This document shows, in pieces, positions 1 through 64,000 of a DNA stretch of 64,000 nt (within the stretch, counting starts at the first letter, position 1; each line of letters opens with the position of its first letter). The position numbers and the translations under genes were made by a program. The notes beneath the pieces were generated by a model. The model had not been told where the DNA came from, made no database searches, and saw only the letters and a list, made by a program, of their open reading frames with translations. Source of the stretch: Pseudorhizobium endolithicum (lineage in GTDB: Bacteria; Pseudomonadota; Alphaproteobacteria; Rhizobiales; Rhizobiaceae). The stretch covers positions 203,343 through 267,342 of the forward strand of contig NZ_CABFWF030000018.1 in assembly GCF_902153245.2 (NCBI RefSeq), given 5' to 3'.

Positions 1-513
<513 letters not shown>

Positions 514-600
514 GGAAGGCGGCCGGCGCGCAGCTTCAATGTCGAAAGGCTGGCCCGCGAGGCGGACCTGGCTTCGGCCTAACAGGGGAGGTAGCATGCC

Positions 601-1176
601 ATGGAAAATGCAGTTCGCATACATCCGGCCGTGGACAATGGTATCAAGGCGGCCGATCCCGGTTTCTCAGGAGGGACACTCGTCTGTGCCTGCACTGATC
701 GGCCGGTCAAGGTGAAGATCGAGGGGCAGGTTGCACACAATCACGTGTGTGGCTGCACGAAATGCTGGAAGCCGAAGGGAACCGCCTTCTCGGTCGTCGC
801 CGTCGTGCCGCACGACAAGGTGACGGTGCTCGAAAATGGTGACAAGCTGCAGGTGGTCGACACATCTGCGCTGATCCAGCGTCACGCCTGCCGGGAATGC
901 GGCGTCCATATGTACGGGCCGGTCGAGAGGGAGCACGCCTTCCAGGGACTGGACTTCGTGCATCCGGAGCGCTTCCAGGAGTCGGGCTGGGCGCCTCCGG
1001 AGTTCGCGGCCTTCGTCTCGTCGATCATCGAGGCCGGCGTCGATCCCGGTCAAATGGATGCGATTCGGGCACGCCTGCGGGAGCTTGGGCTGGAGCCCTA
1101 TGACTGCCTCTCACCTGCGCTGATGGACTATGTTGCCGGCTGGGTGGCGAAGAAATCAGGAGCGCTCGCGGCCTGA
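601..1176 (+). CDS. gfa: S-(hydroxymethyl)glutathione synthase (glutathione-dependent formaldehyde-activating enzyme)
   Basis: 191 residues, the usual Gfa length. The GFA zinc fold is recognisable from its cysteines: CAC near residue 29, the HVCGCTKCW cluster, and the [12 protein letters not shown] second site. The family binds glutathione and accelerates its condensation with formaldehyde; the true in vivo role is still debated for the Paracoccus protein. The ATG at 601 has GGGGAGG (585-591) at good spacing. An ATG at 596 is in another frame and gives no Gfa protein. It lies about 87 bp after frmA on the same strand, so the pair is probably co-transcribed. A long hairpin follows at 1188-1223. 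Confidence 0.95.
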
Positions 1177-1187
1177 TACACCGGGTC

Positions 1188-1223
1188 CCTGGCTGTCGGA
1201 AGAGCGTCGTCCCGACAGCCAGG
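1188..1223 (+). terminator. 12-bp perfect stem-loop after gfa
   Basis: CCTGGCTGTCGG (1188-1199) pairs with CCGACAGCCAGG (1212-1223) around a 12-nt loop. It begins about 12 bp after the gfa stop. No U-run follows, so it is either a Rho-aided or 3'-end-stabilising hairpin, not a textbook intrinsic terminator. The rest of 1224-1414 shows nothing recognisable. Confidence 0.5.
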
Positions 1224-1414
1224 ACTTCCGCTGTTTCTCATCATCGAGTCCAGACAGTTCGGTCGTGGCGTGCGCTTTGCAAGCACCCACCGGGTTTTGC
1301 GGTTTCGAGCTGAGTTCGGAGCCAGAATGAATGTTCCGCGATATTCGAGATCAACTATGCGCAATCGTGGGAAAGAGCGCTACGGGAACGTCGTTGAATG
1401 TGATATTTTAGAAC

Positions 1415-2395
1415 ATGTCGATCGAAAGGTATGAATCCGTCGACTGTGTCGGACAGTCGGCCACCGGCGGGCGCTTCACACGCCGTGAAGCCTTGGCCCT
1501 GGGTTTCTGCCTGTGCTGTTTTCCCCGCCTTGGCATCGCCAGCGAATTTGCGAGACTGAAGGAATTGGGCAACGGCCTATTCATCCGTGAGGCGCCGCAT
1601 GAGGAGGCGTCGCCGGCCAACAAGGGGGGCATCGCCAATATCGGGTTCATCATCGGGCGCGATGGCGTGCTCGTCACCGATCCTGGCGGCAGCCTCGCAG
1701 ACGGAAACTGGCTCAAGGCCCGGATCAGGGAGCGAACCCGAAAGCCGATCCGGCATGTGGTGCTGACGCATGTCCATCCTGACCATTGTTTCGGGGCTGC
1801 TGCCTTCGTCGAGGAGCGGCCTGAATTTATTGGTCATCGTGGTCTGAGGGCCGCGCTGGATACACGCGGTGGTTACTACCGGGAGCGTCTCGCGGAAGTC
1901 CTGGGAGCGGAAGATGTCGGTGACGTCGTCTATCCTACGCAGGAGGTCGACGACGTCGCAGAGATCGATCTCGGTGACCGACGCTTTCGGATCACTGCCC
2001 ACCGAACGGCCCATACCGATTGCGACCTATCGATGCTCGACCTGTCGTCAGGCACGCTCTTTCCTGCCGACCTGCTTTTCGTGGATCGCGTTCCTTCGCT
2101 GGATGGCAGCCTCACGGGATGGTTGGCGGAAGCCGCGCGGTTGAAGGAGCTTGGCCCCGTCCGGGCCGTGCCGGGGCATGGTCCCGCACTGGTGGATTTC
2201 GGTGCGGCCGTGGACAGGCAGATAGGCTACCTGACCGCGCTTCACGATGAAACGCGACGGGCGATCGAAGAGGGTCTTTCGATAGACGAGGCCAGCCGGA
2301 AGGCGGCAGTTGGGGAAGCAGAAGGCTGGGCGCTGTTCAGCGACTATCATGGACGCAACGTCATCCAGGCCTACAAGGAACTTGAATGGGAGTAG
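1415..2395 (+). CDS. Metallo-beta-lactamase-fold hydrolase of the quinoprotein relay type
   Basis: 326 residues. After an N-terminal export-type segment with twin arginines and a short hydrophobic run (FTRREALALGFCLCCF), the protein carries a metallo-beta-lactamase core: HVHPDHCFG zinc motif near residues 115-123, an AHTDCDLS segment, and a late GHGPALVDFG. This matches the family called quinoprotein relay system zinc metallohydrolase, which occurs with PQQ alcohol dehydrogenases. The next two genes encode the SoxYZ-like carrier and the CxxxCW protein that define the same genomic context. Its substrate is unknown even in the family. No clear Shine-Dalgarno precedes the ATG at 1415, so the start is less certain than the identity. 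Confidence 0.85.
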   Translation: MSIERYESVDCVGQSATGGRFTRREALALGFCLCCFPRLGIASEFARLKELGNGLFIREAPHEEASPANKGGIANIGFIIGRDGVLVTDPGGSLADGNWLKARIRERTRKPIRHVVLTHVHPDHCFGAAAFVEERPEFIGHRGLRAALDTRGGYYRERLAEVLGAEDVGDVVYPTQEVDDVAEIDLGDRRFRITAHRTAHTDCDLSMLDLSSGTLFPADLLFVDRVPSLDGSLTGWLAEAARLKELGPVRAVPGHGPALVDFGAAVDRQIGYLTALHDETRRAIEEGLSIDEASRKAAVGEAEGWALFSDYHGRNVIQAYKELEWE

Positions 2396-2411
2396 CTCTC
2401 ACGTAACGCAT

Positions 2412-2418
2412 GGAGGAG
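2412..2418 (+). promoter_or_regulatory. Ribosome binding site deciding the SoxYZ-like start
   Basis: GGAGGAG at 2412-2418 lies inside a longer open frame that could begin at ATG 2410. It sits 6 nt before ATG 2425 and 3 nt before ATG 2422, so translation most likely begins at 2425. Confidence 0.6.
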
Positions 2419-2424
2419 AAGATG

Positions 2425-3240
2425 ATGCCGATGATGCGACGGACTTTTTCGACTGCTCTGCTGACCATGTTCTGCGTCAGTTCGGCGCCCGGCGTGAATG
2501 CCTCAGAAGCGGACGCCGAGCGGGAGGAGCGCTGGCAGCAGATCGCCGACTACATTTTCGATGACCGCAAGGTGATCCCGACAGAGGCACTGATCAGCAT
2601 CGATGCCCCAAAGCGCGCGCAGGATGCAGCACTCGTGCCGATCACACTCAGGATGCCGGAGAAGGACAAGATCAAATCCGTCTATCTCGTGATTGACGAG
2701 AACCCGGTTCCCCTCGCCGCCCATGTCACCTTCGGTCCAGCCGCCGATGCGGGCGCCCTGCACTTGCGCGTGCGCGTCGATACCTACACCAACATTCACG
2801 CTGTTGCCGAAACGAAGGATGGAAAGCTGTTTTCCAACGCCGCCTTCGTGAAAGCATCTGGTGGGTGCTCGGCTCCTTCCGGACCGAGTGACGCCGAAGC
2901 GATGAAGGGCATGGGTGACATGCGGATGAAGTTTGCGGAGAACGTCCGACAGGGGACTCCCTCGGAAGCGACCTTGATGATCCGCCACCCGAACTTCAGC
3001 GGCATGCAGATGAACCAGCTTACCCGGCTCTACACGCCGCCACGGTACGTGGAAAAGGTGATCGTGTCTCAAGGCGACCAGACTATACTGGAAGTTACCG
3101 GCGACATTTCACTCTCTACCAATCCAGCCCTAGGCTTCAGCTTCGTGCCGGCGGGCCAGGCGCCGATCCGGGTGGTCGCGTCCGACAACAAAGGTGGAAA
3201 ATGGGAGCAGAGTTTCGACGTGCCGCTGGCAACCAATTAG
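2425..3240 (+). CDS. Quinoprotein dehydrogenase-associated SoxYZ-like carrier protein
   Basis: About 271 residues with a signal peptide (RRTFSTALLTMFCVSS...VNA). The N-terminal half resembles SoxY and ends in a single-cysteine carrier segment KASGGCS. The C-terminal half resembles SoxZ (IRHPNFSGMQMNQLTR...YVEKVIVSQGD). In sulfur oxidation SoxY carries the substrate on a swinging-arm cysteine; this fused family instead travels with PQQ-dependent dehydrogenases and its cargo is unknown. The cysteine sits mid-protein, at the SoxY/SoxZ junction, as expected for the fusion. It lies 29 bp after the hydrolase and about 10 bp before the CxxxCW gene, so the three probably form one operon. Confidence 0.85.
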   Translation: MPMMRRTFSTALLTMFCVSSAPGVNASEADAEREERWQQIADYIFDDRKVIPTEALISIDAPKRAQDAALVPITLRMPEKDKIKSVYLVIDENPVPLAAHVTFGPAADAGALHLRVRVDTYTNIHAVAETKDGKLFSNAAFVKASGGCSAPSGPSDAEAMKGMGDMRMKFAENVRQGTPSEATLMIRHPNFSGMQMNQLTRLYTPPRYVEKVIVSQGDQTILEVTGDISLSTNPALGFSFVPAGQAPIRVVASDNKGGKWEQSFDVPLATN

Positions 3241-3250
3241 GAGCCGGGAC

Positions 3251-3817
3251 ATGTGGCCAGGCTCACGTTTTGTTCTCTTCCTCATGGTCGCGCTGGCTGC
3301 CTGCGGCGCAAACGGGACGTCAGCGGAAGTGAGGGAGCCGGAGGGGTTGTGGACCGGCCCGATGCGGGGCGAGACCCCGAACACGCTCCAGGGCGCCGTG
3401 GTGGTCGATGTGGCGGGTCTTGAGGCGCTACTGCCCAAGGATCCCATCCTGCTGGATGTTGGTCCCGCCGACAAGAAGCCTGAGGGATTCCCGAAGGATC
3501 GGCTATGGCTGCCAACTCATCGTTCGATTCCGAAGGCCGTCTGGCTTCCAGGCGCAGGAGCCGCAACCCTGGAAGCGGCACAGGAGGAGGCTTTTCTCCG
3601 CCGTGTAGAGGAACTGACGCAAGGCGACGACGCCAAGCCGATCGTGGTCTTCTGCCAGCCCCAATGCTGGGGAAGCTGGAACGCTGGCAAGCGTCTGGTG
3701 ACGCACGGCTTTACCCGGGTCCACTGGTTCCCCGGCGGGGTGGATAGCTGGCAGGAGACGCACGACACTGTCGCGGTTGACGTCGATGAGGATTGGCCCG
3801 TACCGCCGGCGAAATAA
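3251..3817 (+). CDS. PQQ-dependent catabolism-associated CxxxCW-motif protein (rhodanese-like)
   Basis: 188 residues starting at ATG 3251. The frame is open further upstream, but only inside the preceding gene. The N-terminus is an export signal with a lipoprotein-like LAAC box near residues 15-18. The body is rhodanese-like and ends in the diagnostic CQPQCW motif (Cys135, Cys139, Trp140) followed by GSWNAGKR. This family is tied by gene neighbourhood to PQQ-dependent alcohol catabolism; the two cysteines suggest redox or cofactor binding, unproven. Together with the hydrolase and SoxYZ-like carrier it forms the accessory set usually found near XoxF/MxaF-type dehydrogenase genes, which would lie left of the window. 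Confidence 0.85.
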   Translation: MWPGSRFVLFLMVALAACGANGTSAEVREPEGLWTGPMRGETPNTLQGAVVVDVAGLEALLPKDPILLDVGPADKKPEGFPKDRLWLPTHRSIPKAVWLPGAGAATLEAAQEEAFLRRVEELTQGDDAKPIVVFCQPQCWGSWNAGKRLVTHGFTRVHWFPGGVDSWQETHDTVAVDVDEDWPVPPAK

Positions 3818-4123
3818 GCAGGCTTTTATCGAATGACGCACCATTGACCTTGAGGGCGGGCTGTTTAGCGACGGAATTCGGAGGACTTCCGGAACGGACG
3901 ATTCCGGTCTCGGAACCGGAAGGGCAATATCAGGTGTGGAAGGTGGAGCGTGAAATATTTTGCTCACGTGGAATGGTGATCACAAGGCAAGCCAGAATTC
4001 GCTGATACACCTTGAAACCCGCCGCGCCCTCCTAAACATCGTTGCAATCAACCTCAAGAGGAGCGCAGGCCGCTTGAGCCAAATAACTATGCTTCTGCCC
4101 CATTTCTTGCTGGCGGCGGAGAG
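3818..4123. other. Intergenic stretch, nothing recognised
   Basis: About 300 bases between the CxxxCW gene and a decayed PAS kinase fragment. I see no credible coding frame, stem-loop with U-run or repeat. Its composition is more mixed than the flanking genes, consistent with a junction between gene blocks. Confidence 0.5.
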
Positions 4124-4494
4124 ATGGACAGGCGCATCAGATCCTATCCCTGGACTGACACTAGCCTAGAATCAACCGGCACATGGCCGACATCGCTTTC
4201 GACACTGGTTACTGTCATGCTGGCCTCGAACCAGGCTATGCTCATCGCGTGGGGACGGGAGCAACTCCTTCTTTACAACGATGCCTACTCAGATCCTCGC
4301 GTCCAAGCATCCGCAGGCCCTGGGCCGAGACTTTCTTGACGTCTGGGAGGAGATCCGCGGCGATCTCATTCCAATCGTTGAACAGGCCTGCGCGGGCGAA
4401 CCCACCCACATGGATGATATCAAGCTCATCATGCGCCGGAAGGGCTATCCGGAGGAGATGCATTTCAGCTTCTCCATGTCATGTAGAGAGAAAT
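4124..4494 (+). pseudogene. Frameshifted N-terminal remnant of a PAS-domain sensor histidine kinase
   Basis: Two overlapping frames together read as the conserved start of a rhizobial PAS sensor kinase. The first (from 4124) gives WPTSLSTLVTVMLASNQAM, LIAWGREQLLLYNDAYS. The second (from about 4291) continues with KHPQALGRDFLDVWEEI and later MRRKGYPEEMHFSFS. The frame changes at about 4289-4291, and the second frame ends at a stop right after the PAS-like HFSFS segment. No kinase, GAF or receiver domain follows before the next gene. It is therefore a truncated, frameshifted relic, not an expressed sensor. Confidence 0.75.
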
Positions 4495-4738
4495 GATGGC
4501 AGGCGAGCTCGCGAACCTCACGGCTGGGCAATGACCGCTTCTCGGCGGGCGCGACAGCAAGCCTCAAAGGCCGAAACGGAGGCACGACCGGACTATCCGC
4601 TTCCGGGTCTATCCCCGAGAAAGCGGAGATTATAGTTGCAAAATGTCTGCTACCCAGCCACCTCGTGCCGTGGTAAATCTATTCTTGGGGGCGCTATGCT
4701 GGGTTGATAGACGCGGTGGAACCGCAAGGCGCACTCCG

Positions 4739-6526
4739 ATGCACCGAGCTGAGGGCATACGTGCGGAATACAGGCTGTACCTTCTGGGCTCATTTGCCCT
4801 GACGGATCGCGATGGTACGTCCCTGGCCCCCAAATCTCAGAAGACGCAGGCGCTATTGGCGATGCTCGCTCTGTCTCGGCGGGGTTCACGGTCCCGGGTC
4901 TGGTTGCGGGACAAGCTCTGGAGCGACCGGCCCGAGGAGCAGGCTTCCGCAAGCCTGCGCCAGGCACTACTGGAGATCCGGAAATCGCTGGGGCCAGCAC
5001 GCGATCTCGTGCGGGCAGACAAGCTCACGGTGTGGCTGGATCTGGACCGGGTGGAACTGGACATCAACCAGGCAACGGCTTCCGAGAGTGCCTGTGATCA
5101 ACTCCTGGAGGGAATGGACGTCCGTGACCCGGAATTCGAGGAGTGGCTCACGCTCGAACGGCAAAACTGGCAGACAAGGGTCCAACGCGACCGCGAGGGC
5201 GGTGACGCCCGATACCTGGAAAGACCTTCCGATCTTGCCCTGTCCGGTGATCTGTCCCCCTTCGGGCAGTATCAGCGTGCAGGGACAGATGTCCTTGTCC
5301 GGGGGGCCCGGGAGGAGACGACGTCGTTCGATGCGACACCTCTGAGACCGGTTTTGATGCGCTTGCAGCCCCCGCAGGTGATCGGGCTCGGTGACAAAGG
5401 CCGGATCGTCGCGCTGCGACTGCAGACTCTTCTGACGCGGTCGCTCAGCGAAACACTTGGGATCGGTGTCGCCGATCTTTCGTTCGATACCCATTCTGCG
5501 CCGGGTATAGAGGCAGATCCGTCCCCTGCCAATCTTCTCCCGATCACCGTAAAGATGCGTCTCACGTTCGAAGGTGATGCAGTCCTTGCGCAGGCTGTCA
5601 TCCGACGGAGATCCGATGGAGTGCATATCTGGTCGGGCGAGCAACTGGCCAGCCGCTTCGCGGTCCGGTGCGGCAGCATGTCGGAGCTGCATCCAATCAT
5701 CACCCAGATAGTGGATCAGGTGGGGCAGTATCTACTCTCTCCCTGGGTGGAGGACAGCTCTTGTGCGGGCGCTGACCTCATTCACGCGATCGATTCCATC
5801 TTCAGGCTCTCCCGCGATGATCTCGCGCGCGCAGAGCGGCTGCTGGATCGCTGCATCAGACAATCACCAGACGGCGCAGCCTTTGCCTGGCAGGCCTTCA
5901 TCCGAACGTTTCAGGTCGGGCAGAGATTCAGCATGGCCGATGCCGGCATTACGGAGGAGGCGCGCGATCTTTCGCGCAGGGCGCTCGAACTTGACCCCGC
6001 AAATCCTGTGTCCCTGGCTCTCGTCGGGCATGTGCACTCCTTTCTTTTCGCCGAGTACGAGCGCGCTAGCCACCTCTTCGAGAAAGCAATCCATCTCAAC
6101 CCTGCCCAGCCCCTGGGCTGGGACCTCTACGCCATGCTGCATTGCTTCACGGGCCAGCCCACCAAGGCGGTGGCGATCTCCAACTGGGTCCGCCAGTTGG
6201 TCACCCATAGCCGGTACAAGTATTATTTCGATACGACGCGGTGCGTCAGCGCGGCTCTTGCGGGCGACTACGCGGCCGCGATCGCGGCTGGAGAGGAAGC
6301 TCTGATGGAGCGGCCCCAGTTCAACTCGGTTCTACGTTACCTTGCAGCGAGCCACGCCCATGCCAACCATACCCATGAGGCACAAAATTACCTCATGCGC
6401 CTGCAGGCGATCGAACCGGATGTTTCCATCAGCGCCCTGCGGGAAAGCCGCTACCCACTGTTGGGGACCGAAGGGGGACAGTTGTTGATCGAAGGTCTGG
6501 TCAAGGCAGGTATCCGTTCACAATAG
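4739..6526 (+). CDS. SARP/BTAD-type winged-helix regulator with C-terminal TPR-like region
   Basis: About 595 residues from ATG 4739; the frame is open back to 4643, so the start is uncertain. Residues ~10-105 form an OmpR/SARP winged helix: LYLLGSFALTDRDG, then SQKTQALLAMLALS, LRDKLWSD, and EEQASASLRQALLEIRKSLG, as in bacterial transcriptional activation domain proteins. The C-terminal 250 residues carry TPR-like helices (ARDLSRRALELDPANPVSLAL, EKAIHLNPAQPLGWDLYAML). SARPs are DNA-binding activators that recognise heptamer direct repeats at 11-bp steps; such an array occurs at 9387-9426. No transmembrane helix is evident. PAP2, subtilase and small YYxG genes follow on the same strand, so this is probably their local regulator. 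Confidence 0.8.
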   Translation: MHRAEGIRAEYRLYLLGSFALTDRDGTSLAPKSQKTQALLAMLALSRRGSRSRVWLRDKLWSDRPEEQASASLRQALLEIRKSLGPARDLVRADKLTVWLDLDRVELDINQATASESACDQLLEGMDVRDPEFEEWLTLERQNWQTRVQRDREGGDARYLERPSDLALSGDLSPFGQYQRAGTDVLVRGAREETTSFDATPLRPVLMRLQPPQVIGLGDKGRIVALRLQTLLTRSLSETLGIGVADLSFDTHSAPGIEADPSPANLLPITVKMRLTFEGDAVLAQAVIRRRSDGVHIWSGEQLASRFAVRCGSMSELHPIITQIVDQVGQYLLSPWVEDSSCAGADLIHAIDSIFRLSRDDLARAERLLDRCIRQSPDGAAFAWQAFIRTFQVGQRFSMADAGITEEARDLSRRALELDPANPVSLALVGHVHSFLFAEYERASHLFEKAIHLNPAQPLGWDLYAMLHCFTGQPTKAVAISNWVRQLVTHSRYKYYFDTTRCVSAALAGDYAAAIAAGEEALMERPQFNSVLRYLAASHAHANHTHEAQNYLMRLQAIEPDVSISALRESRYPLLGTEGGQLLIEGLVKAGIRSQ

Positions 6527-6560
6527 ACCATGAAGCGCCGACGAAGTGAGGAGGGACAAG

Positions 6561-7526
6561 ATGCCGGAAGCTCAGTCGCCAGCGGTAGCATTTCTCAACG
6601 CGTTCCCGTTTAAGGTTGAGCCTGACACTGTCCTCTCCTGCGGCGCCGATCATGCCGCATCGACGCCGCCGGATCGTGTTCCGTCGACACATTCGGCTGC
6701 TCGGGATGAAGCAGGTGAAGCGGGCCTGATCTTGCCGCCCAGTAGGGTCATGATGGCGATGTCTGTCATGCACGTCGCCAATAAAGCGGTGCTCAACAAG
6801 AACAAGAACAAGAATAAAAACAAGAATAAGAACAAGGCCGCGGGCGGCATCACGGCCCAGGCTGCCGCGCAGCTTGTTCCAGCCTTCGAGATACGGCGGC
6901 TCCATCAACAACCATCCCGTAACGCCTTTAATGCCGCAAAGCGGTTCTGCTGGGAGACGCTGGATATCCTGCCGCCTCCGGGGCCCGACTATACACGGCT
7001 GGAAACCGCAGTCCTTCTATCCATGCAGAGACGGGATCGAGAGCGGGCAAGGCGACTGCCGGACATCGAAAGCGAGGCGACGATCTCGCTGTCCGAGTTC
7101 ACCCGTCCGCTTCACGTGGAGGACATCAGCGGCTATTCGGCCACCGAGGGCTTGTTTCAGTCGATCCTGACAGCGTGTGAATATGTCGGGCTTATCTACA
7201 AGGACAAATTCGACAGGCTAAGGCCTAGCCACTTCGAGCCGCTGCTGAGACCCCTTCTTGCTGTCCCGCCGCATGCGGCCTTCCCAAGTAATCACGCTTT
7301 CCAGTGCTATTCGGTGGCCTTCGCCTTCGCAACAATCCTGCCGGAGCATCCGGCCACGGACGAGCTTGCGAGGATCGCCCAGAACGTCGCGGAGAACCGG
7401 GAGTGGGCGGGCCTGCATTACCCAAGCGATACAGCCGGCGGCCGTGAACTCGCCCGTCGCTTCGCCCCCTATCTTCACGATGCCTTCGGCCCAAGCTTCC
7501 AGGCGGTACGAGCAGAGTGGATGTAG
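6561..7526 (+). CDS. PAP2/vanadium-haloperoxidase-fold enzyme with an Asn-Lys repeat
   Basis: 321 residues; ATG 6561 follows GAGGAGGGA (6548-6556). All three PAP2/haloperoxidase active-site motifs are visible: K214-x6-RP (KDKFDRLRP), PSNH at 242-245 with the phosphate/vanadate-contacting region and His245, and NR-x5-H-x3-D at about 279-290 (NREWAGLHYPSD). Canonical motifs have PSGH and SR, so Gly to Asn and Ser to Asn changes are notable. The fold serves acid phosphatases, lipid phosphatases and vanadium haloperoxidases; sequence alone does not decide. No signal peptide or membrane helices are obvious. Residues 79-92 are seven Asn-Lys pairs. It lies between the SARP-like and subtilase genes. 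Confidence 0.8.
   Translation: MPEAQSPAVAFLNAFPFKVEPDTVLSCGADHAASTPPDRVPSTHSAARDEAGEAGLILPPSRVMMAMSVMHVANKAVLNKNKNKNKNKNKNKAAGGITAQAAAQLVPAFEIRRLHQQPSRNAFNAAKRFCWETLDILPPPGPDYTRLETAVLLSMQRRDRERARRLPDIESEATISLSEFTRPLHVEDISGYSATEGLFQSILTACEYVGLIYKDKFDRLRPSHFEPLLRPLLAVPPHAAFPSNHAFQCYSVAFAFATILPEHPATDELARIAQNVAENREWAGLHYPSDTAGGRELARRFAPYLHDAFGPSFQAVRAEWM
6795..6836 (+). repeat. Seven tandem 6-bp units (AACAAG type) inside the PAP2-like gene
   Basis: Seven in-frame hexamers encode (Asn-Lys)7; five are AACAAG-like and two are AAT-containing variants, with one AAA for AAG. The unit being a multiple of three lets copy number change without a frameshift. It sits in the N-terminal region before the enzyme domain. 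Confidence 0.9.
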
Positions 7527-7564
7527 AGCGCCGCCATCCGCGGTGAATTTAGGAGGATGTCAGC

Positions 7565-9253
7565 ATGGCAGTCACTTCTGAGCACCCCAGCGAAGTTCCT
7601 GAACCCTACTATTATCTATGGCACCTTGCCGCGTTGAAAGTTATCGACGCAGACTTCGGGGCGGCACCCGCCACTCCGTCCAATCCAGACATTCCGGCAG
7701 TACGAGAGGCGTGCAGACCCACGGTCAGGTCCACCGTATGGGATCAGATCGCTGCGGCCGGAACCGTGGTGCCCGCCAGTGTGGCTCTCATCGACGTCGG
7801 CATCTGTCCAGATCACCCGAACCTGAAGACGCGTCTCGATCGGGACCGCTCGATTGACCTGGCTTCGCATCCCTTCGGGGCCCGGACCATCGCCAAATAC
7901 GACGAACTAGATCCTTATGGCCCGGAACAACAGGAAACCTTCTTTTCTGACCTGGACGTGACGGGACTTGGTGACCTCGGCCTCTCCAACGATGACAAGG
8001 CGTATTTCGACAGCCTCACTGCAGAACTCGCTGCGTCCAGGGGATGCGTCCGGCGGCTGATAAATCCGGAAGCCCTCTTCGGTGCCCACGGGACAGCCTG
8101 TGCTGGCCTGATTGCGGGCGAACCAGCGGCCATTGCAAGTGGCACTGGCGAAGTGACTATCCCGGAGACGCTCTTTGCAGAACCCGGACCTGAGGCCGAG
8201 CCGAACAGAAACCGAAATGTACTTCCGTATTTCGGCGTCGACCCCTTTTCCCGCTTGATCTCGATCCGCACCTCCTTCGACGCGGATCCCGCGCAGTTTA
8301 TTTGCGCGTTCTTGTATGCCTATCAGCAGCAGGCCGACGTCATCGTGCTCCCTCGCGGGCTTCCAGACCCTGAAAACTCCCGTCTCGAACCGAAGGCAGA
8401 GCTGACCACCGATGCCGGGCTCTACCAGAACCGCCTGATGGAGGACCTTGTGAAACGTCTCTCACTCGCTGGTGAAGCAGAAGAACTAGATCCGAAGTCG
8501 CCGCAGCCTACCGAGAGCGGCCGCAGGCTCTGGAGGATTCTCCGGCACGTTATCCTTGGGGTCAGCCGCAAGATCCCGATTGTTTGCGCGGCCGGAAATA
8601 GCGGTGAGAGTCAGCTCATCTATCCGGCGAATCTTGCTGAAGACGACAACGGAATTATCGCCGTTGGAGCAGTCACAGTCGAGGGTTTCCGCTCCGGATA
8701 CAGCAATTACGGCCACGGACTTACCCTGGTGGCTCCCTCCGATGACCAGGAGGTCATCAACCGCCACCAGTTGCGCGTCGACCAGCAGTCCCCGTTTCAC
8801 GCCCGCCACGCTCACGTTGCAGGCCCCGCCAAGGAGTACCGCTATTCTGGCCTCGGATTGCTGACGACCGACCTTCCCGGCTGCTGGGGCTATGAGCGCG
8901 GAGACGATCCATGGTCGTCGCTTCCCCTCGAAGATAACCCGGGAATCGGAGGCGGCTACTATACCAACTTTGGAGGAACATCCGGGGCCTCTGCGTTGAT
9001 TGGGGGCATCTGTTCCCTGATCCAGAGAGCTCACAAGACCAGGCACGGGCAAAGTGCCAGGCTTGGCGGAGTGGCGGTAAAGGCACTGCTCGTGGCAGCT
9101 TGCGACCAGCAACGGGTCGTGGTGCCAGGGTTTCGACCGCTCACGCCTGACTGTATGAATTCAGACGAGGAAGACGGCAAAGGCTCCGCCTACTTCTTTG
9201 GAGCAGGACTGCCAGACGCAGCTGCAGCCGTTCAGGCAGCTCTCGCATCCTAA
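7565..9253 (+). CDS. Subtilisin-like serine peptidase (S8 family)
   Basis: 562 residues starting at ATG 7565 after AGGAGG. The catalytic triad is readable: Asp77 in VALIDVG, His175 in GAHGTACAG, Ser473 in GGTSGASALIGG; Asn345 in CAAGNSGES is the oxyanion residue. The usual Pro after GTSxA is absent (GTSGASALIG). No signal peptide is present, so it may act in the cytoplasm or leave by a nonclassical route. The gap between His and Ser is long, with an insert of acidic and aromatic sequence. It follows the PAP2-like gene by 38 bp and precedes the small YYxG genes. A role in processing the small proteins is possible but only inferred from position. Confidence 0.9.
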   Translation: MAVTSEHPSEVPEPYYYLWHLAALKVIDADFGAAPATPSNPDIPAVREACRPTVRSTVWDQIAAAGTVVPASVALIDVGICPDHPNLKTRLDRDRSIDLASHPFGARTIAKYDELDPYGPEQQETFFSDLDVTGLGDLGLSNDDKAYFDSLTAELAASRGCVRRLINPEALFGAHGTACAGLIAGEPAAIASGTGEVTIPETLFAEPGPEAEPNRNRNVLPYFGVDPFSRLISIRTSFDADPAQFICAFLYAYQQQADVIVLPRGLPDPENSRLEPKAELTTDAGLYQNRLMEDLVKRLSLAGEAEELDPKSPQPTESGRRLWRILRHVILGVSRKIPIVCAAGNSGESQLIYPANLAEDDNGIIAVGAVTVEGFRSGYSNYGHGLTLVAPSDDQEVINRHQLRVDQQSPFHARHAHVAGPAKEYRYSGLGLLTTDLPGCWGYERGDDPWSSLPLEDNPGIGGGYYTNFGGTSGASALIGGICSLIQRAHKTRHGQSARLGGVAVKALLVAACDQQRVVVPGFRPLTPDCMNSDEEDGKGSAYFFGAGLPDAAAAVQAALAS

Positions 9254-9386
9254 TCGAAGCCCGGCAACAGGCCCCGTCTCCATCTTAGCCGCCCGCATCA
9301 CAGGTCGCGCCTGCACCCCGGCTCGTGCCGCTGATGCAGCCGAGGTTCGGCCGTATCTTCGTCTTTTCTTCCTAGTTTGCGCTTTT

Positions 9387-9426
9387 TTGACGCGGCGTTG
9401 ACGCTGGCCTCACGCCGGGCTGACGC
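9387..9426 (+). promoter_or_regulatory. Four heptamer direct repeats at exact 11-bp spacing (candidate SARP operator)
   Basis: TTGACGC (9387), TTGACGC (9398), CTCACGC (9409) and CTGACGC (9420) are separated by 4-nt spacers; a weaker TTTGCGC sits one step upstream at 9376. SARP and PhoB/OmpR-type winged helices bind such heptamers on one DNA face. A possible -10 (GATGCT, 9435-9440) lies 8 bp after the last repeat, the distance reported for SARP promoters. The array precedes the first small YYxG gene. Confidence 0.65.
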
Positions 9427-9509
9427 CTGCGCGCGATGCTCCCACCAACAAAAAAGGCGGCCACGGCGATACGGACCGGGTCCCGAGACGGAAGAAGGGA
9501 GAAGAAGTG

Positions 9510-9725
9510 ATGATGAACCAGATTCACCAGGTCGCTCCGGCCTTCATGGCGTGGATCGCATTGAGTGGCGGCAGCCATGAGAGCGATGCGATCTTCCGGG
9601 CCAGCCAGTCCGTGATCGGCCTTCAGCGCGATCAGCAGGGCTGGGAAGCGGCGACCAAGCGAGAACGGCTGGTCTTCGGATCCAACAAGGCCGGCGACTA
9701 TTACGAGGGCGCGCTTCCCCCTTAG
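9510..9725 (+). CDS. Small protein ending in a GDYYEG motif
   Basis: 71 residues, not recognised as any family. ATG codons at 9510 and 9513 and a GTG at 9507 share the frame; the purine-rich GAAGAAGGGAGAAG lies just upstream. There is a mildly hydrophobic stretch near the N-terminus (APAFMAWIALSGG) but no clear signal peptide. The C-terminus is KAGDYYEGALPP, which matches motifs in the next two small proteins. It is the first gene after the heptamer-repeat array and is likely co-transcribed with them. The composition (charged middle, Gln-rich) gives no hint of an enzyme. Confidence 0.65.
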   Translation: MMNQIHQVAPAFMAWIALSGGSHESDAIFRASQSVIGLQRDQQGWEAATKRERLVFGSNKAGDYYEGALPP

Positions 9726-9794
9726 CGCCCAACGCCTTGGAAGCATGAACAAGCCGCCCATGAGGGCGTGGAAAGGAAACCGGAGGATGAAACC

Positions 9795-10019
9795 ATGAGG
9801 AAGACACTGTTGATGGCAGCCTTGCTCACTGTTGCAGGCATGCCGATCGCATTCGCTGGCGAGGGCGAATACTACCGGGGTACACAGCTCGCACTCGGGT
9901 TCATGCCTGTTGACCAGGTGGTCACTGGCGGCCCGCGATGGAGGCACCCGGGGATACCCCGCATGCCGACGTCGAGAGACAATCGTCTACCGAACGATGA
10001 CCTGAGGGGCATCCGGTAG
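9795..10019 (+). CDS. Small exported protein with GEYYRG at the mature N-terminus
   Basis: 74 residues from ATG 9795, which follows CCGGAGGATG at suitable distance. The first ~22 residues form a classical signal peptide (MRKTLLMAALLTVAGMPIAFA) with an AFA cleavage site. The mature chain starts GEGEYYRGTQLALGF and ends in a Pro/Arg-rich tail. No known domain. The G-E-Y-Y-R-G segment lies a few residues after the cleavage point, as in the neighbour at 10102. Likely periplasmic or secreted; function unknown. Confidence 0.7.
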   Translation: MRKTLLMAALLTVAGMPIAFAGEGEYYRGTQLALGFMPVDQVVTGGPRWRHPGIPRMPTSRDNRLPNDDLRGIR

Positions 10020-10101
10020 CCAACATCATTCCCGGAATACTCAATCGACAAACCAACCGCAGGGAGGACAGCCCCTGCATCCAAAGTGAAAGGACAGGAC
10101 A

Positions 10102-10344
10102 ATGAAAACCACGAACGCAATTATTGCGGCCGCATTCATCGCAGCCGCAGCCCTTGGGACCGTAGCATCTGCAGCCGAAGGGAACTACTATCCTGGTGCA
10201 GGGGGTTCGACTGGCGCAATACATGGGCCGGGCATCGACCGCTTCACGACCCAGGGGATCAACCCCGTCTCGCCGCGCCCGATGAGGGACAACCACACGA
10301 TCGACAGCGGCGATTACTACCAGGGTGTCGATCGCAATCGTTAA
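10102..10344 (+). CDS. Small exported protein with two YYxG motifs
   Basis: 80 residues; ATG 10102 follows AAAGGACAGG. A signal peptide (MKTTNAIIAAAFIAAAALG...ASA) is followed at once by AEGNYYPGAGGS, and the protein ends with DSGDYYQGVDRNR. It thus carries the motif at both ends of the mature chain, combining the arrangement of the two preceding small proteins. The middle is Gly/Pro-rich with no predicted fold. Unrecognised family. It is the last gene of the cluster; the next gene is convergent. Confidence 0.7.
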   Translation: MKTTNAIIAAAFIAAAALGTVASAAEGNYYPGAGGSTGAIHGPGIDRFTTQGINPVSPRPMRDNHTIDSGDYYQGVDRNR

Positions 10345-10500
10345 GCGGCAGCCTTCTCAGAAGGCACGTAGTAGGTTGGTGTTCAACGGAAATACTGCGT
10401 GCCTTCCGAGTGGATTATGCGTCGACAAGGCATTCACCTCCACGCGCAACCCATGCTGCGCTCACCTCACGGCGCGTTCCGGATAGGGCCTCAGCGAAGC

Positions 10501-11511
10501 CTAACCGCCTCGAACGGTTTGCCGCCAGACGATGTTGGCGTGTAGTTTCACCAAGGGCTCTCGCGCAAAGGCTGACCCCTCGGGCAAGCTTAGCCACTCG
10601 ACAGCCTGAAGGGCGATTTCATCAACAGGCTGGGCAAAGGTGGTCAGGCTGTAGGCACTCCATGATGCCTGCTCGATATCATCGAAGCCGATGACGCAGA
10701 GATCCTTGGGGATCGAGAGGCCGAACTCCTGGCGAACCGCATCCATTAATCCGCAGGCAATGAGATCCGTGGCGCAAAAGACTGCCTGCGGACGCTGGCG
10801 GCGCGTCATCAGGCTTTGAGCAATCGTACGACCGCATTGGTATCCCGTCACTCCCTGCCGCTCGACAATGACCTGCAACCCGAGTTCCTTAGCCGCCTCT
10901 AGGAAACCCTGTTCCCGTGCCACCAGGCTTGGGGTTCCGGCCCCTGACGTGGCAAAGGCGACAAGGTGGCATCCCGCCCGAAGGAACGCACGAGCGGCAG
11001 TGTCCGCGGCCGCAGCATCGTCCAGATTAATCCGAAGCAAGCCTTCTTGCTGCTCGTCTCTATTGATGAGAACGAGACGCTGGCCGCTTCGCAGGCAAAG
11101 GTCGATGATCGATTTGTCCGGCATGCCAGACAGTATGACCGATGCATCAGCGCGATACCGAACGGCTTGCTGCAAGGCGCGGTTCACGCTTCCGTCGGAT
11201 CGATCGGTATTGATCAGCATGGCCACGCGTCCGGCATTCTGCAACTGGTCTGTGAGGGCTCGCAGGAGGTTGGATCGATAAGGCGTAGCAAGGTCAGACA
11301 CGATCATGCATACGATGCCGCTTTCGCGGCGCGTGAGGCCCCGCGCAAGATGATTGACGTGATAGCCAAGATCCTCGGCAGCGCGAAGCACGCGAAGACG
11401 CGTTTCGTCCGATACGCTCGCGCCGGGCGTAAAGGTACGGGAAACGGCCGAACGTGATACGCCGGCTTTCACCGCTACGTCCTGTGCACTGACGAAAATC
11501 TTTCGGCTCAC
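10501..11511 (-). CDS. LacI-family transcriptional regulator
   Basis: 336 residues. The N-terminal helix-turn-helix is typical (VSAQDVAVKAGVSRSAVSRTFTPG, then LGYHVNHLAR hinge), followed by a periplasmic-binding-protein-like effector domain with DLIACGLMDAVRQ and VIGFDDIEQASW. It is divergent from the ABC transporter that starts at 11676 and is its probable regulator. A LacI-like inverted repeat is present at 11617-11634 between them. Sugar or sugar-phosphate effectors are usual for the family; the actual ligand cannot be read from sequence. Confidence 0.93.
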   Translation of the reverse strand: MSRKIFVSAQDVAVKAGVSRSAVSRTFTPGASVSDETRLRVLRAAEDLGYHVNHLARGLTRRESGIVCMIVSDLATPYRSNLLRALTDQLQNAGRVAMLINTDRSDGSVNRALQQAVRYRADASVILSGMPDKSIIDLCLRSGQRLVLINRDEQQEGLLRINLDDAAAADTAARAFLRAGCHLVAFATSGAGTPSLVAREQGFLEAAKELGLQVIVERQGVTGYQCGRTIAQSLMTRRQRPQAVFCATDLIACGLMDAVRQEFGLSIPKDLCVIGFDDIEQASWSAYSLTTFAQPVDEIALQAVEWLSLPEGSAFAREPLVKLHANIVWRQTVRGG

Positions 11512-11616
11512 CTTGCTCGGACCCTACACCTGCACAGCCTTGCACATGACGGTCGAGGATTTCAGGGGCTTCCTCGCCGCCTCCGGATTTGACAGAGATG
11601 ACATTATCATGCAGCA

Positions 11617-11634
11617 TTTGCACACGCTTGCAAA
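11617..11634. promoter_or_regulatory. Candidate LacI-family operator
   Basis: TTTGCA and TGCAAA half-sites flank a 6-nt spacer (CACGCT). The site lies 42 bp before the binding-protein start codon and between divergent regulator and transporter genes, where a local LacI repressor would act. Confidence 0.5.
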
Positions 11635-11675
11635 GCGGCGGACGTGGAGGCGTTCGTTAGACCGGAGGAGACCAC

Positions 11676-12704
11676 ATGAACTCGATCAAGTTGATCGCGG
11701 CAGGCCTTGCCGCGAGCGCGTCCCTTATTGCCTTCAGCGCCAAGGCCGAAGGCAGCCTCAATCTCATCTGCTCGGCGGACGTTGTCATATGCGAGCAGAT
11801 GCAAGCCGACTTCCAGAAAGAAACAGGAACGTCGGTCAACATGGTACGCCTTTCATCCGGCGAGACTTACGCTAAGATCCGCGCGGAGGCGCGCAATCCG
11901 AAGACCGACGTCTGGTGGGGCGGAACGGGAGACCCGCATCTTCAGGCTGCTGCTGAGAACCTGACGGAAGAATACAAGTCACCATTGCTTTCCGAGTTGC
12001 AAGATTGGGCGGTCAAGCAGGCGGAGAGTGCTGACTACAAGACGGTCGGCATCTACGCCGGCGCCTTGGGGTGGGGTTACAACACCGACATCTTCGCGTC
12101 GAAAGGGTTCACGGAGCCAAAGTGCTGGGCCGACCTGCTGGATCCTTCCTTGAAGGGCGAGATCCAGATGGCAAATCCGAACTCATCCGGCACCGCTTAT
12201 ACGGCGTTGGCATCGCTCGTGCAAATCATGGGCGAGGATGAGGCTTTTGACTACATGGAGAAGTTGAACGCCAACATTTCGCAGTACACGAAATCCGGTT
12301 CTGCTCCGGTAAAGGCTGCGGCACGCGGCGAAACCGGGCTTGGCATCGTCTTCATGCATGATGCCGTATCCCAGACCGCCGAGGGCTTCCCCGTCAAGTC
12401 TGTCGCGCCCTGTGAGGGGACAGGCTACGAAATCGGCTCCATGTCGATCGTCAAGGGAGCCAAGAACCTCGATAACGCGAAGAAATGGTACGACTGGGCA
12501 CTGTCTGCACCCGTCCAGTCGCGCATGAAGGACGCAAAGTCCTTCCAGCTACCGTCCAACAAGAGTGCCGAAATCCCGAAAGAGGCGCCTCGCTTCGAGG
12601 ACATCAAGCTGATCGACTACGACTTCAAGACCTATGGTGAGCCGGAGCGGCGCAAGGCGCTTCTGGAACGTTGGGACCGCGAGATCGGCGCCAAGGCCAA
12701 CTAA
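11676..12704 (+). CDS. AfuA/FbpA-type ABC transporter substrate-binding protein
   Basis: 342 residues with a signal peptide (LIAAGLAASASLIAFSAKA). The chain has FbpA/AfuA hallmarks: LNLICSADVVICEQM, RLSSGETYAKIRAEARNPKTDVWWGG, the GYNTDIF and SGTAYTAL segments. Family members bind ferric iron, phosphonates or, for Actinobacillus AfuA, hexose phosphates. The ligand here is not certain, but the LacI regulator and the downstream inositol-monophosphatase-type enzyme favour a phosphorylated sugar or polyol over iron. It begins an operon with a fused permease, an ATPase and the phosphatase. Confidence 0.88.
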   Translation: MNSIKLIAAGLAASASLIAFSAKAEGSLNLICSADVVICEQMQADFQKETGTSVNMVRLSSGETYAKIRAEARNPKTDVWWGGTGDPHLQAAAENLTEEYKSPLLSELQDWAVKQAESADYKTVGIYAGALGWGYNTDIFASKGFTEPKCWADLLDPSLKGEIQMANPNSSGTAYTALASLVQIMGEDEAFDYMEKLNANISQYTKSGSAPVKAAARGETGLGIVFMHDAVSQTAEGFPVKSVAPCEGTGYEIGSMSIVKGAKNLDNAKKWYDWALSAPVQSRMKDAKSFQLPSNKSAEIPKEAPRFEDIKLIDYDFKTYGEPERRKALLERWDREIGAKAN

Positions 12705-12786
12705 GCCTGCACGCTATCATCGAGCCGCAGGTGCCGGGAACCGGCGCCTGCATGCAGACCTACCTCGAACCGGCGGCAGGGAGTCC

Positions 12787-15012
12787 ATGTCAAACAGCGA
12801 TCGTCGACTGGATTGGATCTTCGGCACAGGCGTGCTCAGCCTCCTTCTTCTCCCCTGGTATCGGATCGAGCTCGGCTTCTTCAATCTTTCCTGGCTTACC
12901 GGCTTCATGGGTGATGAAGACCTTGCTCCAGCCATTCTTCAGGCAAGCACAAGTGGACGCTGGTGGCTCTGGGGAGCGATCCTATTGTTTGCCGCAGCGA
13001 TGCTGGTGCGGGTGCTGCAACCGGTGTCGGAAAGACGTGGAACGTTACTTGCGCTGATTGGCGCCGCCGGAGTGCTCTTTGTCGCCTTCCAAGGCCTGGC
13101 GATCACTTTCGCCGGATGGACGTGGACGATCTTCGAAGGCCTCTTTGGGCCGCTTTCAGCCGGCCAGCCTGCAATGGGCGCCGGTGCGATCACCTTGTCC
13201 ATCATGTTCGTACTGATGTTCTCCTTTGGCTGCGCGGAGCGCGGCGTGATGAAAGGCGATGCGTTTATCGTCAGCGCGATTTCGCTCCTGGCTTTTCTGG
13301 TCGCAGTCTTCGTATTTTATCCGATCATCAGCATGTTCGTCGGTGCGTTCCAGGATTTCGACGGGTCCTTCAACCCGGATGGGTTTCTACGCAACATCGT
13401 CGACCCGTCGATCTGGAGCCTTGGCTGCGTGATCGGAAGCGAGCGCTGCGGCGTCGCCTGGCGAACCTTCTTCCTCGCCGTCACGACCGCTTCCGGCTCA
13501 ACGCTTCTCGGTCTTGCCTTTGCTCTGGTCGCCACCCGCACTGGCGTCCGGTTCAAGAAGGGGCTGCGGCTTCTCACGATCTTGCCGATCATTACACCTC
13601 CCTTTGTGATCGGTCTTGCGCTGACATTGTTGTTCGGTCGGGCGGGCGTCGTCACGGAGGGGCTGTCGCAGCTCTTCGGCATCGAGCCTGGGCGCTGGCT
13701 TTACGGGTTGACCGGTATCTGGATCGCGCAGGTCCTGTCGTTTACACCAATTTCCTTTTTGGTCCTGATCGGCGTGGTGGAAGGCGTGTCCCCCTCGATG
13801 GAGGAAGCGTCCCAGACGCTGCGGGCCGACCGATGGAGAACCTTCTGGCACATCTCCCTGCCGCTGATGAAACCAGGGCTCGCCAATGCCTTCCTGATCG
13901 GGTTCATCGAGAGCATGGCGGATTTCGGCAACCCGCTGGTGCTGGGTGGCAGCCACGGCGTCCTGTCAACCGAGATCTTTTTTGCCGTTGTCGGCTCCCA
14001 GAATGATCCTTCGCGCGCCGCGGTTTTAGCAATGATCCTCCTTTGCTTCACGCTGTCGGCCTTCGTCGCCCAGCGGCTGTGGCTCGGAAAGAAGAGTTTC
14101 GCGACAGTGACCGGCAAGGGTGATAATGGCGTCCACGCCGCCCTCCCCCGCTCCGTTGCCATCGGCGTCCACGCCCTTGTCATCCCTTGGGCGGTGTTCA
14201 CGCTCGTCGTCTACGGCATGATCATCGCCGGCGGCTTCGTGAAGACCTGGGGGTTGGATAACAGCTTCACCCTGCAGCACTATAATCGCGCGTTCTCCAT
14301 CAGCATCACTGACAGCGGCATCGCATGGACTGGCGTGGCTTGGAATTCGTTCTGGACCACGATGGAGATCGCTTTGATCTCTGCACCACTGACGGCAGCT
14401 GTCGGACTGATGACGGCCTATCTCATCGTACGCCAACGTTTCGCTGGCCGAGATCTCTTCGAATTCGCCCTGATGATGAGCTTTGCTATCCCAGGCACAG
14501 TTATCGGCATCAGCTATATCATGGCCTTCAACCTCCCGCCGCTCGAGATGACGGGGACGGCCGCAATCCTCATTGCCTGCTTCGTCTTCCGCAACATGCC
14601 TGTGGGCGTGCGAGGCGGGGTCGCTGCCATGAAACAGCTGGACCAGAGCTTGGACGAAGCCTCTCTTACCTTGAGGGCAAACAGCTTCCGGACAATCCGC
14701 AAGGTGATCCTGCCATTGCTTCGTCCAGCCATCACGGCTGCGCTGGTCTATTCCTTTGTGCGCGCGATTACCTCCATAAGTGCCGTCATTTTCCTGGTCA
14801 GTGCCGAGCACAATATGGCGACGTCCTATATTGTCGGGCTGGTGGAGAATGGCGAATACGGTGTTGCAATCGCCTATTCCTCCGCCCTCATCATCGTGAT
14901 GATTGCCATTATTGCCATCTTCCAGCTGCTGGTCGGCGAGCGTCGGTTACGTCGCGCCAGCCGCCTTGCCATTTCTATGCCTGCGTCGGCTCCCAAGGAG
15001 AAACCCGCATGA
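12787..15012 (+). CDS. Fused FbpB/AfuB-type ABC permease with N-terminal membrane extension
   Basis: 741 residues from ATG 12787 (preceded by GGCAGGGAG). The first ~190 residues hold four or so membrane helices not part of the permease core. Two permease domains follow, each with an EAA-loop motif: SMEEASQTLRADRWRTFWHI and SLDEASLTLRANSFRTIRKV. The double-domain arrangement is normal for FbpB-like permeases, where one chain supplies both membrane halves. Its stop overlaps the next gene's ATG by 4 bp (ATGA), showing translational coupling. It would carry the substrate bound by the upstream binding protein across the inner membrane. Confidence 0.9.
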   Translation: MSNSDRRLDWIFGTGVLSLLLLPWYRIELGFFNLSWLTGFMGDEDLAPAILQASTSGRWWLWGAILLFAAAMLVRVLQPVSERRGTLLALIGAAGVLFVAFQGLAITFAGWTWTIFEGLFGPLSAGQPAMGAGAITLSIMFVLMFSFGCAERGVMKGDAFIVSAISLLAFLVAVFVFYPIISMFVGAFQDFDGSFNPDGFLRNIVDPSIWSLGCVIGSERCGVAWRTFFLAVTTASGSTLLGLAFALVATRTGVRFKKGLRLLTILPIITPPFVIGLALTLLFGRAGVVTEGLSQLFGIEPGRWLYGLTGIWIAQVLSFTPISFLVLIGVVEGVSPSMEEASQTLRADRWRTFWHISLPLMKPGLANAFLIGFIESMADFGNPLVLGGSHGVLSTEIFFAVVGSQNDPSRAAVLAMILLCFTLSAFVAQRLWLGKKSFATVTGKGDNGVHAALPRSVAIGVHALVIPWAVFTLVVYGMIIAGGFVKTWGLDNSFTLQHYNRAFSISITDSGIAWTGVAWNSFWTTMEIALISAPLTAAVGLMTAYLIVRQRFAGRDLFEFALMMSFAIPGTVIGISYIMAFNLPPLEMTGTAAILIACFVFRNMPVGVRGGVAAMKQLDQSLDEASLTLRANSFRTIRKVILPLLRPAITAALVYSFVRAITSISAVIFLVSAEHNMATSYIVGLVENGEYGVAIAYSSALIIVMIAIIAIFQLLVGERRLRRASRLAISMPASAPKEKPA

Positions 15013-16067
15013 ACACGCCCGGCTCGGTGGTATTCCAAAACATCCGAAAGACATTTGGTGCGTTCACCGCGATCCACGACCTTTCGATCACCATTAAGCC
15101 AGGGACGCTCGTGACCCTGCTCGGGCCGTCTGGCTGCGGAAAAACAACGACGCTTCGAATGCTGGCCGGCTTAGAGCATCCTAGCGCCGGCCGCATCCTG
15201 ATCGGCGGCAAGGACGTCACCATGCTTCCGGCAAACGAGCGCGATGTCTCCATGGTTTTCCAGTCCTACGCGCTGTTCCCGCACATGTCTGCCCTGCAGA
15301 ACGTGGCCTACGGCCTCGAATCTTCAGGGATGAAGCTAAAGGAAGCGCGCGAGCGCGCCGAAGAGGGACTGCAACTCGTAGGACTTGCCGGAATGGGGGA
15401 CCGTCTGCCGGCCGAACTGTCAGGTGGACAGCAGCAGCGGGTGGCAGTTGCACGGGCACTTGTGCTGGAGCCCCAGGTGCTGCTTCTCGATGAGCCTCTT
15501 TCCAACCTCGACGCCCGTCTGCGCCGGCGGGTGCGAACGGAGATCCGGGAGCTTCAACAGAGGCTTGGTTTCACCGCGGTTTACGTGACCCATGATCAGG
15601 ATGAAGCGCTTGCGGTTTCGGACCACATCATCGTCATGAAGGATGGCAGGGTAGCGCAAGAGGGCGCACCGCGCCAGCTTTACGAAGCGCCCGCCTCGTC
15701 GTTCATCGCCGACTTCATGGGCGAAGCAAATGTCATGTCGTGCCAGGTCATCGCCATAGAGGGGGAAGAGGCCATGATCCGGCTCGGCTCGCTGACGCAC
15801 AAGGTACCGAAGCGCGATGTGATGCAGGCAGGCGAGGCAAAGCTGGCGGTACGTCCAAATGCAATTACTCTTGAGCCCGCCGCCGATGCTCCCTTCGGCG
15901 GCGTCATCAGCCATGCTGCCTATCTTGGCGATCACGTGGAATACGAAGTTGAGACAGAGGCAGGCAGAATCTTTGTCGTTGATCAGGCCGTAGACCGGAT
16001 ATTGCCGTCTACCACGCCCGTGTCCGTTGGCTTCAAGCAACGCGGCATTGCCATCATCACCAATTGA
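15009..16067 (+). CDS. ABC transporter ATP-binding protein (FbpC/AfuC/PotA type)
   Basis: 352 residues. Walker A is GPSGCGKTT, Q-loop SMVFQSYALFPHM, signature LSGGQQQRVAVARAL, Walker B VLLLDEPLSNLDA, switch His in VTHDQDEAL. A C-terminal TOBE-like region (~residues 250-350) follows, with LAVRPNAITLEP. It energises the preceding permease, starts inside that gene's stop codon and ends 34 bp before the phosphatase gene. Confidence 0.93.
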   Translation: MNTPGSVVFQNIRKTFGAFTAIHDLSITIKPGTLVTLLGPSGCGKTTTLRMLAGLEHPSAGRILIGGKDVTMLPANERDVSMVFQSYALFPHMSALQNVAYGLESSGMKLKEARERAEEGLQLVGLAGMGDRLPAELSGGQQQRVAVARALVLEPQVLLLDEPLSNLDARLRRRVRTEIRELQQRLGFTAVYVTHDQDEALAVSDHIIVMKDGRVAQEGAPRQLYEAPASSFIADFMGEANVMSCQVIAIEGEEAMIRLGSLTHKVPKRDVMQAGEAKLAVRPNAITLEPAADAPFGGVISHAAYLGDHVEYEVETEAGRIFVVDQAVDRILPSTTPVSVGFKQRGIAIITN

Positions 16068-16101
16068 CAACAGGAGCGTCGGCTAGACGCAAGAGGATTT
16101 C

Positions 16102-16902
16102 ATGACCTCTCACGCAACGATCGGCTATCAAACCAGGCAAAAATTCGCAGAGGATGTTGCGCGCGAAGCGGGTGCCATTGCTCTCGATTTCTTTCGGCGG
16201 CGAGAGACACTTGTAATCGAGACAAAGAAGGATCCACAGGATGTCGTCTCCATAGCCGACCGGGCAGTGGAGACCCTTATTCGCGACCGCATTGCACAGG
16301 CTTATCCGGGAGACGGGATGCTCGGAGAAGAATATGGACTAGCGGAAGGCGTGTCCGGCTTCACCTGGGTCATCGACCCAATCGACGGCACCAGCCCCTT
16401 TGTTAACGGCATGCCGACCTGGTGCGTGTCGATTGCGCTTCTGCACCAGGGCGAGCCGGTTGCCGGCATCATCGCCGCGCCTTGCCAGGATGAGCTTTTT
16501 TCCGCCGCACGTGACCTCGGTGCCCAGCTCAATGGTGCCGTTCTCCGGCTCGATGCCTCGCGTAGCATACGCAACGCAGTGACCGGCATCGGTGCCAACC
16601 ATCACGTCGCTCCTCATATCGTTGCCAATGTCGTGGAAGCGCTCCTCACGCAAGGCGGCACCTTCATCCGTAATGGATCAGGCGCGCTGATGCTCGCCTA
16701 CGTCGCCGCCGGACGGCTCGTCGGTTACTACGAGCCCTACATGCATGCCTGGGATTGCCTAGCCGGGTATTGCCTTGTTCGCGAAGCCGGAGGCTGGTAC
16801 CTCCCCTTTCCTACCGAGGGGGCTTCCTTGTCCAAGGGAGCGCCTGTCCTGGCTGCGGCGCCCGGAGCCATCGACGATTTGCGGGCGCTCACGGCACTAT
16901 GA
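16102..16902 (+). CDS. Inositol monophosphatase-family phosphatase
   Basis: 266 residues with the metal-dependent phosphatase motifs: GEEYG (first metal Glu pair), WVIDPIDGTSPFVNGMPTW, and C-terminal AWDCLAGYCLVREAGG. The family includes inositol monophosphatases, HisN-type histidinol phosphatases and sugar-phosphate phosphatases; the substrate is not determinable here. As last gene of a LacI-AfuABC-type operon, a role dephosphorylating the imported compound is a reasonable inference. Confidence 0.88.
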   Translation: MTSHATIGYQTRQKFAEDVAREAGAIALDFFRRRETLVIETKKDPQDVVSIADRAVETLIRDRIAQAYPGDGMLGEEYGLAEGVSGFTWVIDPIDGTSPFVNGMPTWCVSIALLHQGEPVAGIIAAPCQDELFSAARDLGAQLNGAVLRLDASRSIRNAVTGIGANHHVAPHIVANVVEALLTQGGTFIRNGSGALMLAYVAAGRLVGYYEPYMHAWDCLAGYCLVREAGGWYLPFPTEGASLSKGAPVLAAAPGAIDDLRALTAL

Positions 16903-17120
16903 GATTGGTCGAAGCTTGCGATCGACGGCTTGGTACCTGCCTCAAGATCTCTGGTCGACAAGAGGCATAGGCGCAAAATTGAATGGACGGCCTCCGTTCT
17001 TGAGGAGATACTGCGGGTTGAATGCCATGCTGCGCTCGGACAGTGGGAGGTACTAACGCGCTTCGCTTGAGCCGCGCGACGCTGAACATGGCTGTGGCTT
17101 GAACACAACAAAGCATTGCC

Positions 17121-17981
17121 TCATCCGTCCTCCAGAAACGCCAGAAGCGCTGCATTCACCGAGCTGCTTTCCTCACGTTGGACCCAATGCGTCGCCTTCT
17201 GAAAGGCCTTCAGGTGCCCACGGTCACAAAGCGCCAGGCTTCGCTCAGCCAGTCCATATTCCAGCGCCTGGTCCTGCATTCCCCATAGGATAAGCGTGGG
17301 CACAGTTATCCGGGCGTTCAGGGCGGGGCGAAGGCGCAGGGCGCGATACCAGTTGAGCATGCTGGTAAGGGCTTGCGGCTGCTCCCAAGCCTGCCGATAA
17401 TCAGCTATTTCCTCTTCTTTGAAGGCGCCTTTCCTGCTGGATCTTCTCAATGCCCCCGCCAGCATGGAAGAGCGATTCGCACCAAGGACAGCTTCAGGAA
17501 GCCAGGGGAACTGGAAGAAAGCTGCATAGCTGCTGCGCAGGAACTGCGTCGGAGATCGCATCGCATGGGCAAGCAGCACCTCGGGATGCGGCGCATTCAG
17601 GATGACAAGTCTCTCCAATCTGTCGGGCACCATTTCTCCGGCGGCCCATGTAACCATGCCGCCCCAGTCATGGCCAACCAGGTGAAAGCGCTCGAGGCCG
17701 AGGGCGTCGGCCAATCCAACCACATCGCCGACGAGCTTGCCCAGCGCGTACTCCCTGACGCCCCTGGGTTTGTCGCTGGTGTTACAGCCTCTCTGGTCAG
17801 GAACAATTACCTTGTAGCCGGCGGAAACAAGGGCGTCGATCTGGCGTCGCCAACCTATCCAGAAGTCGGGAAAGCCGTGCAGCAGAATAACGGGCTTGCC
17901 GTCATCCGGCCCAGCCTGAACGACATGAAGCCGAATGCCCCCAGCGTTGACGTAGTCATGAGTGAGCTGTTCCGAAATCAT
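17121..17981 (-). CDS. Alpha/beta hydrolase, epoxide hydrolase-like
   Basis: 286 residues with an alpha/beta hydrolase core: HGFPDFWIGWRRQ (oxyanion loop), nucleophile elbow GHDWGG with the Asp typical of epoxide hydrolases and haloalkane dehalogenases, acid region LWGMQDQALEYG, and final catalytic His in KATHWVQREE. Compared with dehalogenases the HGFP and D-W-G-G pattern best fits soluble epoxide hydrolase-like enzymes. No neighbouring pathway points to a substrate; the flanking genes are unrelated. Cytoplasmic, no signal peptide. Confidence 0.85.
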   Translation of the reverse strand: MISEQLTHDYVNAGGIRLHVVQAGPDDGKPVILLHGFPDFWIGWRRQIDALVSAGYKVIVPDQRGCNTSDKPRGVREYALGKLVGDVVGLADALGLERFHLVGHDWGGMVTWAAGEMVPDRLERLVILNAPHPEVLLAHAMRSPTQFLRSSYAAFFQFPWLPEAVLGANRSSMLAGALRRSSRKGAFKEEEIADYRQAWEQPQALTSMLNWYRALRLRPALNARITVPTLILWGMQDQALEYGLAERSLALCDRGHLKAFQKATHWVQREESSSVNAALLAFLEDG

Positions 17982-18106
17982 GGCAGCTAACGCGGTTGTC
18001 GTTAGATTGGATCCGGTGTCCTATGCTTCTCGTGAAACCATCAGGCCGCGTCAGGTGGCTCAATGGTATCAACAGCGACGCTATCTCGAGCCGCCGATGT
18101 CGGCTC

Positions 18107-20458
18107 CTAATGTGAGGCGCCTTGAGCTCGCTGTTCCTTGACCAGCAGATCCTCGGCAGGCCGAGGGCGTGCAAGAAGATAGCCTTGCACTTGTGTACAC
18201 CCCACTGCTTGGAGGGTCCTCAGTTGTTCCTCGTTCTCCACGCCTTCAGCAGTCGTGATCATTCCCAACTTGTTGCTGAGCTGGACGATCATTTCGATCA
18301 CGGACAAGGCGCTCGCTCTCGTAGATATATCAGTGACGAAGCCTCGATCGATCTTGATCTTGTCAAAGGGAAATCTCGTTAAGTAGCTAAGCGAAGAATA
18401 CCCCGTACCGAAATCGTCAAGCGCTATGCGGACCCCGAGCTGGCGCAACTGGTGGAGGGTGGAGAGCGTGGCTGCGCTGGCCTCGAGCAGGACAGACTCT
18501 GTTATCTCAAGCTCCAGGCGATGGGGAGCAAGACCGGTATCGGACAAAGCCCGAAGAACGCCTTGCACGATCTTGTCCGTGCGGAACTGCACCGGCGACA
18601 AATTCACGGCGATCGTTAAATCTGACGGCCAGGTAGCTGCTTCTCGACAGGCTTCGCGCAGAACCCAATTACCGAGCTCGTCAATCAGCCCCAGGCGTTC
18701 TGCGACAGGGATGAATTCAGCCGGAGATACTGTGTGGAGACCGTGACGCTTCCAGCGAACCAAGGCTTCGAAGCCCTCGATCTTCCGCGAGTGGCTGTTG
18801 TGCAGGGACTGGTAATGAACCTCCAGGTGATTTCGCGACAGGGCTTCCCGAAGATCCGATTCGAGGGCTTTCCGCTCGAGCAGCCGTTGCTCCATGTCTT
18901 GTGAGAAGTGAGTAATGCGGCCTTTGCCATCCGCCTTTGACTGATACATTGCCAGATCTGCATGCTTGAGCATCTCATCAGCAGCGCAATGTATCCCCGT
19001 GTGGCCGGCGATACCGATACTCGCGCTTACAACGATGTTTCGCCCCTCAATATGAAAAGGTTCCGCAATGGAGGCCTGGATATCTCCGGCAACCTCGGTA
19101 GCCTGTTCAGGCGTGGAGCCCGACGGCAGCAAAATCACAAACTCGTCGCCTCCCAGGCGGCCTATGAGGTGATCTTCATCGACGCAAGAGCGAAGCCGTC
19201 GAGCGACTTCATTAAGCATCTGATCGCCGACATCGTGGCCCAGTGTATCGTTGACTTCCTTGAAACCATCCAGGTCGAGCAGGAGGATATCGGCACTATT
19301 TTCAGAGACAGGTTCTGCACATCGCTCCAGCAATGCCTTTCGTACAAGGAGCCGATTTGGCAAGTCAGTGAGGGCATCGTGGTGTGCCATATGGATTATT
19401 CGCGCTTCTGCCTGCCTTCGCTCGCTTACGTCCTCGTAGGTCGCGAGCCATCCACCATCGGCGATCGGTTCATGCGACACGGCAAAAGCTCTGTGATCTG
19501 GAAGATCAAGCGTAAAGCTGCCCTTGCTTCTGCCCTCGATGAATCTCGCCTGCTCGCTCAGAAGAGTCTCCAGGACTGAAGGCTGTGACCGGTGTTTGGC
19601 CGATGCAATAGCATCTTTCAAAACCGTGCCAACCAGATCCTTTGGCGCCGCTCCCAGGAGGCCTGCAAATTGGTCGTTGAAGACGATCAGGCGGCCGTCT
19701 CCGTCACAGGTGCACAAAGCCTGGGACATGCTGTTAAGGGCGGCATCGAAACGTTGGTTCTGCACGATCAGCTTTCGATGCGCGTCGTTGAGCTTGTCTG
19801 ATGTTGTCTGCAGATCTTCATGCGCCTCGCGCACATGCTTGTTCTGTCGCCACAGCAGTAAAATCAAAAGGATGCCACAGACAATGAGGCCGGACGTAAG
19901 CCCAGAAAAGACAAGGTGGAGGCGAGCCAATTCACGGTGATCCTCCCCCGCGAGGTCGGCACCAAAAGCAGCGGCTCGGGATGTCAGTCCGGTCACCTCA
20001 GCATTGAGTGGCGCCAGTACTTGAAGCGCCTCAGCGACATTGAGGGAAGCACCGTCTCGAAGGATCAAGCTATCAACGGTTTCAAGAGCCGACCGGAGTG
20101 CCTCGATCGTACGTTCGTTGCTAGGATGGGCTCTGACGAACTGCCTAACACTCCTGCCTTCCCCGAACTCCGCTGCTGTTCCAGGCTCAAAGATATCGAG
20201 CCGACTGAACATTATGTCGAGCCGTAGCTGGACATCTTCAAAGGTGGTGCCGCTTTGGGGGAGGGCAAAGAACGCCAAGGTCCGTTCCAGATCCAGGAAT
20301 TCGGCCGCCGCTTGACTGACCGTCCAGGCTGCATTGTAGCGGGAAATTGTTTGCAGCGCGGTTTGCCGCTGAAAGATCACGAGCGAGGTGAACCCAGAAG
20401 CCAGCATCAAGAGAAGGGCGATGGCAGCGAGTATTCTCTGAAGAACCTTGGGGGCCAT
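18107..20458 (-). CDS. Membrane-anchored PAS-GGDEF-EAL cyclic-di-GMP enzyme
   Basis: About 783 residues from ATG 20458. An upstream in-frame TTG (20500) overlaps the preceding gene and is less likely. Order: membrane helix (ILAAIALLLMLASGFTSLVIF), ~150-residue periplasmic helical sensor, second helix (LTSGLIVCGILLILLLW), short coiled coil, PAS (CTCDGDGRLIVFNDQFAGLLG), GGDEF (LGGDEFVILLP), EAL (GFEALVRW, DDFGTGYSSLSYL, AEGVENEEQ). Both cyclase and phosphodiesterase active-site motifs look intact, so either activity is possible. It lies 19 bp after a small molybdopterin-oxidoreductase-fold gene, and that pair may form one sensory unit. Confidence 0.92.
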   Translation of the reverse strand: MAPKVLQRILAAIALLLMLASGFTSLVIFQRQTALQTISRYNAAWTVSQAAAEFLDLERTLAFFALPQSGTTFEDVQLRLDIMFSRLDIFEPGTAAEFGEGRSVRQFVRAHPSNERTIEALRSALETVDSLILRDGASLNVAEALQVLAPLNAEVTGLTSRAAAFGADLAGEDHRELARLHLVFSGLTSGLIVCGILLILLLWRQNKHVREAHEDLQTTSDKLNDAHRKLIVQNQRFDAALNSMSQALCTCDGDGRLIVFNDQFAGLLGAAPKDLVGTVLKDAIASAKHRSQPSVLETLLSEQARFIEGRSKGSFTLDLPDHRAFAVSHEPIADGGWLATYEDVSERRQAEARIIHMAHHDALTDLPNRLLVRKALLERCAEPVSENSADILLLDLDGFKEVNDTLGHDVGDQMLNEVARRLRSCVDEDHLIGRLGGDEFVILLPSGSTPEQATEVAGDIQASIAEPFHIEGRNIVVSASIGIAGHTGIHCAADEMLKHADLAMYQSKADGKGRITHFSQDMEQRLLERKALESDLREALSRNHLEVHYQSLHNSHSRKIEGFEALVRWKRHGLHTVSPAEFIPVAERLGLIDELGNWVLREACREAATWPSDLTIAVNLSPVQFRTDKIVQGVLRALSDTGLAPHRLELEITESVLLEASAATLSTLHQLRQLGVRIALDDFGTGYSSLSYLTRFPFDKIKIDRGFVTDISTRASALSVIEMIVQLSNKLGMITTAEGVENEEQLRTLQAVGCTQVQGYLLARPRPAEDLLVKEQRAQGASH

Positions 20459-20477
20459 GGCTTCGTTTCCGGACGGG

Positions 20478-20990
20478 TTACTCGACCGCCAGTTTGGCAA
20501 CTTGCCAGGCTGCCCGTCCGAAATAGACTTGCGTCCGCAGAGCGGGGTCGCTGTCGAAAGGGTAGATGATAAAGAGCGGTCCTTTCTCGCGAACCGACAT
20601 ATACTTCCCGTCGCGCTTCAAGGCGAGAATGACCCGGTATCTGCTGAAATCCTCGATCGGGATTGTGGTGACATAGTCGTTCAACGCAGTCGCAGTGACT
20701 GCCTGACCTTGCGCTCCGACCAGTTCCATTAGTCTGTCCAGTCGTACTCCGGAGAACTCGCTCACGCCGTCAAACCAGGGTGTTTTGGTAATGACAGTTT
20801 CTGTACCCTGCGCCTCCAGCATATCGCGGTCAAACACCGCTTCGGCGCCGATGTTCGTCACCTTTATTGCGCCCGAGATGGTCAAGATTGGTTTTCCTCG
20901 TGGCGGTTCGAGATCCGCTGCAAGCACGGATGCCGAGGAAACCAGAACTGCGAAAGATGCGACCAAGAAGTTGAAAATCAAACTGCGCAT
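20478..20990 (-). CDS. Periplasmic molybdopterin-oxidoreductase-fold protein without the cofactor cysteine
   Basis: 170 residues with a signal peptide (LIFNFLVASFAVLVSSASVLA). The mature part resembles the sulfite-oxidase molybdopterin domain: FSGVRLDRLMELVG, TATALNDYVTTIPIEDF, and PLFIIYPFDSDPALRT. The chain contains no cysteine at all, so the cysteine that ligates molybdenum in true family enzymes is missing. It is therefore unlikely to be a catalytic oxidoreductase and may act as a ligand-binding or sensor partner for the GGDEF-EAL protein encoded 19 bp downstream. Such gene pairs are seen in other proteobacteria, but no function is assigned. Confidence 0.75.
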   Translation of the reverse strand: MRSLIFNFLVASFAVLVSSASVLAADLEPPRGKPILTISGAIKVTNIGAEAVFDRDMLEAQGTETVITKTPWFDGVSEFSGVRLDRLMELVGAQGQAVTATALNDYVTTIPIEDFSRYRVILALKRDGKYMSVREKGPLFIIYPFDSDPALRTQVYFGRAAWQVAKLAVE

Positions 20991-21889
20991 CCCAAAACCC
21001 TACATCAACCCACGAACCGGACCAAGATTATTTCAGCAACACCTTAAACAAACAGATAATGACACGTTTTTGAGGGCCTTCTGATCGCCGCTGGACAAGA
21101 CCAGGATGTTGGGCTTGTCTGAAGCGTTGTTGGCGCATGTGCTGCGACGGGCAGTCGGTCGATCACCGTGCCCGCACATTTGTGCTCGCTGACCTGTCCG
21201 GCACTGAGCTTGAGGATAATGGGTCGGCCAGCCATCCGAGCGGTGCGCCCCGCGCTTCCACCCAACGCTATTGTCGAGGTAACTGTCGACTTTCCAGTCA
21301 GGCGAAGGCGAACTTCGCTTCGGGTGCCGCGGACGCCGCCATCATCCGGCGAAACGGCGGAGGCACGCAAGGGGAGGTACTGCGCGTTGATCGACTTGGT
21401 CGGCGGGCAGTTGCAGACTGGCGGCCACGCTCCAACACCCCTATACCTAGCGTCGTTGGGCTCGGACTGTGGCGTTCGCGAGATTGCCGTGAGCGAACTA
21501 CGAAAGGCCGCCGTCAATTGGCGGACGCCTTCATCGCCGGAAGCTGTGCGGCACAGCACGAAGGGCTCCTTGCCGGGGCCGGCGCCAATGGGAGACATCT
21601 GCGCGCGCGGGCTGCCAGATCGCGGGCCAGAACTGGGGCTTCCGCCGCTGCCGATGTCGGAGATTGTTCTTCTTTCCCGTGCTACCACACCGGCTCACGC
21701 GGCGGCCGTGAGAGCCCTGGCCGCAGCCATGTCCGGACCGGCGGCCTAAGCCGCCTAGCAGCAATGCCCGCTTCTATGACCTCAAATCGGGCACATGTGA
21801 TGTGATGCGCCATGCGAGAATAGGGGCTAGTATCGCCTATTCCAATTTACCGGCGGATTGCATCGTTCTATTCAAGATTGGAGAAGTCC
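20991..21889. other. Long stretch without a confident gene
   Basis: About 900 bases. Open frames exist on both strands over 21044-21749 (up to 222 codons), but none has a recognisable motif, ribosome binding site or family resemblance, and the overlapping frames have similar GC-driven openness. It may hold a decayed gene or an orphan one. No terminator or repeat was noticed. Confidence 0.45.
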
Positions 21890-22252
21890 ATGCCAAAAGC
21901 CGTTGGAATTGGCGGTGTATTTTTTAGGGCAACGAACCCAGCTACTGTGGCCGAGTGGTATCAGAAGCATCTTGGCATCGACGACCTCCACAAGTCGGTA
22001 TGGCAGCAGGAGGCGGGGATGACGATATTCGGTCCTTTCTCGAAGGAGACTGAATATTTTGGTCGGAAGGAGCAGCAATGGATGATCAATTTCCGGGTTG
22101 ATGATCTCGATGGACTTGTTGCGAGTCTGACTGCAAGTGGGATTTCCGTGGAAACCAGGGATGAATGGAACTCGGAGGTAGGTCGTTTCGCTCGGATTCA
22201 TGATCCCGAAGGTAATCCAGTCGAATTGTGGGAGCCGGCGGGAAATAGATGA
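21890..22252 (+). CDS. VOC-family (glyoxalase/bleomycin-resistance fold) protein
   Basis: 120 residues from ATG 21890, preceded by GGAGAA. Single-domain VOC pattern: GIGGVFFRATNPATVAEWYQKHLG at the start, QWMINFRVDDLDGLVASL in the middle, and DPEGNPVELWEPAG at the end, typical of glyoxalase superfamily metal-binding ends. Members include isomerases, dioxygenases and antibiotic-binding proteins; nothing here fixes the reaction. Flanked by non-coding or decayed sequence. Confidence 0.85.
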   Translation: MPKAVGIGGVFFRATNPATVAEWYQKHLGIDDLHKSVWQQEAGMTIFGPFSKETEYFGRKEQQWMINFRVDDLDGLVASLTASGISVETRDEWNSEVGRFARIHDPEGNPVELWEPAGNR

Positions 22253-22391
22253 GCGACTGTCATCGCGGCATAGAATACGCCAGGCCCCCGCACGCTTGAT
22301 CTCACGAAGTGGATGACAGCTGACAGCTTAGGACATGACCTATCCGACTTCATGTTGCTGGCTGGGCTCGGGGGTAAAACTTCCAGGCTCC

Positions 22392-22649
22392 GTCTTTTCA
22401 TTTGCGCAAACACTTCCTCAAAACTGAATCGCGGGCGCCAGCCAAGCTTGGCTTGAGCCAACGATGAACTGTAGACGCGATCAATGGTCGTCGGGAGCGT
22501 CCAACCCCGCTGTTCGATAACGGCGGCAAGCGTCGGTGAGTCGGTTTGATAACAGATGCGGCGTCGGTAGAGAGACGCTTGCAATCACAAAAATCGAATG
22601 GGGTAGGCGCCGAGATGACGTAGCGCTCGAAGCGCTGCGGAGCGTTCAA
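22392..22649 (-). pseudogene. Frameshifted C-terminal remnant of an NAD-dependent epimerase/dehydratase
   Basis: Read on the minus strand, one frame gives RFERYVISAPTPFD...TDAASVI and a second continues RGWTLPTTIDRVYSSSLAQ, LGWRPRFSFEEVF. Together these match the C-terminal end of extended SDR sugar epimerase-like proteins. No start codon, Rossmann domain or upstream part is present, and the two pieces are in different frames, so it is a relic truncated at its 5' side. Together with the nearby IS66 copy it marks this stretch as rearranged. Confidence 0.65.
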
Positions 22650-23097
22650 GGAGTCAGAACCCGGCGACCCCTACCCTAAAAGACCATCCGGAGGCGACAT
22701 GCCGTAGGAGATTGGGTCTTGGCAACCAAGCCATTCGGGCGAAGTTCAGAGTCGCATTTAATGCGCCTTCGCGGCTCAGGGCCAACCTCTGCAAGGCGGG
22801 CGATCAGCCTTCAGTGTGGGAAAGAGATCGGGTGCCGGTTGCATTCAATGCTCCCGAACCCCATATAAGACGTATGACAACCTTAAGTAATCACAAGAAG
22901 TACCTGGTCGTCTCGGCGTCCCTCCTCACGCGTCCGTAGCCCCGAGCGGCTCAGGCGTGTCAGCCAGCCGCATCGGGGAACTCTCCAAATCAGATGCCGT
23001 CTTCCGCCTCCCAAAGGCTAGCTAGGCGGCTGCCTATTCTCAGTTCGCCAGGCGCGCCGGTGGTGCCTGGGCGAGCGATACTGAAGGAGGAACCACT
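22650..23097. other. Intergenic region before the DUF1127 gene
   Basis: About 450 bases with no convincing coding frame. A GGAGG-type ribosome binding site for the next gene (near 23083-23090) is the only clear element. Two short similar phrases (GCATTTAATGCG-like and GCATTCAATGC-like, around 22755 and 22840) are weak and not called as repeats. Confidence 0.45.
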
Positions 23098-23406
23098 ATG
23101 TCCGCAACCAAGCCAATGCCAGCACCAATGCAATCGGGACAGTTCGAAAAGAGGCCCAGGATCACGGTGGCGCAACTGTTCTTGCGCACCATGCGTCGCT
23201 GGCAGCGAAACCGCGCGTTCAACGCGCTCTCACGGCTGTCCAATCAGCAGTTGGAGGACATCGGCATTTCGCGCTACGACATTCCAAAGATCGTGGAGGG
23301 CATGTTCGCCACCGAGCATGTCGATACAGGACTTGATCCTGAGCAGATAGAGCGAGACCAGGACCAGGCCGACGTCATCGCCAAGTCACACTTGAAGGCG
23401 GCTTGA
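23098..23406 (+). CDS. DUF1127 domain protein
   Basis: 102 residues; ATG 23098 follows GAAGGAGGAAC. The DUF1127 segment is RWQRNRAFNALSRLSNQQLEDIGISRYDIPKIV (residues ~38-70; quoted motif core LSNQQLEDIGISR). DUF1127 proteins are common small Arg-rich proteins of alphaproteobacteria; some bind RNA and influence phosphate and carbon metabolism in Agrobacterium, so a regulatory role is possible. Longer than the minimal ~45-residue members, with an N-terminal extension and an acidic C-terminal tail. Followed after 4 bp by a 24-codon membrane ORF. Confidence 0.85.
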   Translation: MSATKPMPAPMQSGQFEKRPRITVAQLFLRTMRRWQRNRAFNALSRLSNQQLEDIGISRYDIPKIVEGMFATEHVDTGLDPEQIERDQDQADVIAKSHLKAA

Positions 23407-23410
23407 TGAC

Positions 23411-23485
23411 ATGGACGCCGTCGCTAAGGCCGTTCTGGCAGTAGGCCTTCTGGGGCTTATGATTGTCGCTTTCGCGGTGTTTTGA
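23411..23485 (+). CDS. Putative 24-residue single-pass membrane peptide
   Basis: ATG 23411 starts MDAVAKAVLAVGLLGLMIVAF and ends three residues later at TGA. Almost the whole chain is one hydrophobic helix after a short polar start with Asp and Lys. It begins 4 bp after the DUF1127 stop, with GAAGGCGG upstream as a possible ribosome binding site. The length, hydrophobicity and coupling support a small membrane protein, but chance cannot be excluded. Confidence 0.45.
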   Translation: MDAVAKAVLAVGLLGLMIVAFAVF

Positions 23486-23660
23486 ATATCGGCTGAACGC
23501 CAACGGGCTTTCGGAGCCTAACTGAGGAACAGTCGCCTGAGGTTGGCGCGACACTGAATCCTGAGCGCCGGACCTTGCATCATCGTGGTGACGGTAGCTT
23601 TATAATCGACGGCGGGACGCTCGATCTCAGGGACCGGATGGCCAAGTGGCGTCATCTCCC

Positions 23661-23689
23661 GTGAGCGGCGCCTGAAGGCGTCCGCTCAC
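23661..23689. terminator. Strong stem-loop between DUF1127 genes and IS66
   Basis: GTGAGCGGCGCC pairs with GGCGTCCGCTCAC around a TGAA loop, with one bulged base. No U-run follows on the plus strand, so it is a hairpin of unknown use, possibly a transcript end. It ends about 40 bp before the IS66 left end. Confidence 0.4.
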
Positions 23690-23722
23690 AACCGACCTCT
23701 CCGACCATCGCCGCAGCTAGCA

Positions 23723-23730
23723 GCCTTACA
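23723..23730. repeat. IS66 target-site duplication, left copy
   Basis: GCCTTACA directly abuts the left inverted repeat and recurs exactly at 26290-26297. Confidence 0.92.
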
Positions 23731-23755
23731 GTAAGCATCCGGCGAAGGCCGCAGG

Positions 23756-25411
23756 TCATGCAGCCTGAGCACTCGACGTCTTGGGTGTCCAGTTCCACGG
23801 CAGCAATTGCTCCAGCCTGCTGATCGGCATGTCCGCAATGTTGGCGAGGACGTCGGTAAGCCAGGCCTGCGGGTCAATGTCATTGAGCTTGGCGCTCATG
23901 ATCAGTGTCGCCATGAACGCCGCACGTTCAGCACCACGATCCGATCCGGCAAACAGCCATGACTTCCTGCCGAGTGCAAAGCCTCTGAGCGCTCGTTCGG
24001 CAGCATTGTTCGTCAGGCAAATCCGACCGTCATCGAGGAATGACGTAAAGCCATCCCATCGCTTGAGCATGTAATCTATAGCCTCGGCGACGGGAGAACT
24101 GCGCGACAGTTTTGCCCGCTCGGTTTGGAGCCAATCATGCAGCTCTTCGGCGAGTGGCTGGCTGTCTTTGCGGCGGCGCTCCAGACGCTGCTCGTCGGCA
24201 AGACCGTTGATCTCCCGTTCGATATCGAACAGGGCATCGATCCGTTTGACGGCCTCCAATGCCATTGGCGAGATCGGCGCAGCTTTGCTGCCACGTTTGG
24301 CGTTCGCGGCGATGTCGGCCAGCACGAAGAACTTGCGGCGTGAATGTGCCCAGCAGAGTGCTTGGCGCAGAGGCGCGGGATCGCGACCTACTTTGAACAG
24401 CGGATTGTAGCCGCTATAGGCATCCGCCTGCAGAATGCCGGAGAAGGTCTTCAGGTGGCGTTCGGGATGCTCCTGTCGCCGGTCTCGCGATGAGTAGAAC
24501 AGTGCCGCAGGCGGCGACAGCCCGCCAAACGGCCGATCATCCCGGACATAGGTCCAGATGCGGCCCGTATCGGTCTTTCCCTTCGCCAGGATCGGCACGG
24601 TCGTGTCGTCGCCATGCAGCCGCTCGGCGGCCAGGACATGGGCCTCGATCAGCGAATGGATGGGCTTCAGGGCTGCGGCGCACGCGCCGACCTGGTCGGC
24701 CAGCGTCGATAGGCTGAGGTCGACGCCCTCGCGGGCATAGCGTTCGCTTTGGCGATTGAGCGGCTGATGCTGGGCGAACTTCTCGAACAGGATCATCGCC
24801 AGAAGGTTTGGTCCGGCAAAACCGCGCGGCGTCACATGGAAGGGTGCTGGCGGTTGGGTGATCTTCTCGCATTCGCGGCAGGAGAACTTCTCCCGCACGG
24901 TCTGAATGACCTTCCACTGACGAGGGATGACCTCCAGTGTCTCTGTGATATCCTCACCGAGCTTCGACAGTTTGGCCGAGCCGCAGCAGGAGCAGTTTGT
25001 CGGAGCAGCAATGACGACACGTTCGCGCGGGAGATGCTCGGGAAACGGCTTGCGTGATGGTCGCTTTCGCTCGAAGGCCCTGACGGTCGAGGCATTGGCT
25101 GCGATCTCCGCCGCCAATTCATCTTCACCAGCATCAGCCTCCAGCTCCTCGAGCTGCAGTTCCATCTGTTCGAGAAGCCGCGCTTTGCGCTCGGAGCGAC
25201 TGCCATAAAGCTCCCGGCGGACTTTCTCGATCTCCAGCTTCAACCGCGCGATCAGCGCCTCGGAGTGCGACACGAGCGCCTTCGCGCTGGCGGCCTCTGC
25301 CTTGGCGGTCGCTGCCTCGGCCTCGGCCGTAATGCGTCGGGCACGCTCCGCCGCCAAGGCCGCAAGTGCGCTGGCAAGGTCGTCAGGAAGCTGTTCAGCC
25401 GCATCGTTCAT
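23756..25411 (-). CDS. tnpC: IS66-family transposase TnpC
   Basis: 551 residues. N-terminal helical leucine-zipper-like region rich in Ala/Glu, a zinc-finger-like CSCCGSAKL...CRECEK segment, then the DDE catalytic domain (LHGDDTTVPIL, LQADAYSGY, LTNNAAERALRGFALGRKSWLF) and the short C-terminal IS66 tail. Length and motifs match full-length IS66 transposases, with no internal stop. It is the last of the three genes in the element and ends 25 bp inside the left terminal repeat. Confidence 0.96.
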   Translation of the reverse strand: MNDAAEQLPDDLASALAALAAERARRITAEAEAATAKAEAASAKALVSHSEALIARLKLEIEKVRRELYGSRSERKARLLEQMELQLEELEADAGEDELAAEIAANASTVRAFERKRPSRKPFPEHLPRERVVIAAPTNCSCCGSAKLSKLGEDITETLEVIPRQWKVIQTVREKFSCRECEKITQPPAPFHVTPRGFAGPNLLAMILFEKFAQHQPLNRQSERYAREGVDLSLSTLADQVGACAAALKPIHSLIEAHVLAAERLHGDDTTVPILAKGKTDTGRIWTYVRDDRPFGGLSPPAALFYSSRDRRQEHPERHLKTFSGILQADAYSGYNPLFKVGRDPAPLRQALCWAHSRRKFFVLADIAANAKRGSKAAPISPMALEAVKRIDALFDIEREINGLADEQRLERRRKDSQPLAEELHDWLQTERAKLSRSSPVAEAIDYMLKRWDGFTSFLDDGRICLTNNAAERALRGFALGRKSWLFAGSDRGAERAAFMATLIMSAKLNDIDPQAWLTDVLANIADMPISRLEQLLPWNWTPKTSSAQAA

Positions 25412-25456
25412 GGGCTGATGGAATCATATTCGCCCCCGCCATTCCAGCGTTTTTGC

Positions 25457-25804
25457 TCATCCGACTGATGTTGGTCGCCAGGTCTTTTGCGGCATTCGCC
25501 AGTCGATACCCTCCAGCAGATAACCGAGCTGTCCAGGCGTAATTACCACCGTACCATCGGCCACCGACGGCCATATAAAGCGTCCACGCTCCAGCTTCTT
25601 CGTGAACAAGCAAGCTCCCTGGCCATCGTGCCAAATGACCTTGATCAGACCGCCGCCACGCCCGCGGAACACGAACAGGTGCCCGCACATCGGATCGCGC
25701 TTCAGTGTCTCTTGCACCATCAGCGACAGACCGGGAAAGCCCTTGCGCATGTCCGTATGGCCGGTCGCCAACCAGACCTTCACACCACCAGGAACAGGGA
25801 TCAT
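25457..25804 (-). CDS. tnpB: IS66 family accessory protein TnpB
   Basis: 115 residues with the family signature WLATGHTDMRKGFPGLSLMV and HLFVFRGRGGGLIKVIWHDG. TnpB is needed together with TnpA and TnpC for IS66 transposition; its biochemical role is not established. Its start overlaps the tnpA stop by 4 bp, indicating translational coupling. Confidence 0.95.
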   Translation of the reverse strand: MIPVPGGVKVWLATGHTDMRKGFPGLSLMVQETLKRDPMCGHLFVFRGRGGGLIKVIWHDGQGACLFTKKLERGRFIWPSVADGTVVITPGQLGYLLEGIDWRMPQKTWRPTSVG

Positions 25805-26211
25805 CGCCGACCCAGCACACAGTCGAGAATGCGACCGAGCGCCTCCGTGTCGATGTCGCTGTCCACGCGGACACGACGACCACGGCCTAGCTCTATGGTG
25901 ACATCGCTGCGCTTTCGCCGGGGATGGGACATGGTGGGCGGATCAGATGGAACGGGCAAGGCTGCCGGGGCAGCCTCAGACACAATCACCGGCACCAAAG
26001 TGGTTGCCGCCTCGGTCATCGGCTCCACGATCTGGCACAACTCTTTGCGCCAACGGAAGAGCTGACTGACATGAATACCGGCTGCGCGGGCTACCTCCGA
26101 AATGACAGCGTCAGGTTCAAAGCAGGCAGCAACGAGCCGCTCCTTCTCCTCCCGAGACCAGCGCCGACGCCGCTCCACAGACGTGATGACTTCAATCGGA
26201 TGCTTCGTCAT
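25801..26211 (-). CDS. tnpA: IS66 family accessory protein TnpA
   Basis: 136 residues. N-terminal helix-turn-helix of the transposase-8 type (RRRWSREEKERLVAACFEPDAVISEVARAAG in outline, core SEVARAAGIHVSQLFRWRKE), then a linker and a basic conserved end (VTIELGRGRRVRVDSDI). First gene of the element, presumably a DNA-binding factor. An 18-bp perfect palindrome lies 10 bp before its start. Confidence 0.94.
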   Translation of the reverse strand: MTKHPIEVITSVERRRRWSREEKERLVAACFEPDAVISEVARAAGIHVSQLFRWRKELCQIVEPMTEAATTLVPVIVSEAAPAALPVPSDPPTMSHPRRKRSDVTIELGRGRRVRVDSDIDTEALGRILDCVLGRR

Positions 26212-26220
26212 ATGGCTACT

Positions 26221-26238
26221 CCTAGTGCTAGCACTAGG
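26221..26238. promoter_or_regulatory. 18-bp perfect palindrome upstream of tnpA
   Basis: CCTAGTGCTAGCACTAGG is a perfect palindrome between the tnpA start and the right IS end. Position suggests an operator or promoter control site for transposase expression, or an element in transpososome assembly. Confidence 0.5.
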
Positions 26239-26289
26239 ACTGACAGTCCGCAGCCCATCATCGCAAGACGGCCTTCACCGTGGGCTTAC

Positions 26290-26297
26290 GCCTTACA
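26290..26297. repeat. IS66 target-site duplication, right copy
   Basis: GCCTTACA directly abuts the right inverted repeat and recurs exactly at 23723-23730. Confidence 0.92.
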
Positions 26298-26443
26298 TGT
26301 AAGCACAGCTTAGCAGCAGAACCTCTAGGAGATCCATGATGGCTATCATCCAGCGCTCCTATTCGAGGGCTTGGTCTTTCGCCTTGGAAAGGCGCCGGAG
26401 AATCCGCTACGTTGATCTCCTTAGATGAAATCAGGAGCCTGAT

Positions 26444-27360
26444 TTGGTTCAGCGTGTGGGCGAACTGGACATCAATCTTCTGCTCGCGCTGGAAGCACTC
26501 TTGCGAGAGGGAAACGTCACTCGTGCGGCGGCCGAGCTGAACATTACCCAGTCTGCCTTGTCGGGTCGACTGAACAAGCTTCGGCAGATCCTGAATGACC
26601 CGTTGTTTCTTCCGGCTTCGGCGGGCCGCGGCGTAACAGCGACGCCCATGCCCTGGCACTGAAGCCGGAACTGGATCAGCTTCTCGAACGCTTGAAGCAG
26701 TTTGGTCAGAAGGCTCACGTGTTCGATCCTTCCGCGAGCGATCGGACCTTCAGGATCGCCGCTTCTGACAATCCCGCGGCCATCATCGCTCCCGATCTGC
26801 TTCCTCTTATTCACAAGCGAGCGCCTGGCGTCAGAGTCGCCTTCGTCTTTCCGGACAGAGCGACAGTTGGAGAGCATCTGGAGCGCGGCGATGTCGATCT
26901 CTACATAGGCGCTGCAAATGACGCGCCACAGGATCTGATCGGTCGAAACCTGTTCGAGGACGAACTGGTCACCGCTCAACGGATCGGCCACCCTCGTGGA
27001 AGCGGCCCTCTATCTCTCGATGAATTCTGCTCGCTCGACCATCTGTTGATCTCGACCCATGGTGACATGTTCTCCGGCGTCATCGACCGTGTTCTGGCTG
27101 AGCAGGGCCGAAGCCGAAGGGTTGCAGTGTCCGTTCAGAGCTATGCACTCGCCCCTCTCGTTGTTGCGGCCACGGACTGTCTCTGTACCTTGCCCAGGCC
27201 GTTGCTGGAGCGTTTTACCCACAGCCTTGCCCTCTTCGTGCCGCCGGTAGACCTCGGCAAGTTCGCTTTGAAGTATTTCTGGCATCCGAAGATGGCAGCG
27301 GACCCTGCCCATCGGTGGCTGCGGTCGATTGTGGCCGAAGCCGCCCTTGGAAGCGTCTGA
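26444..27360 (+). pseudogene. LysR-family regulator gene with an apparent one-base deletion
   Basis: The first frame (from 26444) gives a normal LysR winged helix, LDINLLLALEALLREGNVTR and AAAELNITQSALSGRLNKLR, up to GRGVTATP. The second frame continues with HALALKPELDQLLERLKQF and a full effector-binding domain (FRIAASDNPAAIIAP, VDLYIGAAND, DLGKFALKYFWHPKM) to 27360. The frames join at 26645-26647 (CCC); one more C would restore a ~305-residue protein. Everything else appears intact, so it is either a very recent null allele or a sequencing error in a C run. It may regulate the metallo-hydrolase gene downstream. Confidence 0.8.
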
Positions 27361-27565
27361 GCCCCATCTCGCCATCGGTCTTCGCGATAGGTGGCATCGC
27401 CAATGGGAATTGGCCTTCTGTAACGCAAACTGCGACCTTTTGCGCGGCCCAAGAATTGCCAGCAGATCCACATCTATGAGCGACAATCCGTCTTCCCTTC
27501 ATTTGCTGAAGCAAGACCTGGGCGCGGGGCCGTCCGACAAGAATTTTAATCGTCAAAGAACGAGA

Positions 27566-28555
27566 ATGAATAACATGGTAACTGCCAGATCCGTTTTCCT
27601 TTCAACCCTAATAGCCCTGTCGATCGGGGCTTCCGCCCCCGTTTGCGCAGCAGACAGCACATCTCCGGCAGCAAGCTACCAGCAGGTAGCCGACAGCTAT
27701 TCCTTCCCTCTTGGCGATCTCCAGATCACGGCTCTTTCAGATGGGACCGTGCCTCAGGACCTTCATGAACTGCTGACCGGAACCTCTCACGCCCATACGG
27801 ATGATCTGCTGGACAAGGAATTCCTTGCGAACCCTGTCGAAGCATCGATCAACGCCTTTCTGATCCAGGACGCGAGGCACACCATTCTCGTCGATACCGG
27901 CTCGGGCGATCTTTTTGGACCCGGAAATGGCGGCAAGCTCCTCGACAGCCTGGCGAACGTCGGCGTGAAGGCGGGCGACGTAACCGACATTCTGATCACG
28001 CATATTCACACGGACCACACTGGCGGCTTGGTCCGCAACGGTCTGCCGGCGTTCCCCAATGCCATCGTCCACGTCGGCGCCCCGGATCTGAGCTTCTTCC
28101 TCGATCCGTCGAATGCCGGGAAGACGGGATATGCGGAACAGTATTTCGATGAGGCGGCGAAGACGATCGGAGTCTATGAAGAGCTTGGAAAGGTGAAGAC
28201 CTTCGGCGATGGGGACGAAATTCTCCCAGGGATCACGACCACTCTGCACCCTGGCCACACGCCGGGCAGCGCCTTCTTCACCGTTACGAGCAAGAGCCGG
28301 TCGATCACCTTCATCGGCGATGTGATCCATGTTGCAGCGATTCAGTTTCCCGAGCCTGACGTAACGATTGTCTACGACGTCAAGCCAGAAAACGCGGCAA
28401 CGGTGCGCAAGGAAACTTTTGCTGATCTGGCCGGCCGCCGCGAACTCGTCGGCGCACCCCATCTACCCTTCCCTGGCATCGGCTATATACGCGCTGAAGG
28501 AGCGGGATCGTTCTCCTGGCACCCGGTCGAATATCGTAACCGCGCCGGCCAATAG
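27566..28555 (+). CDS. Exported metallo-beta-lactamase-fold hydrolase
   Basis: 329 residues from ATG 27566; the longer open frame upstream lacks support. A signal peptide (VFLSTLIALSIGASAPVCA) precedes the mature chain. Zinc-site motifs: HIHTDHTGG near residues 145-153, HPGHTPGSA, GDVIHVAAIQF. This is the MBL hydrolase type that includes lactonases and many uncharacterised periplasmic enzymes. It follows the broken LysR gene by about 200 bp on the same strand. Substrate unknown. Confidence 0.87.
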   Translation: MNNMVTARSVFLSTLIALSIGASAPVCAADSTSPAASYQQVADSYSFPLGDLQITALSDGTVPQDLHELLTGTSHAHTDDLLDKEFLANPVEASINAFLIQDARHTILVDTGSGDLFGPGNGGKLLDSLANVGVKAGDVTDILITHIHTDHTGGLVRNGLPAFPNAIVHVGAPDLSFFLDPSNAGKTGYAEQYFDEAAKTIGVYEELGKVKTFGDGDEILPGITTTLHPGHTPGSAFFTVTSKSRSITFIGDVIHVAAIQFPEPDVTIVYDVKPENAATVRKETFADLAGRRELVGAPHLPFPGIGYIRAEGAGSFSWHPVEYRNRAGQ

Positions 28556-28952
28556 AGCCTGTACAAGTGACACCGCGATTCGGCCCGATGGCGGTGAAAT
28601 CGAACCATCGTTTCGGATCAACCGAGATTGGCATGGCGCGACCAGGGCTTCAGCCTCCTGAGCCGGTGCGACGAACCCTATCAAAGAACAGACGGACGCA
28701 CTTCAGATCGAAACGTCCGTCTGCTCCATCAGGCCGTATGCCCTTGGTTAGCTGGCCCCCGTCACGGATCAAGGACGAAAAGACCCAGGCATGGGCGAGA
28801 TCGGCTGGGGCGTAGTCGAGCCGCTTGGCATCTCGTAGGGGTCAGCCCGCAGCAGCCTATCTTGAACGAAACCACCAATATGGGAACTAATCCTCTACAC
28901 CTCTAGTTCAGCACACCGCAGAACCCTTTCCCTGAGCTATGAAAGGCGTCAC
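28556..28952. other. Intergenic region with one perfect 10-bp hairpin
   Basis: About 400 bases before the DPA locus. A stem CAGACGGACG (28689-28698) pairs exactly with CGTCCGTCTG (28714-28723) around a 15-nt loop. It is not followed by a U-run. No coding frame with support was found; promoters for the downstream operon presumably lie here. Confidence 0.5.
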
Positions 28953-30500
28953 GTGAGCGAACTTCAGGACGGCCTTCTACAGCCGGCTATTCAATACAAG
29001 TATTGGAGCGGTCGGAATCGCTGGGCACTCAGACGCCAGGCAATAGCCCTCGACAGGCTGACATCACCGCAGCATCCAGACGATCAAGAGGGACGCCCAC
29101 TTGTCGTTGATCTCGATGGTACGCTCATTCGATCGGATCTTTTGATCGAATGCGCCTTCTCCGAGCTCAGCCATCGGCCGCACGCAATCGTTGAGATGGT
29201 TCGGGCGTTGGGGAAGGGAAAAGCAAATCTGAAGCACCGGCTCTCCGAGCCGCGCGACTTCGATCCGGCGGTGCTTCCCTATGATCCCGAAGTCCTGAAG
29301 ATCATCCAGCAGGCGTCTCAGCAGGGCAGAGCCGTCTATCTGGCATCGGCCAGCCACGAGCGGCTGGTTTCCGCTGTTGCAGAGCATCTTGGCCTCTTCA
29401 CTGGCTGGTTTGCTACCGACGCGACCACGAACTGTGCCGGCGAGGTCAAGGCCGAAATACTGGTGGGGGCGTTCGGCGAGGGTGGCTTCGACTATATCGG
29501 AAACGACCGCGCGGACCTGCCCGTCTGGCGGCGTGCCGCAACAGCCTATGCCATCCGAACGCCGGCGAAGGTTGCGCGGCAACTTTCCGGTGAATGCCGT
29601 GACGTGGAGCACCTCGCGCACGACCGGCCGACCTGGCGAACCTGGGCGCGCATGCTCAGGGTTCATCAGTACGCGAAGAACGGGCTGGTCTTCGTACCGC
29701 TGCTCGCCAACCACCTCTTCGCATGGGCAAGCGTCTGGCAGGTCCTGCTTGCAGCGATTGCCTTTTCTCTTTGTGCGTCAAGCGTCTATCTCCTGAACGA
29801 TCTTGTCGATTTGCAGGATGATCGGGCCCATCGCACCAAGTGTCGCAGGCCGCTGGCGTGCGGCGATATCCCGCTGTCCTACGCGCTGATGGCAATCCCG
29901 CTGCTTCTATGCCTGGCCTTCGTCTCAGCGGCCTTCATATCCACTCCCTTCCTCGCGGTTCTGGCAGGTTATTTCGCCCTCACCACTGCCTACTCCTTCT
30001 TCCTCAAGCGAAAGATGATCCTGGACGTTGTGGCGCTGGCGGGTCTCTATACCACGCGCGTAATCGGCGGTGCCGTTGCCTTGTCGGTTGCCGTGTCCCC
30101 CTGGCTCCTCGCCTTCATGATGAGTTGGTTCCTGTCGCTGGCTCTCGTAAAGCGGTATGTGGAACTCCTCGCCCGCAAGGAGGCAAACCTTCCCGACTCC
30201 AAGAGCCGGGACTACCGCAATGACGACGTGGGTATGGTGGGTGCCTTGGCGGCCGCCGCCGGAGTCAATGCCCTTACCCTTTTCTCCCTCTACATCTCCA
30301 GCGAGGACGTCCGGTCACTCTACACTCGGCCGGAGATCCTATGGCTCGTTGCACCCATACTAACCTACTGGATTGCGAGAGTGCTGATGCTGGCGCATCG
30401 AGGGCAAATGCATGATGATCCCGTGGTCTTTGCGCTGAAGGACAAGGTCAGCCTGATCAGCCTCGGCGCCGTCAGCGCGTTCATGGTAGGCGCGATGTGA
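28953..30500 (+). CDS. HAD phosphatase-UbiA prenyltransferase fusion (decaprenyl-phosphate phosphoribosyltransferase type)
   Basis: 515 residues; GTG start at 28953 with AAAGG upstream. Residues ~48-210 are a HAD phosphatase with motif I VVDLDGTLIRS (Asp53, Asp55) and a late DYIGNDRADLPVW. Residues ~235-515 are a polytopic UbiA prenyltransferase: Asp-rich motif NDLVDLQDDRAH at 282-293 followed by RRPLACGDI, as in mycobacterial Rv3806c, which joins phosphoribose to decaprenyl phosphate. In mycobacteria the 5-phosphate is thought to be removed by a separate protein; the fused HAD domain may do that here. It opens a set with gtrA-, dprE1- and dprE2-like genes. Confidence 0.87.
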   Translation: MSELQDGLLQPAIQYKYWSGRNRWALRRQAIALDRLTSPQHPDDQEGRPLVVDLDGTLIRSDLLIECAFSELSHRPHAIVEMVRALGKGKANLKHRLSEPRDFDPAVLPYDPEVLKIIQQASQQGRAVYLASASHERLVSAVAEHLGLFTGWFATDATTNCAGEVKAEILVGAFGEGGFDYIGNDRADLPVWRRAATAYAIRTPAKVARQLSGECRDVEHLAHDRPTWRTWARMLRVHQYAKNGLVFVPLLANHLFAWASVWQVLLAAIAFSLCASSVYLLNDLVDLQDDRAHRTKCRRPLACGDIPLSYALMAIPLLLCLAFVSAAFISTPFLAVLAGYFALTTAYSFFLKRKMILDVVALAGLYTTRVIGGAVALSVAVSPWLLAFMMSWFLSLALVKRYVELLARKEANLPDSKSRDYRNDDVGMVGALAAAAGVNALTLFSLYISSEDVRSLYTRPEILWLVAPILTYWIARVLMLAHRGQMHDDPVVFALKDKVSLISLGAVSAFMVGAM

Positions 30501-30507
30501 GCTGCCG

Positions 30508-30951
30508 ATGGAAAAGCTAGTGCAAGCTGCCTCGCCAGCGGAGTGGCGACGGATTTCCATTGCGATCCGCTATATCGCCTTTGCCGTCATAGCCACTGCG
30601 GTCAATTTCCTGGCTCAGGAGATGACGGTCCAAACATTGCCGCGCCATCCATTGATGCTGTCGATCCTGGTCGGGACGATCGCCGGCTTTGTCGTGAAGT
30701 ATGTTCTTGACAAGAAATGGATCTTTTTCGACGACTACAGGTCTCACAGGAGCGAGGCGAGAAAGGTCGTCCTCTACGGCCTGTTCAGCGTACTCACCAC
30801 GGCCATCTTCTGGGGGTTCGAGATAACCTTCTGGACCATTTGGGGCACGAATTTCGCCAAATATGCCGGTGGAGCACTTGGCCTGGCCATCGGCTATGTG
30901 TCCAAATACGCCCTCGACCGCAGGTTCGTGTTCCGCGGGGAAGGGGCTTGA
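30508..30951 (+). CDS. GtrA-family membrane protein
   Basis: 147 residues with four predicted membrane helices (YIAFAVIATAVNFLAQE, MLSILVGTIAGFVVKYVLDKKW, LYGLFSVLTTAIFWGF, AGGALGLAIGYVSKYALDRRFVF). The VKYVLDKKWIF and SKYALDRRFVF repeats are the GtrA signature. GtrA proteins are linked to handling or anchoring of polyprenyl-linked sugars; mycobacterial Rv3789, next to dprE1, belongs to this family. Positioned between the UbiA fusion and the DprE1-like gene with 7 bp and 1 bp gaps. Confidence 0.88.
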   Translation: MEKLVQAASPAEWRRISIAIRYIAFAVIATAVNFLAQEMTVQTLPRHPLMLSILVGTIAGFVVKYVLDKKWIFFDDYRSHRSEARKVVLYGLFSVLTTAIFWGFEITFWTIWGTNFAKYAGGALGLAIGYVSKYALDRRFVFRGEGA

Positions 30952-30952
30952 A

Positions 30953-32284
30953 ATGATTCTGGAGGGTTGGGGACGGTACCCCCGGCTTGTGAGCGAGGTG
31001 CTGGACTGCCAAAAGCCTGCGGATGCGGCTGACGTCGTGGCCGGGCGATACGGCCTGATTGCGCGAGGCAACGGCCGATCCTATGGCGATGCGGCACTGG
31101 GGGACGTCGCCACGCTCATGTGCCGCGGGATCGGGCGGATGAAGAGCTTCGATCCCCAAACGGGCCTGCTGACCGTGGAGGCGGGCGCGATGCTCTCCGA
31201 CATCCTCGAAGCTTTCATCCCCCGCGGCTACTTCTCCCCCGTCGTACCAGGAACCAAGTTCGTGACCGTTGGCGGCATGATCGCTTCGGACGTTCATGGC
31301 AAGAACCATCACCGGGACGGCGGGTTCGGCGCCCATGTCGTGTCCCTGAGGCTTCTCATCGCCGATGGGAGCGTCCTCACCTGCAGCCGGGACGAGAATG
31401 CCGAACTCTTCTTCGCCACGATCGGCGGGATGGGACTCACGGGCATCATCACCGAAGCATCCTTCCACATGAGGCGGATCGAAACCGGGTGGATCCACCA
31501 GGAGACCATCGTCGCACAGAACCTGGAGGAGGCCCTGGCTGCATTGCAGGCCGCGGATGAGACTTCCTACAGCGTGGCGTGGATCGACTGCCTCGCGCGC
31601 GGCGCGTCTCTGGGACGTTCCCTGATCTTCGCCGGCGAGCATGCTACGCGCGAGCAGGTGCTCGCGCACAAGGCCGAGAAGGAGCTGTTCCCACCGCCGA
31701 AGAAGGCCAGGCTCTCCCTGCCGATGGACTTTCCCGCCTGGACCCTCAATCGTACAAGTGTATCGGTCTTCAACGAGGCCTATTATCGGCTTGGAGCGCG
31801 AAAGTCGGCAGCTCCTTCGCTTGTTCACTGGAACCCCCACTTCTTCCCGCTAGATGGTATCCAAGAATGGAACCGTCTCTATGGCAGGAGCGGCTTTCTG
31901 CAGCACCAGTGCGTCGTGCCGGAGGCGAACGCGCTACCGGTGCTTGGACAAATCCTTCAGCGGATTGCCGACTCCGGCAAGGGCTCGTTTCTTGCGGTGC
32001 TCAAGAAACTGGGGGTTGGAGCCGGTCTCCTTTCCTTCCCGATGCCTGGCTACACGCTTGCGCTCGACCTTCCCGTCACCGAGGATGTTTTCCCTTTGTT
32101 GGAGGAGATCGACAAGGTCATTGTCGATGCGGGTGGGCGGCTCTATCTGGCTAAGGACGCGCGACAGTCACGTCAGACATTCGAGGCTGGTTATCCGCGG
32201 CTGGCCTCGTTCAAGGATATTCGCCGCGCAACCGGTGGGGATGCCCGCTTCGCCTCCCGTCTCGCAACAAGGCTTGGTATATGA
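30953..32284 (+). CDS. dprE1: DprE1-like FAD-dependent decaprenylphosphoryl-ribose oxidase
   Basis: 443 residues from ATG 30953, one base after the gtrA stop. FAD-binding type 4 domain: GLIARGNGRSYGDAALGD (~34-51), PGTKFVTVGGMIASDVHGKNHH (~99-120) matching the mycobacterial DprE1 FAD-linking region, and LYLAKDAR with Lys401. DprE1 oxidises decaprenylphosphoryl-ribose to the 2'-keto form; DprE2 then reduces it, giving arabinose. The residue equivalent to mycobacterial Cys387, the target of covalent benzothiazinones, is Ala370 here (PGYTLALDLPV against PGWNVCVDFPI). The stop overlaps the dprE2 start (ATGA). Confidence 0.9.
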   Translation: MILEGWGRYPRLVSEVLDCQKPADAADVVAGRYGLIARGNGRSYGDAALGDVATLMCRGIGRMKSFDPQTGLLTVEAGAMLSDILEAFIPRGYFSPVVPGTKFVTVGGMIASDVHGKNHHRDGGFGAHVVSLRLLIADGSVLTCSRDENAELFFATIGGMGLTGIITEASFHMRRIETGWIHQETIVAQNLEEALAALQAADETSYSVAWIDCLARGASLGRSLIFAGEHATREQVLAHKAEKELFPPPKKARLSLPMDFPAWTLNRTSVSVFNEAYYRLGARKSAAPSLVHWNPHFFPLDGIQEWNRLYGRSGFLQHQCVVPEANALPVLGQILQRIADSGKGSFLAVLKKLGVGAGLLSFPMPGYTLALDLPVTEDVFPLLEEIDKVIVDAGGRLYLAKDARQSRQTFEAGYPRLASFKDIRRATGGDARFASRLATRLGI

Positions 32285-33030
32285 CGAAAACTGGCAAGAG
32301 CGTCCTCCTGGTGGGAGCCACATCCGATATCGGACGGGCGACGGCACTCACCTATGCCACGGCGGGCTGGGACGTACAGCTTGCCGGCCGCAACCTTGAG
32401 GCGGTGCAGCGGGAGGCGGACGACATCGGCACGCGAAGCGGGGGCCAGGTCTCCGTTCATCGCCTGGATATCCTGGACAGCGAACGCTTCGAGGATTTTG
32501 TGGGACGCCTGCCTGTCTTGCCCGACACGGTGGTGTGCGTGGTGGGAGAGCTTGGAGAGCAGGTTCGCGCAGAAAAGGAAATCCAGCACGCAAGCATGGT
32601 CATGCGAACCAATTTCGAGGGGCCGGCGCTGCTTCTCGGCATCATTGCCGATCGATTCAGTCCACGTGGATCCGGGACCATCGTCGGCATCAGCTCCGTG
32701 GCGGGAGATCGAGGCAGGGCGTCGAACTACGTCTACGGAGCAGCGAAGGCCGGCTTCACCGCATTCCTTTCGGGCCTGCGGAACAGGCTCGCCCAGACGG
32801 GTGTCCGGGTGGTCACCGTCAAGCCGGGCTTCGTGCGCACGCAGATGACTGCCGGAATGAAGCTGCCGGGACTGCTGACTGCGGAGCCGAACGAGGTTGC
32901 GGCCGCGATCTTCACCGCTGCCGAAGAAAAGACAAGTCGTGACATTATCTACGTGCGCAGCGTCTGGTGGCCGCTCATGGCCGTGATCCGCTCCATTCCC
33001 GAACCGCTCTTCAAGAGGTTGAAGCTGTGA
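32281..33030 (+). CDS. dprE2: DprE2-like short-chain dehydrogenase (keto-ribose reductase)
   Basis: 249 residues of SDR type: glycine-rich VLLVGATSDIGRATALTYA at the start, SSVAGDRGRASNYVYGAAKAG with catalytic Ser, Tyr and Lys, then RVVTVKPGFVRTQMTAG. C-terminal membrane-associating helix region (VWWPLMAVIRSIP). This pattern is the partner of DprE1 in decaprenylphosphoryl-arabinose synthesis. It overlaps dprE1 by 4 bp and the following membrane-protein gene by 1 bp (TGATG), so production is coupled. Confidence 0.88.
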   Translation: MTKTGKSVLLVGATSDIGRATALTYATAGWDVQLAGRNLEAVQREADDIGTRSGGQVSVHRLDILDSERFEDFVGRLPVLPDTVVCVVGELGEQVRAEKEIQHASMVMRTNFEGPALLLGIIADRFSPRGSGTIVGISSVAGDRGRASNYVYGAAKAGFTAFLSGLRNRLAQTGVRVVTVKPGFVRTQMTAGMKLPGLLTAEPNEVAAAIFTAAEEKTSRDIIYVRSVWWPLMAVIRSIPEPLFKRLKL

Positions 33031-34622
33031 TGGTCGCGTTCGCCCGCGACAATGCGGCGGAGGCGAGAGGGAAGCCTCTGCTCTCTTACAGGGGCTTGAT
33101 CCTGGCAATCGGCGTGGCCTGTGCCGTGCTGCTTGCCTTGCCAGGCGTTACTATCGCGACCAAGTCTGTCGATGAGCTGTTCCTGGTGATCGACGGGGTC
33201 CATCGCGTCCTGATGGGGCAGATTCCAAGCCTGGACTTCCACACGACCCTTGGCCCACTCACGTATTACGGGCCGGCTGCAGGCTATGCCCTCACGGGCA
33301 GCTTCGGAGCGGCGATGCCTCTGATGATGGCGTTGTTCACAGCTTGCATGACCGGGCTCGCCGCCCACGTTCTGGCCTCTCGCCTGCACCCCTTCCTGGC
33401 CGTCGTGTTTGCTGCATTCCTGCTTCTCATCCTCGCGGCCCCGATGAACCTCGGGGAGGCAGTGACGGCTCTCTCGTTTTCCATGTTCTACAACCGGATC
33501 GGCTGGGTGGCGCTCGCGCTCCTGCTCCTCCTGTACCTCACTCCCCGTAGCGCCATCCGCCACCAGATGCTGGCGGATGCGGTCTGCGCAGCAATCCTCA
33601 CGATCATGATGATCTATCTGCGCCTGACCTATGGTTTTGTGGCGCTCGCCTTCCTCCTCTTCATGATCACCGATAGCCGGCAGCGGAACTGGGCGGCTCT
33701 CGCGGTTCTCCTGGTCGCCACCACTGTCGGAGTGGTGGAGCTCTTGTGGGGAGGGTCTTCGATCTATGTCCGCGATGTTTGGCGGGAGATACAGGAAGCA
33801 GGCGTCCTGGGAAGCGCTCCGCAGAAGGTGATGCAGGCCGGCGTGGCACATCTTGCCGACCTGCTGCTCTTAGCGCTTCTGGCAAGCCTGGCGCTATGGC
33901 GCCGGTGGAGGCTGCGAGACCTCGCCTTCTTCCTCTTCTGCAGCATCGCCGGCGTATGGCTGCTGAGCCACAACATCCAGCGATGGGGAGTTATCTCCAT
34001 TCACGCAGCCGCCGCCGTTGCGGCCGAGCGACTCTTGCGTGAGATGGAAAAACCTTCGGAAGCTGGCGAAGGCCCCTTCCTCAACAGGAGCGGCGTGAAG
34101 CTCTACTTCCTGGCCTTCATGCTGCCGACCATCCTCCATTGTGGAATGGCGCTGGTCCTACACGCCGGCGCCGCCACCCTGCGGGGCGGCCAGGCGATCG
34201 AAGTCCCTCGCATGTCGAACATCCGTCTCACCGATCTTTGGACGACTGGCGATTTCGGCGGTGGCCAACGATACCTGTCGACAGTGGAGGAAGGGCTGTC
34301 TCTTCTTAAAGGGCGGAATGAGCCTCTCGGGAGGCTCGCTGTTGCGGGTTCAGTGGACGTTTTCAGCGCGGCGCTGGGTCTGTCACCCTCCACTACGGGC
34401 TTGACCGACCTTCGTTGGCAAAATATCGGCGATGCCGATATCGCACGTCCCGCCCAAAATCTCGCCGGCGCCGACACCGTCATCTTTCGTAATCCCGGCG
34501 ACGCGCCGGTCGGTCCTGCCGCCGAATATCTCGCATACGTGAGATCGAATTTTTCCAAAGTAGAGGAAAGCCAGCACTGGATGCTGTTCCGCCGCAATCT
34601 GCCGGATGCAGGCTCGAAGTGA
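33030..34622 (+). CDS. Polytopic membrane protein, paralog 1 of 3 (putative GT-C glycosyltransferase)
   Basis: 530 residues. About 10-11 predicted helices in the first ~400 residues and a soluble C-terminal part. After helix 1 comes the shared block DGVHRVLMGQIPSLDFHTTL, with an Asp-Phe-His (residues 69-71) in the first outer loop, the position where GT-C enzymes keep their catalytic Asp. A FYNRIGWVALALLLLLYL helix is also shared. I recognise no named family. It directly follows dprE2 and overlaps paralog 2 by 4 bp. Its C-terminus lacks the FVNPFSAG segment found in the other two, so it is the most diverged. Inferred user of decaprenylphosphoryl-arabinose. Confidence 0.75.
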   Translation: MVAFARDNAAEARGKPLLSYRGLILAIGVACAVLLALPGVTIATKSVDELFLVIDGVHRVLMGQIPSLDFHTTLGPLTYYGPAAGYALTGSFGAAMPLMMALFTACMTGLAAHVLASRLHPFLAVVFAAFLLLILAAPMNLGEAVTALSFSMFYNRIGWVALALLLLLYLTPRSAIRHQMLADAVCAAILTIMMIYLRLTYGFVALAFLLFMITDSRQRNWAALAVLLVATTVGVVELLWGGSSIYVRDVWREIQEAGVLGSAPQKVMQAGVAHLADLLLLALLASLALWRRWRLRDLAFFLFCSIAGVWLLSHNIQRWGVISIHAAAAVAAERLLREMEKPSEAGEGPFLNRSGVKLYFLAFMLPTILHCGMALVLHAGAATLRGGQAIEVPRMSNIRLTDLWTTGDFGGGQRYLSTVEEGLSLLKGRNEPLGRLAVAGSVDVFSAALGLSPSTTGLTDLRWQNIGDADIARPAQNLAGADTVIFRNPGDAPVGPAAEYLAYVRSNFSKVEESQHWMLFRRNLPDAGSK

Positions 34623-36187
34623 CCGGCGCCGTCGGCGGATATCTGCGGTCCAACGCCACCGCAACCGGCCTCCTGACGATCGCTCTTGTCTGCGCGGCGA
34701 TGCTAGCTTTGCCCGGCCGGACAGTCACTGCGGCCTTCACGAATGATGTCCTGATCTTCCTCGATGGCGCCCATCGCATTGCCTGGGGTCAACTGCCGAA
34801 CCGCGACTTCCACACGGCGCTTGGGCCGCTGGTTTTCTATATCCCGGCCGTTGGATACTTCCTGAGCGGCAATTTCGGGGCGGCCATGCCTGTCGGCATG
34901 GCCGCGCTCCTGGTGGCTCTCCTCGCCCCCACCATCCGCATCCTGCAGTCCCGGTTGCGCACGCCAATCGCCGTGGCTCTCGGCGGATTTCTGATCGTCA
35001 TCCTGGCCGCCCCGACCAATCTTGGAAGTCCCGTCTCGCTTCTTTCCTTCGCCATGTTCTACAACCGCATCGGGTGGGTGGCGCTAGGGCTTCTCCTCGT
35101 AATGTACGTGAAACCGCGGAAGGCGACACCTGCTGGCGATCTCGCAGACGCCGCGGCAGCAGCTGTTCTCCTCCTGCTGCAGTTCTACACCAAGGCTACT
35201 TATGCGCTTGTGTCCCTCGCCTTCCTTCTCTTCATGCTGTCTGATCGGCACCAACGCAACTGGGTTGTTGGGAGCCTGCTGTTGGCGGTGGCGGGCGCCG
35301 CCGTCGTCGAATTCGCATGGCGCGGCTCATGGCAGTATATCGAGGATCTGACGGCTGCGGCACGGGTGAGCGGGGGAAGAAGTCTCATCGCCCTCGTCCG
35401 CTCGGCGCTCCATAACCTTGCTGACCTGACTGTCTTCGCGATCGCGGTCTCTGTCATGCTGTGGCAGACCCGCAATGTCCGCGACCTGCTGTTCTACGGC
35501 TTCTGTGCTGTTTCCGGCATCTTGATACTCAATCAGAATGCCCATGGATGGGGTATCATTTCACTTTACTTCGGTGCGGCAGTGGCGACCGAAAGCGCCT
35601 GCCGGCTTCGCTCCCGAGGGATCGGCAATGGAGCTCCCGAGACCTTGGGGGGCACGGGCATGCCGCTGCTTCTCGCCTTCCTCCTGCTCCCCCCAATCGT
35701 TCACCATGCATCGGTGCTCACCCTTCATGCGCGGCTTGCAATGATCAATGCCGGGACGCCACTGGGCTTGCCGAAACTGGAAGACTTCAGGCTTGTCGCG
35801 CCCGGAGCGTCGCCCGGGGCGTTCATGAACCGCTATCACGAAAGCATCGCCGACGGAGCCAGGCTGCTGCAGTCGCTCTCGCCGCAGGCAGAACGGGTCG
35901 TGGTCCTGGATTTCGTCAATCCGTTCTCGGCCGGGCTTGGTCTCCGCCCGCCGAACGGGGACAGCGCCTGGATGCACTGGGGCAGGAATATCAATGGGGA
36001 ATGGCATCTTGCTCCCGAAACCCTTTTCGCGGATGCAGAGATCGTCATGGTCCCGAAGGTCGGAATCAACAGCATCCCGTTGCAGCAGATCTACGGCCCC
36101 TTTATCTCCGGCAAGTTCATTCTCCTGAAAGAGAGCGACACGTGGATCGTCTACCGTAAACGGGAGACAGGAGGCGCAGCTCGGTGA
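34619..36187 (+). CDS. Polytopic membrane protein, paralog 2 of 3 (putative GT-C glycosyltransferase)
   Basis: 522 residues from GTG 34619, overlapping paralog 1 by 4 bp (GTGA). Same architecture: first-loop block FLDGAHRIAWGQLPNRDFH (Asp-Phe-His at 63-65), FYNRIGWVALGLLLVMYV, and soluble C-terminal domain with LDFVNPFSAGLGLRPPNGDS and HWGRNIN. Paralogs 2 and 3 are clearly closer to each other than to paralog 1. Helices and an outer domain suggest a periplasmic-facing transferase using a lipid-linked sugar, by analogy with AftA/Emb in mycobacteria, though it is half the Emb length. Confidence 0.75.
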   Translation: MTGAVGGYLRSNATATGLLTIALVCAAMLALPGRTVTAAFTNDVLIFLDGAHRIAWGQLPNRDFHTALGPLVFYIPAVGYFLSGNFGAAMPVGMAALLVALLAPTIRILQSRLRTPIAVALGGFLIVILAAPTNLGSPVSLLSFAMFYNRIGWVALGLLLVMYVKPRKATPAGDLADAAAAAVLLLLQFYTKATYALVSLAFLLFMLSDRHQRNWVVGSLLLAVAGAAVVEFAWRGSWQYIEDLTAAARVSGGRSLIALVRSALHNLADLTVFAIAVSVMLWQTRNVRDLLFYGFCAVSGILILNQNAHGWGIISLYFGAAVATESACRLRSRGIGNGAPETLGGTGMPLLLAFLLLPPIVHHASVLTLHARLAMINAGTPLGLPKLEDFRLVAPGASPGAFMNRYHESIADGARLLQSLSPQAERVVVLDFVNPFSAGLGLRPPNGDSAWMHWGRNINGEWHLAPETLFADAEIVMVPKVGINSIPLQQIYGPFISGKFILLKESDTWIVYRKRETGGAAR

Positions 36188-37767
36188 CTTCCAGCGAGAC
36201 AGCCACAGCGGCCTCATCAAAGGCGGCACGACACTCGAAATGGCGGCCAGCCCTAAGGCTGCGATTTGTCATCCTCTTCATCGGCATCATCCTGGCGGCG
36301 GTGCTGAGTCTGCCGGGTGAGACAGTGACGACGAAGTACGTCAATGATCTCTTCATCTTCCTGGATGGGGCGCATCGGATCTGGTCAGGGCAGGTTCCGA
36401 ACATCGATTTCCATAGCTCGCTCGGTCCCCTCGCCTTCTACATCCCGGCGGCCGGCTACGGCATTTCCGGCACATTGAGCGGCGCCATGCCAGCCGGCAT
36501 GGCGCTGGTGGTTCTCCTGCTTGCCCTGATCGCGTCCGAGGTCATCGCAACCCGCATGCGCACGTCGCTAGGGCTGCCGCTCGCGGTTTTCCTGCTTCTG
36601 GCCGCTGCCGTTCCTGTTAATCCCGGTGAATGGATCGGCGAGCTCTCCTTTGCCATGTTTTACAACCGCATCGGCTGGGCAGCACTCGGCCTTCTTCTGG
36701 TGATGTACCTGCCGCGGCAACCGGACCAGCCGCGGCGGCAGGTTGTCGATGCCCTTTGTGCGGCAGTTCTTTCGCTGTTGATGCTCTATACCAAAATCAC
36801 CTACGGCCTGATGGCAATGTCGTTCCTGACGTTCATGCTACTCGACCGTCGCCAGTTCCCCTGGAGCGCCATGGCACTGGCAATGGTGCTCGTCTCCGTC
36901 GGAATCATCGAACTTTTGTGGCAAGGAAGTTCCAGCCATCTTGAAGACCTGCGCCTTGCCGGCAGCGTCAGTGGCGATCTGCCAACATTGCGCGACATGG
37001 CGGATGTTATCCTGAAGAACCTGGCGGACATCACCGTCTTCGGCATATTTGCCGGCCTCCTGCTCCTTCTTCGCAGGCGCCTTCGGGACATCCTGTTCGT
37101 CGGCTTCTGCGTGGCAAGCGGTCTGCTGATCATCGAACAGAACTTCCAGATCGTGGGAATCCTGACGCTAGGCGCGGGCGCTGCAGTGATAGCCGAACTG
37201 CTGTTGCGTCCGCAGGGCTGCACTGTCCAGCAGCGATGGGCCCGGGGACTGCCGCTGCTTCTGGGGGCGCTGATCCTGCCGCCGACTGTCAGCCATGCGA
37301 TCAGCCTTACCCTGCACCCCGTCTATGCCGTCTCCGGGAAAGGCGAACAACTGGCACTTCCGGCGTTCGAAGGTATTCGTCTCGTCCCGATGTGGAGCCG
37401 GGGGCAGTACGACTTCTTCCGTCGCTACAATGCGTCGATGGCCGATGGAGCGGCTGCCTTGACGGCACTTGGTGGGCCGGTCGAGCGGGTGGCAGTTCTC
37501 GATTTCGTCAATCCCTTTTCCGCCGGTATGGATCTCGATCCGCCCGCCGGAGATAGCCCTTGGTATCACTGGGGCCGGACCATCGACCGCAGTCACTTCC
37601 CCGCCCCGGAGGTAATATTCGCAGATGCCGAGTTTATCATGGACCCCAAGTCGCCGATCGAAATCTATACCGCTGGCGGAATGCGGGAGGTCTACGGCGC
37701 CTATATCACAGAGCGGTATGTCTTGGTGTCAGAAACGTCGCACTGGATCATCTACCGGCGACGCTGA
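36184..37767 (+). CDS. Polytopic membrane protein, paralog 3 of 3 (putative GT-C glycosyltransferase)
   Basis: 527 residues; GTG 36184 overlaps paralog 2 by 4 bp. Contains FLDGAHRIWSGQVPNIDFH (Asp-Phe-His at 75-77), FYNRIGWAALGLLLVMYL and the C-terminal LDFVNPFSAGMDLDPPAGDS with HWGRTID. Hydropathy and layout are the same as paralog 2. The last 16 bp overlap the end of the convergent GT87 gene. Three chained paralogs with start-stop overlaps imply equal production and possibly a hetero-oligomer or step-specific transferases. Confidence 0.75.
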   Translation: MTSSETATAASSKAARHSKWRPALRLRFVILFIGIILAAVLSLPGETVTTKYVNDLFIFLDGAHRIWSGQVPNIDFHSSLGPLAFYIPAAGYGISGTLSGAMPAGMALVVLLLALIASEVIATRMRTSLGLPLAVFLLLAAAVPVNPGEWIGELSFAMFYNRIGWAALGLLLVMYLPRQPDQPRRQVVDALCAAVLSLLMLYTKITYGLMAMSFLTFMLLDRRQFPWSAMALAMVLVSVGIIELLWQGSSSHLEDLRLAGSVSGDLPTLRDMADVILKNLADITVFGIFAGLLLLLRRRLRDILFVGFCVASGLLIIEQNFQIVGILTLGAGAAVIAELLLRPQGCTVQQRWARGLPLLLGALILPPTVSHAISLTLHPVYAVSGKGEQLALPAFEGIRLVPMWSRGQYDFFRRYNASMADGAAALTALGGPVERVAVLDFVNPFSAGMDLDPPAGDSPWYHWGRTIDRSHFPAPEVIFADAEFIMDPKSPIEIYTAGGMREVYGAYITERYVLVSETSHWIIYRRR

Positions 37768-38915
37768 GCAGCGTGATGTGAAGCCTCCTGGGCTACGAGA
37801 CCTAGGAGAAGCAGGACAAGCGACCAACCATAGACTGAACCAATGGTCGCTTGAACCAGAGCCGGTTTCCCGAACTGCCCCAACACCAATGGCACGGGTA
37901 TGGTGAATGCAACAGCGACAGGCCATGTCCACGGCCTGTGCCAGTGGTGGAGGAGCACCGGAAGCAGAAATAGCGTATAGTGGATCCAGCCGAGCGGCGA
38001 AGCGAGGAGCGCCGCTACAAGAGCAAAGCTGCTGATATCCATCAGTTGCGGTCGCCGCCAGTAGGCCCATGCCGCAAGGGAGAGTAGAAGAAGCGCGCCA
38101 AGTACGGTGCCAAGCATGGGCAGTCCAGCGCGCGATGCCAGACCTGCGAAGGATGCATTGGTGAGAAACCAGGCCCGTTCGCCATCCGATGCCACGAGCG
38201 TCAACCAGTCCACATAGATCTGGGGGCCGAAGACGGCCAGAGGAATGGCAGCCACGACGGCGGCAGTGGCGGCCGCTATCCAGACTGGCTTCGAATAACC
38301 CGCCAGGAAAAGCAGCACTGGCCAGACCAGGAAGTTCGGCTTCATCGAGATGAGCAGGCCGATCAGGATGCCTGCCTGGAGGAACTTTCCGCGCTCCAGC
38401 GAGAGCCAGGCTCCGACCGTTGCCAAGACGAGCGGCGTATAGATCTGACCAAGGTAGAGCGTGTCCCAGAATCCCGCCAGCGCGAAAGCCCATATTCCAA
38501 GCAGCACCGCCTCCACTCCCCCGCTATAGCGACGCAGCAGCAGAAGCACAGCGCCAAGGTGGCAGACGAGGGAAATGACCCACCATAGCCGGAGCGATGT
38601 CGCGGGATCCGCAATGTCGAAGACCTGGAACAGAAGCGCCGAGATCGGCGGGTTGAGGTTGGGGTTCCATGCCTCGAAACCAGGGAAAACCACGTGGGGA
38701 GTCAGGGGCGGGTAGACACCGTAGGGATCTAGACCGCTCGCCGCGGCGCGCCCCGACGCGACAAAGGCGCCGAAGTCCCAGAGCCCATGATCGGACATCA
38801 CGCGAGGATATTCGAAGTTGATCGCCCACACGCCAAGCGCGGCAAACCCAAGAGCCACAGCCAGCCGCAACACTCGCTGCGCCTCATCCGTTTGAGGAAG
38901 CTGCCTTGAATACAT
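37752..38915 (-). CDS. GT87 (DUF2029) family membrane glycosyltransferase
   Basis: 387 residues with about 10 membrane helices. The first outer loop has the DUF2029/GT87 signature: WDFGAFVASGRAAASGLDPYG, then NPNLNPPISALLFQ, and later GQIYTPLVLATV and ISMKPNFLVWPVLLFLAGY. GT87 includes mycobacterial PimE and the arabinofuranosyltransferase AftC, which use polyprenyl-phosphate sugars. Convergent with the paralog triplet (16-bp overlap), so it belongs to the same locus although oppositely transcribed. Proposed role: adding arabinose or another lipid-linked sugar. Confidence 0.82.
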   Translation of the reverse strand: MYSRQLPQTDEAQRVLRLAVALGFAALGVWAINFEYPRVMSDHGLWDFGAFVASGRAAASGLDPYGVYPPLTPHVVFPGFEAWNPNLNPPISALLFQVFDIADPATSLRLWWVISLVCHLGAVLLLLRRYSGGVEAVLLGIWAFALAGFWDTLYLGQIYTPLVLATVGAWLSLERGKFLQAGILIGLLISMKPNFLVWPVLLFLAGYSKPVWIAAATAAVVAAIPLAVFGPQIYVDWLTLVASDGERAWFLTNASFAGLASRAGLPMLGTVLGALLLLSLAAWAYWRRPQLMDISSFALVAALLASPLGWIHYTLFLLPVLLHHWHRPWTWPVAVAFTIPVPLVLGQFGKPALVQATIGSVYGWSLVLLLLGLVAQEASHHAAQRRR

Positions 38916-39072
38916 CCGTCTTGCCCTCTCGATGAGCGCTTTTTGCTCACCACGCTGAACAAACGAGGGTCCCCTTAGTTGCGACCGCTATGGAACTATT
39001 AAAGGCCAGCGGAACCTTGGCGGCTCTCGCAGGTTCGAAAGTGCCTCACTACCGAAGGCTGGAGAAGCTCCT

Positions 39073-39240
39073 ATGAACCGGAACGTCCTAATTGGCATCG
39101 GCGTGATAGTTGTGATTCTTCTAATCGTCATGTTCATGATGCCGACATCCGATGAACCTGCGGGTGATGCAGGCGCTCCAACAGCACCGCCTGCGGCTAC
39201 AGAAACGTCGCCTCCCGCAACCACGGCGCCGTCGAACTGA
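39073..39240 (+). CDS. Small single-pass membrane protein with Pro/Thr-rich tail
   Basis: 55 residues; ATG 39073 follows GGAG (39061). One strong helix, NVLIGIGVIVVILLIVMFMM, then a periplasmic-type tail rich in Pro, Ala and Thr (APTAPPAATETSPP). The tail is the sort of disordered, hydroxyl-rich sequence that could be glycosylated, notable next to a glycosyltransferase locus, but that is speculation. No family recognised. Similar short TM/Pro-rich proteins are common in rhizobia. Confidence 0.65.
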   Translation: MNRNVLIGIGVIVVILLIVMFMMPTSDEPAGDAGAPTAPPAATETSPPATTAPSN

Positions 39241-39512
39241 AGCTTGGGCCTGATCAACGTCAGGGTCTGCCACCCTGAGCCAAGAAGCTGATGGTCCAGG
39301 CTCACAGCTTGCGGGAAAACACCGTGCCATTGCGCCCAAGCATTCGGGAGGGGCGTCGGACATGGTCGATCTTGCCGCGCCGCTTGTGAGGCTCTCGCTC
39401 CTGGTGTCTCCGAGGGCTCTATTTTGCGGCCTGGACCGCGGCAGACCAAACCTGATCGTGGAGATGCCTCACCGGATCAAATCGAGTTGAACTAGACGGA
39501 ACGTGCGAGATT

Positions 39513-40376
39513 CTAGTCCCCAAGAAGCTGGCGGTCGTCGCCATCGCGGTTGCGCACCAGTTCCTCCTTGATGCTGCGTAGCGATTTGAGTGCCTTGTTG
39601 CGATCGGCATAGGCAACCATGTTGGCTAGGATGTCGATCGCAGCCAGATAGGCGTAGCGGGTGGATGTCGGTCTGAATATGTTCTTGCCCTCGGGCATCT
39701 CGATCGCGATCACCAGATCTGCGGCCATTGCGACCGGCGAGCCGGCCTGAGTCATCACGATAGTCGGAATGGCATTCTGCCTCAGAAGCTCCAGGCAATG
39801 GACCAGTTCCATGTCCCGGCCGGTGAACGACGACCCGAACACCACCGTTCCGGGCTGCGCAGCAGCCGATAGCATCAGGTTCATGCCGTGATCGTTGGAA
39901 GCATTTATGCGGCAGCCGAGACGGAACAGGCGATTGTGCAGCTCATTGACGATCATCGCCGAGTTGCCGCTGGCGCCGAAGGCCTGGATGAAATCGGCGG
40001 TCCGCAGGACCTGCGCCGCCTTTTCGATGGTCCGGAGGTCGAGCTGGCGATGCAATTCGAAAAGCGCGTTCTGTGCTTTCGAGACGATATCGTGCGCCAC
40101 CTCCTCGGCGGTCGCGGTCGGCGCCTCTGGCTTGAGATAGCGCAGGCCGACGTAAGCGAGCTTGGCGAGCCGCACCTTGAAGTCGGAATAGCCCTGGCAG
40201 CCCAACCGCCGGCAGAAACGGGTGACCGTCGGTGGCGAGACACCAGCACGCTCCGCCAGTTCCACAATGGACGCGTTGACGACGAAATCCACGTTCTCCA
40301 GCGCGAATTGCGCGAGCCTGGCCTCCAGGCCCGAGAGCCGGCCATCCTCGTCGGAAAGAGCGTGAAACAGGTCCAT
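39513..40376 (-). CDS. RpiR/MurR-family transcriptional regulator
   Basis: 287 residues from the Met at 40376 (MDLFHALSDEDGRLS); the frame is open further upstream but crosses the intergenic region. N-terminal RpiR helix-turn-helix (NASIVELAERAGVSPPTVTRFCRRLGCQGYSDFKVRL) and C-terminal SIS sugar-isomerase domain (DFIQAFGASGNSAMIVNELHNRLFRLG). SIS domains usually bind phosphosugars or amino-sugar effectors. Divergent from the dehydratase-like gene at 40564, with an inverted repeat between (40417-40433), so it is the probable local regulator. Longest quoted motif core: VSPPTVTRFCRRLGCQG. Confidence 0.9.
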   Translation of the reverse strand: MDLFHALSDEDGRLSGLEARLAQFALENVDFVVNASIVELAERAGVSPPTVTRFCRRLGCQGYSDFKVRLAKLAYVGLRYLKPEAPTATAEEVAHDIVSKAQNALFELHRQLDLRTIEKAAQVLRTADFIQAFGASGNSAMIVNELHNRLFRLGCRINASNDHGMNLMLSAAAQPGTVVFGSSFTGRDMELVHCLELLRQNAIPTIVMTQAGSPVAMAADLVIAIEMPEGKNIFRPTSTRYAYLAAIDILANMVAYADRNKALKSLRSIKEELVRNRDGDDRQLLGD

Positions 40377-40416
40377 CCGGCTATCCCTATTGGTCAGTGC
40401 AAAAAATGAAGTGCTT

Positions 40417-40433
40417 GTGAAAATGAATTTCAC
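40417..40433. promoter_or_regulatory. Candidate RpiR operator
   Basis: GTGAAA and TTTCAC flank a 5-nt spacer (ATGAA). It sits between divergent regulator and target genes, 40 bp before the regulator start. Similar A/T-rich GAAA-TTTC repeats are typical of RpiR/MurR targets. Confidence 0.5.
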
Positions 40434-40563
40434 TGTCTGACTTTTTGATACCATAATGGGGGCAAGCATCAACGAAACTTGCCCCTCTCGCGAAAATATA
40501 AGTAATCCTTCTGCGCCGCGATACGCTCATCACTCGGCGCATCTTTCCCAACGAGGTCCAATC

Positions 40564-41652
40564 ATGAGCTATCCCTGGCCCGAAGCCGGCACGCCGCTTG
40601 AACAGGTTGCAACCCCTATGCCGGTCATTGACGAGGATCGCATGGCCGCCAACATCGCCCGCGTTCAGGCCTATTGCGATCAACACGGCAAAGCATTCCG
40701 GCCTCATATCAAGACCCACAAGATCGCCGCCGTCGCCCGCCAGCAGGTTGACGCCGGCGCGGTCGGCATCAACTGCCAGAAGGTGACCGAAGCGGAAGTC
40801 TTTGCTGATGCCGGGTTCGACGACATCCTGATCACCTACAACATCCTGGGGTCGGCCAAGCTCTCGCGGTTGAAGGCACTCAATGCAAGGATTGCAAGGC
40901 TTGCGGTCGTCGCCGACAGCGAGGTCACCGTTGCCGGCCTCGCCTCGACCTTCGAGGCCGGTCGTCCGCTGACGGTCCTGGTCGAATGCGATACGGGCGC
41001 CAGGCGCTGCGGCGTCCAGACGCCGGAGGCGGCGGTCGCTCTTGCCGAACAGATCGCCTCGGTAGCCGGCCTGCGTTTCGGCGGCATCATGACCTATCCG
41101 GCCGTGGGCGGCGCGGCAGAGGTCGAGGCCTTCCTGGCCCGCACCATGATGCTCCTGTCGCAAAAGGGGATCGACTGCCCCGTCCGCTCCAGTGGCGGTT
41201 CGCCGGATCTCTTTGCCGCCCATCTCGTACCGTCCGCCACCGAACATCGGGCCGGCACCTATGTCTATAACGACCGCAGCATGGTCCGCGCCGGCCATTG
41301 CACCGCGGATGACCTTGCCATGCATGTCCTCGCGACGGTGGTTTCTCGTCCGGCAGCGGATCGCGCGGTGCTGGATTGCGGCTCGAAGGCCCTGACCTCC
41401 GATCTGCTCGGGTTCACCGACTATGGCGCCATCGACGGTTTCGAGGGTGCGCGCATCGTATCGCTGTCGGAGGAACATGCGGTGGTCGATCTTTCGGAGT
41501 GCACGAAGCCATTTCCGCAAATCGGCACCATGGTGAAGGTGGTCCCGAACCACACCTGCGTCGTCACCAATCTCTTCGACCGGATGGTCTTTCATCGCAA
41601 CGGTCGCGTCACGCGGGTCGAGAACGTGGATGCGCGCGGCGCGGTCTGGTAG
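40564..41652 (+). CDS. D-serine/D-threonine dehydratase-like PLP enzyme (alanine-racemase fold)
   Basis: 362 residues from ATG 40564 after AACGAGG. N-terminal alanine-racemase barrel with the PLP-lysine motif RPHIKTHK (~46-53), VECDTGARRCGV, RFGGIMTYPAVGG, then SSGGSPDLFAA; C-terminal DSD domain with LDCGSKALTSDLLGF, SEEHAVVDLS, and metal ligands expected near VPNHTCVVTNLFD. The class covers D-serine and D-threonine dehydratases/aldolases and 3-hydroxy-D-aspartate aldolases; the exact substrate is not determined. Downstream genes encode a peptidase, dipeptide transporter and RidA. Confidence 0.88.
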   Translation: MSYPWPEAGTPLEQVATPMPVIDEDRMAANIARVQAYCDQHGKAFRPHIKTHKIAAVARQQVDAGAVGINCQKVTEAEVFADAGFDDILITYNILGSAKLSRLKALNARIARLAVVADSEVTVAGLASTFEAGRPLTVLVECDTGARRCGVQTPEAAVALAEQIASVAGLRFGGIMTYPAVGGAAEVEAFLARTMMLLSQKGIDCPVRSSGGSPDLFAAHLVPSATEHRAGTYVYNDRSMVRAGHCTADDLAMHVLATVVSRPAADRAVLDCGSKALTSDLLGFTDYGAIDGFEGARIVSLSEEHAVVDLSECTKPFPQIGTMVKVVPNHTCVVTNLFDRMVFHRNGRVTRVENVDARGAVW

Positions 41653-42177
41653 GGCTTGGCTCGTAGATTTTTTGTCGCATCCCATCGATGGGTAGCGCCG
41701 AGCCCTTCGGGGCCGGCAGCATGATGAAAATGGCGCGCCTCCTGCAGGCGCGCTTTTTCATGGGGGCGGCGCCCCGACAGCCTGACGGCCACACCCCGGC
41801 CGGTTGGAAGCTTCTGAATATACAGAGGAATGCTTCTCCACCTGCGGGAGGGCTATTTTCAAATGACCTCTACCTCCTGAAAATTTCCTTGGATTTCGGG
41901 AGAGCAGAAAAATAATTACAGATTTTGCCCCGATGTGGAAAGATGCATTGACTTGAAGCTGTTTTGACGCATTATGAAGAAAATAAATTACACCGATACG
42001 GTGAGCGGGTGAACTGAGGAAGACGGGAATTCAATCTCCAAGTGCTGCGGCTATGGCTGAAAAGATGGCCATGTAGTCCGTCGGCAATCGGAAATTTGGC
42101 CATCAAGACAACATGGCGACGGTAGCGAGCCCCGACAGCGGTGGCCCGGAGGCCGGAGTGTATTCGGATAAGACTAA
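41653..42177. other. Long intergenic region between the PLP enzyme and the MlrC-type gene
   Basis: About 525 bases. It holds the terminator at 41733-41758 and then an AT-richer stretch (around 41900-41990) that could carry the promoter of the M81 peptidase and transporter genes. No gene is supported. Confidence 0.6.
41733..41758 (+). terminator. Intrinsic terminator after the PLP enzyme gene
   Basis: GCGCGCCT (41733-41740) pairs with AGGCGCGC (41746-41753) around a 5-nt loop CCTGC, and is followed by TTTTT. A classical Rho-independent terminator about 80 bp after the stop. Confidence 0.8.
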
Positions 42178-43659
42178 ATGCGCATTTTCACCGCCTCGCT
42201 GGCGACCGAGACGAACACCTTCTCCCCCGTACCGACAGACATGAATGCCTTCAAGGCGGCGTTCTACGCCGGACCGGGCGAGCACCCGGATACGCCGACA
42301 CTCTGCTCCTCCGTCGTTCCGATCCTGCGCCGCCGCGGCCGGGAAGAAGGCTTCACCGTCATCGAAGGCACGTCCTGCTGGGCCGAACCTGCCGGCCTCA
42401 TCCAGCGCCGCACCTACGAGACGCTGCGTGACCTGATTCTCTCCGAGCTGAGGGCAGCGCTGCCTGTCAACGGAGTGGTGCTCGGTCTGCATGGCGCGAT
42501 GGCCGCTCAAGGCTATGACGATCCGGAAGGCGATCTTCTGTCCCGCATCCGCGAAATCGTCGGACCGGACGTACTGATCGCGGCGGAATTCGACCCGCAC
42601 AGCCATTTGACCGCGCTGCGGGTGGCCAATCTGGACATCATGGCCGCCTTTCTCGAATTCCCGCATACGGACTTCGAGGAGCGCGGGGAGCATGTCGTCG
42701 AACTGGCGCTCAGGGCGCTACGTGGAAGGATCAAACCCGTCATCTCCACCTTCGATTGCCGGATGATCACGATTTTCCCGACCAGCCGCGAGCCAATGCG
42801 GTCCTTCGTGGATCGCCTCAAGGCAATGGAAGGCAAGGACGGCATTCTTTCGATATCCATCATCCACGGCTTCATGGCCGGAGATTTGCCGGACATGGGG
42901 ACCCGGATCGTCGTCGTCACCGACAACGACAGGGCCAAGGGCGACGAAGTGGCCGCGACGCTCGGCCGCAAACTTTACAGCCTGCGCAAGATGACGGCGA
43001 TGCCCATGTTCGACACGGAAATCGGTCTCGACCAGGCGGTCGCCATCCGCGCCGCCAATCCCGACAAGCCGGTCACGATAGCGGATATCTGGGACAATCC
43101 CGGCGGCGGCGTTGCCGGTGACGCAACCCATGTCCTTCGCCGCATGATGGAACGTGGACTGGATGACTTCGCCGTGGCAACGATATGGGATCCGGTTGCC
43201 GTCTCCTTCTGCCATGCGGCAGGAGAAGGCGCGGAACTTGCGCTACGCGTCGGCGGCAAGTCGGGCCCCGAGGGCGGCGACCCGCTGGACCTGCGCGTCA
43301 CCGTGAGACGGGTGTTCGACGCCGGCTGCCAAAGCTTCCGCAATTCCCGCGTCACACTCGGCAGTACCGCGGTCATCCGCCCGATCGGCACCAACATCGA
43401 TATCCTGCTGATCACCAGCCGGACGCAGACCTACGAGCCCGACATCTTTACCAATCAGGGCGTGGACGTCTCAGAGAAGTCATATCTGCTGATAAAGTCG
43501 ACGAACCACTTCTATGCCGGGTTCCAGCCGATCTCCTCCGAGATCATCTATATCGCCGCACCCACTTCCTATCCCACGGACCCTGCAACGACGCCTTACC
43601 GCAAAGCGAGCCTTGAGCTTTGGCCGCGCGTCGCTGATCCGCTGGGACTGGATACCTGA
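42178..43659 (+). CDS. M81 family metallopeptidase (microcystinase MlrC-like)
   Basis: 493 residues; ATG 42178. The M81/MlrC core is clear: RIFTASLATETNTFSPVPT at the start, LGLHGAMAAQGYDDPEGDLL, AAEFDPHSHLT with metal-binding Asp and His, and late DIWDNPGGGVAGDATHVL. MlrC of sphingomonads cleaves the linear peptide product of microcystin degradation; other relatives act on small peptides and are often wrongly named. Here it is linked to a D-amino-acid-type PLP enzyme, a dipeptide-type transporter and RidA, so a small-peptide substrate with unusual residues is plausible. Cytoplasmic, no signal sequence. Confidence 0.9.
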   Translation: MRIFTASLATETNTFSPVPTDMNAFKAAFYAGPGEHPDTPTLCSSVVPILRRRGREEGFTVIEGTSCWAEPAGLIQRRTYETLRDLILSELRAALPVNGVVLGLHGAMAAQGYDDPEGDLLSRIREIVGPDVLIAAEFDPHSHLTALRVANLDIMAAFLEFPHTDFEERGEHVVELALRALRGRIKPVISTFDCRMITIFPTSREPMRSFVDRLKAMEGKDGILSISIIHGFMAGDLPDMGTRIVVVTDNDRAKGDEVAATLGRKLYSLRKMTAMPMFDTEIGLDQAVAIRAANPDKPVTIADIWDNPGGGVAGDATHVLRRMMERGLDDFAVATIWDPVAVSFCHAAGEGAELALRVGGKSGPEGGDPLDLRVTVRRVFDAGCQSFRNSRVTLGSTAVIRPIGTNIDILLITSRTQTYEPDIFTNQGVDVSEKSYLLIKSTNHFYAGFQPISSEIIYIAAPTSYPTDPATTPYRKASLELWPRVADPLGLDT

Positions 43660-43723
43660 ATTTCGGCCGGGCAGGAAAGACGGCCGGGAGTATCGACCAA
43701 CCGAACGCAACAAGGGGACGAGG

Positions 43724-45241
43724 ATGAAAAAGAGTGCATTTGTTCTGATGACGCTGGCAGCACTTGCCAGCACCAGCAATTTGGCCATGGCGCAAGCGAG
43801 CGACGGGGTTCTGACTGTCGCGACGATCGGCGAACCGCCGACCCTCGACGTCATGCAGACGCCTACCGACATCGTGCTGACCATCGACCAGCACATTTTC
43901 GAGACGCTCTACACCTATGACGCCCAGTGGAAATCCGTGCCGCTGCTCGCCGCCGACATGCCGACCCTTTCCGAGGACGGCCTGACCTACCGCATCCCGT
44001 TGCGCGAAGGCGTGATATTCCATGACGGCAGCGATCTCGACGCGAAGGACGTCACCGCCTCGCTGAACCGCTGGATGGCGATCAACTCCAAGGGCAAGCA
44101 GGTCGCCGACATCGTCGAAAGCCTGACCGAGGACGGCAACCATGCTATTGTCATCAAGCTCAAGTCGCGCTACGCGCCGCTGCTCGCCACGCTGTCCCAG
44201 GCGTCCGTGATCCTGCCGTCCGAGAAAATCGCCGACACGTTGACCGAGTTCGTCGGCACCGGACCCTACGCCCTCAAGGAGCGCAAGCCCGACCAGTACA
44301 TCCAACTCGTCCGCTTTGAGGATTACACGTCTCCGGAAGGAGAGGTCAGCAACTACGCTGGCAAGCGCGAAGCCGTCGCCAAGGAAATCCGCTTCGTGCC
44401 GGTCCCCGATGCCAACACTCGCGTCGAGGGCCTGATCTCCGGCCAATTCGATTATGCGGACGCGCTGCCGGTCAGCGCCTATGAGCGCGTTGAGCAAAGC
44501 GGCAATGCCAAGCCCGTGATCTTCAAGGATGCAGGCTGGGCCTCGATGAACATGAACATGAAGGAAGGCCTGCTGGTCAAAAAGGAACTGCGCCAAGCAG
44601 TCCAGGCAGCCCTCAATCCGAACGACATGATGCTGGCGGCCTTCTCCGACGATCGCTTCTTCAGCGTCGACGCCTCGATCTTCCCGGAGAGCTCGTTCTG
44701 GCACACGGAAGCCGGAGTCGAGCGCTATGGCGAAGGCGATCCCGAAGCAGCCGCCAAGCTTCTGGAACAGGGTGGATACGACGGCACGCCATTGCGTCTC
44801 ATGACCAGCCGCCAGTACGAGTTCCACTACAAGATCGGCGAAGTCGCGAAGGCCTATCTCGAAGCCGCAGGCTTCAAGGTCGATCTTCAGGTCGTCGATT
44901 GGGCAACGCTGACGACCCGTCGCGCCGACCCGAAGGAATGGGACATCTTCATCACCCACTCCAACTTCCCTGGCGATCCTACGACGATCAACACCATCAC
45001 CGACACCTATCCCGGCTGGTATGTTTCCGACCAGAAGGCGAAGGCCGTTGCTGCCTACATGGACGCAACGACCGACGAGGCCAAGAAGGAGGCCTGGGAA
45101 GGCATCCAGACGGTCATCTATGACGATGCGCCGCTCTACAAGGTGGGGAACTTCAACGCTGTTTCCGGTCTCGCCAATGGGGTTGAAGGTTATGAGCCTA
45201 CCTATTGGCCGCATTTCTGGAACGTGAGCCCTAAGAAGTAA
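43724..45241 (+). CDS. Peptide/nickel-type ABC transporter substrate-binding protein
   Basis: 505 residues from ATG 43724 with a signal peptide (KKSAFVLMTLAALASTSNLAMA). Family 5 solute-binding pattern: VLTVATIGEPPTLDVMQTPTD, QHIFETLYTYDAQW, YRIPLREGVIFHDGS, and IFPESSFWHTEAG. Such proteins bind dipeptides, oligopeptides or related compounds. It starts a transporter operon with two permeases and a dual ATPase, gaps being 10 bp or less, and follows the MlrC gene by 64 bp. Confidence 0.92.
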   Translation: MKKSAFVLMTLAALASTSNLAMAQASDGVLTVATIGEPPTLDVMQTPTDIVLTIDQHIFETLYTYDAQWKSVPLLAADMPTLSEDGLTYRIPLREGVIFHDGSDLDAKDVTASLNRWMAINSKGKQVADIVESLTEDGNHAIVIKLKSRYAPLLATLSQASVILPSEKIADTLTEFVGTGPYALKERKPDQYIQLVRFEDYTSPEGEVSNYAGKREAVAKEIRFVPVPDANTRVEGLISGQFDYADALPVSAYERVEQSGNAKPVIFKDAGWASMNMNMKEGLLVKKELRQAVQAALNPNDMMLAAFSDDRFFSVDASIFPESSFWHTEAGVERYGEGDPEAAAKLLEQGGYDGTPLRLMTSRQYEFHYKIGEVAKAYLEAAGFKVDLQVVDWATLTTRRADPKEWDIFITHSNFPGDPTTINTITDTYPGWYVSDQKAKAVAAYMDATTDEAKKEAWEGIQTVIYDDAPLYKVGNFNAVSGLANGVEGYEPTYWPHFWNVSPKK

Positions 45242-45251
45242 GGACCGACTG

Positions 45252-46202
45252 ATGGCAAGGATCGTTCAGGCACTTGTGAAACGGCTGGGGGGCATGGCCA
45301 TTGTGCTGGCCCTTGTCGTGACGGTGGTCTTCATCATCGTTCGCGTTACGCCTGGCGATCCTGCCGCTGTCATGCTTGGGTCCGATGCGACCCCGGAAGA
45401 CATCGCGCAACTGCGCACCCGCCTGGGGCTTGATGCGCCGCTCCTCATCCAGTATGGCCAGTTTGTGCTGGGCATACTGCAGGGGGATCTGGGCCAGTCG
45501 ATCTTCCTCAACCAGCCGGTTACGACGGCACTTGCCGCACGTGCCGAGCCCACCTTCTTCCTCACGCTGTTCTCCATCCTGATCGCAATCCTGATCGCTC
45601 TACCGGTCGGGATATTGTCTGCGGTCAAACGAGGCACGCTCTTCGACCAGATCGTCGTCACATTGACCATGGTGGCGGCCAGCGTGCCGAGCTTCTGGCT
45701 GGGCCTGATCCTGATCCAGGTGTTTGCCGTGGGCCAGGGCTGGTTTCCGGCGTCCGGTTATGGTGGTCCCGAGACGCCCTTCCTCGACCGACTTCACCAC
45801 CTTGTCCTGCCGGCCGTGGCCCTCGGCATCGTCAACTCCGCCCTGATCACCCGCTTCACCCGCGCTTCCATGCTGGACGTTCTCGGTGACGACTATGTAC
45901 GCACCGCACGTGCCAAGGGCGCAGGCGAGGGTCGCGTCGTTCTCAAGCACGCTTTGAAGAACGCCCTGATTCCGATCATCACCGTCATTGGCCTGTCGAT
46001 CGCCATGCTCGTGGCCGGTGCGGTCGTCACGGAAACGGTTTTCGGCTTGCCGGGTATCGGCAACCTCGTCGTTTCGGCGGTACTGCGGCGCGACTACCCG
46101 GTGATCCAGGGAACGCTGCTCGTTGTCGCTGCCATCTATGTGCTCATCAACTTCATCGTAGACATGCTTTACATCCTCGTAGATCCACGGGTGCGCCAAT
46201 GA
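45252..46202 (+). CDS. Dipeptide-type ABC permease (DppB-like)
   Basis: 316 residues, six predicted helices. DppB-family features: N-terminal helix and FIIVRVTPGDPAAVMLG, LGLDAPLLIQYGQFV, FWLGLILIQVFAV, EAA loop KGAGEGRVVLKHALKNALIP, and DPRVRQ at the end. It forms the channel with the following DppC-like protein. Its stop overlaps the next ATG by 4 bp. Confidence 0.93.
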   Translation: MARIVQALVKRLGGMAIVLALVVTVVFIIVRVTPGDPAAVMLGSDATPEDIAQLRTRLGLDAPLLIQYGQFVLGILQGDLGQSIFLNQPVTTALAARAEPTFFLTLFSILIAILIALPVGILSAVKRGTLFDQIVVTLTMVAASVPSFWLGLILIQVFAVGQGWFPASGYGGPETPFLDRLHHLVLPAVALGIVNSALITRFTRASMLDVLGDDYVRTARAKGAGEGRVVLKHALKNALIPIITVIGLSIAMLVAGAVVTETVFGLPGIGNLVVSAVLRRDYPVIQGTLLVVAAIYVLINFIVDMLYILVDPRVRQ

Positions 46203-47062
46203 CCACGATGGCCTCCGTCTCCATGCCCTTCGCGTCCGGCCTACGCCGCCTGTTCGGCAACCGCGCGGTCCTGTTCGGCGCCATCATCCTGATGGCGGTC
46301 GTGCTGGCTGCACTTCTTGCGCCTTGGGTCGCACCCTATGCGCCGAACAAGCTCTCGATCGTCAACAAGCTGAAGCCGCCGTCGATGACGAACTTCTTCG
46401 GCACGGACGAGTTCGGGCGCGACATCTTTTCGCGGGCGATTTTTGCCGGGCGAATTTCGCTGCTCGTCAGCCTGGGCGTCGTCGTGATCTCGACCGTACT
46501 CGGGGTTATCCTCGGGATTGCCGCCGGCTTCTTCCGCAGCCTGGACGCACCCATCTCCCGCCTGCTCGACGCAATAATGTCCTTCCCGGACATCTTGCTG
46601 GCCATCGCACTGGTTGCGGCACTCGGTCCCTCGCTTTCGACCGTCATTCTCGCCCTTGGAATCACCTACGCACCACGTCTTGCCCGCATCGTCCGCGGAT
46701 CGACGCTTGTCCTGCGCGAACTGCCCTACATAGAAGCAGCGGTCGCCATGGGGTTGCCGACCTGGCAGATCCTGGCCCGGCACGTCTTGCTCAACCTCGC
46801 CTCCCCTATCCTGGTACAGGCAACATTCGTCTTCGCATCGGCGATGCTTGCGGAGGCAAGCCTCTCCTTCCTCGGCGTCGGCGTTTCCACCGACATGCCG
46901 ACCTGGGGCACCATGCTGGCGTCCGGCCGTGAATACATGAACAACGCTCCGTGGCTGATGATCTTCCCGGGACTGGCGATCGTGTTCTCGGTTCTCTCGC
47001 TGCAATTGCTCGGAGATGGCCTGCGCGACTTCGTCGATCCACGACTGGCCAAGGAAAGCTGA
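46199..47062 (+). CDS. Dipeptide-type ABC permease (DppC-like)
   Basis: 287 residues with a polar N-terminus, then DppC features: LFGAIILMAVVLAALLAPWV, FFGTDEFGRDIFSRAIFAGR, DAIMSFPDILLAIALVAALG, EAA-type loop EAAVAMGLPTWQILARHVLL, and DGLRDFVDPRLAKES at the C-terminus. Overlaps both neighbours (4 bp upstream, 1 bp downstream), typical of tightly coupled transporter genes. Confidence 0.93.
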   Translation: MTTMASVSMPFASGLRRLFGNRAVLFGAIILMAVVLAALLAPWVAPYAPNKLSIVNKLKPPSMTNFFGTDEFGRDIFSRAIFAGRISLLVSLGVVVISTVLGVILGIAAGFFRSLDAPISRLLDAIMSFPDILLAIALVAALGPSLSTVILALGITYAPRLARIVRGSTLVLRELPYIEAAVAMGLPTWQILARHVLLNLASPILVQATFVFASAMLAEASLSFLGVGVSTDMPTWGTMLASGREYMNNAPWLMIFPGLAIVFSVLSLQLLGDGLRDFVDPRLAKES

Positions 47063-48870
47063 TGATGACCGCTGCCATGACCACGACGCGGCCCGTGCTC
47101 GCCGTCGAGAACCTTACGACGTCCTTCAAGACACCTGAGGGATGGAAAGCTGTCATCCGCGATATCAGCCTGCATGTCGATGCGGGCGAGACGGTCGCCA
47201 TCGTCGGCGAATCGGGCTCCGGCAAGAGCGTTACGGCCCTGTCGACCATGCGGCTTTTGCCCGCTGGAAGGTCGCGCATCGAAGGCCGGATCCTGCTCGA
47301 CGGGAAGGATCTCCTGAAGGCGAGCGAAGCGGAGATGCGGTCCGTCCGCGGCGGATCGATCGGGATGATCTTTCAGGAGCCGATGACCTCGCTCAACCCG
47401 GTCTTCACCATCGGCAATCAGATTGCCGAGGCTCTGGTTCTGCATCGTGGCCTCTCATGGCAGAAAGCAGAAGCCGAAGCGCTGCGCCTGATGGAACGCG
47501 TTCGCATTCCGGCGGCAAAGACCCGACTGCACGAATATCCGCACAAGTTCTCCGGAGGAATGCGCCAGCGCGTGATGATAGCCATGGCGCTTGCCTGCCG
47601 GCCGAAGCTGCTGATCGCCGACGAACCGACGACGGCGCTCGACGTGACCATACAGGCCGAGATCCTTCACCTGCTGCGCGAATTGCAGACGGAGGAGGAC
47701 ATGGGCATCCTGTTCATCACCCATGACATGGGCGTCGTTGCCGAAATAGCAGATCGTACCGTCGTGATGTTTCGGGGGGCCATGGTAGAGACAGGCCCGA
47801 CAAGCGAGATATTTGCCACGCCGAAAGCCGTGTACACGAGGTCGCTGCTCGCCTCCATCCCACGGCTTGGGACGATGGGTGCGACAACTGCGCCGAAACG
47901 GTTCCCGGAGGTCGACCCAGCAACCGGAGATGCGGCTGACGGCGTTGAAATGAGCCCCGTTGCCCAGACGGTTGAACCGATCCTCAAGGTCGATAATCTG
48001 GCGGTTCGCTTCGATCTTCCGAACGGTCGCGTCCATGCCGTTGAGGACGTGTCCTTCGACCTGCGCCCAGGCGAGACGCTCTCGCTGGTCGGTGAATCGG
48101 GCTGCGGCAAGTCGACAACCGGCCGCGCCATCCTACGGCTGCTCACACCGGCCGCTGGATCGATCGTAATCGACGGACAGGATGTTACAAAAGCCGGAAG
48201 ACGCGAACTGCGCTTCATGCGCCGCACGTCGCAGATGATCTTCCAGGACCCCTTTGCGTCCCTCAATCCTCGTATAACGGTGGGATCCGCGATTGCCGAG
48301 CCGATCCTTGCCCATGGCCTGATGGGCCGCAAGGAGGCCAAGGCGCGCGTGTCAGAGCTTCTCGAACAGGTCGGCCTCTCCGCCACGATGGCTGATCGCC
48401 ACCCGCACGAGTTCTCCGGCGGCCAGCGCCAGCGGATCTCGATTGCGAGAGCGCTCGCGCTTGAACCAAAGTTCATCGTCGCAGACGAGGCCGTCTCCGC
48501 GCTCGACGTGTCCGTCAAGGCTCAGGTTGCCAACCTCTTGCTCGATCTGCAGCAGAAGCACGGCCTCGCCTACCTGTTCATCTCCCATGACATGGCCGTG
48601 GTGGAACGCATGAGCCATCGCGTCGCCGTGATGCTCCTCGGGGAGATCGTCGAGATCGGACCACGGTCGGCGATCTTCGACAATCCCCAGCACCCCTACA
48701 CCCGTCGGCTGATATCGGCTGTGCCGATCCCGGATCCGGCCCAGCGCGGACAGATGGCACCCCCGCTATCCGAGGAGATCAAGAGCCCGGTCCGCCCTCT
48801 TGACTATGTCGCTCCCAAACGCGCTTACCGGGAGGTTTCGCCCGGGCATTTCGTGCAGGAACTGTCGTAA
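47062..48870 (+). CDS. Fused dual ATP-binding protein of the dipeptide ABC transporter (DppD-DppF type)
   Basis: 602 residues; ATG 47062 (another ATG at 47065) overlaps the permease stop. Two complete ABC domains. First: Walker A GESGSGKSV, signature FSGGMRQRV, Walker B LLIADEPTTALD. Second: GESGCGKST, FSGGQRQRI, FIVADEAVSALD, where Ala replaces the usual Pro after Glu in Walker B. Both contain the family end segments with cysteine-free oligopeptide-type C-termini. The single chain replaces the separate DppD and DppF ATPases of many bacteria. Confidence 0.94.
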   Translation: MMTAAMTTTRPVLAVENLTTSFKTPEGWKAVIRDISLHVDAGETVAIVGESGSGKSVTALSTMRLLPAGRSRIEGRILLDGKDLLKASEAEMRSVRGGSIGMIFQEPMTSLNPVFTIGNQIAEALVLHRGLSWQKAEAEALRLMERVRIPAAKTRLHEYPHKFSGGMRQRVMIAMALACRPKLLIADEPTTALDVTIQAEILHLLRELQTEEDMGILFITHDMGVVAEIADRTVVMFRGAMVETGPTSEIFATPKAVYTRSLLASIPRLGTMGATTAPKRFPEVDPATGDAADGVEMSPVAQTVEPILKVDNLAVRFDLPNGRVHAVEDVSFDLRPGETLSLVGESGCGKSTTGRAILRLLTPAAGSIVIDGQDVTKAGRRELRFMRRTSQMIFQDPFASLNPRITVGSAIAEPILAHGLMGRKEAKARVSELLEQVGLSATMADRHPHEFSGGQRQRISIARALALEPKFIVADEAVSALDVSVKAQVANLLLDLQQKHGLAYLFISHDMAVVERMSHRVAVMLLGEIVEIGPRSAIFDNPQHPYTRRLISAVPIPDPAQRGQMAPPLSEEIKSPVRPLDYVAPKRAYREVSPGHFVQELS

Positions 48871-48910
48871 ATTGCGGCCGTCCTGTCCCTCCAAAACAGA
48901 AAGCCTATCC

Positions 48911-49303
48911 ATGAACAAGAAACTGATCCGCTACGACGTCGCCGACAACCAGGCCGGCGGCCAGCGACGTCCCTTCGCCAAAGCCGTTCGTGCCGGCGAT
49001 TTTGTCTACGTCTCGGGTCAGGTCCCGACCATCGACGGCGAGGTCATCGTCGGCAACATCGTCGCGCAGACCGAGCAGGTGATCGAAAACATCAAGGCCG
49101 TCCTGGCGCTGGCGGACTGCACGCTGGAAGACGTGGTCAAGGTGAATGTCTGGCTCGATGACGCACGGGACTTCTCAAGCTTCAACGCGGTCTTCCAGAA
49201 GCATTTCATCGATCATCCGCCAGCCCGATCCACTGTTCAGTCACCGATGATGGTGGACGTTAAGGTCGAGATGGACGTCATCGCCTATAAGCCGGTGGAT
49301 TGA
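48911..49303 (+). CDS. RidA-family enamine/imine deaminase
   Basis: 130 residues from ATG 48911. RidA pattern: PFAKAVRAGDFVYVSGQVP, TEQVIENIKAVLALADCTLEDVVKVNVWL, and FQKHFIDHPPARSTVQ with the substrate-binding Arg. RidA proteins hydrolyse reactive enamines/imines such as 2-aminoacrylate made by PLP-dependent serine/threonine dehydratases. That fits the D-serine/D-threonine-dehydratase-like gene earlier in the cluster. About 40 bp after the dual ATPase. Confidence 0.9.
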   Translation: MNKKLIRYDVADNQAGGQRRPFAKAVRAGDFVYVSGQVPTIDGEVIVGNIVAQTEQVIENIKAVLALADCTLEDVVKVNVWLDDARDFSSFNAVFQKHFIDHPPARSTVQSPMMVDVKVEMDVIAYKPVD

Positions 49304-49697
49304 CATAGGTCCTGTTCACAAGGGGCTTCCCATTAAAGTGCCTCAAGCACCCGCATAGGGTACTGGTCCTGCGACTGCCGCAGCCCATGCTCGATGCGAC
49401 TGCCAGCAGATCTACCTGCTTTCGCTTTAGCTTTGCTTCGCGTCATATTGAACGCGGGCTTCCGCAATCACTACAACGTCCACTGCTGCAGTTCCAGGGA
49501 ACGATCATCTCGGGCTGGATACGGCACCCTTCTGATTTAGGGTCCGTTGCTCTTGGTCCCACCCGGAAGTCTTCCCCCTATGGGCTCGTTTGGCAGACGA
49601 TGGTTCGTCGCCAAACTTACGGGATCTGTCTGTCTCGTCAGACGAACGCGGCCCAACCACTGTCGCCCAGCAGGTCAACAGGCTCGCTTAGCGTAAC
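49304..49697. other. Intergenic region with nothing recognised
   Basis: About 390 bases between the plus-strand RidA cluster and the minus-strand sugar transporter. Open frames exist but none looks genuine. GC is lower than in the neighbouring genes. No clear stem-loop with U-run was found. Confidence 0.45.
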
Positions 49698-50750
49698 CTA
49701 GAGAACAATCCGCTGGCCAGTTTCCGGTTCGAAGAGATGCAGATCTTCCACGGAGACGTCCAGGTCAACAACCTCACCTTCATTGACAAGGGTGGAGGCC
49801 GGCAGTGCGACATTGATCTCGTGGCTGCCATTGCGGATCGTCACGAGCCGCGTCTCGCCGTGGAACTCATTCCGTTCCACCCGCCCCTTGAATGCTCCTG
49901 GCTGAGAAATCAGGCGGAAAGCACCCGGACGAACCCCCACCGTCACTTGCCCCGGTTGAATCGGACGATTGGCGGGAATGCGGATCGTCTCCGAACTCAG
50001 CATTCCATCGGAAGCTTCCATCGGAAGAAAGTTCATGTTCGGCGTCCCGATGAAGCCCGCCGCAAAGAGTGTCGCCGGCCTCTGGTAGATCTCCTCCGGC
50101 GTGCCCATCTGCTCGATTTTCCCGTCCTTCATCAATACGATCCGGTCGGCAAGCGTCATGGCTTCAAGCTGATCATGCGTCACATAGATGCTCGTCGTCT
50201 TCAGGCTGCGGTGCAGACGTGCGATCTCGACCCGCAAGCTGCCGCGCAGCTTTGCGTCCAAGTTGGACAGCGGCTCGTCGAACAGGAAGACCTCAGGCGT
50301 CTTGATCATTGCGCGCGCGATCGCCACGCGCTGCTGCTGGCCGCCTGACAGTTCCGCCGGTTTGCGGGAAAGGTAGATGCCGAGACCCAGGGCATCGACC
50401 ACCGGCGCCAGACGCCGGTCGATTTCCGCCTTGGGCACGCCTGACCGTTCCAGGCCGAAGGTAATGTTCTCGCGCACGCTCATATGGGGATAGAGCGCGT
50501 AGTTCTGGAACACCATGGCGATACCCCGGTCCCCAGGATCGCGGTCGTTCATGCGCTCGCCGCCGATCAGAAGATCGCCGCCGGTGATCTCCTCAAGGCC
50601 TGCGATCATCCGCAGCATCGTCGATTTCCCACAACCTGAGGGGCCAAGGAAAACGACGAATTCGTGGTCGTCGACCTTCAGGTTGAAATCACGCATGACC
50701 TCGAGTGCACCGTAGACCTTGCGGATGTCGCGGCATTCGACTGTCGCCAT
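49698..50750 (-). CDS. Sugar ABC transporter ATP-binding protein (UgpC/MalK type)
   Basis: 350 residues starting at ATG 50750. Walker A GPSGCGKST, Q-loop MVFQNYALYPHM, signature LSGGQQQRVAIARAM, Walker B VFLFDEPLSNLDA, switch VTHDQLEAM, then MalK-type C-terminal regulatory domain (GFIGTPNMNFLPME, VTVGVRPGAFRL). Gene start overlaps the dehydrogenase stop (TGATG). In this family one ATPase can serve several sugar permeases. Confidence 0.94.
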   Translation of the reverse strand: MATVECRDIRKVYGALEVMRDFNLKVDDHEFVVFLGPSGCGKSTMLRMIAGLEEITGGDLLIGGERMNDRDPGDRGIAMVFQNYALYPHMSVRENITFGLERSGVPKAEIDRRLAPVVDALGLGIYLSRKPAELSGGQQQRVAIARAMIKTPEVFLFDEPLSNLDAKLRGSLRVEIARLHRSLKTTSIYVTHDQLEAMTLADRIVLMKDGKIEQMGTPEEIYQRPATLFAAGFIGTPNMNFLPMEASDGMLSSETIRIPANRPIQPGQVTVGVRPGAFRLISQPGAFKGRVERNEFHGETRLVTIRNGSHEINVALPASTLVNEGEVVDLDVSVEDLHLFEPETGQRIVL

Positions 50751-51796
50751 CACTTCACCTCCCCGTCCACGATGATCTGCAGCTTGACATCCTCCGGGCG
50801 CGCTTCGGCTGCCCGTTTGAAGGCCGCAATCGATTGGTCGAAGGAGAACGTGCCCGACACCAGCGGCTTCAGGTCCACCTTGCCCGCGGCGATCAATGCG
50901 AGGGCGCGGTCGAACACGTTGGCATACCGAAACACTGTCTCGATCCGGCATTCCCGAGAGCAGGCGGCGGCGATATCAACCGGCACCGGCTCCGGCGGGA
51001 GCCCAACAAGCACGACCGTCCCACCGGGACGAACCACCTTGAAGAGGTCGCGCACCGCTGCAGCCGCGCCGGAGCATTCGAAGACGATGTCCGCACCCCA
51101 GCCTTCCGTCGCCGTGTCGACCGTTTCGACCAGATCCTGCTCCCGCAGGTTGACGCCGGTAATGCCGTCATAGCTTTCCGCCAGCTTTAGCTTGGTTTCC
51201 GAAATGTCGGAGATCAGCACCCTAGAGCAACCTCCGGCCAGCGCGGCAAGAGCTACCATGATCCCGATCGTCCCGCAGCCGGTCACTACGGCGGTGTCGC
51301 CCGGGGTGACGCGAGCCCGCGTGGCAGCTTGCATGCCGACCGCAAACGGCTCCACCATCGCACCTTCGGCAAAAGAGACATTATCCGGCAGCTTATAGGT
51401 GAAGCTTGCGGGATGAACCGTCTCGGGCATGAGCACGCCATGGACCGGCGGGGTCGCCCAGAATGTGACGGCGGGATCCACATTATAAAGCCCCAGGCGG
51501 GACGCGCGGGACTTGGGATCGGGAATGCCCGGCTCCATGCAGACACGATCGCCCGGCTTCAGATGCGTGACGTTGGCGCCGACTGCCGCAATCGTTCCGG
51601 CCGCCTCATGACCAAGCACCATGGGCTCATTCAAGACGAAGTCGCCGATCCGGCCATGCGTGTAGTAATGCACGTCGCTGCCGCAAACGCCAACCGTGTG
51701 CAGTCGGATGCGGACATCGTCCGGGCCCATCTCCTGAGGCAGGTCGATATCACGCAGGGAGAGTTCGCCGACGCGTTCGAGGACAAGTGCTTTCAT
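50750..51796 (-). CDS. Zinc-dependent polyol/xylitol-type dehydrogenase (MDR family)
   Basis: 348 residues from ATG 51796. Zinc alcohol dehydrogenase pattern: [16 protein letters not shown] with catalytic Cys, [12 protein letters not shown], then Rossmann [17 protein letters not shown]. The usual four-cysteine structural zinc lobe is absent ([20 protein letters not shown]), as in several rhizobial D-xylulose reductase-type enzymes. Its location inside a sugar/polyol ABC operon suggests it oxidises the imported polyol to a ketose; the exact polyol cannot be read. Confidence 0.88.
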
Positions 51797-51800
51797 GGTA

Positions 51801-52619
51801 TCAACCTTGATCAGTTTTCTTTGAGAATGCGGCATTCAACCCGCCGGCCAAGACGCCGAGCAGGATGAGAGGCGGCAGGGACAGAAGGACGACGGCGGCG
51901 TTGAGAATGCCCCAGGGGACGTTCATGCCAAGCTGCGACATTTCCGAGGCGATGATGGGCAGCGTCTTTGCCTTCGACGTGGTCAGCATCATCGCCAGCA
52001 GGAACTCGTTCCAGACGAGCACGAAGGAGAAGGCAATCGCACCGAAGACCTGGAAGCGAGCAATCGGAAGGGCGATGCGGAAGAAGGTTGCATAGGGTCC
52101 CAGGCCGTCGACGCGAGCGGCCTCCTCGACATGCAGGCTGACGCGCTCGAAGGCTGGCACGGAGAGCCAGATCGTAATGGAGGCGGTGACGATCAGGTAC
52201 GTCACGATCAGCGAAAGGCGAGTATCGTAGAGATCGAGCCCGAGCCAGATCACCAGCATCGGGATGGCAATGGCGACCGGCGGAAGGAAGCGGAGCGACA
52301 GGACGAAGAACTGCGCCTCCGCCGTCAGCCGGTTCTTGAAGCGCGCAATGACATAGGCTGCCGGAACGCCGATCAGCGCGCCGATTAGGACTGCCGTGGA
52401 GCAGATGATCAGCGAATTCGTCAGGGCACGCGCAACGGAGCGCCGGTTCAGGACATAGCTCATATTGTCCCAGACCGGCTGGAAGACGAGCTTCGGCGTG
52501 CTGACCAGAAGATCGGCATTGGTCTTGAAGGCGTTGAGCAGGGTCCAGAATAGCGGCAGAACGACCAAGGCTGCGGCAACGACCAGGAGGAGCCTGAGCA
52601 GGAGCGTCGAGAGCCTCAT
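51801..52619 (-). CDS. Sugar ABC transporter permease (MalG type)
   Basis: 272 residues, six helices. N-terminal [26 protein letters not shown]-type loop [20 protein letters not shown], and C-terminal [19 protein letters not shown]. Pairs with the MalF-type permease encoded immediately upstream in transcription (4-bp overlap). Confidence 0.93.
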
Positions 52620-53479
52620 CGGTTCAGCCTCTTCCAGGTGAAGGTGAAGGTCACGATCGTCAGCACCATCATGATGACCGCCATGGACGAGGCGTAGGAG
52701 ATCTTGCCGGATTCGATGAAGCCTTGGGAATAGGCATACATGTCGAGTGTTTCCGTCGAGATGCCAGGGCCACCGCGGGTCATGACATAAACGAGGTCGA
52801 AGGAGCGCAGGCTCTCGATCGCCTTAACGAGGAGCAGGCTGATCAGCGGCGCCTTCAGCATCGGCAACGTGACGAAGCGATGCACGCCGAAGCGCGAGGC
52901 ACGATCGATGCGGGCAGCCTCCAGCGGTTGCGGCGGGAGCGACTCCAGAAGCTTCAGGATGATGACAGCAAAGAAGAGACCCCACTGCCAGACGTCGACG
53001 AAGGCGACCGCGAGCAAGGCCCCGAGCGGCGTCGAGAGGATGTCGGGCGTGCTGCCGGTGATTTCACGCACGGGCCAGGTAAGCGCACCATAAAGCGGGT
53101 GGAAGGAGAACTTCCAGACGAAGGCGGCGCAGACGCGCGGCAGCAGGACGGGGATGATGAAAAGAATGCAGAGGATGTTGCGCACCCGCGGGCTTGCGGC
53201 CTCGAACATAGCGATGCCGAGCGCCAGCCCGGTGATCATGGTCGCGGTGACGCTAAGGATTTCCCATTTCAAGGACACCCACAGCGCGTTGAGAAAGCGG
53301 GCGTCGGAAAACAGCGCAACATAGTTGGCAAACCAGACATAGTCGGCGCTCGGCTGCGACAGCGTCCGGTTCTGCAGGGAAATGTTGACTGCGTAGATCG
53401 TCGGCACCAGCGCCAGCACGACCAGAATGCCCAGGGTGGGCCCGAGAAACACATAAGGCAGCGAGCGGCCGCGACGCAT
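52616..53479 (-). CDS. Sugar ABC transporter permease (MalF type)
   Basis: 287 residues, six helices. Starts MRRGRSLPYVFLGPTLGILV; EAA-type loop EAARIDRASRFGVHRFVTLP; FDLVYVMTRGGPGISTETLDMY near the C-terminus, typical of carbohydrate permeases of this class. Gap of 65 bp to the binding-protein gene, 4-bp overlap with the MalG-type partner. Confidence 0.93.
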   Translation of the reverse strand: MRRGRSLPYVFLGPTLGILVVLALVPTIYAVNISLQNRTLSQPSADYVWFANYVALFSDARFLNALWVSLKWEILSVTATMITGLALGIAMFEAASPRVRNILCILFIIPVLLPRVCAAFVWKFSFHPLYGALTWPVREITGSTPDILSTPLGALLAVAFVDVWQWGLFFAVIILKLLESLPPQPLEAARIDRASRFGVHRFVTLPMLKAPLISLLLVKAIESLRSFDLVYVMTRGGPGISTETLDMYAYSQGFIESGKISYASSMAVIMMVLTIVTFTFTWKRLNR

Positions 53480-53544
53480 GGCAGATCCTCAGACTGGGGA
53501 TGGGCGCGCCTCATCGGCGCGCCCCGGCGGTGCCTTGGGAGGCG

Positions 53545-54795
53545 TCAGAGCTTGGCGGCGAAGGCCTCGAGTTCATCGAGCGTCGCCTTGATGTCCTTGC
53601 GGCTGCCGGTGATCAGCTCTTCGAGCATGATGCCCCACTGGTTGCCCAATTCCTGCCAGCGTGGATCCTGCCAGAATGTAACCGTGGTCTTTTCACCAGT
53701 CGCGGCCATGGCGTCGGCAAGGTTCTGGCCGAAGGTCTTTGCGTATTCCGGGCTCTGGTAGGTGCTGGTGCGGGTCAGTTCGCCCGGCTGGCCGGCTTCC
53801 AGACGTCGTGCTTCCTGCTCCTTGGAGGTTGCCCAGGCAACGAACAGGCCGGCACAGGCCTTTTCTTCCTCAGTTGCATTGGCCTTGGAAGCGATGGCGA
53901 AGCCGTGGGCGTAGCCGCCACCCGGCAGCGGCGACGGCGGAACCGAGAAGGCAACCTTGTCGGCCACCTGGCTCTGCGCCTTGTCAACGGACATCCCGCC
54001 AAGCGGCGCGGACTCGATGATGATCGCAACCTTGCCGGCCCGGAATGCGCCGGTGGATTCATCCCAGGATCCGGTCTGGGTGCCTGGTGCGGAATACTTG
54101 AAGAGGTCGAGGTAGGCCTGCGTCGCCTTGACCGCTGCTTCCGAATTGAAGGCCGGCTTGCCGTCCTTGAACCACTCGCCACCATTGGCCTTGAACAACG
54201 GCATCCAGCGCCAGACGTTGGCGCCTGAACCACGCTGACCACGCACGGCGGTACCGTAGACGCCGTTATCCGGGTCATGGAGCTTCTCGACAGCCGCCAG
54301 ATACTCTTCCCAGGTCTTCGGCGGAGCGACACCAGCCTTCTCGAGAAGATCCGTGCGGTAGACCATCAGGTCGCCGCCACCTTGGATCGGGGCAAACCAC
54401 TGCTTGCCATCATAGGTAGCCGCTGCCCGCATGCCGGCATCGAAGTCGTTGTAGTCGTATTCCTCCGGGTAATAGCCATCCAGGGGAACGATCCAGCCGG
54501 AAGATGCAAAAAGGGCCAGATTGGCTTCATCCACATAGTACACGTCGAAGCTTCCGACCGTCGACGCATCTGCCTGAGACTTTGCCCTGCGATCGTTTTC
54601 GTTGAGATAGCTGATCTCGAAGCCGGCACCGGACAGTTCCTCGAACTCTTCCACATAGTCTTCGAGCAGCGTCAAACCATCGCGCGGCTGAGCCAGGATG
54701 CGCAGATCATCTTCACACTGAGCGGCAGCAAAGGCATTGGACGCAGACAGAATGGCAATTGCTGCGCAACCGGCGCGGAGCCTATTAAATCTCAT
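53545..54795 (-). CDS. Extracellular sugar-binding protein (solute-binding family 1)
   Basis: 416 residues with signal peptide (LRAGCAAIAILSASNAFA) followed by AQCEDDLRILAQPRDGLTLL. Family features: FDVYYVDEANLALFASSGWI, WFAPIQGGGDLMVYRTDLLEK, FRAGKVAIIIESAP, and GYAHGFAIASKANATEEEKACAGLFVAWATS. First gene of the operon, divergent from the AraC regulator at 54933. With the dehydrogenase in the operon, a polyol ligand is the best guess. Confidence 0.92.
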   Translation of the reverse strand: MRFNRLRAGCAAIAILSASNAFAAAQCEDDLRILAQPRDGLTLLEDYVEEFEELSGAGFEISYLNENDRRAKSQADASTVGSFDVYYVDEANLALFASSGWIVPLDGYYPEEYDYNDFDAGMRAAATYDGKQWFAPIQGGGDLMVYRTDLLEKAGVAPPKTWEEYLAAVEKLHDPDNGVYGTAVRGQRGSGANVWRWMPLFKANGGEWFKDGKPAFNSEAAVKATQAYLDLFKYSAPGTQTGSWDESTGAFRAGKVAIIIESAPLGGMSVDKAQSQVADKVAFSVPPSPLPGGGYAHGFAIASKANATEEEKACAGLFVAWATSKEQEARRLEAGQPGELTRTSTYQSPEYAKTFGQNLADAMAATGEKTTVTFWQDPRWQELGNQWGIMLEELITGSRKDIKATLDELEAFAAKL

Positions 54796-54932
54796 GATTT
54801 CCTCCCTCGGACGGCAACTCCCATGGCCGTCGGCGGGACCTATTGTGTGGAACTTGGGATCGCGGACTAGTTTGCAATCTGACGCGAAGTGATACTATTT
54901 TGACTTTGATGTTTTAATTTGGCGGATTTTCC

Positions 54933-55865
54933 ATGACGGTGGCACCAGATTTTCCCCGCTCGGTTTCTGACACCTTCACAGCGACACGCGAGCAGATCGT
55001 CCTGCCCCAGGGCAAGTCCTACCTCATCCGGCGGGACGACTATCCGAACCCGATCTGCATCTGGAACTACCACCCGGAATGGGAAATTCACTACATCCCA
55101 GCGGCTCAAGGCTTTGCCTATGTCGGGGACTATGTCGGACCGTTCAAGCCGGGGCACCTGATGTTGACGGGAACCAACCTGCCGCACAACTGGATCACGC
55201 CTGGAGCTCCAAACCTCCCCGGCCGCGACCTCGTCTTGCAGTTCGATGCCGATGCATTGATCGGCATCCGGTCTGTTTGTCCAGAGTTCGAGGTGCTTTA
55301 TCGCCTCAAGCCTTTGGCTGACAGAGGGATCGAGATCCTCGGACCCGAAGCGACTGAGATTGGTGGGAAAGTCATCGAACTGCATGAGACCCAGGGCAGC
55401 GGCCGGCTGGGCTTATTCATCGAGATCCTGGAGCGCGTTGAAGCGGCTCCCAGTAAGCGAATCCTGGCCAGCGAGCATTTCACCGCGACCTACAATGACG
55501 TGTCCGACCGACGGCACCGGAGGATCGACCGAGCAATCCAGATCATGCAGTCCAATCCTGGTGCTTCTATGCATGAGGTGGCGGGTCTGGTGGGCCTTGA
55601 ATCGTCTGCCTTCTCACGCGCATTCCGTCGTCTGACGGGCATGAACTTCTCGACCTACAGCCGGTCCGTGCGAGTTTGGCGCGCACGAACACTGCTGGCG
55701 GAGACGGACGTTCCGATCACGGACATCTGCTACGAAGCGGGCTTCAACAACCTGTCGAACTTCAATCGATACTTCCGATTGGAAACAGGTTTCACGCCCC
55801 GCGAGTACCGAAAGACAGCGCGCATCCGCACGAGATCACTGGTCTCGTCAGCGCCGGCGAATTAG
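54933..55865 (+). CDS. AraC-family transcriptional regulator
   Basis: 310 residues from ATG 54933. Cupin-like N-terminal sensing domain (CIWNYHPEWEIHYIPAAQGFAYVGD...LMLTGTNLPHNW) and a C-terminal double helix-turn-helix (MHEVAGLVGLESSAFSRAFRRLTGMNFSTY, then ITDICYEAGFNNLSNFNRYFRLETGFTPREYRK). The divergent arrangement makes it the likely activator of the sugar/polyol operon at 49698-54795. Quoted cores: FSRAFRRLTGMNFSTY, FNNLSNFNRYFRLETG. Confidence 0.93.
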   Translation: MTVAPDFPRSVSDTFTATREQIVLPQGKSYLIRRDDYPNPICIWNYHPEWEIHYIPAAQGFAYVGDYVGPFKPGHLMLTGTNLPHNWITPGAPNLPGRDLVLQFDADALIGIRSVCPEFEVLYRLKPLADRGIEILGPEATEIGGKVIELHETQGSGRLGLFIEILERVEAAPSKRILASEHFTATYNDVSDRRHRRIDRAIQIMQSNPGASMHEVAGLVGLESSAFSRAFRRLTGMNFSTYSRSVRVWRARTLLAETDVPITDICYEAGFNNLSNFNRYFRLETGFTPREYRKTARIRTRSLVSSAPAN

Positions 55866-56016
55866 CTGCTCCGCTCCTCCTGAGCGACAGCGGCCGAGAC
55901 CACATATTCGAGTGCCCGGATCTGGAAGCCGCCGTACTTCTAGCAGTATAGTTCTCTGTTAGAGCTAAGGGCCATAGGTGAGGCTCTCGTACCCCCAGCA
56001 GGATCTTCGCCATAGC

Positions 56017-57072
56017 TCAGCTATCTATGGGATGGGCAGCCGCGGCGGGAAAGAGCGCCCAGTGCCGGGGTCTGAAGGAGAGTGCGGTCTTCGGCCCGGC
56101 CGGATGAGCGAGGGGAATGTCCACCTCAACGCGGTGGCGGCCGCCGCCGAGTTCCAGTTCCACGCGCCGTGCCCCCGCCAGTCTCCGGCTGCCGACCACG
56201 ACGCCGCTCAAGCAGCCGCCGCAGCCGTCGAGGAGATCCACGTCATGGGGCCGGAAGAAGAGCGTCGCGGGGCCCTCATTCTCCGCCTTCAGGCCGATCG
56301 GGCGGTCATCGAGCCAGATGCTCCCATCCTGGATCTCGACCGGCAGTTCGGATGCCTCGCCGATGAAGCGATGGACGAAGGAAGAGCCCGGCCGATCATA
56401 GACGTCGTCCGCTGAGCCGACCTGCTCGATGCGGCCCTGGCTCATGACCACCACCCGGTCGGCCAGTTCGAGGGCCTCCTCCTGGTCATGCGTCACGAAG
56501 ACGGTGGTATGGCCGGTGCGGTCGTGGAATTCCCGCAGCCAGCGCCGCAGTTCCTTGCGCACCTTCGCATCGAGAGCGCCGAAGGGCTCGTCGAGAAGCA
56601 GGATCTTCGGCTCGATCGCCATGGCCCGCGCCAGCGCCACCCGCTGCCGCTGTCCCCCTGAAAGCTGGTTGGGATAACGCCTTTCGAGGCCGGAAAGATG
56701 GACCATCTCAAGGAGTTCGCCGACACGGCGGCGGATGGCATCCTTCGGCGGACGGGTCGCGGACGGGCGGACCTTGAGGCCGAAGGCGATGTTTTCGGCA
56801 ACCGTCATGTGGCGGAACAGGGCGTAGTGCTGGAATACGAAGCCGACATTTCTCTCCTGCACGCTGCGGTGCGAGGCGTCGTCGCCACCGAAGAAGATCC
56901 GGCCGCCGCTCGGCTCGTCCAACCCGGCGATCAGGCGCAGCAGCGTCGTCTTTCCCGACCCGGAGGGGCCGAGCAGCGCGATCAGCTCCCCGGAGCGGAT
57001 ATCGAGCGAGACATCCTCCAGGGCCGGGAAGCGGGCGAACTCCTTGCGCACATGGTCGATCCTGACATCCAT
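56017..57072 (-). CDS. cysA: Sulfate/thiosulfate ABC transporter ATP-binding protein
   Basis: 351 residues from ATG 57072. Walker [11 protein letters not shown]-loop [12 protein letters not shown], signature [15 protein letters not shown], Walker [25 protein letters not shown], then a C-terminal TOBE-like CysA domain. Last gene of the sulfate uptake operon sbp-cysT-cysW-cysA. It starts 13 bp after cysW. Its length and C-terminal domain agree with CysA. Confidence 0.94.
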
Positions 57073-57085
57073 GGAGGTGGGCCTT

Positions 57086-57955
57086 TCAGTGTCGGCGGCC
57101 GCCGGCGCTGCCCGCGCCGAACCGCATTTCCAGAACAGTCTTGAGGGCGAGTGTGACCAGCGCCAGCGCCGCCAGGAGCGAAGCCACGGCAAAGGCCGCC
57201 AGCATGTTGTATTCGTTGTAGAGGATCTCGACATGCAAGGGCATCGTGTTGGTGAGGCCGCGTATGTGGCCGGAAACGACCGAAACGGCGCCGAACTCGC
57301 CCATGGCCCGGGCGTTGCAGAGCAGGACGCCGTACAGCAGCCCCCACTTGATGTTCGGCAGCGTCACGTATCGGAACGTCTGCCAGCCGGAGGCCCCGAG
57401 CGACAGGGCCGCCTCCTCGTCGCCGGTGCCCTGGTCCTGCATCAGCGGGATCAGTTCGCGCGCGACGAAGGGGAAGGTGACGAAGACCGTCGCCAGCACG
57501 ATCCCCGGCACGGCGAAGAGGATCTCGATGCCGTGGCTCTTCAGCCAGGGCCCGAGGACGCTCTGGCTGCCGAAGAGGAGAACGTAGACGAGGCCGGAGA
57601 TCACAGGTGAAATGGAGAACGGCAGGTCGATCAGCGTGATCAGAAAGGCCTTGCCCCTAAACTCGAATTTGGCGATCGCCCAGGCGGCGGAGACGCCGAA
57701 CACGAGGTTGAGCGGCACCGCGATTGCCGCCACCGTGAGAGTAAGCCGGATCGCAGCGAGCGCATCGGGCTCCGACAGGGCGAGCCAGTATTCCGACAGC
57801 CCCCCGCAGAACGCCTCCACGAAGACGGTGACCAGCGGCAGGAACAGGAAGAAGGACAGATATGCTCCCGCCGCAACGATCAACAGCAGCTTCGCCGGCG
57901 GCGTCTCGTCGGCGGGGCTGCGGAAGGTCGTTTTGCGCGACAAGCGGTCAGACAT
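57086..57955 (-). CDS. cysW: Sulfate ABC transporter permease CysW
   Basis: 289 residues with CysW signature: [87 protein letters not shown] (EAA loop), and [16 protein letters not shown]. It overlaps the cysT end by 8 bp, so the two permease genes are coupled. Confidence 0.94.
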
Positions 57956-58805
57956 GGCCGTATCTCCGTCGGCTCCAGGCCTGGATCAGGTTGATGACGA
58001 GGAGCATGGCGAAGGAGATGGCCAGCATGATCGTGGCGATCGCGGTCGCTCCCGCATAGTTGAACTCCTCCAGCCTTATGACGATGAGGAGCGGCGCGAT
58101 CTCCGACACATAGGGGATGTTGCCGGCGATGAAGACCACCGATCCGTACTCGCCGACGCCTCGGGCAAAGGCCAGGGCGAAGCCGGTCAGAACGGCGGGG
58201 GTCAGGCTCGGCAACAGCACCCGGAACACCGTCTGGCGACGGCTGGCGCCCAGCGTCGCGGCCGCCTCCTCCACCTCCCGATCGATCTCCTCCATCACCG
58301 GCTGCACCGTCCGCACGACGAAAGGCAGGCCGATGAAGATGAGCGCGACGGTGATCCCGATCCACGTATAGGCGATGCGGATGTCGAGCGGCATGAACCA
58401 GGCGCCTATCCAGCCCTGCGGCGCATAGAGCGATGCGAGAGCGATGCCGGCAACGGCGGTCGGAAGCGCGAAAGGCAGGTCCACCATCGCGTCGACGAGC
58501 CGGCGTCCGGGAAACTCGTAGCGCACCAGGACCCAGCAGATCAGGACGCCGAAGACGGCATTCACGAGCGCGGCAATGAGAGCGGTGCCGAAGCTGACAT
58601 AAAGGGCTGCGAGCGTCCGTTCGTCGACGAGGATCGCCAGGAACTCGCCCCAGGTGAGGGCACTGGCGCGCCAGACGAGGCCCGCGAGCGGAATGAGGAT
58701 GATCAGCGAAAGGTAGGCGAGCGAGAAGCCGAGCGTCAACCCGAAGCCCGGGATGATGCTCGGCTCCTTCAGTCGCCATCCCGTGCGGGCGGCAGACAAG
58801 TTCAT
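57948..58805 (-). CDS. cysT: Sulfate ABC transporter permease CysT/CysU
   Basis: 285 residues. Hallmarks: [47 protein letters not shown]-type loop [40 protein letters not shown]. Ends with SRRRYGHV. Follows the binding-protein gene by 16 bp. Confidence 0.94.
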
Positions 58806-58821
58806 CCGGTCGATGGCTCCC

Positions 58822-59847
58822 TCAGCGCGCGGGCTTGTAGATCTGGTCGAAGATGCCGCCGTCGCCGAAGTGCTCCGGCTGCGCCTTCTTCCAACCGCCG
58901 AACAGCGGATCGTCGATGGTGACCAGCTTGATGTCCGGCAGGGCCTTCAGCAGCTCGGCACCTACGACGTCGCGCCTGGCAGGCCGGTAGAAATGCTTGG
59001 CGGCAAGGTTCTGACCCTCGTCGGAGTAGAGATACTGCAGATAGGCTTCTGCGGCCTTCCGCGTTCCCTTGGCGTCGACGTTCGCGTCGACGACCGCAAC
59101 GGGAGGTTCCGCGAGGATCGAAATCGGCGGCACCACGATCTCGAACGCATCCTTGCCGAATTCTTCTCCGGCCAGATAAGCCTCATTCTCCCATGCGAGA
59201 AGCACATCGCCGATCTGACGTTGGGCAAAGGTGACGGTGGAGCCACGCGCACCGGAATCCAGCACCGGAGTCCGCCTGAAGATCTCAGCAATGTATTCCT
59301 TGATCCTAGCTTCATCGCCGCCGAACTCCTCATGCGCCCAGGCCCAGGCGGCAAGATAGTTCCAGCGGGCGCCGCCGGAGGTTTTCGGGTTCGGGGTGAC
59401 GATCTGCACGTCGTCCTTGACGAGGTCGCCCCAGTTCCGGATGTTCTTCGGGTTGCCCTTGCGGACCAGGAAGACGATCGTCGAGGTGTAGGGCGAAGAG
59501 TTGTTCGGAAGGCGGGAGCGCCAGTCGGCCTTGATCTTTCCGCCGTTCTCCACGATGGCGTTGATGTCGCTCTCGAGTGCCAGCGTGACCACATCGGCCT
59601 CCAGGCCGTCGATCACCGAGCGTGCCTGCTTGCCGGAGCCGCCGTGCGACTGCTGGATCGTCACGGTTTCGCCGGTCTCCGCCTGATGATGCTTCGCGAA
59701 GGCGGCATTGAATTCCTTGTAGAATTCGCGCGTCGGATCGTAGGAGACGTTCAAGAGCGTGGTATCGGCCATGGCCGCCGGCGTTGCGGAAAACGAGGCG
59801 AGTAGACTGATCGCGGCGATGCCAAGCAATCTGGCTGATCTGGACAT
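58822..59847 (-). CDS. sbp: Periplasmic sulfate-binding protein
   Basis: 341 residues with signal peptide ([19 protein letters not shown]). Sulfate-binding family signs: [20 protein letters not shown] at the mature start, [51 protein letters not shown]. It is the first gene of the sulfate operon and has a candidate operator (59877-59891) about 30 bp upstream of its start. Confidence 0.94.
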
Positions 59848-59876
59848 GGTGGCTCCCTCCGTTGGATGCGATCAGA

Positions 59877-59891
59877 CTACTGCAGCAGTAG
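59877..59891. promoter_or_regulatory. Inverted repeat before the sulfate operon (site 1 of 3)
   Basis: CTACT and AGTAG flank a 5-nt spacer (GCAGC). The downstream sequence AGTAGACTAAG (59887-59897) recurs exactly at 62103-62113 in site 2. Located 30 bp before the sbp start codon. Confidence 0.6.
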
Positions 59892-60079
59892 ACTAAGTCA
59901 ACGAAGCTCACGGCAGGAAGAAAAGTGTTTCACTTTGCGCACCCCTATGGAGAAGAGGACATGCGCGAGAGACGCCGGAGCCGTAACAAGAAGAACGGTC
60001 GACCCTGTTCCCACGCAAGAAACGTTCGCGCGGCGAAACATCTTGAAAGGGGTCCGGCGGCCGAAACGGACGCGAGGGG

Positions 60080-61852
60080 CTACCAGTAGAGCAGCAGGAC
60101 CACGCCTGCGGTACCGAACGTCGCGAGCGAGAGAGGCCATCCCAGCCACAGGAAATCGCGAAACCTGTAGGGGCCCAATCCGTAGGCGAGCGTGTTGTTA
60201 TGGTGCCCGAAGGGGGTGAGGAAGTCGCAGGAGGCACCTACCGCCACGGCCATCACGAGCATTTGCGGGGAAAGCTGCGTGGCATGCGCGAGTTCCACCG
60301 CGATGGGTGCAAGGATTGCCACAGCCGTGACGTTGTTGACGAACGGGGTAATCACCATGGCGATTGCAAGCAGCACGAAAACGGCGAGCGGCACCGCTGC
60401 CATCGGCAGGTGCTCCGTCAGGAAGGTTGCTATGGCCGCCGCCGCGCCCGTCGTCCCCACCGCCTCGCCCAGGGGAAGCATGGCAACGAGAATGACGATG
60501 ATCGGCCAGTTCAGGTTGCGAAGGGCAGCCCTGAGATCGAGCTTGCCGGCCAGACAGAGGATTGCGACGACAGCCGCCAGGGCGATTTCGGTGGCGACGA
60601 GCCCGCTACCGGCCGCCATGACGCCAAGCGCGAAGGCGGCGAGCGGCATGAAGCCGATCTCGGACACCCCGACGGGCGCGCTATCCGCGACCTCCACGAG
60701 TTCGTTATAGGCGATGAAGGACCTGACGGCCGCCTCGTCGCCTTCGAGAAGGAGGATGCTGCCGGCCCGGAAAGACAGCTCCTCGAAAGGCCCCTCGAAG
60801 CGGACGGGTTCCCCCTCGACCTGCAGGATTTCGACGGCCACCCGGTCCAGGTCCTGCGCCGCGATGGACGAACCGGCGAGCAGGCTGTGCGGCATGACGA
60901 CCGCCCTCACCCGCCGCCGCTCTCCGGAGCCTGCCTGGCGGGAATAGGAAACCCTGCCCGTCCGCAGCGCGCTGTTCAGGGCGTTCGGCTCAGCCTCTAC
61001 GAGCAGCCGGTCCGCCGGAAGAAGGATCGTCTCCGGCTTGATCGGGAAGACGCGCCGGCCGTCCCGGACGATGTTATGGACATGGCCGTCCAGCAGCGCC
61101 TCCAGATCGGCCACCGACGGAATGCCGGGGTCGGCCGCGGCGAGCCGCAGTTCCGTCATGACCCACGATATCGGGCCGCTATCGTCCTCGACCTGCTCCT
61201 CGCCCTCCTTCAGGAGCGTGCGCGGGAGCCATAGCGCGAGAACGAGAAGGCCGACGGCGGTCACAGCCAGGCCGGCGGGGGCAAAATCCAGAAGAGCAAA
61301 CCCTTCTTCTCCGGACTGCTGAAGAAAAGCGCTGGCGACGAGGTTGGCGGGCGTGCCGATCGACGTCCAAAGCCCGCCGAGCAGGGTGGCATAGGAGAGC
61401 GGGAGAAAGATCCAGCGCGCCGGGAGTCTTCCCTTTGCCATCATCGAAAAACAGGCAGGCAGCATCAGGGAGAACGCCGCCACATTGTTCATCACGCTGG
61501 AAAGGCAGGCGGCAACGCCGCAAAGCGCGATGATCTGGCCAAGAGGCCGGGTGAAACGGCTGTTCAGCCACTCGCCGATCCTGTCGAACACATGGCTCCT
61601 GCCGAGCGCATGGACGATGAGGAGGACTTCAAGGACGGTGACCACAACCGGGTTGATCAGACCCGAGAATATGCGATCGGTCGGGACAAGCCCAAGCACC
61701 ACACCGAGCATAAGCCCTGCGACCGCAACGTTGTCGGCACGGAAGCGGTCGCTCGCAAACGCCGTCAGCAAGCCTCCCAGCAAAACGACGATCAGGATTT
61801 GGCTCAATGTCACGCCGGATATCACCCCGTTCTGGATTCGTGCGGCAGACAA
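60080..61852 (-). CDS. SLC13-family permease with TrkA_C regulatory domains (likely sulfate/anion)
   Basis: 590 residues. Membrane part in two blocks (N-terminal ~210 and C-terminal ~170 residues) separated by two soluble TrkA_C-type domains: first around residues 250-290 (RRVFPIKPETILLPADRLLVE) and second around 325-380 (LDRVAVEILQVEGEPVRFEG). SLC13 signatures: SSVMNNVAAFSLMLPAC, TPFVNNVTAVAILAPI, and GASCDFLTPFGHHNN. This layout is that of the bacterial SLC13/SLT-like anion transporters, several of which carry sulfate. The neighbouring sulfate ABC operon and shared operator support sulfate, but other anions cannot be excluded. Confidence 0.88.
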   Translation of the reverse strand: MSAARIQNGVISGVTLSQILIVVLLGGLLTAFASDRFRADNVAVAGLMLGVVLGLVPTDRIFSGLINPVVVTVLEVLLIVHALGRSHVFDRIGEWLNSRFTRPLGQIIALCGVAACLSSVMNNVAAFSLMLPACFSMMAKGRLPARWIFLPLSYATLLGGLWTSIGTPANLVASAFLQQSGEEGFALLDFAPAGLAVTAVGLLVLALWLPRTLLKEGEEQVEDDSGPISWVMTELRLAAADPGIPSVADLEALLDGHVHNIVRDGRRVFPIKPETILLPADRLLVEAEPNALNSALRTGRVSYSRQAGSGERRRVRAVVMPHSLLAGSSIAAQDLDRVAVEILQVEGEPVRFEGPFEELSFRAGSILLLEGDEAAVRSFIAYNELVEVADSAPVGVSEIGFMPLAAFALGVMAAGSGLVATEIALAAVVAILCLAGKLDLRAALRNLNWPIIVILVAMLPLGEAVGTTGAAAAIATFLTEHLPMAAVPLAVFVLLAIAMVITPFVNNVTAVAILAPIAVELAHATQLSPQMLVMAVAVGASCDFLTPFGHHNNTLAYGLGPYRFRDFLWLGWPLSLATFGTAGVVLLLYW

Positions 61853-61904
61853 TAAACGAGGACCGGCGTCAGAGCATCACCCGCCAGCCCGCGGAACAAG
61901 ATCA

Positions 61905-61921
61905 TCTACCAATTCGGTAGA
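61905..61921. promoter_or_regulatory. Inverted repeat before the SLC13 permease (site 2 of the set, middle position)
   Basis: TCTACC and GGTAGA flank a 5-nt spacer (AATTC). About 53 bp before the minus-strand permease start. It has the same spacer length as the sites at 59877 and 62091. Confidence 0.55.
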
Positions 61922-62090
61922 CATTACGGGATTTTCGAGTAGCCTTTTCGGACTGCCGCAATGGATGGAGGAACGGATCAAGGGCTCGACCGCCTATCCG
62001 GTCGGCACGTCAAACAGATGATCGTTTCTGTCCAGCGCCGCAAAAGAGGAGAGAACTTTTTCCGTCGTTGCGAGTTTTGGAATTCAAATC

Positions 62091-62109
62091 GTCTACTGAT
62101 GAAGTAGAC
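62091..62109. promoter_or_regulatory. Inverted repeat before the small membrane protein and Rrf2 genes
   Basis: GTCTACT and AGTAGAC (7 bp each) flank a 5-nt spacer (GATGA). The best of the three sites. It ends 87 bp before the ATG of the small membrane protein. Confidence 0.65.
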
Positions 62110-62195
62110 TAAGGCATTCTACATTGCAGTCAAAGTCAGACTTCGTGGCTCCCGGGGCATCCTGCCTGCAAGCCACTCCACGCGGAGATGATGAC

Positions 62196-62357
62196 ATGAA
62201 CGACGGCAAGAAGAAGATGAACACAGCCTGCGCCTGGGCTGCATTTCTTGGCTCCTATCTGCTCGTGTGGCTCGTGATTTCGATGCCGATGGAGCGCCAG
62301 TCAGACGATCCGGCTGCACCGGCGGCCGTGATCGCCAGTCTCAGCGCGGGAAAATAG
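62196..62357 (+). CDS. Small single-pass membrane protein
   Basis: 53 residues starting at ATG 62196, preceded by GCGGAG. Basic start (MNDGKKKMNTACAWAA), one helix (FLGSYLLVWLVISMPM), and a short polar tail with Asp, Pro and Ala. Unrecognised family. It is the first gene after the best inverted repeat and lies 138 bp before the Rrf2 gene on the same strand, so it may be co-regulated with sulfur genes. Confidence 0.65.
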   Translation: MNDGKKKMNTACAWAAFLGSYLLVWLVISMPMERQSDDPAAPAAVIASLSAGK

Positions 62358-62494
62358 CAACTCTGGGGAAACCGGCGGCAGCCCGGGAGCAAGGAGTGCT
62401 ACGATGTGTGGATTCACTGGCACTGGTCGAGCGCGGCGGCTATATGATGGGGAACCATTCTCTCTTGCGGCTGTCCGAAAGAAAGTTCCATTCC

Positions 62495-62953
62495 ATGCTG
62501 TCGATGAAAGGCAAGTACGGGCTGAAGGCGCTCTATCATCTTGCCGGACTACCTCCCGGGATCATGGCGCAATCCGTGGAAATCGCCGAGAAATACGCCA
62601 TCTCCAAGAAATTCCTCGACGCGATCCTCGCGGATTTGCGGCACAGCGGCTTCGTGCAGACCCGAAAGGGACGCGGCGGAGGCTACTGTCTGACCCGCTC
62701 CCCCGACACGATCATGGTCGGACACGTCCTGCGCGTCCTGGATGGCCCGCTTGCACCGATCCATTGCGCCAGCCGGACAGCCTATCACCGCTGCCGCGAC
62801 TGCCCCAACGAGAATGCCTGCGCCGTTCGGCTCACCATGCTGGAAGTGCGCGAGGCGATCGCCGCGGTGCTGGACAACAAGTCTCTGACGGCCATGCGCC
62901 AGATGGTGGAGGACGAGACGCCGGATATAAAGCAGGCTCTGGCCGTATCCTGA
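62495..62953 (+). CDS. Rrf2-family transcriptional regulator
   Basis: About 152 residues from ATG 62495 (MLSMKGKYGLKALYHLA), the usual Rrf2 start; a longer frame begins further upstream. Winged helix at residues ~10-70 with VEIAEKYAISKKFLDAILADLR and KGRGGGYCLTR, then a cysteine group C-x5-6-C type region (HCASRTAYHRCRDCPNENACAVR) where Rrf2 members such as IscR bind an Fe-S cluster. The four cysteines are compatible with cluster binding. Neighbours transport sulfate, so a sulfur or Fe-S sensor role, in the manner of CymR or IscR relatives, is plausible. Longest quoted core: CRDCPNENAC. Confidence 0.87.
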   Translation: MLSMKGKYGLKALYHLAGLPPGIMAQSVEIAEKYAISKKFLDAILADLRHSGFVQTRKGRGGGYCLTRSPDTIMVGHVLRVLDGPLAPIHCASRTAYHRCRDCPNENACAVRLTMLEVREAIAAVLDNKSLTAMRQMVEDETPDIKQALAVS

Positions 62954-62990
62954 CCCCTTTCCTCCACCTCGCGATCCGGGAGGTGGAGAG

Positions 62991-64000
62991 ATGACGCTGC
63001 ATGTCACGATCATCGGCGGCGGGGCGAGCGGCACACTGGCGGCGGCGCATCTGCTTCAACGGCGGATAACCCCGCAGAGGCTGCGGATCACGATCGTCGA
63101 GGCTCGGAAGGATGTCGGCTGCGGCATAGCCTATTCCACCGACCAATCCTCCCACCTGCTCAACACGCGCGTCAACAACATGAGTGCGTTTCCGGATGAT
63201 CCGTCCCATTTCAGCCGGTGGCTGGAGCGGCAGGGGCTGGGCAGCGGCAACGACCTGGATTTCGTGCCTCGCAGGACCTATGGCCGCTATCTGGCGGACC
63301 TTGTCGCGCCGGAAGCCGATGCGGTTTCTGTGCCTCGACTGAGGATCCTGCATCAGGAATGCGTTGCGCTGCACGTTCATGAACACGGCGTCGAAGTGGG
63401 TTTGGCGGATGGCAGCGTGCTGCCGTCGCATTTCGCAATCCTGGCGACGGGCTTCTGCGGCGACGATCGCCGGACGTCCAGCCTGGAAAACCCGTGGGCC
63501 CGGCCGCTGGATCGCGATCCGGCCGAACCCGTGGTGCTCGTCGGCACCGGACTGACCATGATCGACATGGTCCTGTCCCTGCTGGAGGCCGGCCAGACCG
63601 GCACCATCCAAGCGATCTCCAGGCGCGGACTGCTGCCGCAATCGCACAAGGTCACGAAGCCCTTGAAGCTTTCCGTCGCGGATATCCCCATCGGCTCAAG
63701 CCTCGGCTATATGCTGCACTGGCTCCGGACCACGATCCGGGCGCACGAGGCAGCAGGCGGAGACTGGCGGGACGTCATCGACGGATTGCGGCCCCACACG
63801 CAGCTCCTGTGGCGTCATCTTCCGCCGGAGAGCCGGCGCCGTTTCCTCCGGCATGCCTCGACCATCTGGGACACCCACCGCCACCGGATGCCGCCCTCCT
63901 CCGCCGCACGAATAGCCGAGGCTCAGGCGTCCGGACTGCTTCGCATCGTCAAGGGCCACTTTCAGAGGGCCGAGCGCACGGCATCCGGAACCACGGTGAC
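62991..64000 (+). CDS. FAD/NAD(P)-binding oxidoreductase-like protein, cut by window end
   Basis: ATG 62991 follows GGGAGGTGGAGAG; the frame stays open to the window edge (at least 336 residues). N-terminal FAD-type dinucleotide fold TIIGGGASGTLAAAHLL, then KDVGCGIAYSTD and HLLNTRVNNMSAF (the FAD-NAD(P)-binding, NAD_binding_9 type), a second nucleotide site LVGTGLTMIDMVLSLL, and ATGFCGDDRR. Relatives are oxidoreductases of unknown substrate. It follows the Rrf2 gene by 37 bp on the same strand and may be in its operon. Full extent and end are unseen. Confidence 0.82.
   Translation, partial: MTLHVTIIGGGASGTLAAAHLLQRRITPQRLRITIVEARKDVGCGIAYSTDQSSHLLNTRVNNMSAFPDDPSHFSRWLERQGLGSGNDLDFVPRRTYGRYLADLVAPEADAVSVPRLRILHQECVALHVHEHGVEVGLADGSVLPSHFAILATGFCGDDRRTSSLENPWARPLDRDPAEPVVLVGTGLTMIDMVLSLLEAGQTGTIQAISRRGLLPQSHKVTKPLKLSVADIPIGSSLGYMLHWLRTTIRAHEAAGGDWRDVIDGLRPHTQLLWRHLPPESRRRFLRHASTIWDTHRHRMPPSSAARIAEAQASGLLRIVKGHFQRAERTASGTTV

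Follow-up and report, generated by a model that had tools for sequence, protein, structure and literature searches.

In Streptomyces the textbook cluster-situated activators are the SARPs, which switch on antibiotic genes and are defined by one domain, the BTAD. A 2024 review, in the portion of its text available, calls them exclusive to actinobacteria (PMC10972967). According to the available sections of PMC10936776, the repeats of SARP promoters are spaced at 11 or 22 bp, the one at the 3' end standing 8 bp from the -10 element, and AfsR places one protomer on each 11-bp repeat, overlaps the -35 element and holds region 4 of sigma. PhoB, as described in the accessible part of PMC4415409, arranges its effector domains head to tail on Pho boxes. 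The 64,000-nucleotide stretch of the Pseudorhizobium endolithicum contig NZ_CABFWF030000018.1 analysed here (the window) has an array of four heptamers at 9387-9426, in front of three small genes, which is very likely to be the operator of the cluster's own regulator, encoded at 4643-6526.

The heptamer array and its neighbourhood

All elements of the array lie on the forward strand. Heptamer 1 (TTGACGC, 9387-9393) and heptamer 2 (TTGACGC, 9398-9404) are followed by heptamer 3 (CTCACGC, 9409-9415) and heptamer 4 (CTGACGC, 9420-9426). The 4-nt spacers read ggcg, tggc and cggg, and the steps are exactly 11 bp. A weaker fifth heptamer, TTTGCGC (9376-9382), stands in phase ahead of the four and is found in locus L037 too. 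In most orthologous sites heptamer 3 reads CTGGCG- and heptamer 4 reads ATGACGG. The box GATGCT (9435-9440) begins after an 8-bp gap (9427-9434) and would, like its counterparts in relatives, serve as the -10 element; by eye, none of the rhizobial array promoters shows a -35 hexamer at the usual distance. An earlier note on this DNA had reported four phased heptamers, GATGCT 8 bp past the last of them, small YYxG genes downstream and an arrangement like that of SARP operators. Direct reading bears out the heptamer positions, their 11-bp steps and the place of GATGCT, and adds the fifth heptamer; the small genes are indeed there, three of them with (D/E/N)YYxG motifs; and the 11-bp direct repeats and the 8-bp gap match the SARP promoters as given in the available text of PMC10936776.

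The array is singular in its surroundings. A three-heptamer pattern with up to three mismatches has three matches in the window, all within the array and two of them free of mismatches, against a mean of 0.23 and a largest count of 2 in the shuffled window. A two-heptamer pattern meets a single place in the 4.19-Mb genome, namely the array (three overlapping matches), and its reversed-pattern control gives 0. The strict three-heptamer pattern has no match beyond the window's own genome among 297 family genomes, because heptamers 3 and 4 take forms that differ by position; a broader pattern found the relatives.

The first small gene (9507-9725, forward strand), which starts with GTG at 9507 or ATG at 9510 and encodes the sequence AGDYYEGALPP, would be the first gene of the proposed target operon. 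The second (9795-10019, forward) carries GEYYRG after an N-terminus that by eye resembles a signal peptide, and the third (10102-10344, forward) carries EGNYYPG and SGDYYQG together with a similarly signal-peptide-like N-terminus. The regulator gene ends 2.9 kb upstream of the array on the same strand, and two genes conserved in the cluster lie between. One encodes a PAP2-domain protein (6546-7526, forward) with a run of about seven Asn-Lys pairs that is kept in five aligned orthologues. The other encodes an S8 subtilase (7565-9253, forward) with weak mycosin and PatA-type matches below the cut-off. Ahead of the cluster, at 1415-3240, are genes for a quinoprotein relay system metallohydrolase (TIGR04559) and a SoxYZ-like fused carrier (TIGR04557).

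The regulator of the cluster

The proposed activator (4643-6526, forward strand; 627 aa) has a predicted winged helix at about residues 43-140 and a CadC-like/TPR C-terminal part. A Pfam scan at E 0.01 finds TPRs and gives a match neither to the BTAD (PF03704) nor to Trans_reg_C; the L032 orthologue has no PF03704 match even at E 0.1, and when the regulator is set against the BTAD by eye the first helix region alone aligns. The genus paralogues L040 and L041 do have a BTAD match above the cut-off. At the sequence level, the AfsR model gives a weak match over residues 33-140 (E 3e-4, 18.9 bits with a cut-off of 1430), the HilA/EilA model also matches weakly, and EmbR by sequence profile alone gives E 0.46, which is too weak to decide.

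The AF2 model of residues 43-210 (pLDDT 82.5) has as its five best PDB matches the AfsR SARP, in initiation complexes, and EmbR, at E 2.8e-4 to 2.4e-3, probability 1.00 and TM-scores of 0.57-0.60, whereas the best response regulator reaches E 0.22. The full-length model (pLDDT 75.8) is matched best by the CadC periplasmic domain (3ly8) and by TPR proteins. In the alignment, the winged-helix region is strongly conserved across the regulators. The DNA-binding domain, as modelled, and the operator are thus both of SARP type, but the protein is not classed as a SARP because no BTAD is detected. The earlier description of a SARP-like gene upstream on the same strand is thereby kept in its winged-helix fold, as predicted, while the family name turns out to be too strong. 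Elsewhere in the genome (L039 6022-6418; G000 contig C11) lies a broken duplicate of some of the sequence that codes for the regulator's N-terminus, together with its upstream DNA.

The regulator gene has an array of its own in many relatives. Three heptamers (e.g. TTAACGC, TTGACGC, TTGACAG) stand 5' of it in 11 of 17 clusters, as counted with a search expression that was written after several examples were known; L089, whose stretch ends within the gene, falls outside this test. In the 17-cluster comparison this array is absent from the window, L037, L087 and L043. The corresponding DNA of the window (4183-4642, 5' of the regulator gene) by eye resembles part of a truncated PAS-kinase-type gene, and its appearance suggests a rearranged junction.

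Distribution of the array and of the cluster

Among 60 relatives, the array (up to two mismatches) occurs in all seven with a strong regulator match and in one of the 53 others (Fisher 2e-8, uncorrected for relatedness); a strong match means here E below 1e-60, a cut-off of our own, and 17 of the 60 match at E 0.001. The one other genome, G333, matches the array with two mismatches and has no regulator match. When at most one mismatch is allowed, seven of 394 family genomes match and the reversed control gives zero. Four of the seven are genus genomes, all with the S8 gene; the other three belong to another genus, and there the array lies 5' of a DUF3419 gene, on whose strand it can be read as a Pho box. 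In G305 (L037) the array is kept though the regulator is reduced to an N-terminal piece.

Of the 17 clusters whose sequence was read over a longer stretch, 16 have four-heptamer arrays, 27 in total; a second reading of an array one register earlier is left out of this count, and L092 and L046, taken to be one record since their contigs are equally long, are counted once. A box of the form GAWRNT, a consensus derived from these same sites, follows exactly 8 bp after the array in 26 of the 27; the exception is AATAGT in L043. For nine dissimilar sites, chosen by hand, the information content per position is 1.31-1.58 bits in the heptamers, 0.67 in the spacers, 0.72 in the 8-bp gap and 1.10 in the -10 box. 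The proteins beside the arrays are 50-60% identical, and the heptamers and the -10 spacing are kept while the spacers differ. Five genus relatives have the regulator at 50-52% identity, with a PAP2 gene and then an S8 gene behind it as in the window, and each has two four-heptamer arrays, one in the interval between the S8 and hydroxylase genes and one before the small genes. Each genus cluster with the HExxH-type gene, 11 in all, likewise has two such arrays.

The profile behind most of these counts was built from the heptamers of the window and L032, and many of the sites come from close relatives and are not independent. Because the profile had this origin, the array was tested again starting from proteins, the loci so found being scored with this same profile. 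A search with the S8 alignment across 57 genus genomes yields 13 matches, among them the window's own genome, and in every one of these the array lies no more than 1.5 kb from the S8 gene; G451, G454, G463 and G465 among them are additional to the genomes behind the earlier comparisons. A search with the PAP2 alignment, which effectively used the low-complexity NK run alone, led to four loci, in the Rhizobiales isolate AFS010580, Rhizobium sp. BK602, Aminobacter anthyllidis and Neorhizobium sp. SHOUNA12A. These hosts (Neorhizobium, Rhizobium, Aminobacter and an unclassified Rhizobiales isolate) are all Rhizobiales and thus lie outside actinobacteria. Three of the four loci have the array. The exception, Aminobacter L045, encodes a regulator 44% identical and lacks a four-heptamer array; a loose three-heptamer match before its regulator gene is not counted as support.

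The phasing was examined with a profile of the window's four heptamers alone. A period of 11 is the best of ten in eight of nine loci, with scores of 18.8-22.5 in those eight and at most 16.7 for other periods. Locally shuffled loci (n=90) reach 18.5 at most, with a median of 11.2, and the two lowest of the eight loci (18.8 and 18.9) are barely above that maximum. In L045 the best period is 9 (19.0), not 11. The best place is the array before the regulator gene in L034 and L035, and one register ahead of the promoter-proximal four in L036 and L043. A comparison of orthologous loci for phased heptamers, as proposed in the earlier note, thus finds them in 16 of 17 clusters and in 13 of 13 subtilase-positive genus genomes; the regulator-operator pair envisaged there is supported by the co-occurrence and by the predicted SARP-like DNA-binding fold, though no BTAD is detected in the regulator.

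The setting is wider than the earlier note described, and fuller relatives have two or three such sites. In the five genus relatives, the DNA beyond the S8 gene has matches to a 482-aa protein, which in L036 is partial, and to ThiF, and three of the five (L032, L033 and L034) also have a methyltransferase match. The 482-aa protein belongs to TIGR04267, the aKG-HExxH peptide beta-hydroxylase, which scores above the cut-off in all four proteins scanned (L032, L033, L043 and L044). Two small genes come after these enzyme genes, the second with two YYxG-type motifs. A scan of 13 loci for the hydroxylase motif, nine of which match the expression and four of which do not, gives HEAGH in L043 and L044 and REAGH in L032, L034, L035, L088, L089, L091 and L092; going by this motif, the genus hydroxylases may be inactive. 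Overall, the fuller clusters look RiPP-like in gene content, and their product would be a RiPP. Anti-phage defence was considered and rejected as a function: padloc gave ThiF E1-E2 matches, one mad2 match for the methyltransferase and none for the other five proteins.

In L044, an array at 12794-12833 stands before a radical SAM gene, a pair of precursor-like genes encoding 110 and 107 aa, and the gene for the hydroxylase, and seems to head biosynthetic genes there. The longest radical SAM frame opens within the array, so its true start probably lies later. One of the precursor-like genes is weakly NHLP-like, below the cut-off, and neither is matched at E 1e-4 in any of the remaining 16 clusters. 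The region 12827-15041, with the radical SAM maturase-like gene and then the two precursor-like genes, is a candidate RiPP system, and we know of none of this make-up.

The HExxH-type, ThiF and methyltransferase proteins of L032 have no match within the 64-kb window, and ThiF has none in the whole genome at E 0.001. In the window and in L087 the regulator, PAP2, S8 and small YYxG-type genes alone remain; in G305 (L037) a regulator fragment and the small genes remain, with the array still there. The window cluster looks like a reduced version of the fuller ones, which would have shrunk stepwise with the promoter kept, if reduction is the direction in which these loci have changed.

Candidate regulators and comparison with known systems

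Across genera the array goes together with the cluster and with the regulator gene linked to it, and the paired motif occurs at one place only in the genome, which makes it unlikely that another OmpR-family regulator (such as ChvI) or an unlinked SARP-like paralogue is the protein that binds it. Such a protein could nevertheless be imagined, as 11-bp phasing is general for this fold, the genus has true-BTAD paralogues (L040 and L041), G305 has the array alongside a mere regulator fragment, and a putative 11-bp ChvI motif is reported in the available part of PMC3687685. ChvI in particular was set aside: in that partial text its motif is uncertain, and the array tracks the cluster instead.

Very unlikely, too, though the main rival reading, is that PhoB binds the array as Pho boxes read from the opposite strand and places it under phosphate control. 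The likeness is real: Pho boxes, too, consist of heptamers separated by 4 nt (PMC4415409, available part), in E. coli CTGTCAT, and the opposite strand of the array, GCGTCAA, resembles one. The operator pattern (at most one mismatch) was moreover met in three genomes of another genus at Pho-box-like arrays upstream of a DUF3419 gene, and G333 matches the array pattern (two mismatches) in the absence of a regulator match. However, PhoB boxes are oriented towards the -10, and as Pho boxes the 27 arrays would face away from the conserved -10-like box and the downstream genes; the left-hand gene in the window, the subtilase, is also on the forward strand, ending at 9253. Heptamer 3 has little likeness to a Pho box in the form that most sites show (CTGGCG-), and the array goes with the cluster (7/7 versus 1/53), whereas PhoB is to our knowledge to be expected in all the genomes compared. 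A loose Pho-box pair pattern (at most one mismatch) has 76 matches in the genome against 36 in the control, and the array is not among the matches listed. Pho boxes were rejected as the explanation on the strength of the reversed orientation and the distribution. In L047, L048 and L049, at about 1490-1560, four-unit 11-bp arrays with a weaker fifth unit, Pho-box-like on the opposite strand, sit between an ArsR-type and a DUF3419 gene (both genes were scanned in L047 only), the latter presumably of the BtaA family.

A chance or selectively neutral tandem repeat, for which the likeness of the window heptamers to one another and the G+C-rich region might speak, can practically be dismissed, as the array is kept beside 50-60%-identical proteins with differing spacers and retained -10 spacing, and the reversed-pattern controls are zero in 394 family genomes.

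With the cluster's own regulator on the array, the SARP-type winged helices of several protomers would line up along a single face of the DNA, each on its own heptamer. The bound activator would then recruit RNA polymerase as SARPs do ('sigma adaptation'); a role of the activator in bringing in the polymerase is proposed because a -10-like box is present and no -35 box is seen by eye. The small YYxG genes (9507-10344) would be switched on via the array, and in fuller clusters another array would act 5' of the HExxH-type hydroxylase, ThiF and often methyltransferase genes, while the three-heptamer array before the regulator gene may provide autoregulation. By analogy, an AfsR-like mechanism is the most likely one at the rhizobial promoters. 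We lean, with some reserve, towards a wider proposal in which the TPR part is the sensing part, SARP-type activation operates outside actinobacteria without a BTAD, 11-bp heptamers with an 8-bp gap control a Rhizobiales RiPP cluster, and the operator has been kept through stepwise decay to a few genes for exported YYxG peptides. That a conserved operator shares the SARP geometry, and the regulator next to it the DNA-binding fold as predicted, suggests a mode of promoter activation that is older or has been more widely transferred. The short array motif offers a means to find and switch on silent rhizobial peptide clusters, and the array-regulator pair is a natural test of whether the SARP mode works without a BTAD.

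Compared with PhoB and its Pho boxes, the array shares the heptamers with 4-nt spacers but is reversed relative to the -10, has another sequence and tracks the cluster, and no receiver domain was found in the regulator. The CadC/HilA-type regulators of Proteobacteria have, like the protein studied here, a winged helix with an alpha/beta plus TPR region behind it, yet in the predicted model the winged helix of the regulator is closer to those of AfsR and EmbR, and we know of no operator of 11-bp heptamers with an 8-bp gap for regulators of that type. The aKG-HExxH RiPP clusters of Pseudomonas (pfl and pos; PMC12636437, available part) have the TIGR04267 enzyme in common with the fuller relatives, one locus of which also has radical SAM maturase-like and precursor-like genes; they differ from the window, which has no match to the modifying enzymes. 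In the available text of PMC12636437 the terms SARP, regulator, ThiF and methyltransferase do not occur. Among the open-licence PMC papers listed for SARPs in Proteobacteria or rhizobia, titles and abstract openings gave no such operator outside actinobacteria. The closest described systems are the SARPs themselves (AfsR with the afs box, ActII-ORF4 and DnrI). The rhizobial regulator differs from them in belonging to Rhizobiales, in having no detectable BTAD and in its CadC-like/TPR C-terminal part, and its operator in consisting of four TTNACGS-type heptamers with position-specific forms. What the two have in common is the winged-helix fold, as predicted for the rhizobial protein, the direct repeats of heptamers at 11 bp, the 8-bp gap to the -10 and a regulator gene placed within a biosynthetic-type cluster.
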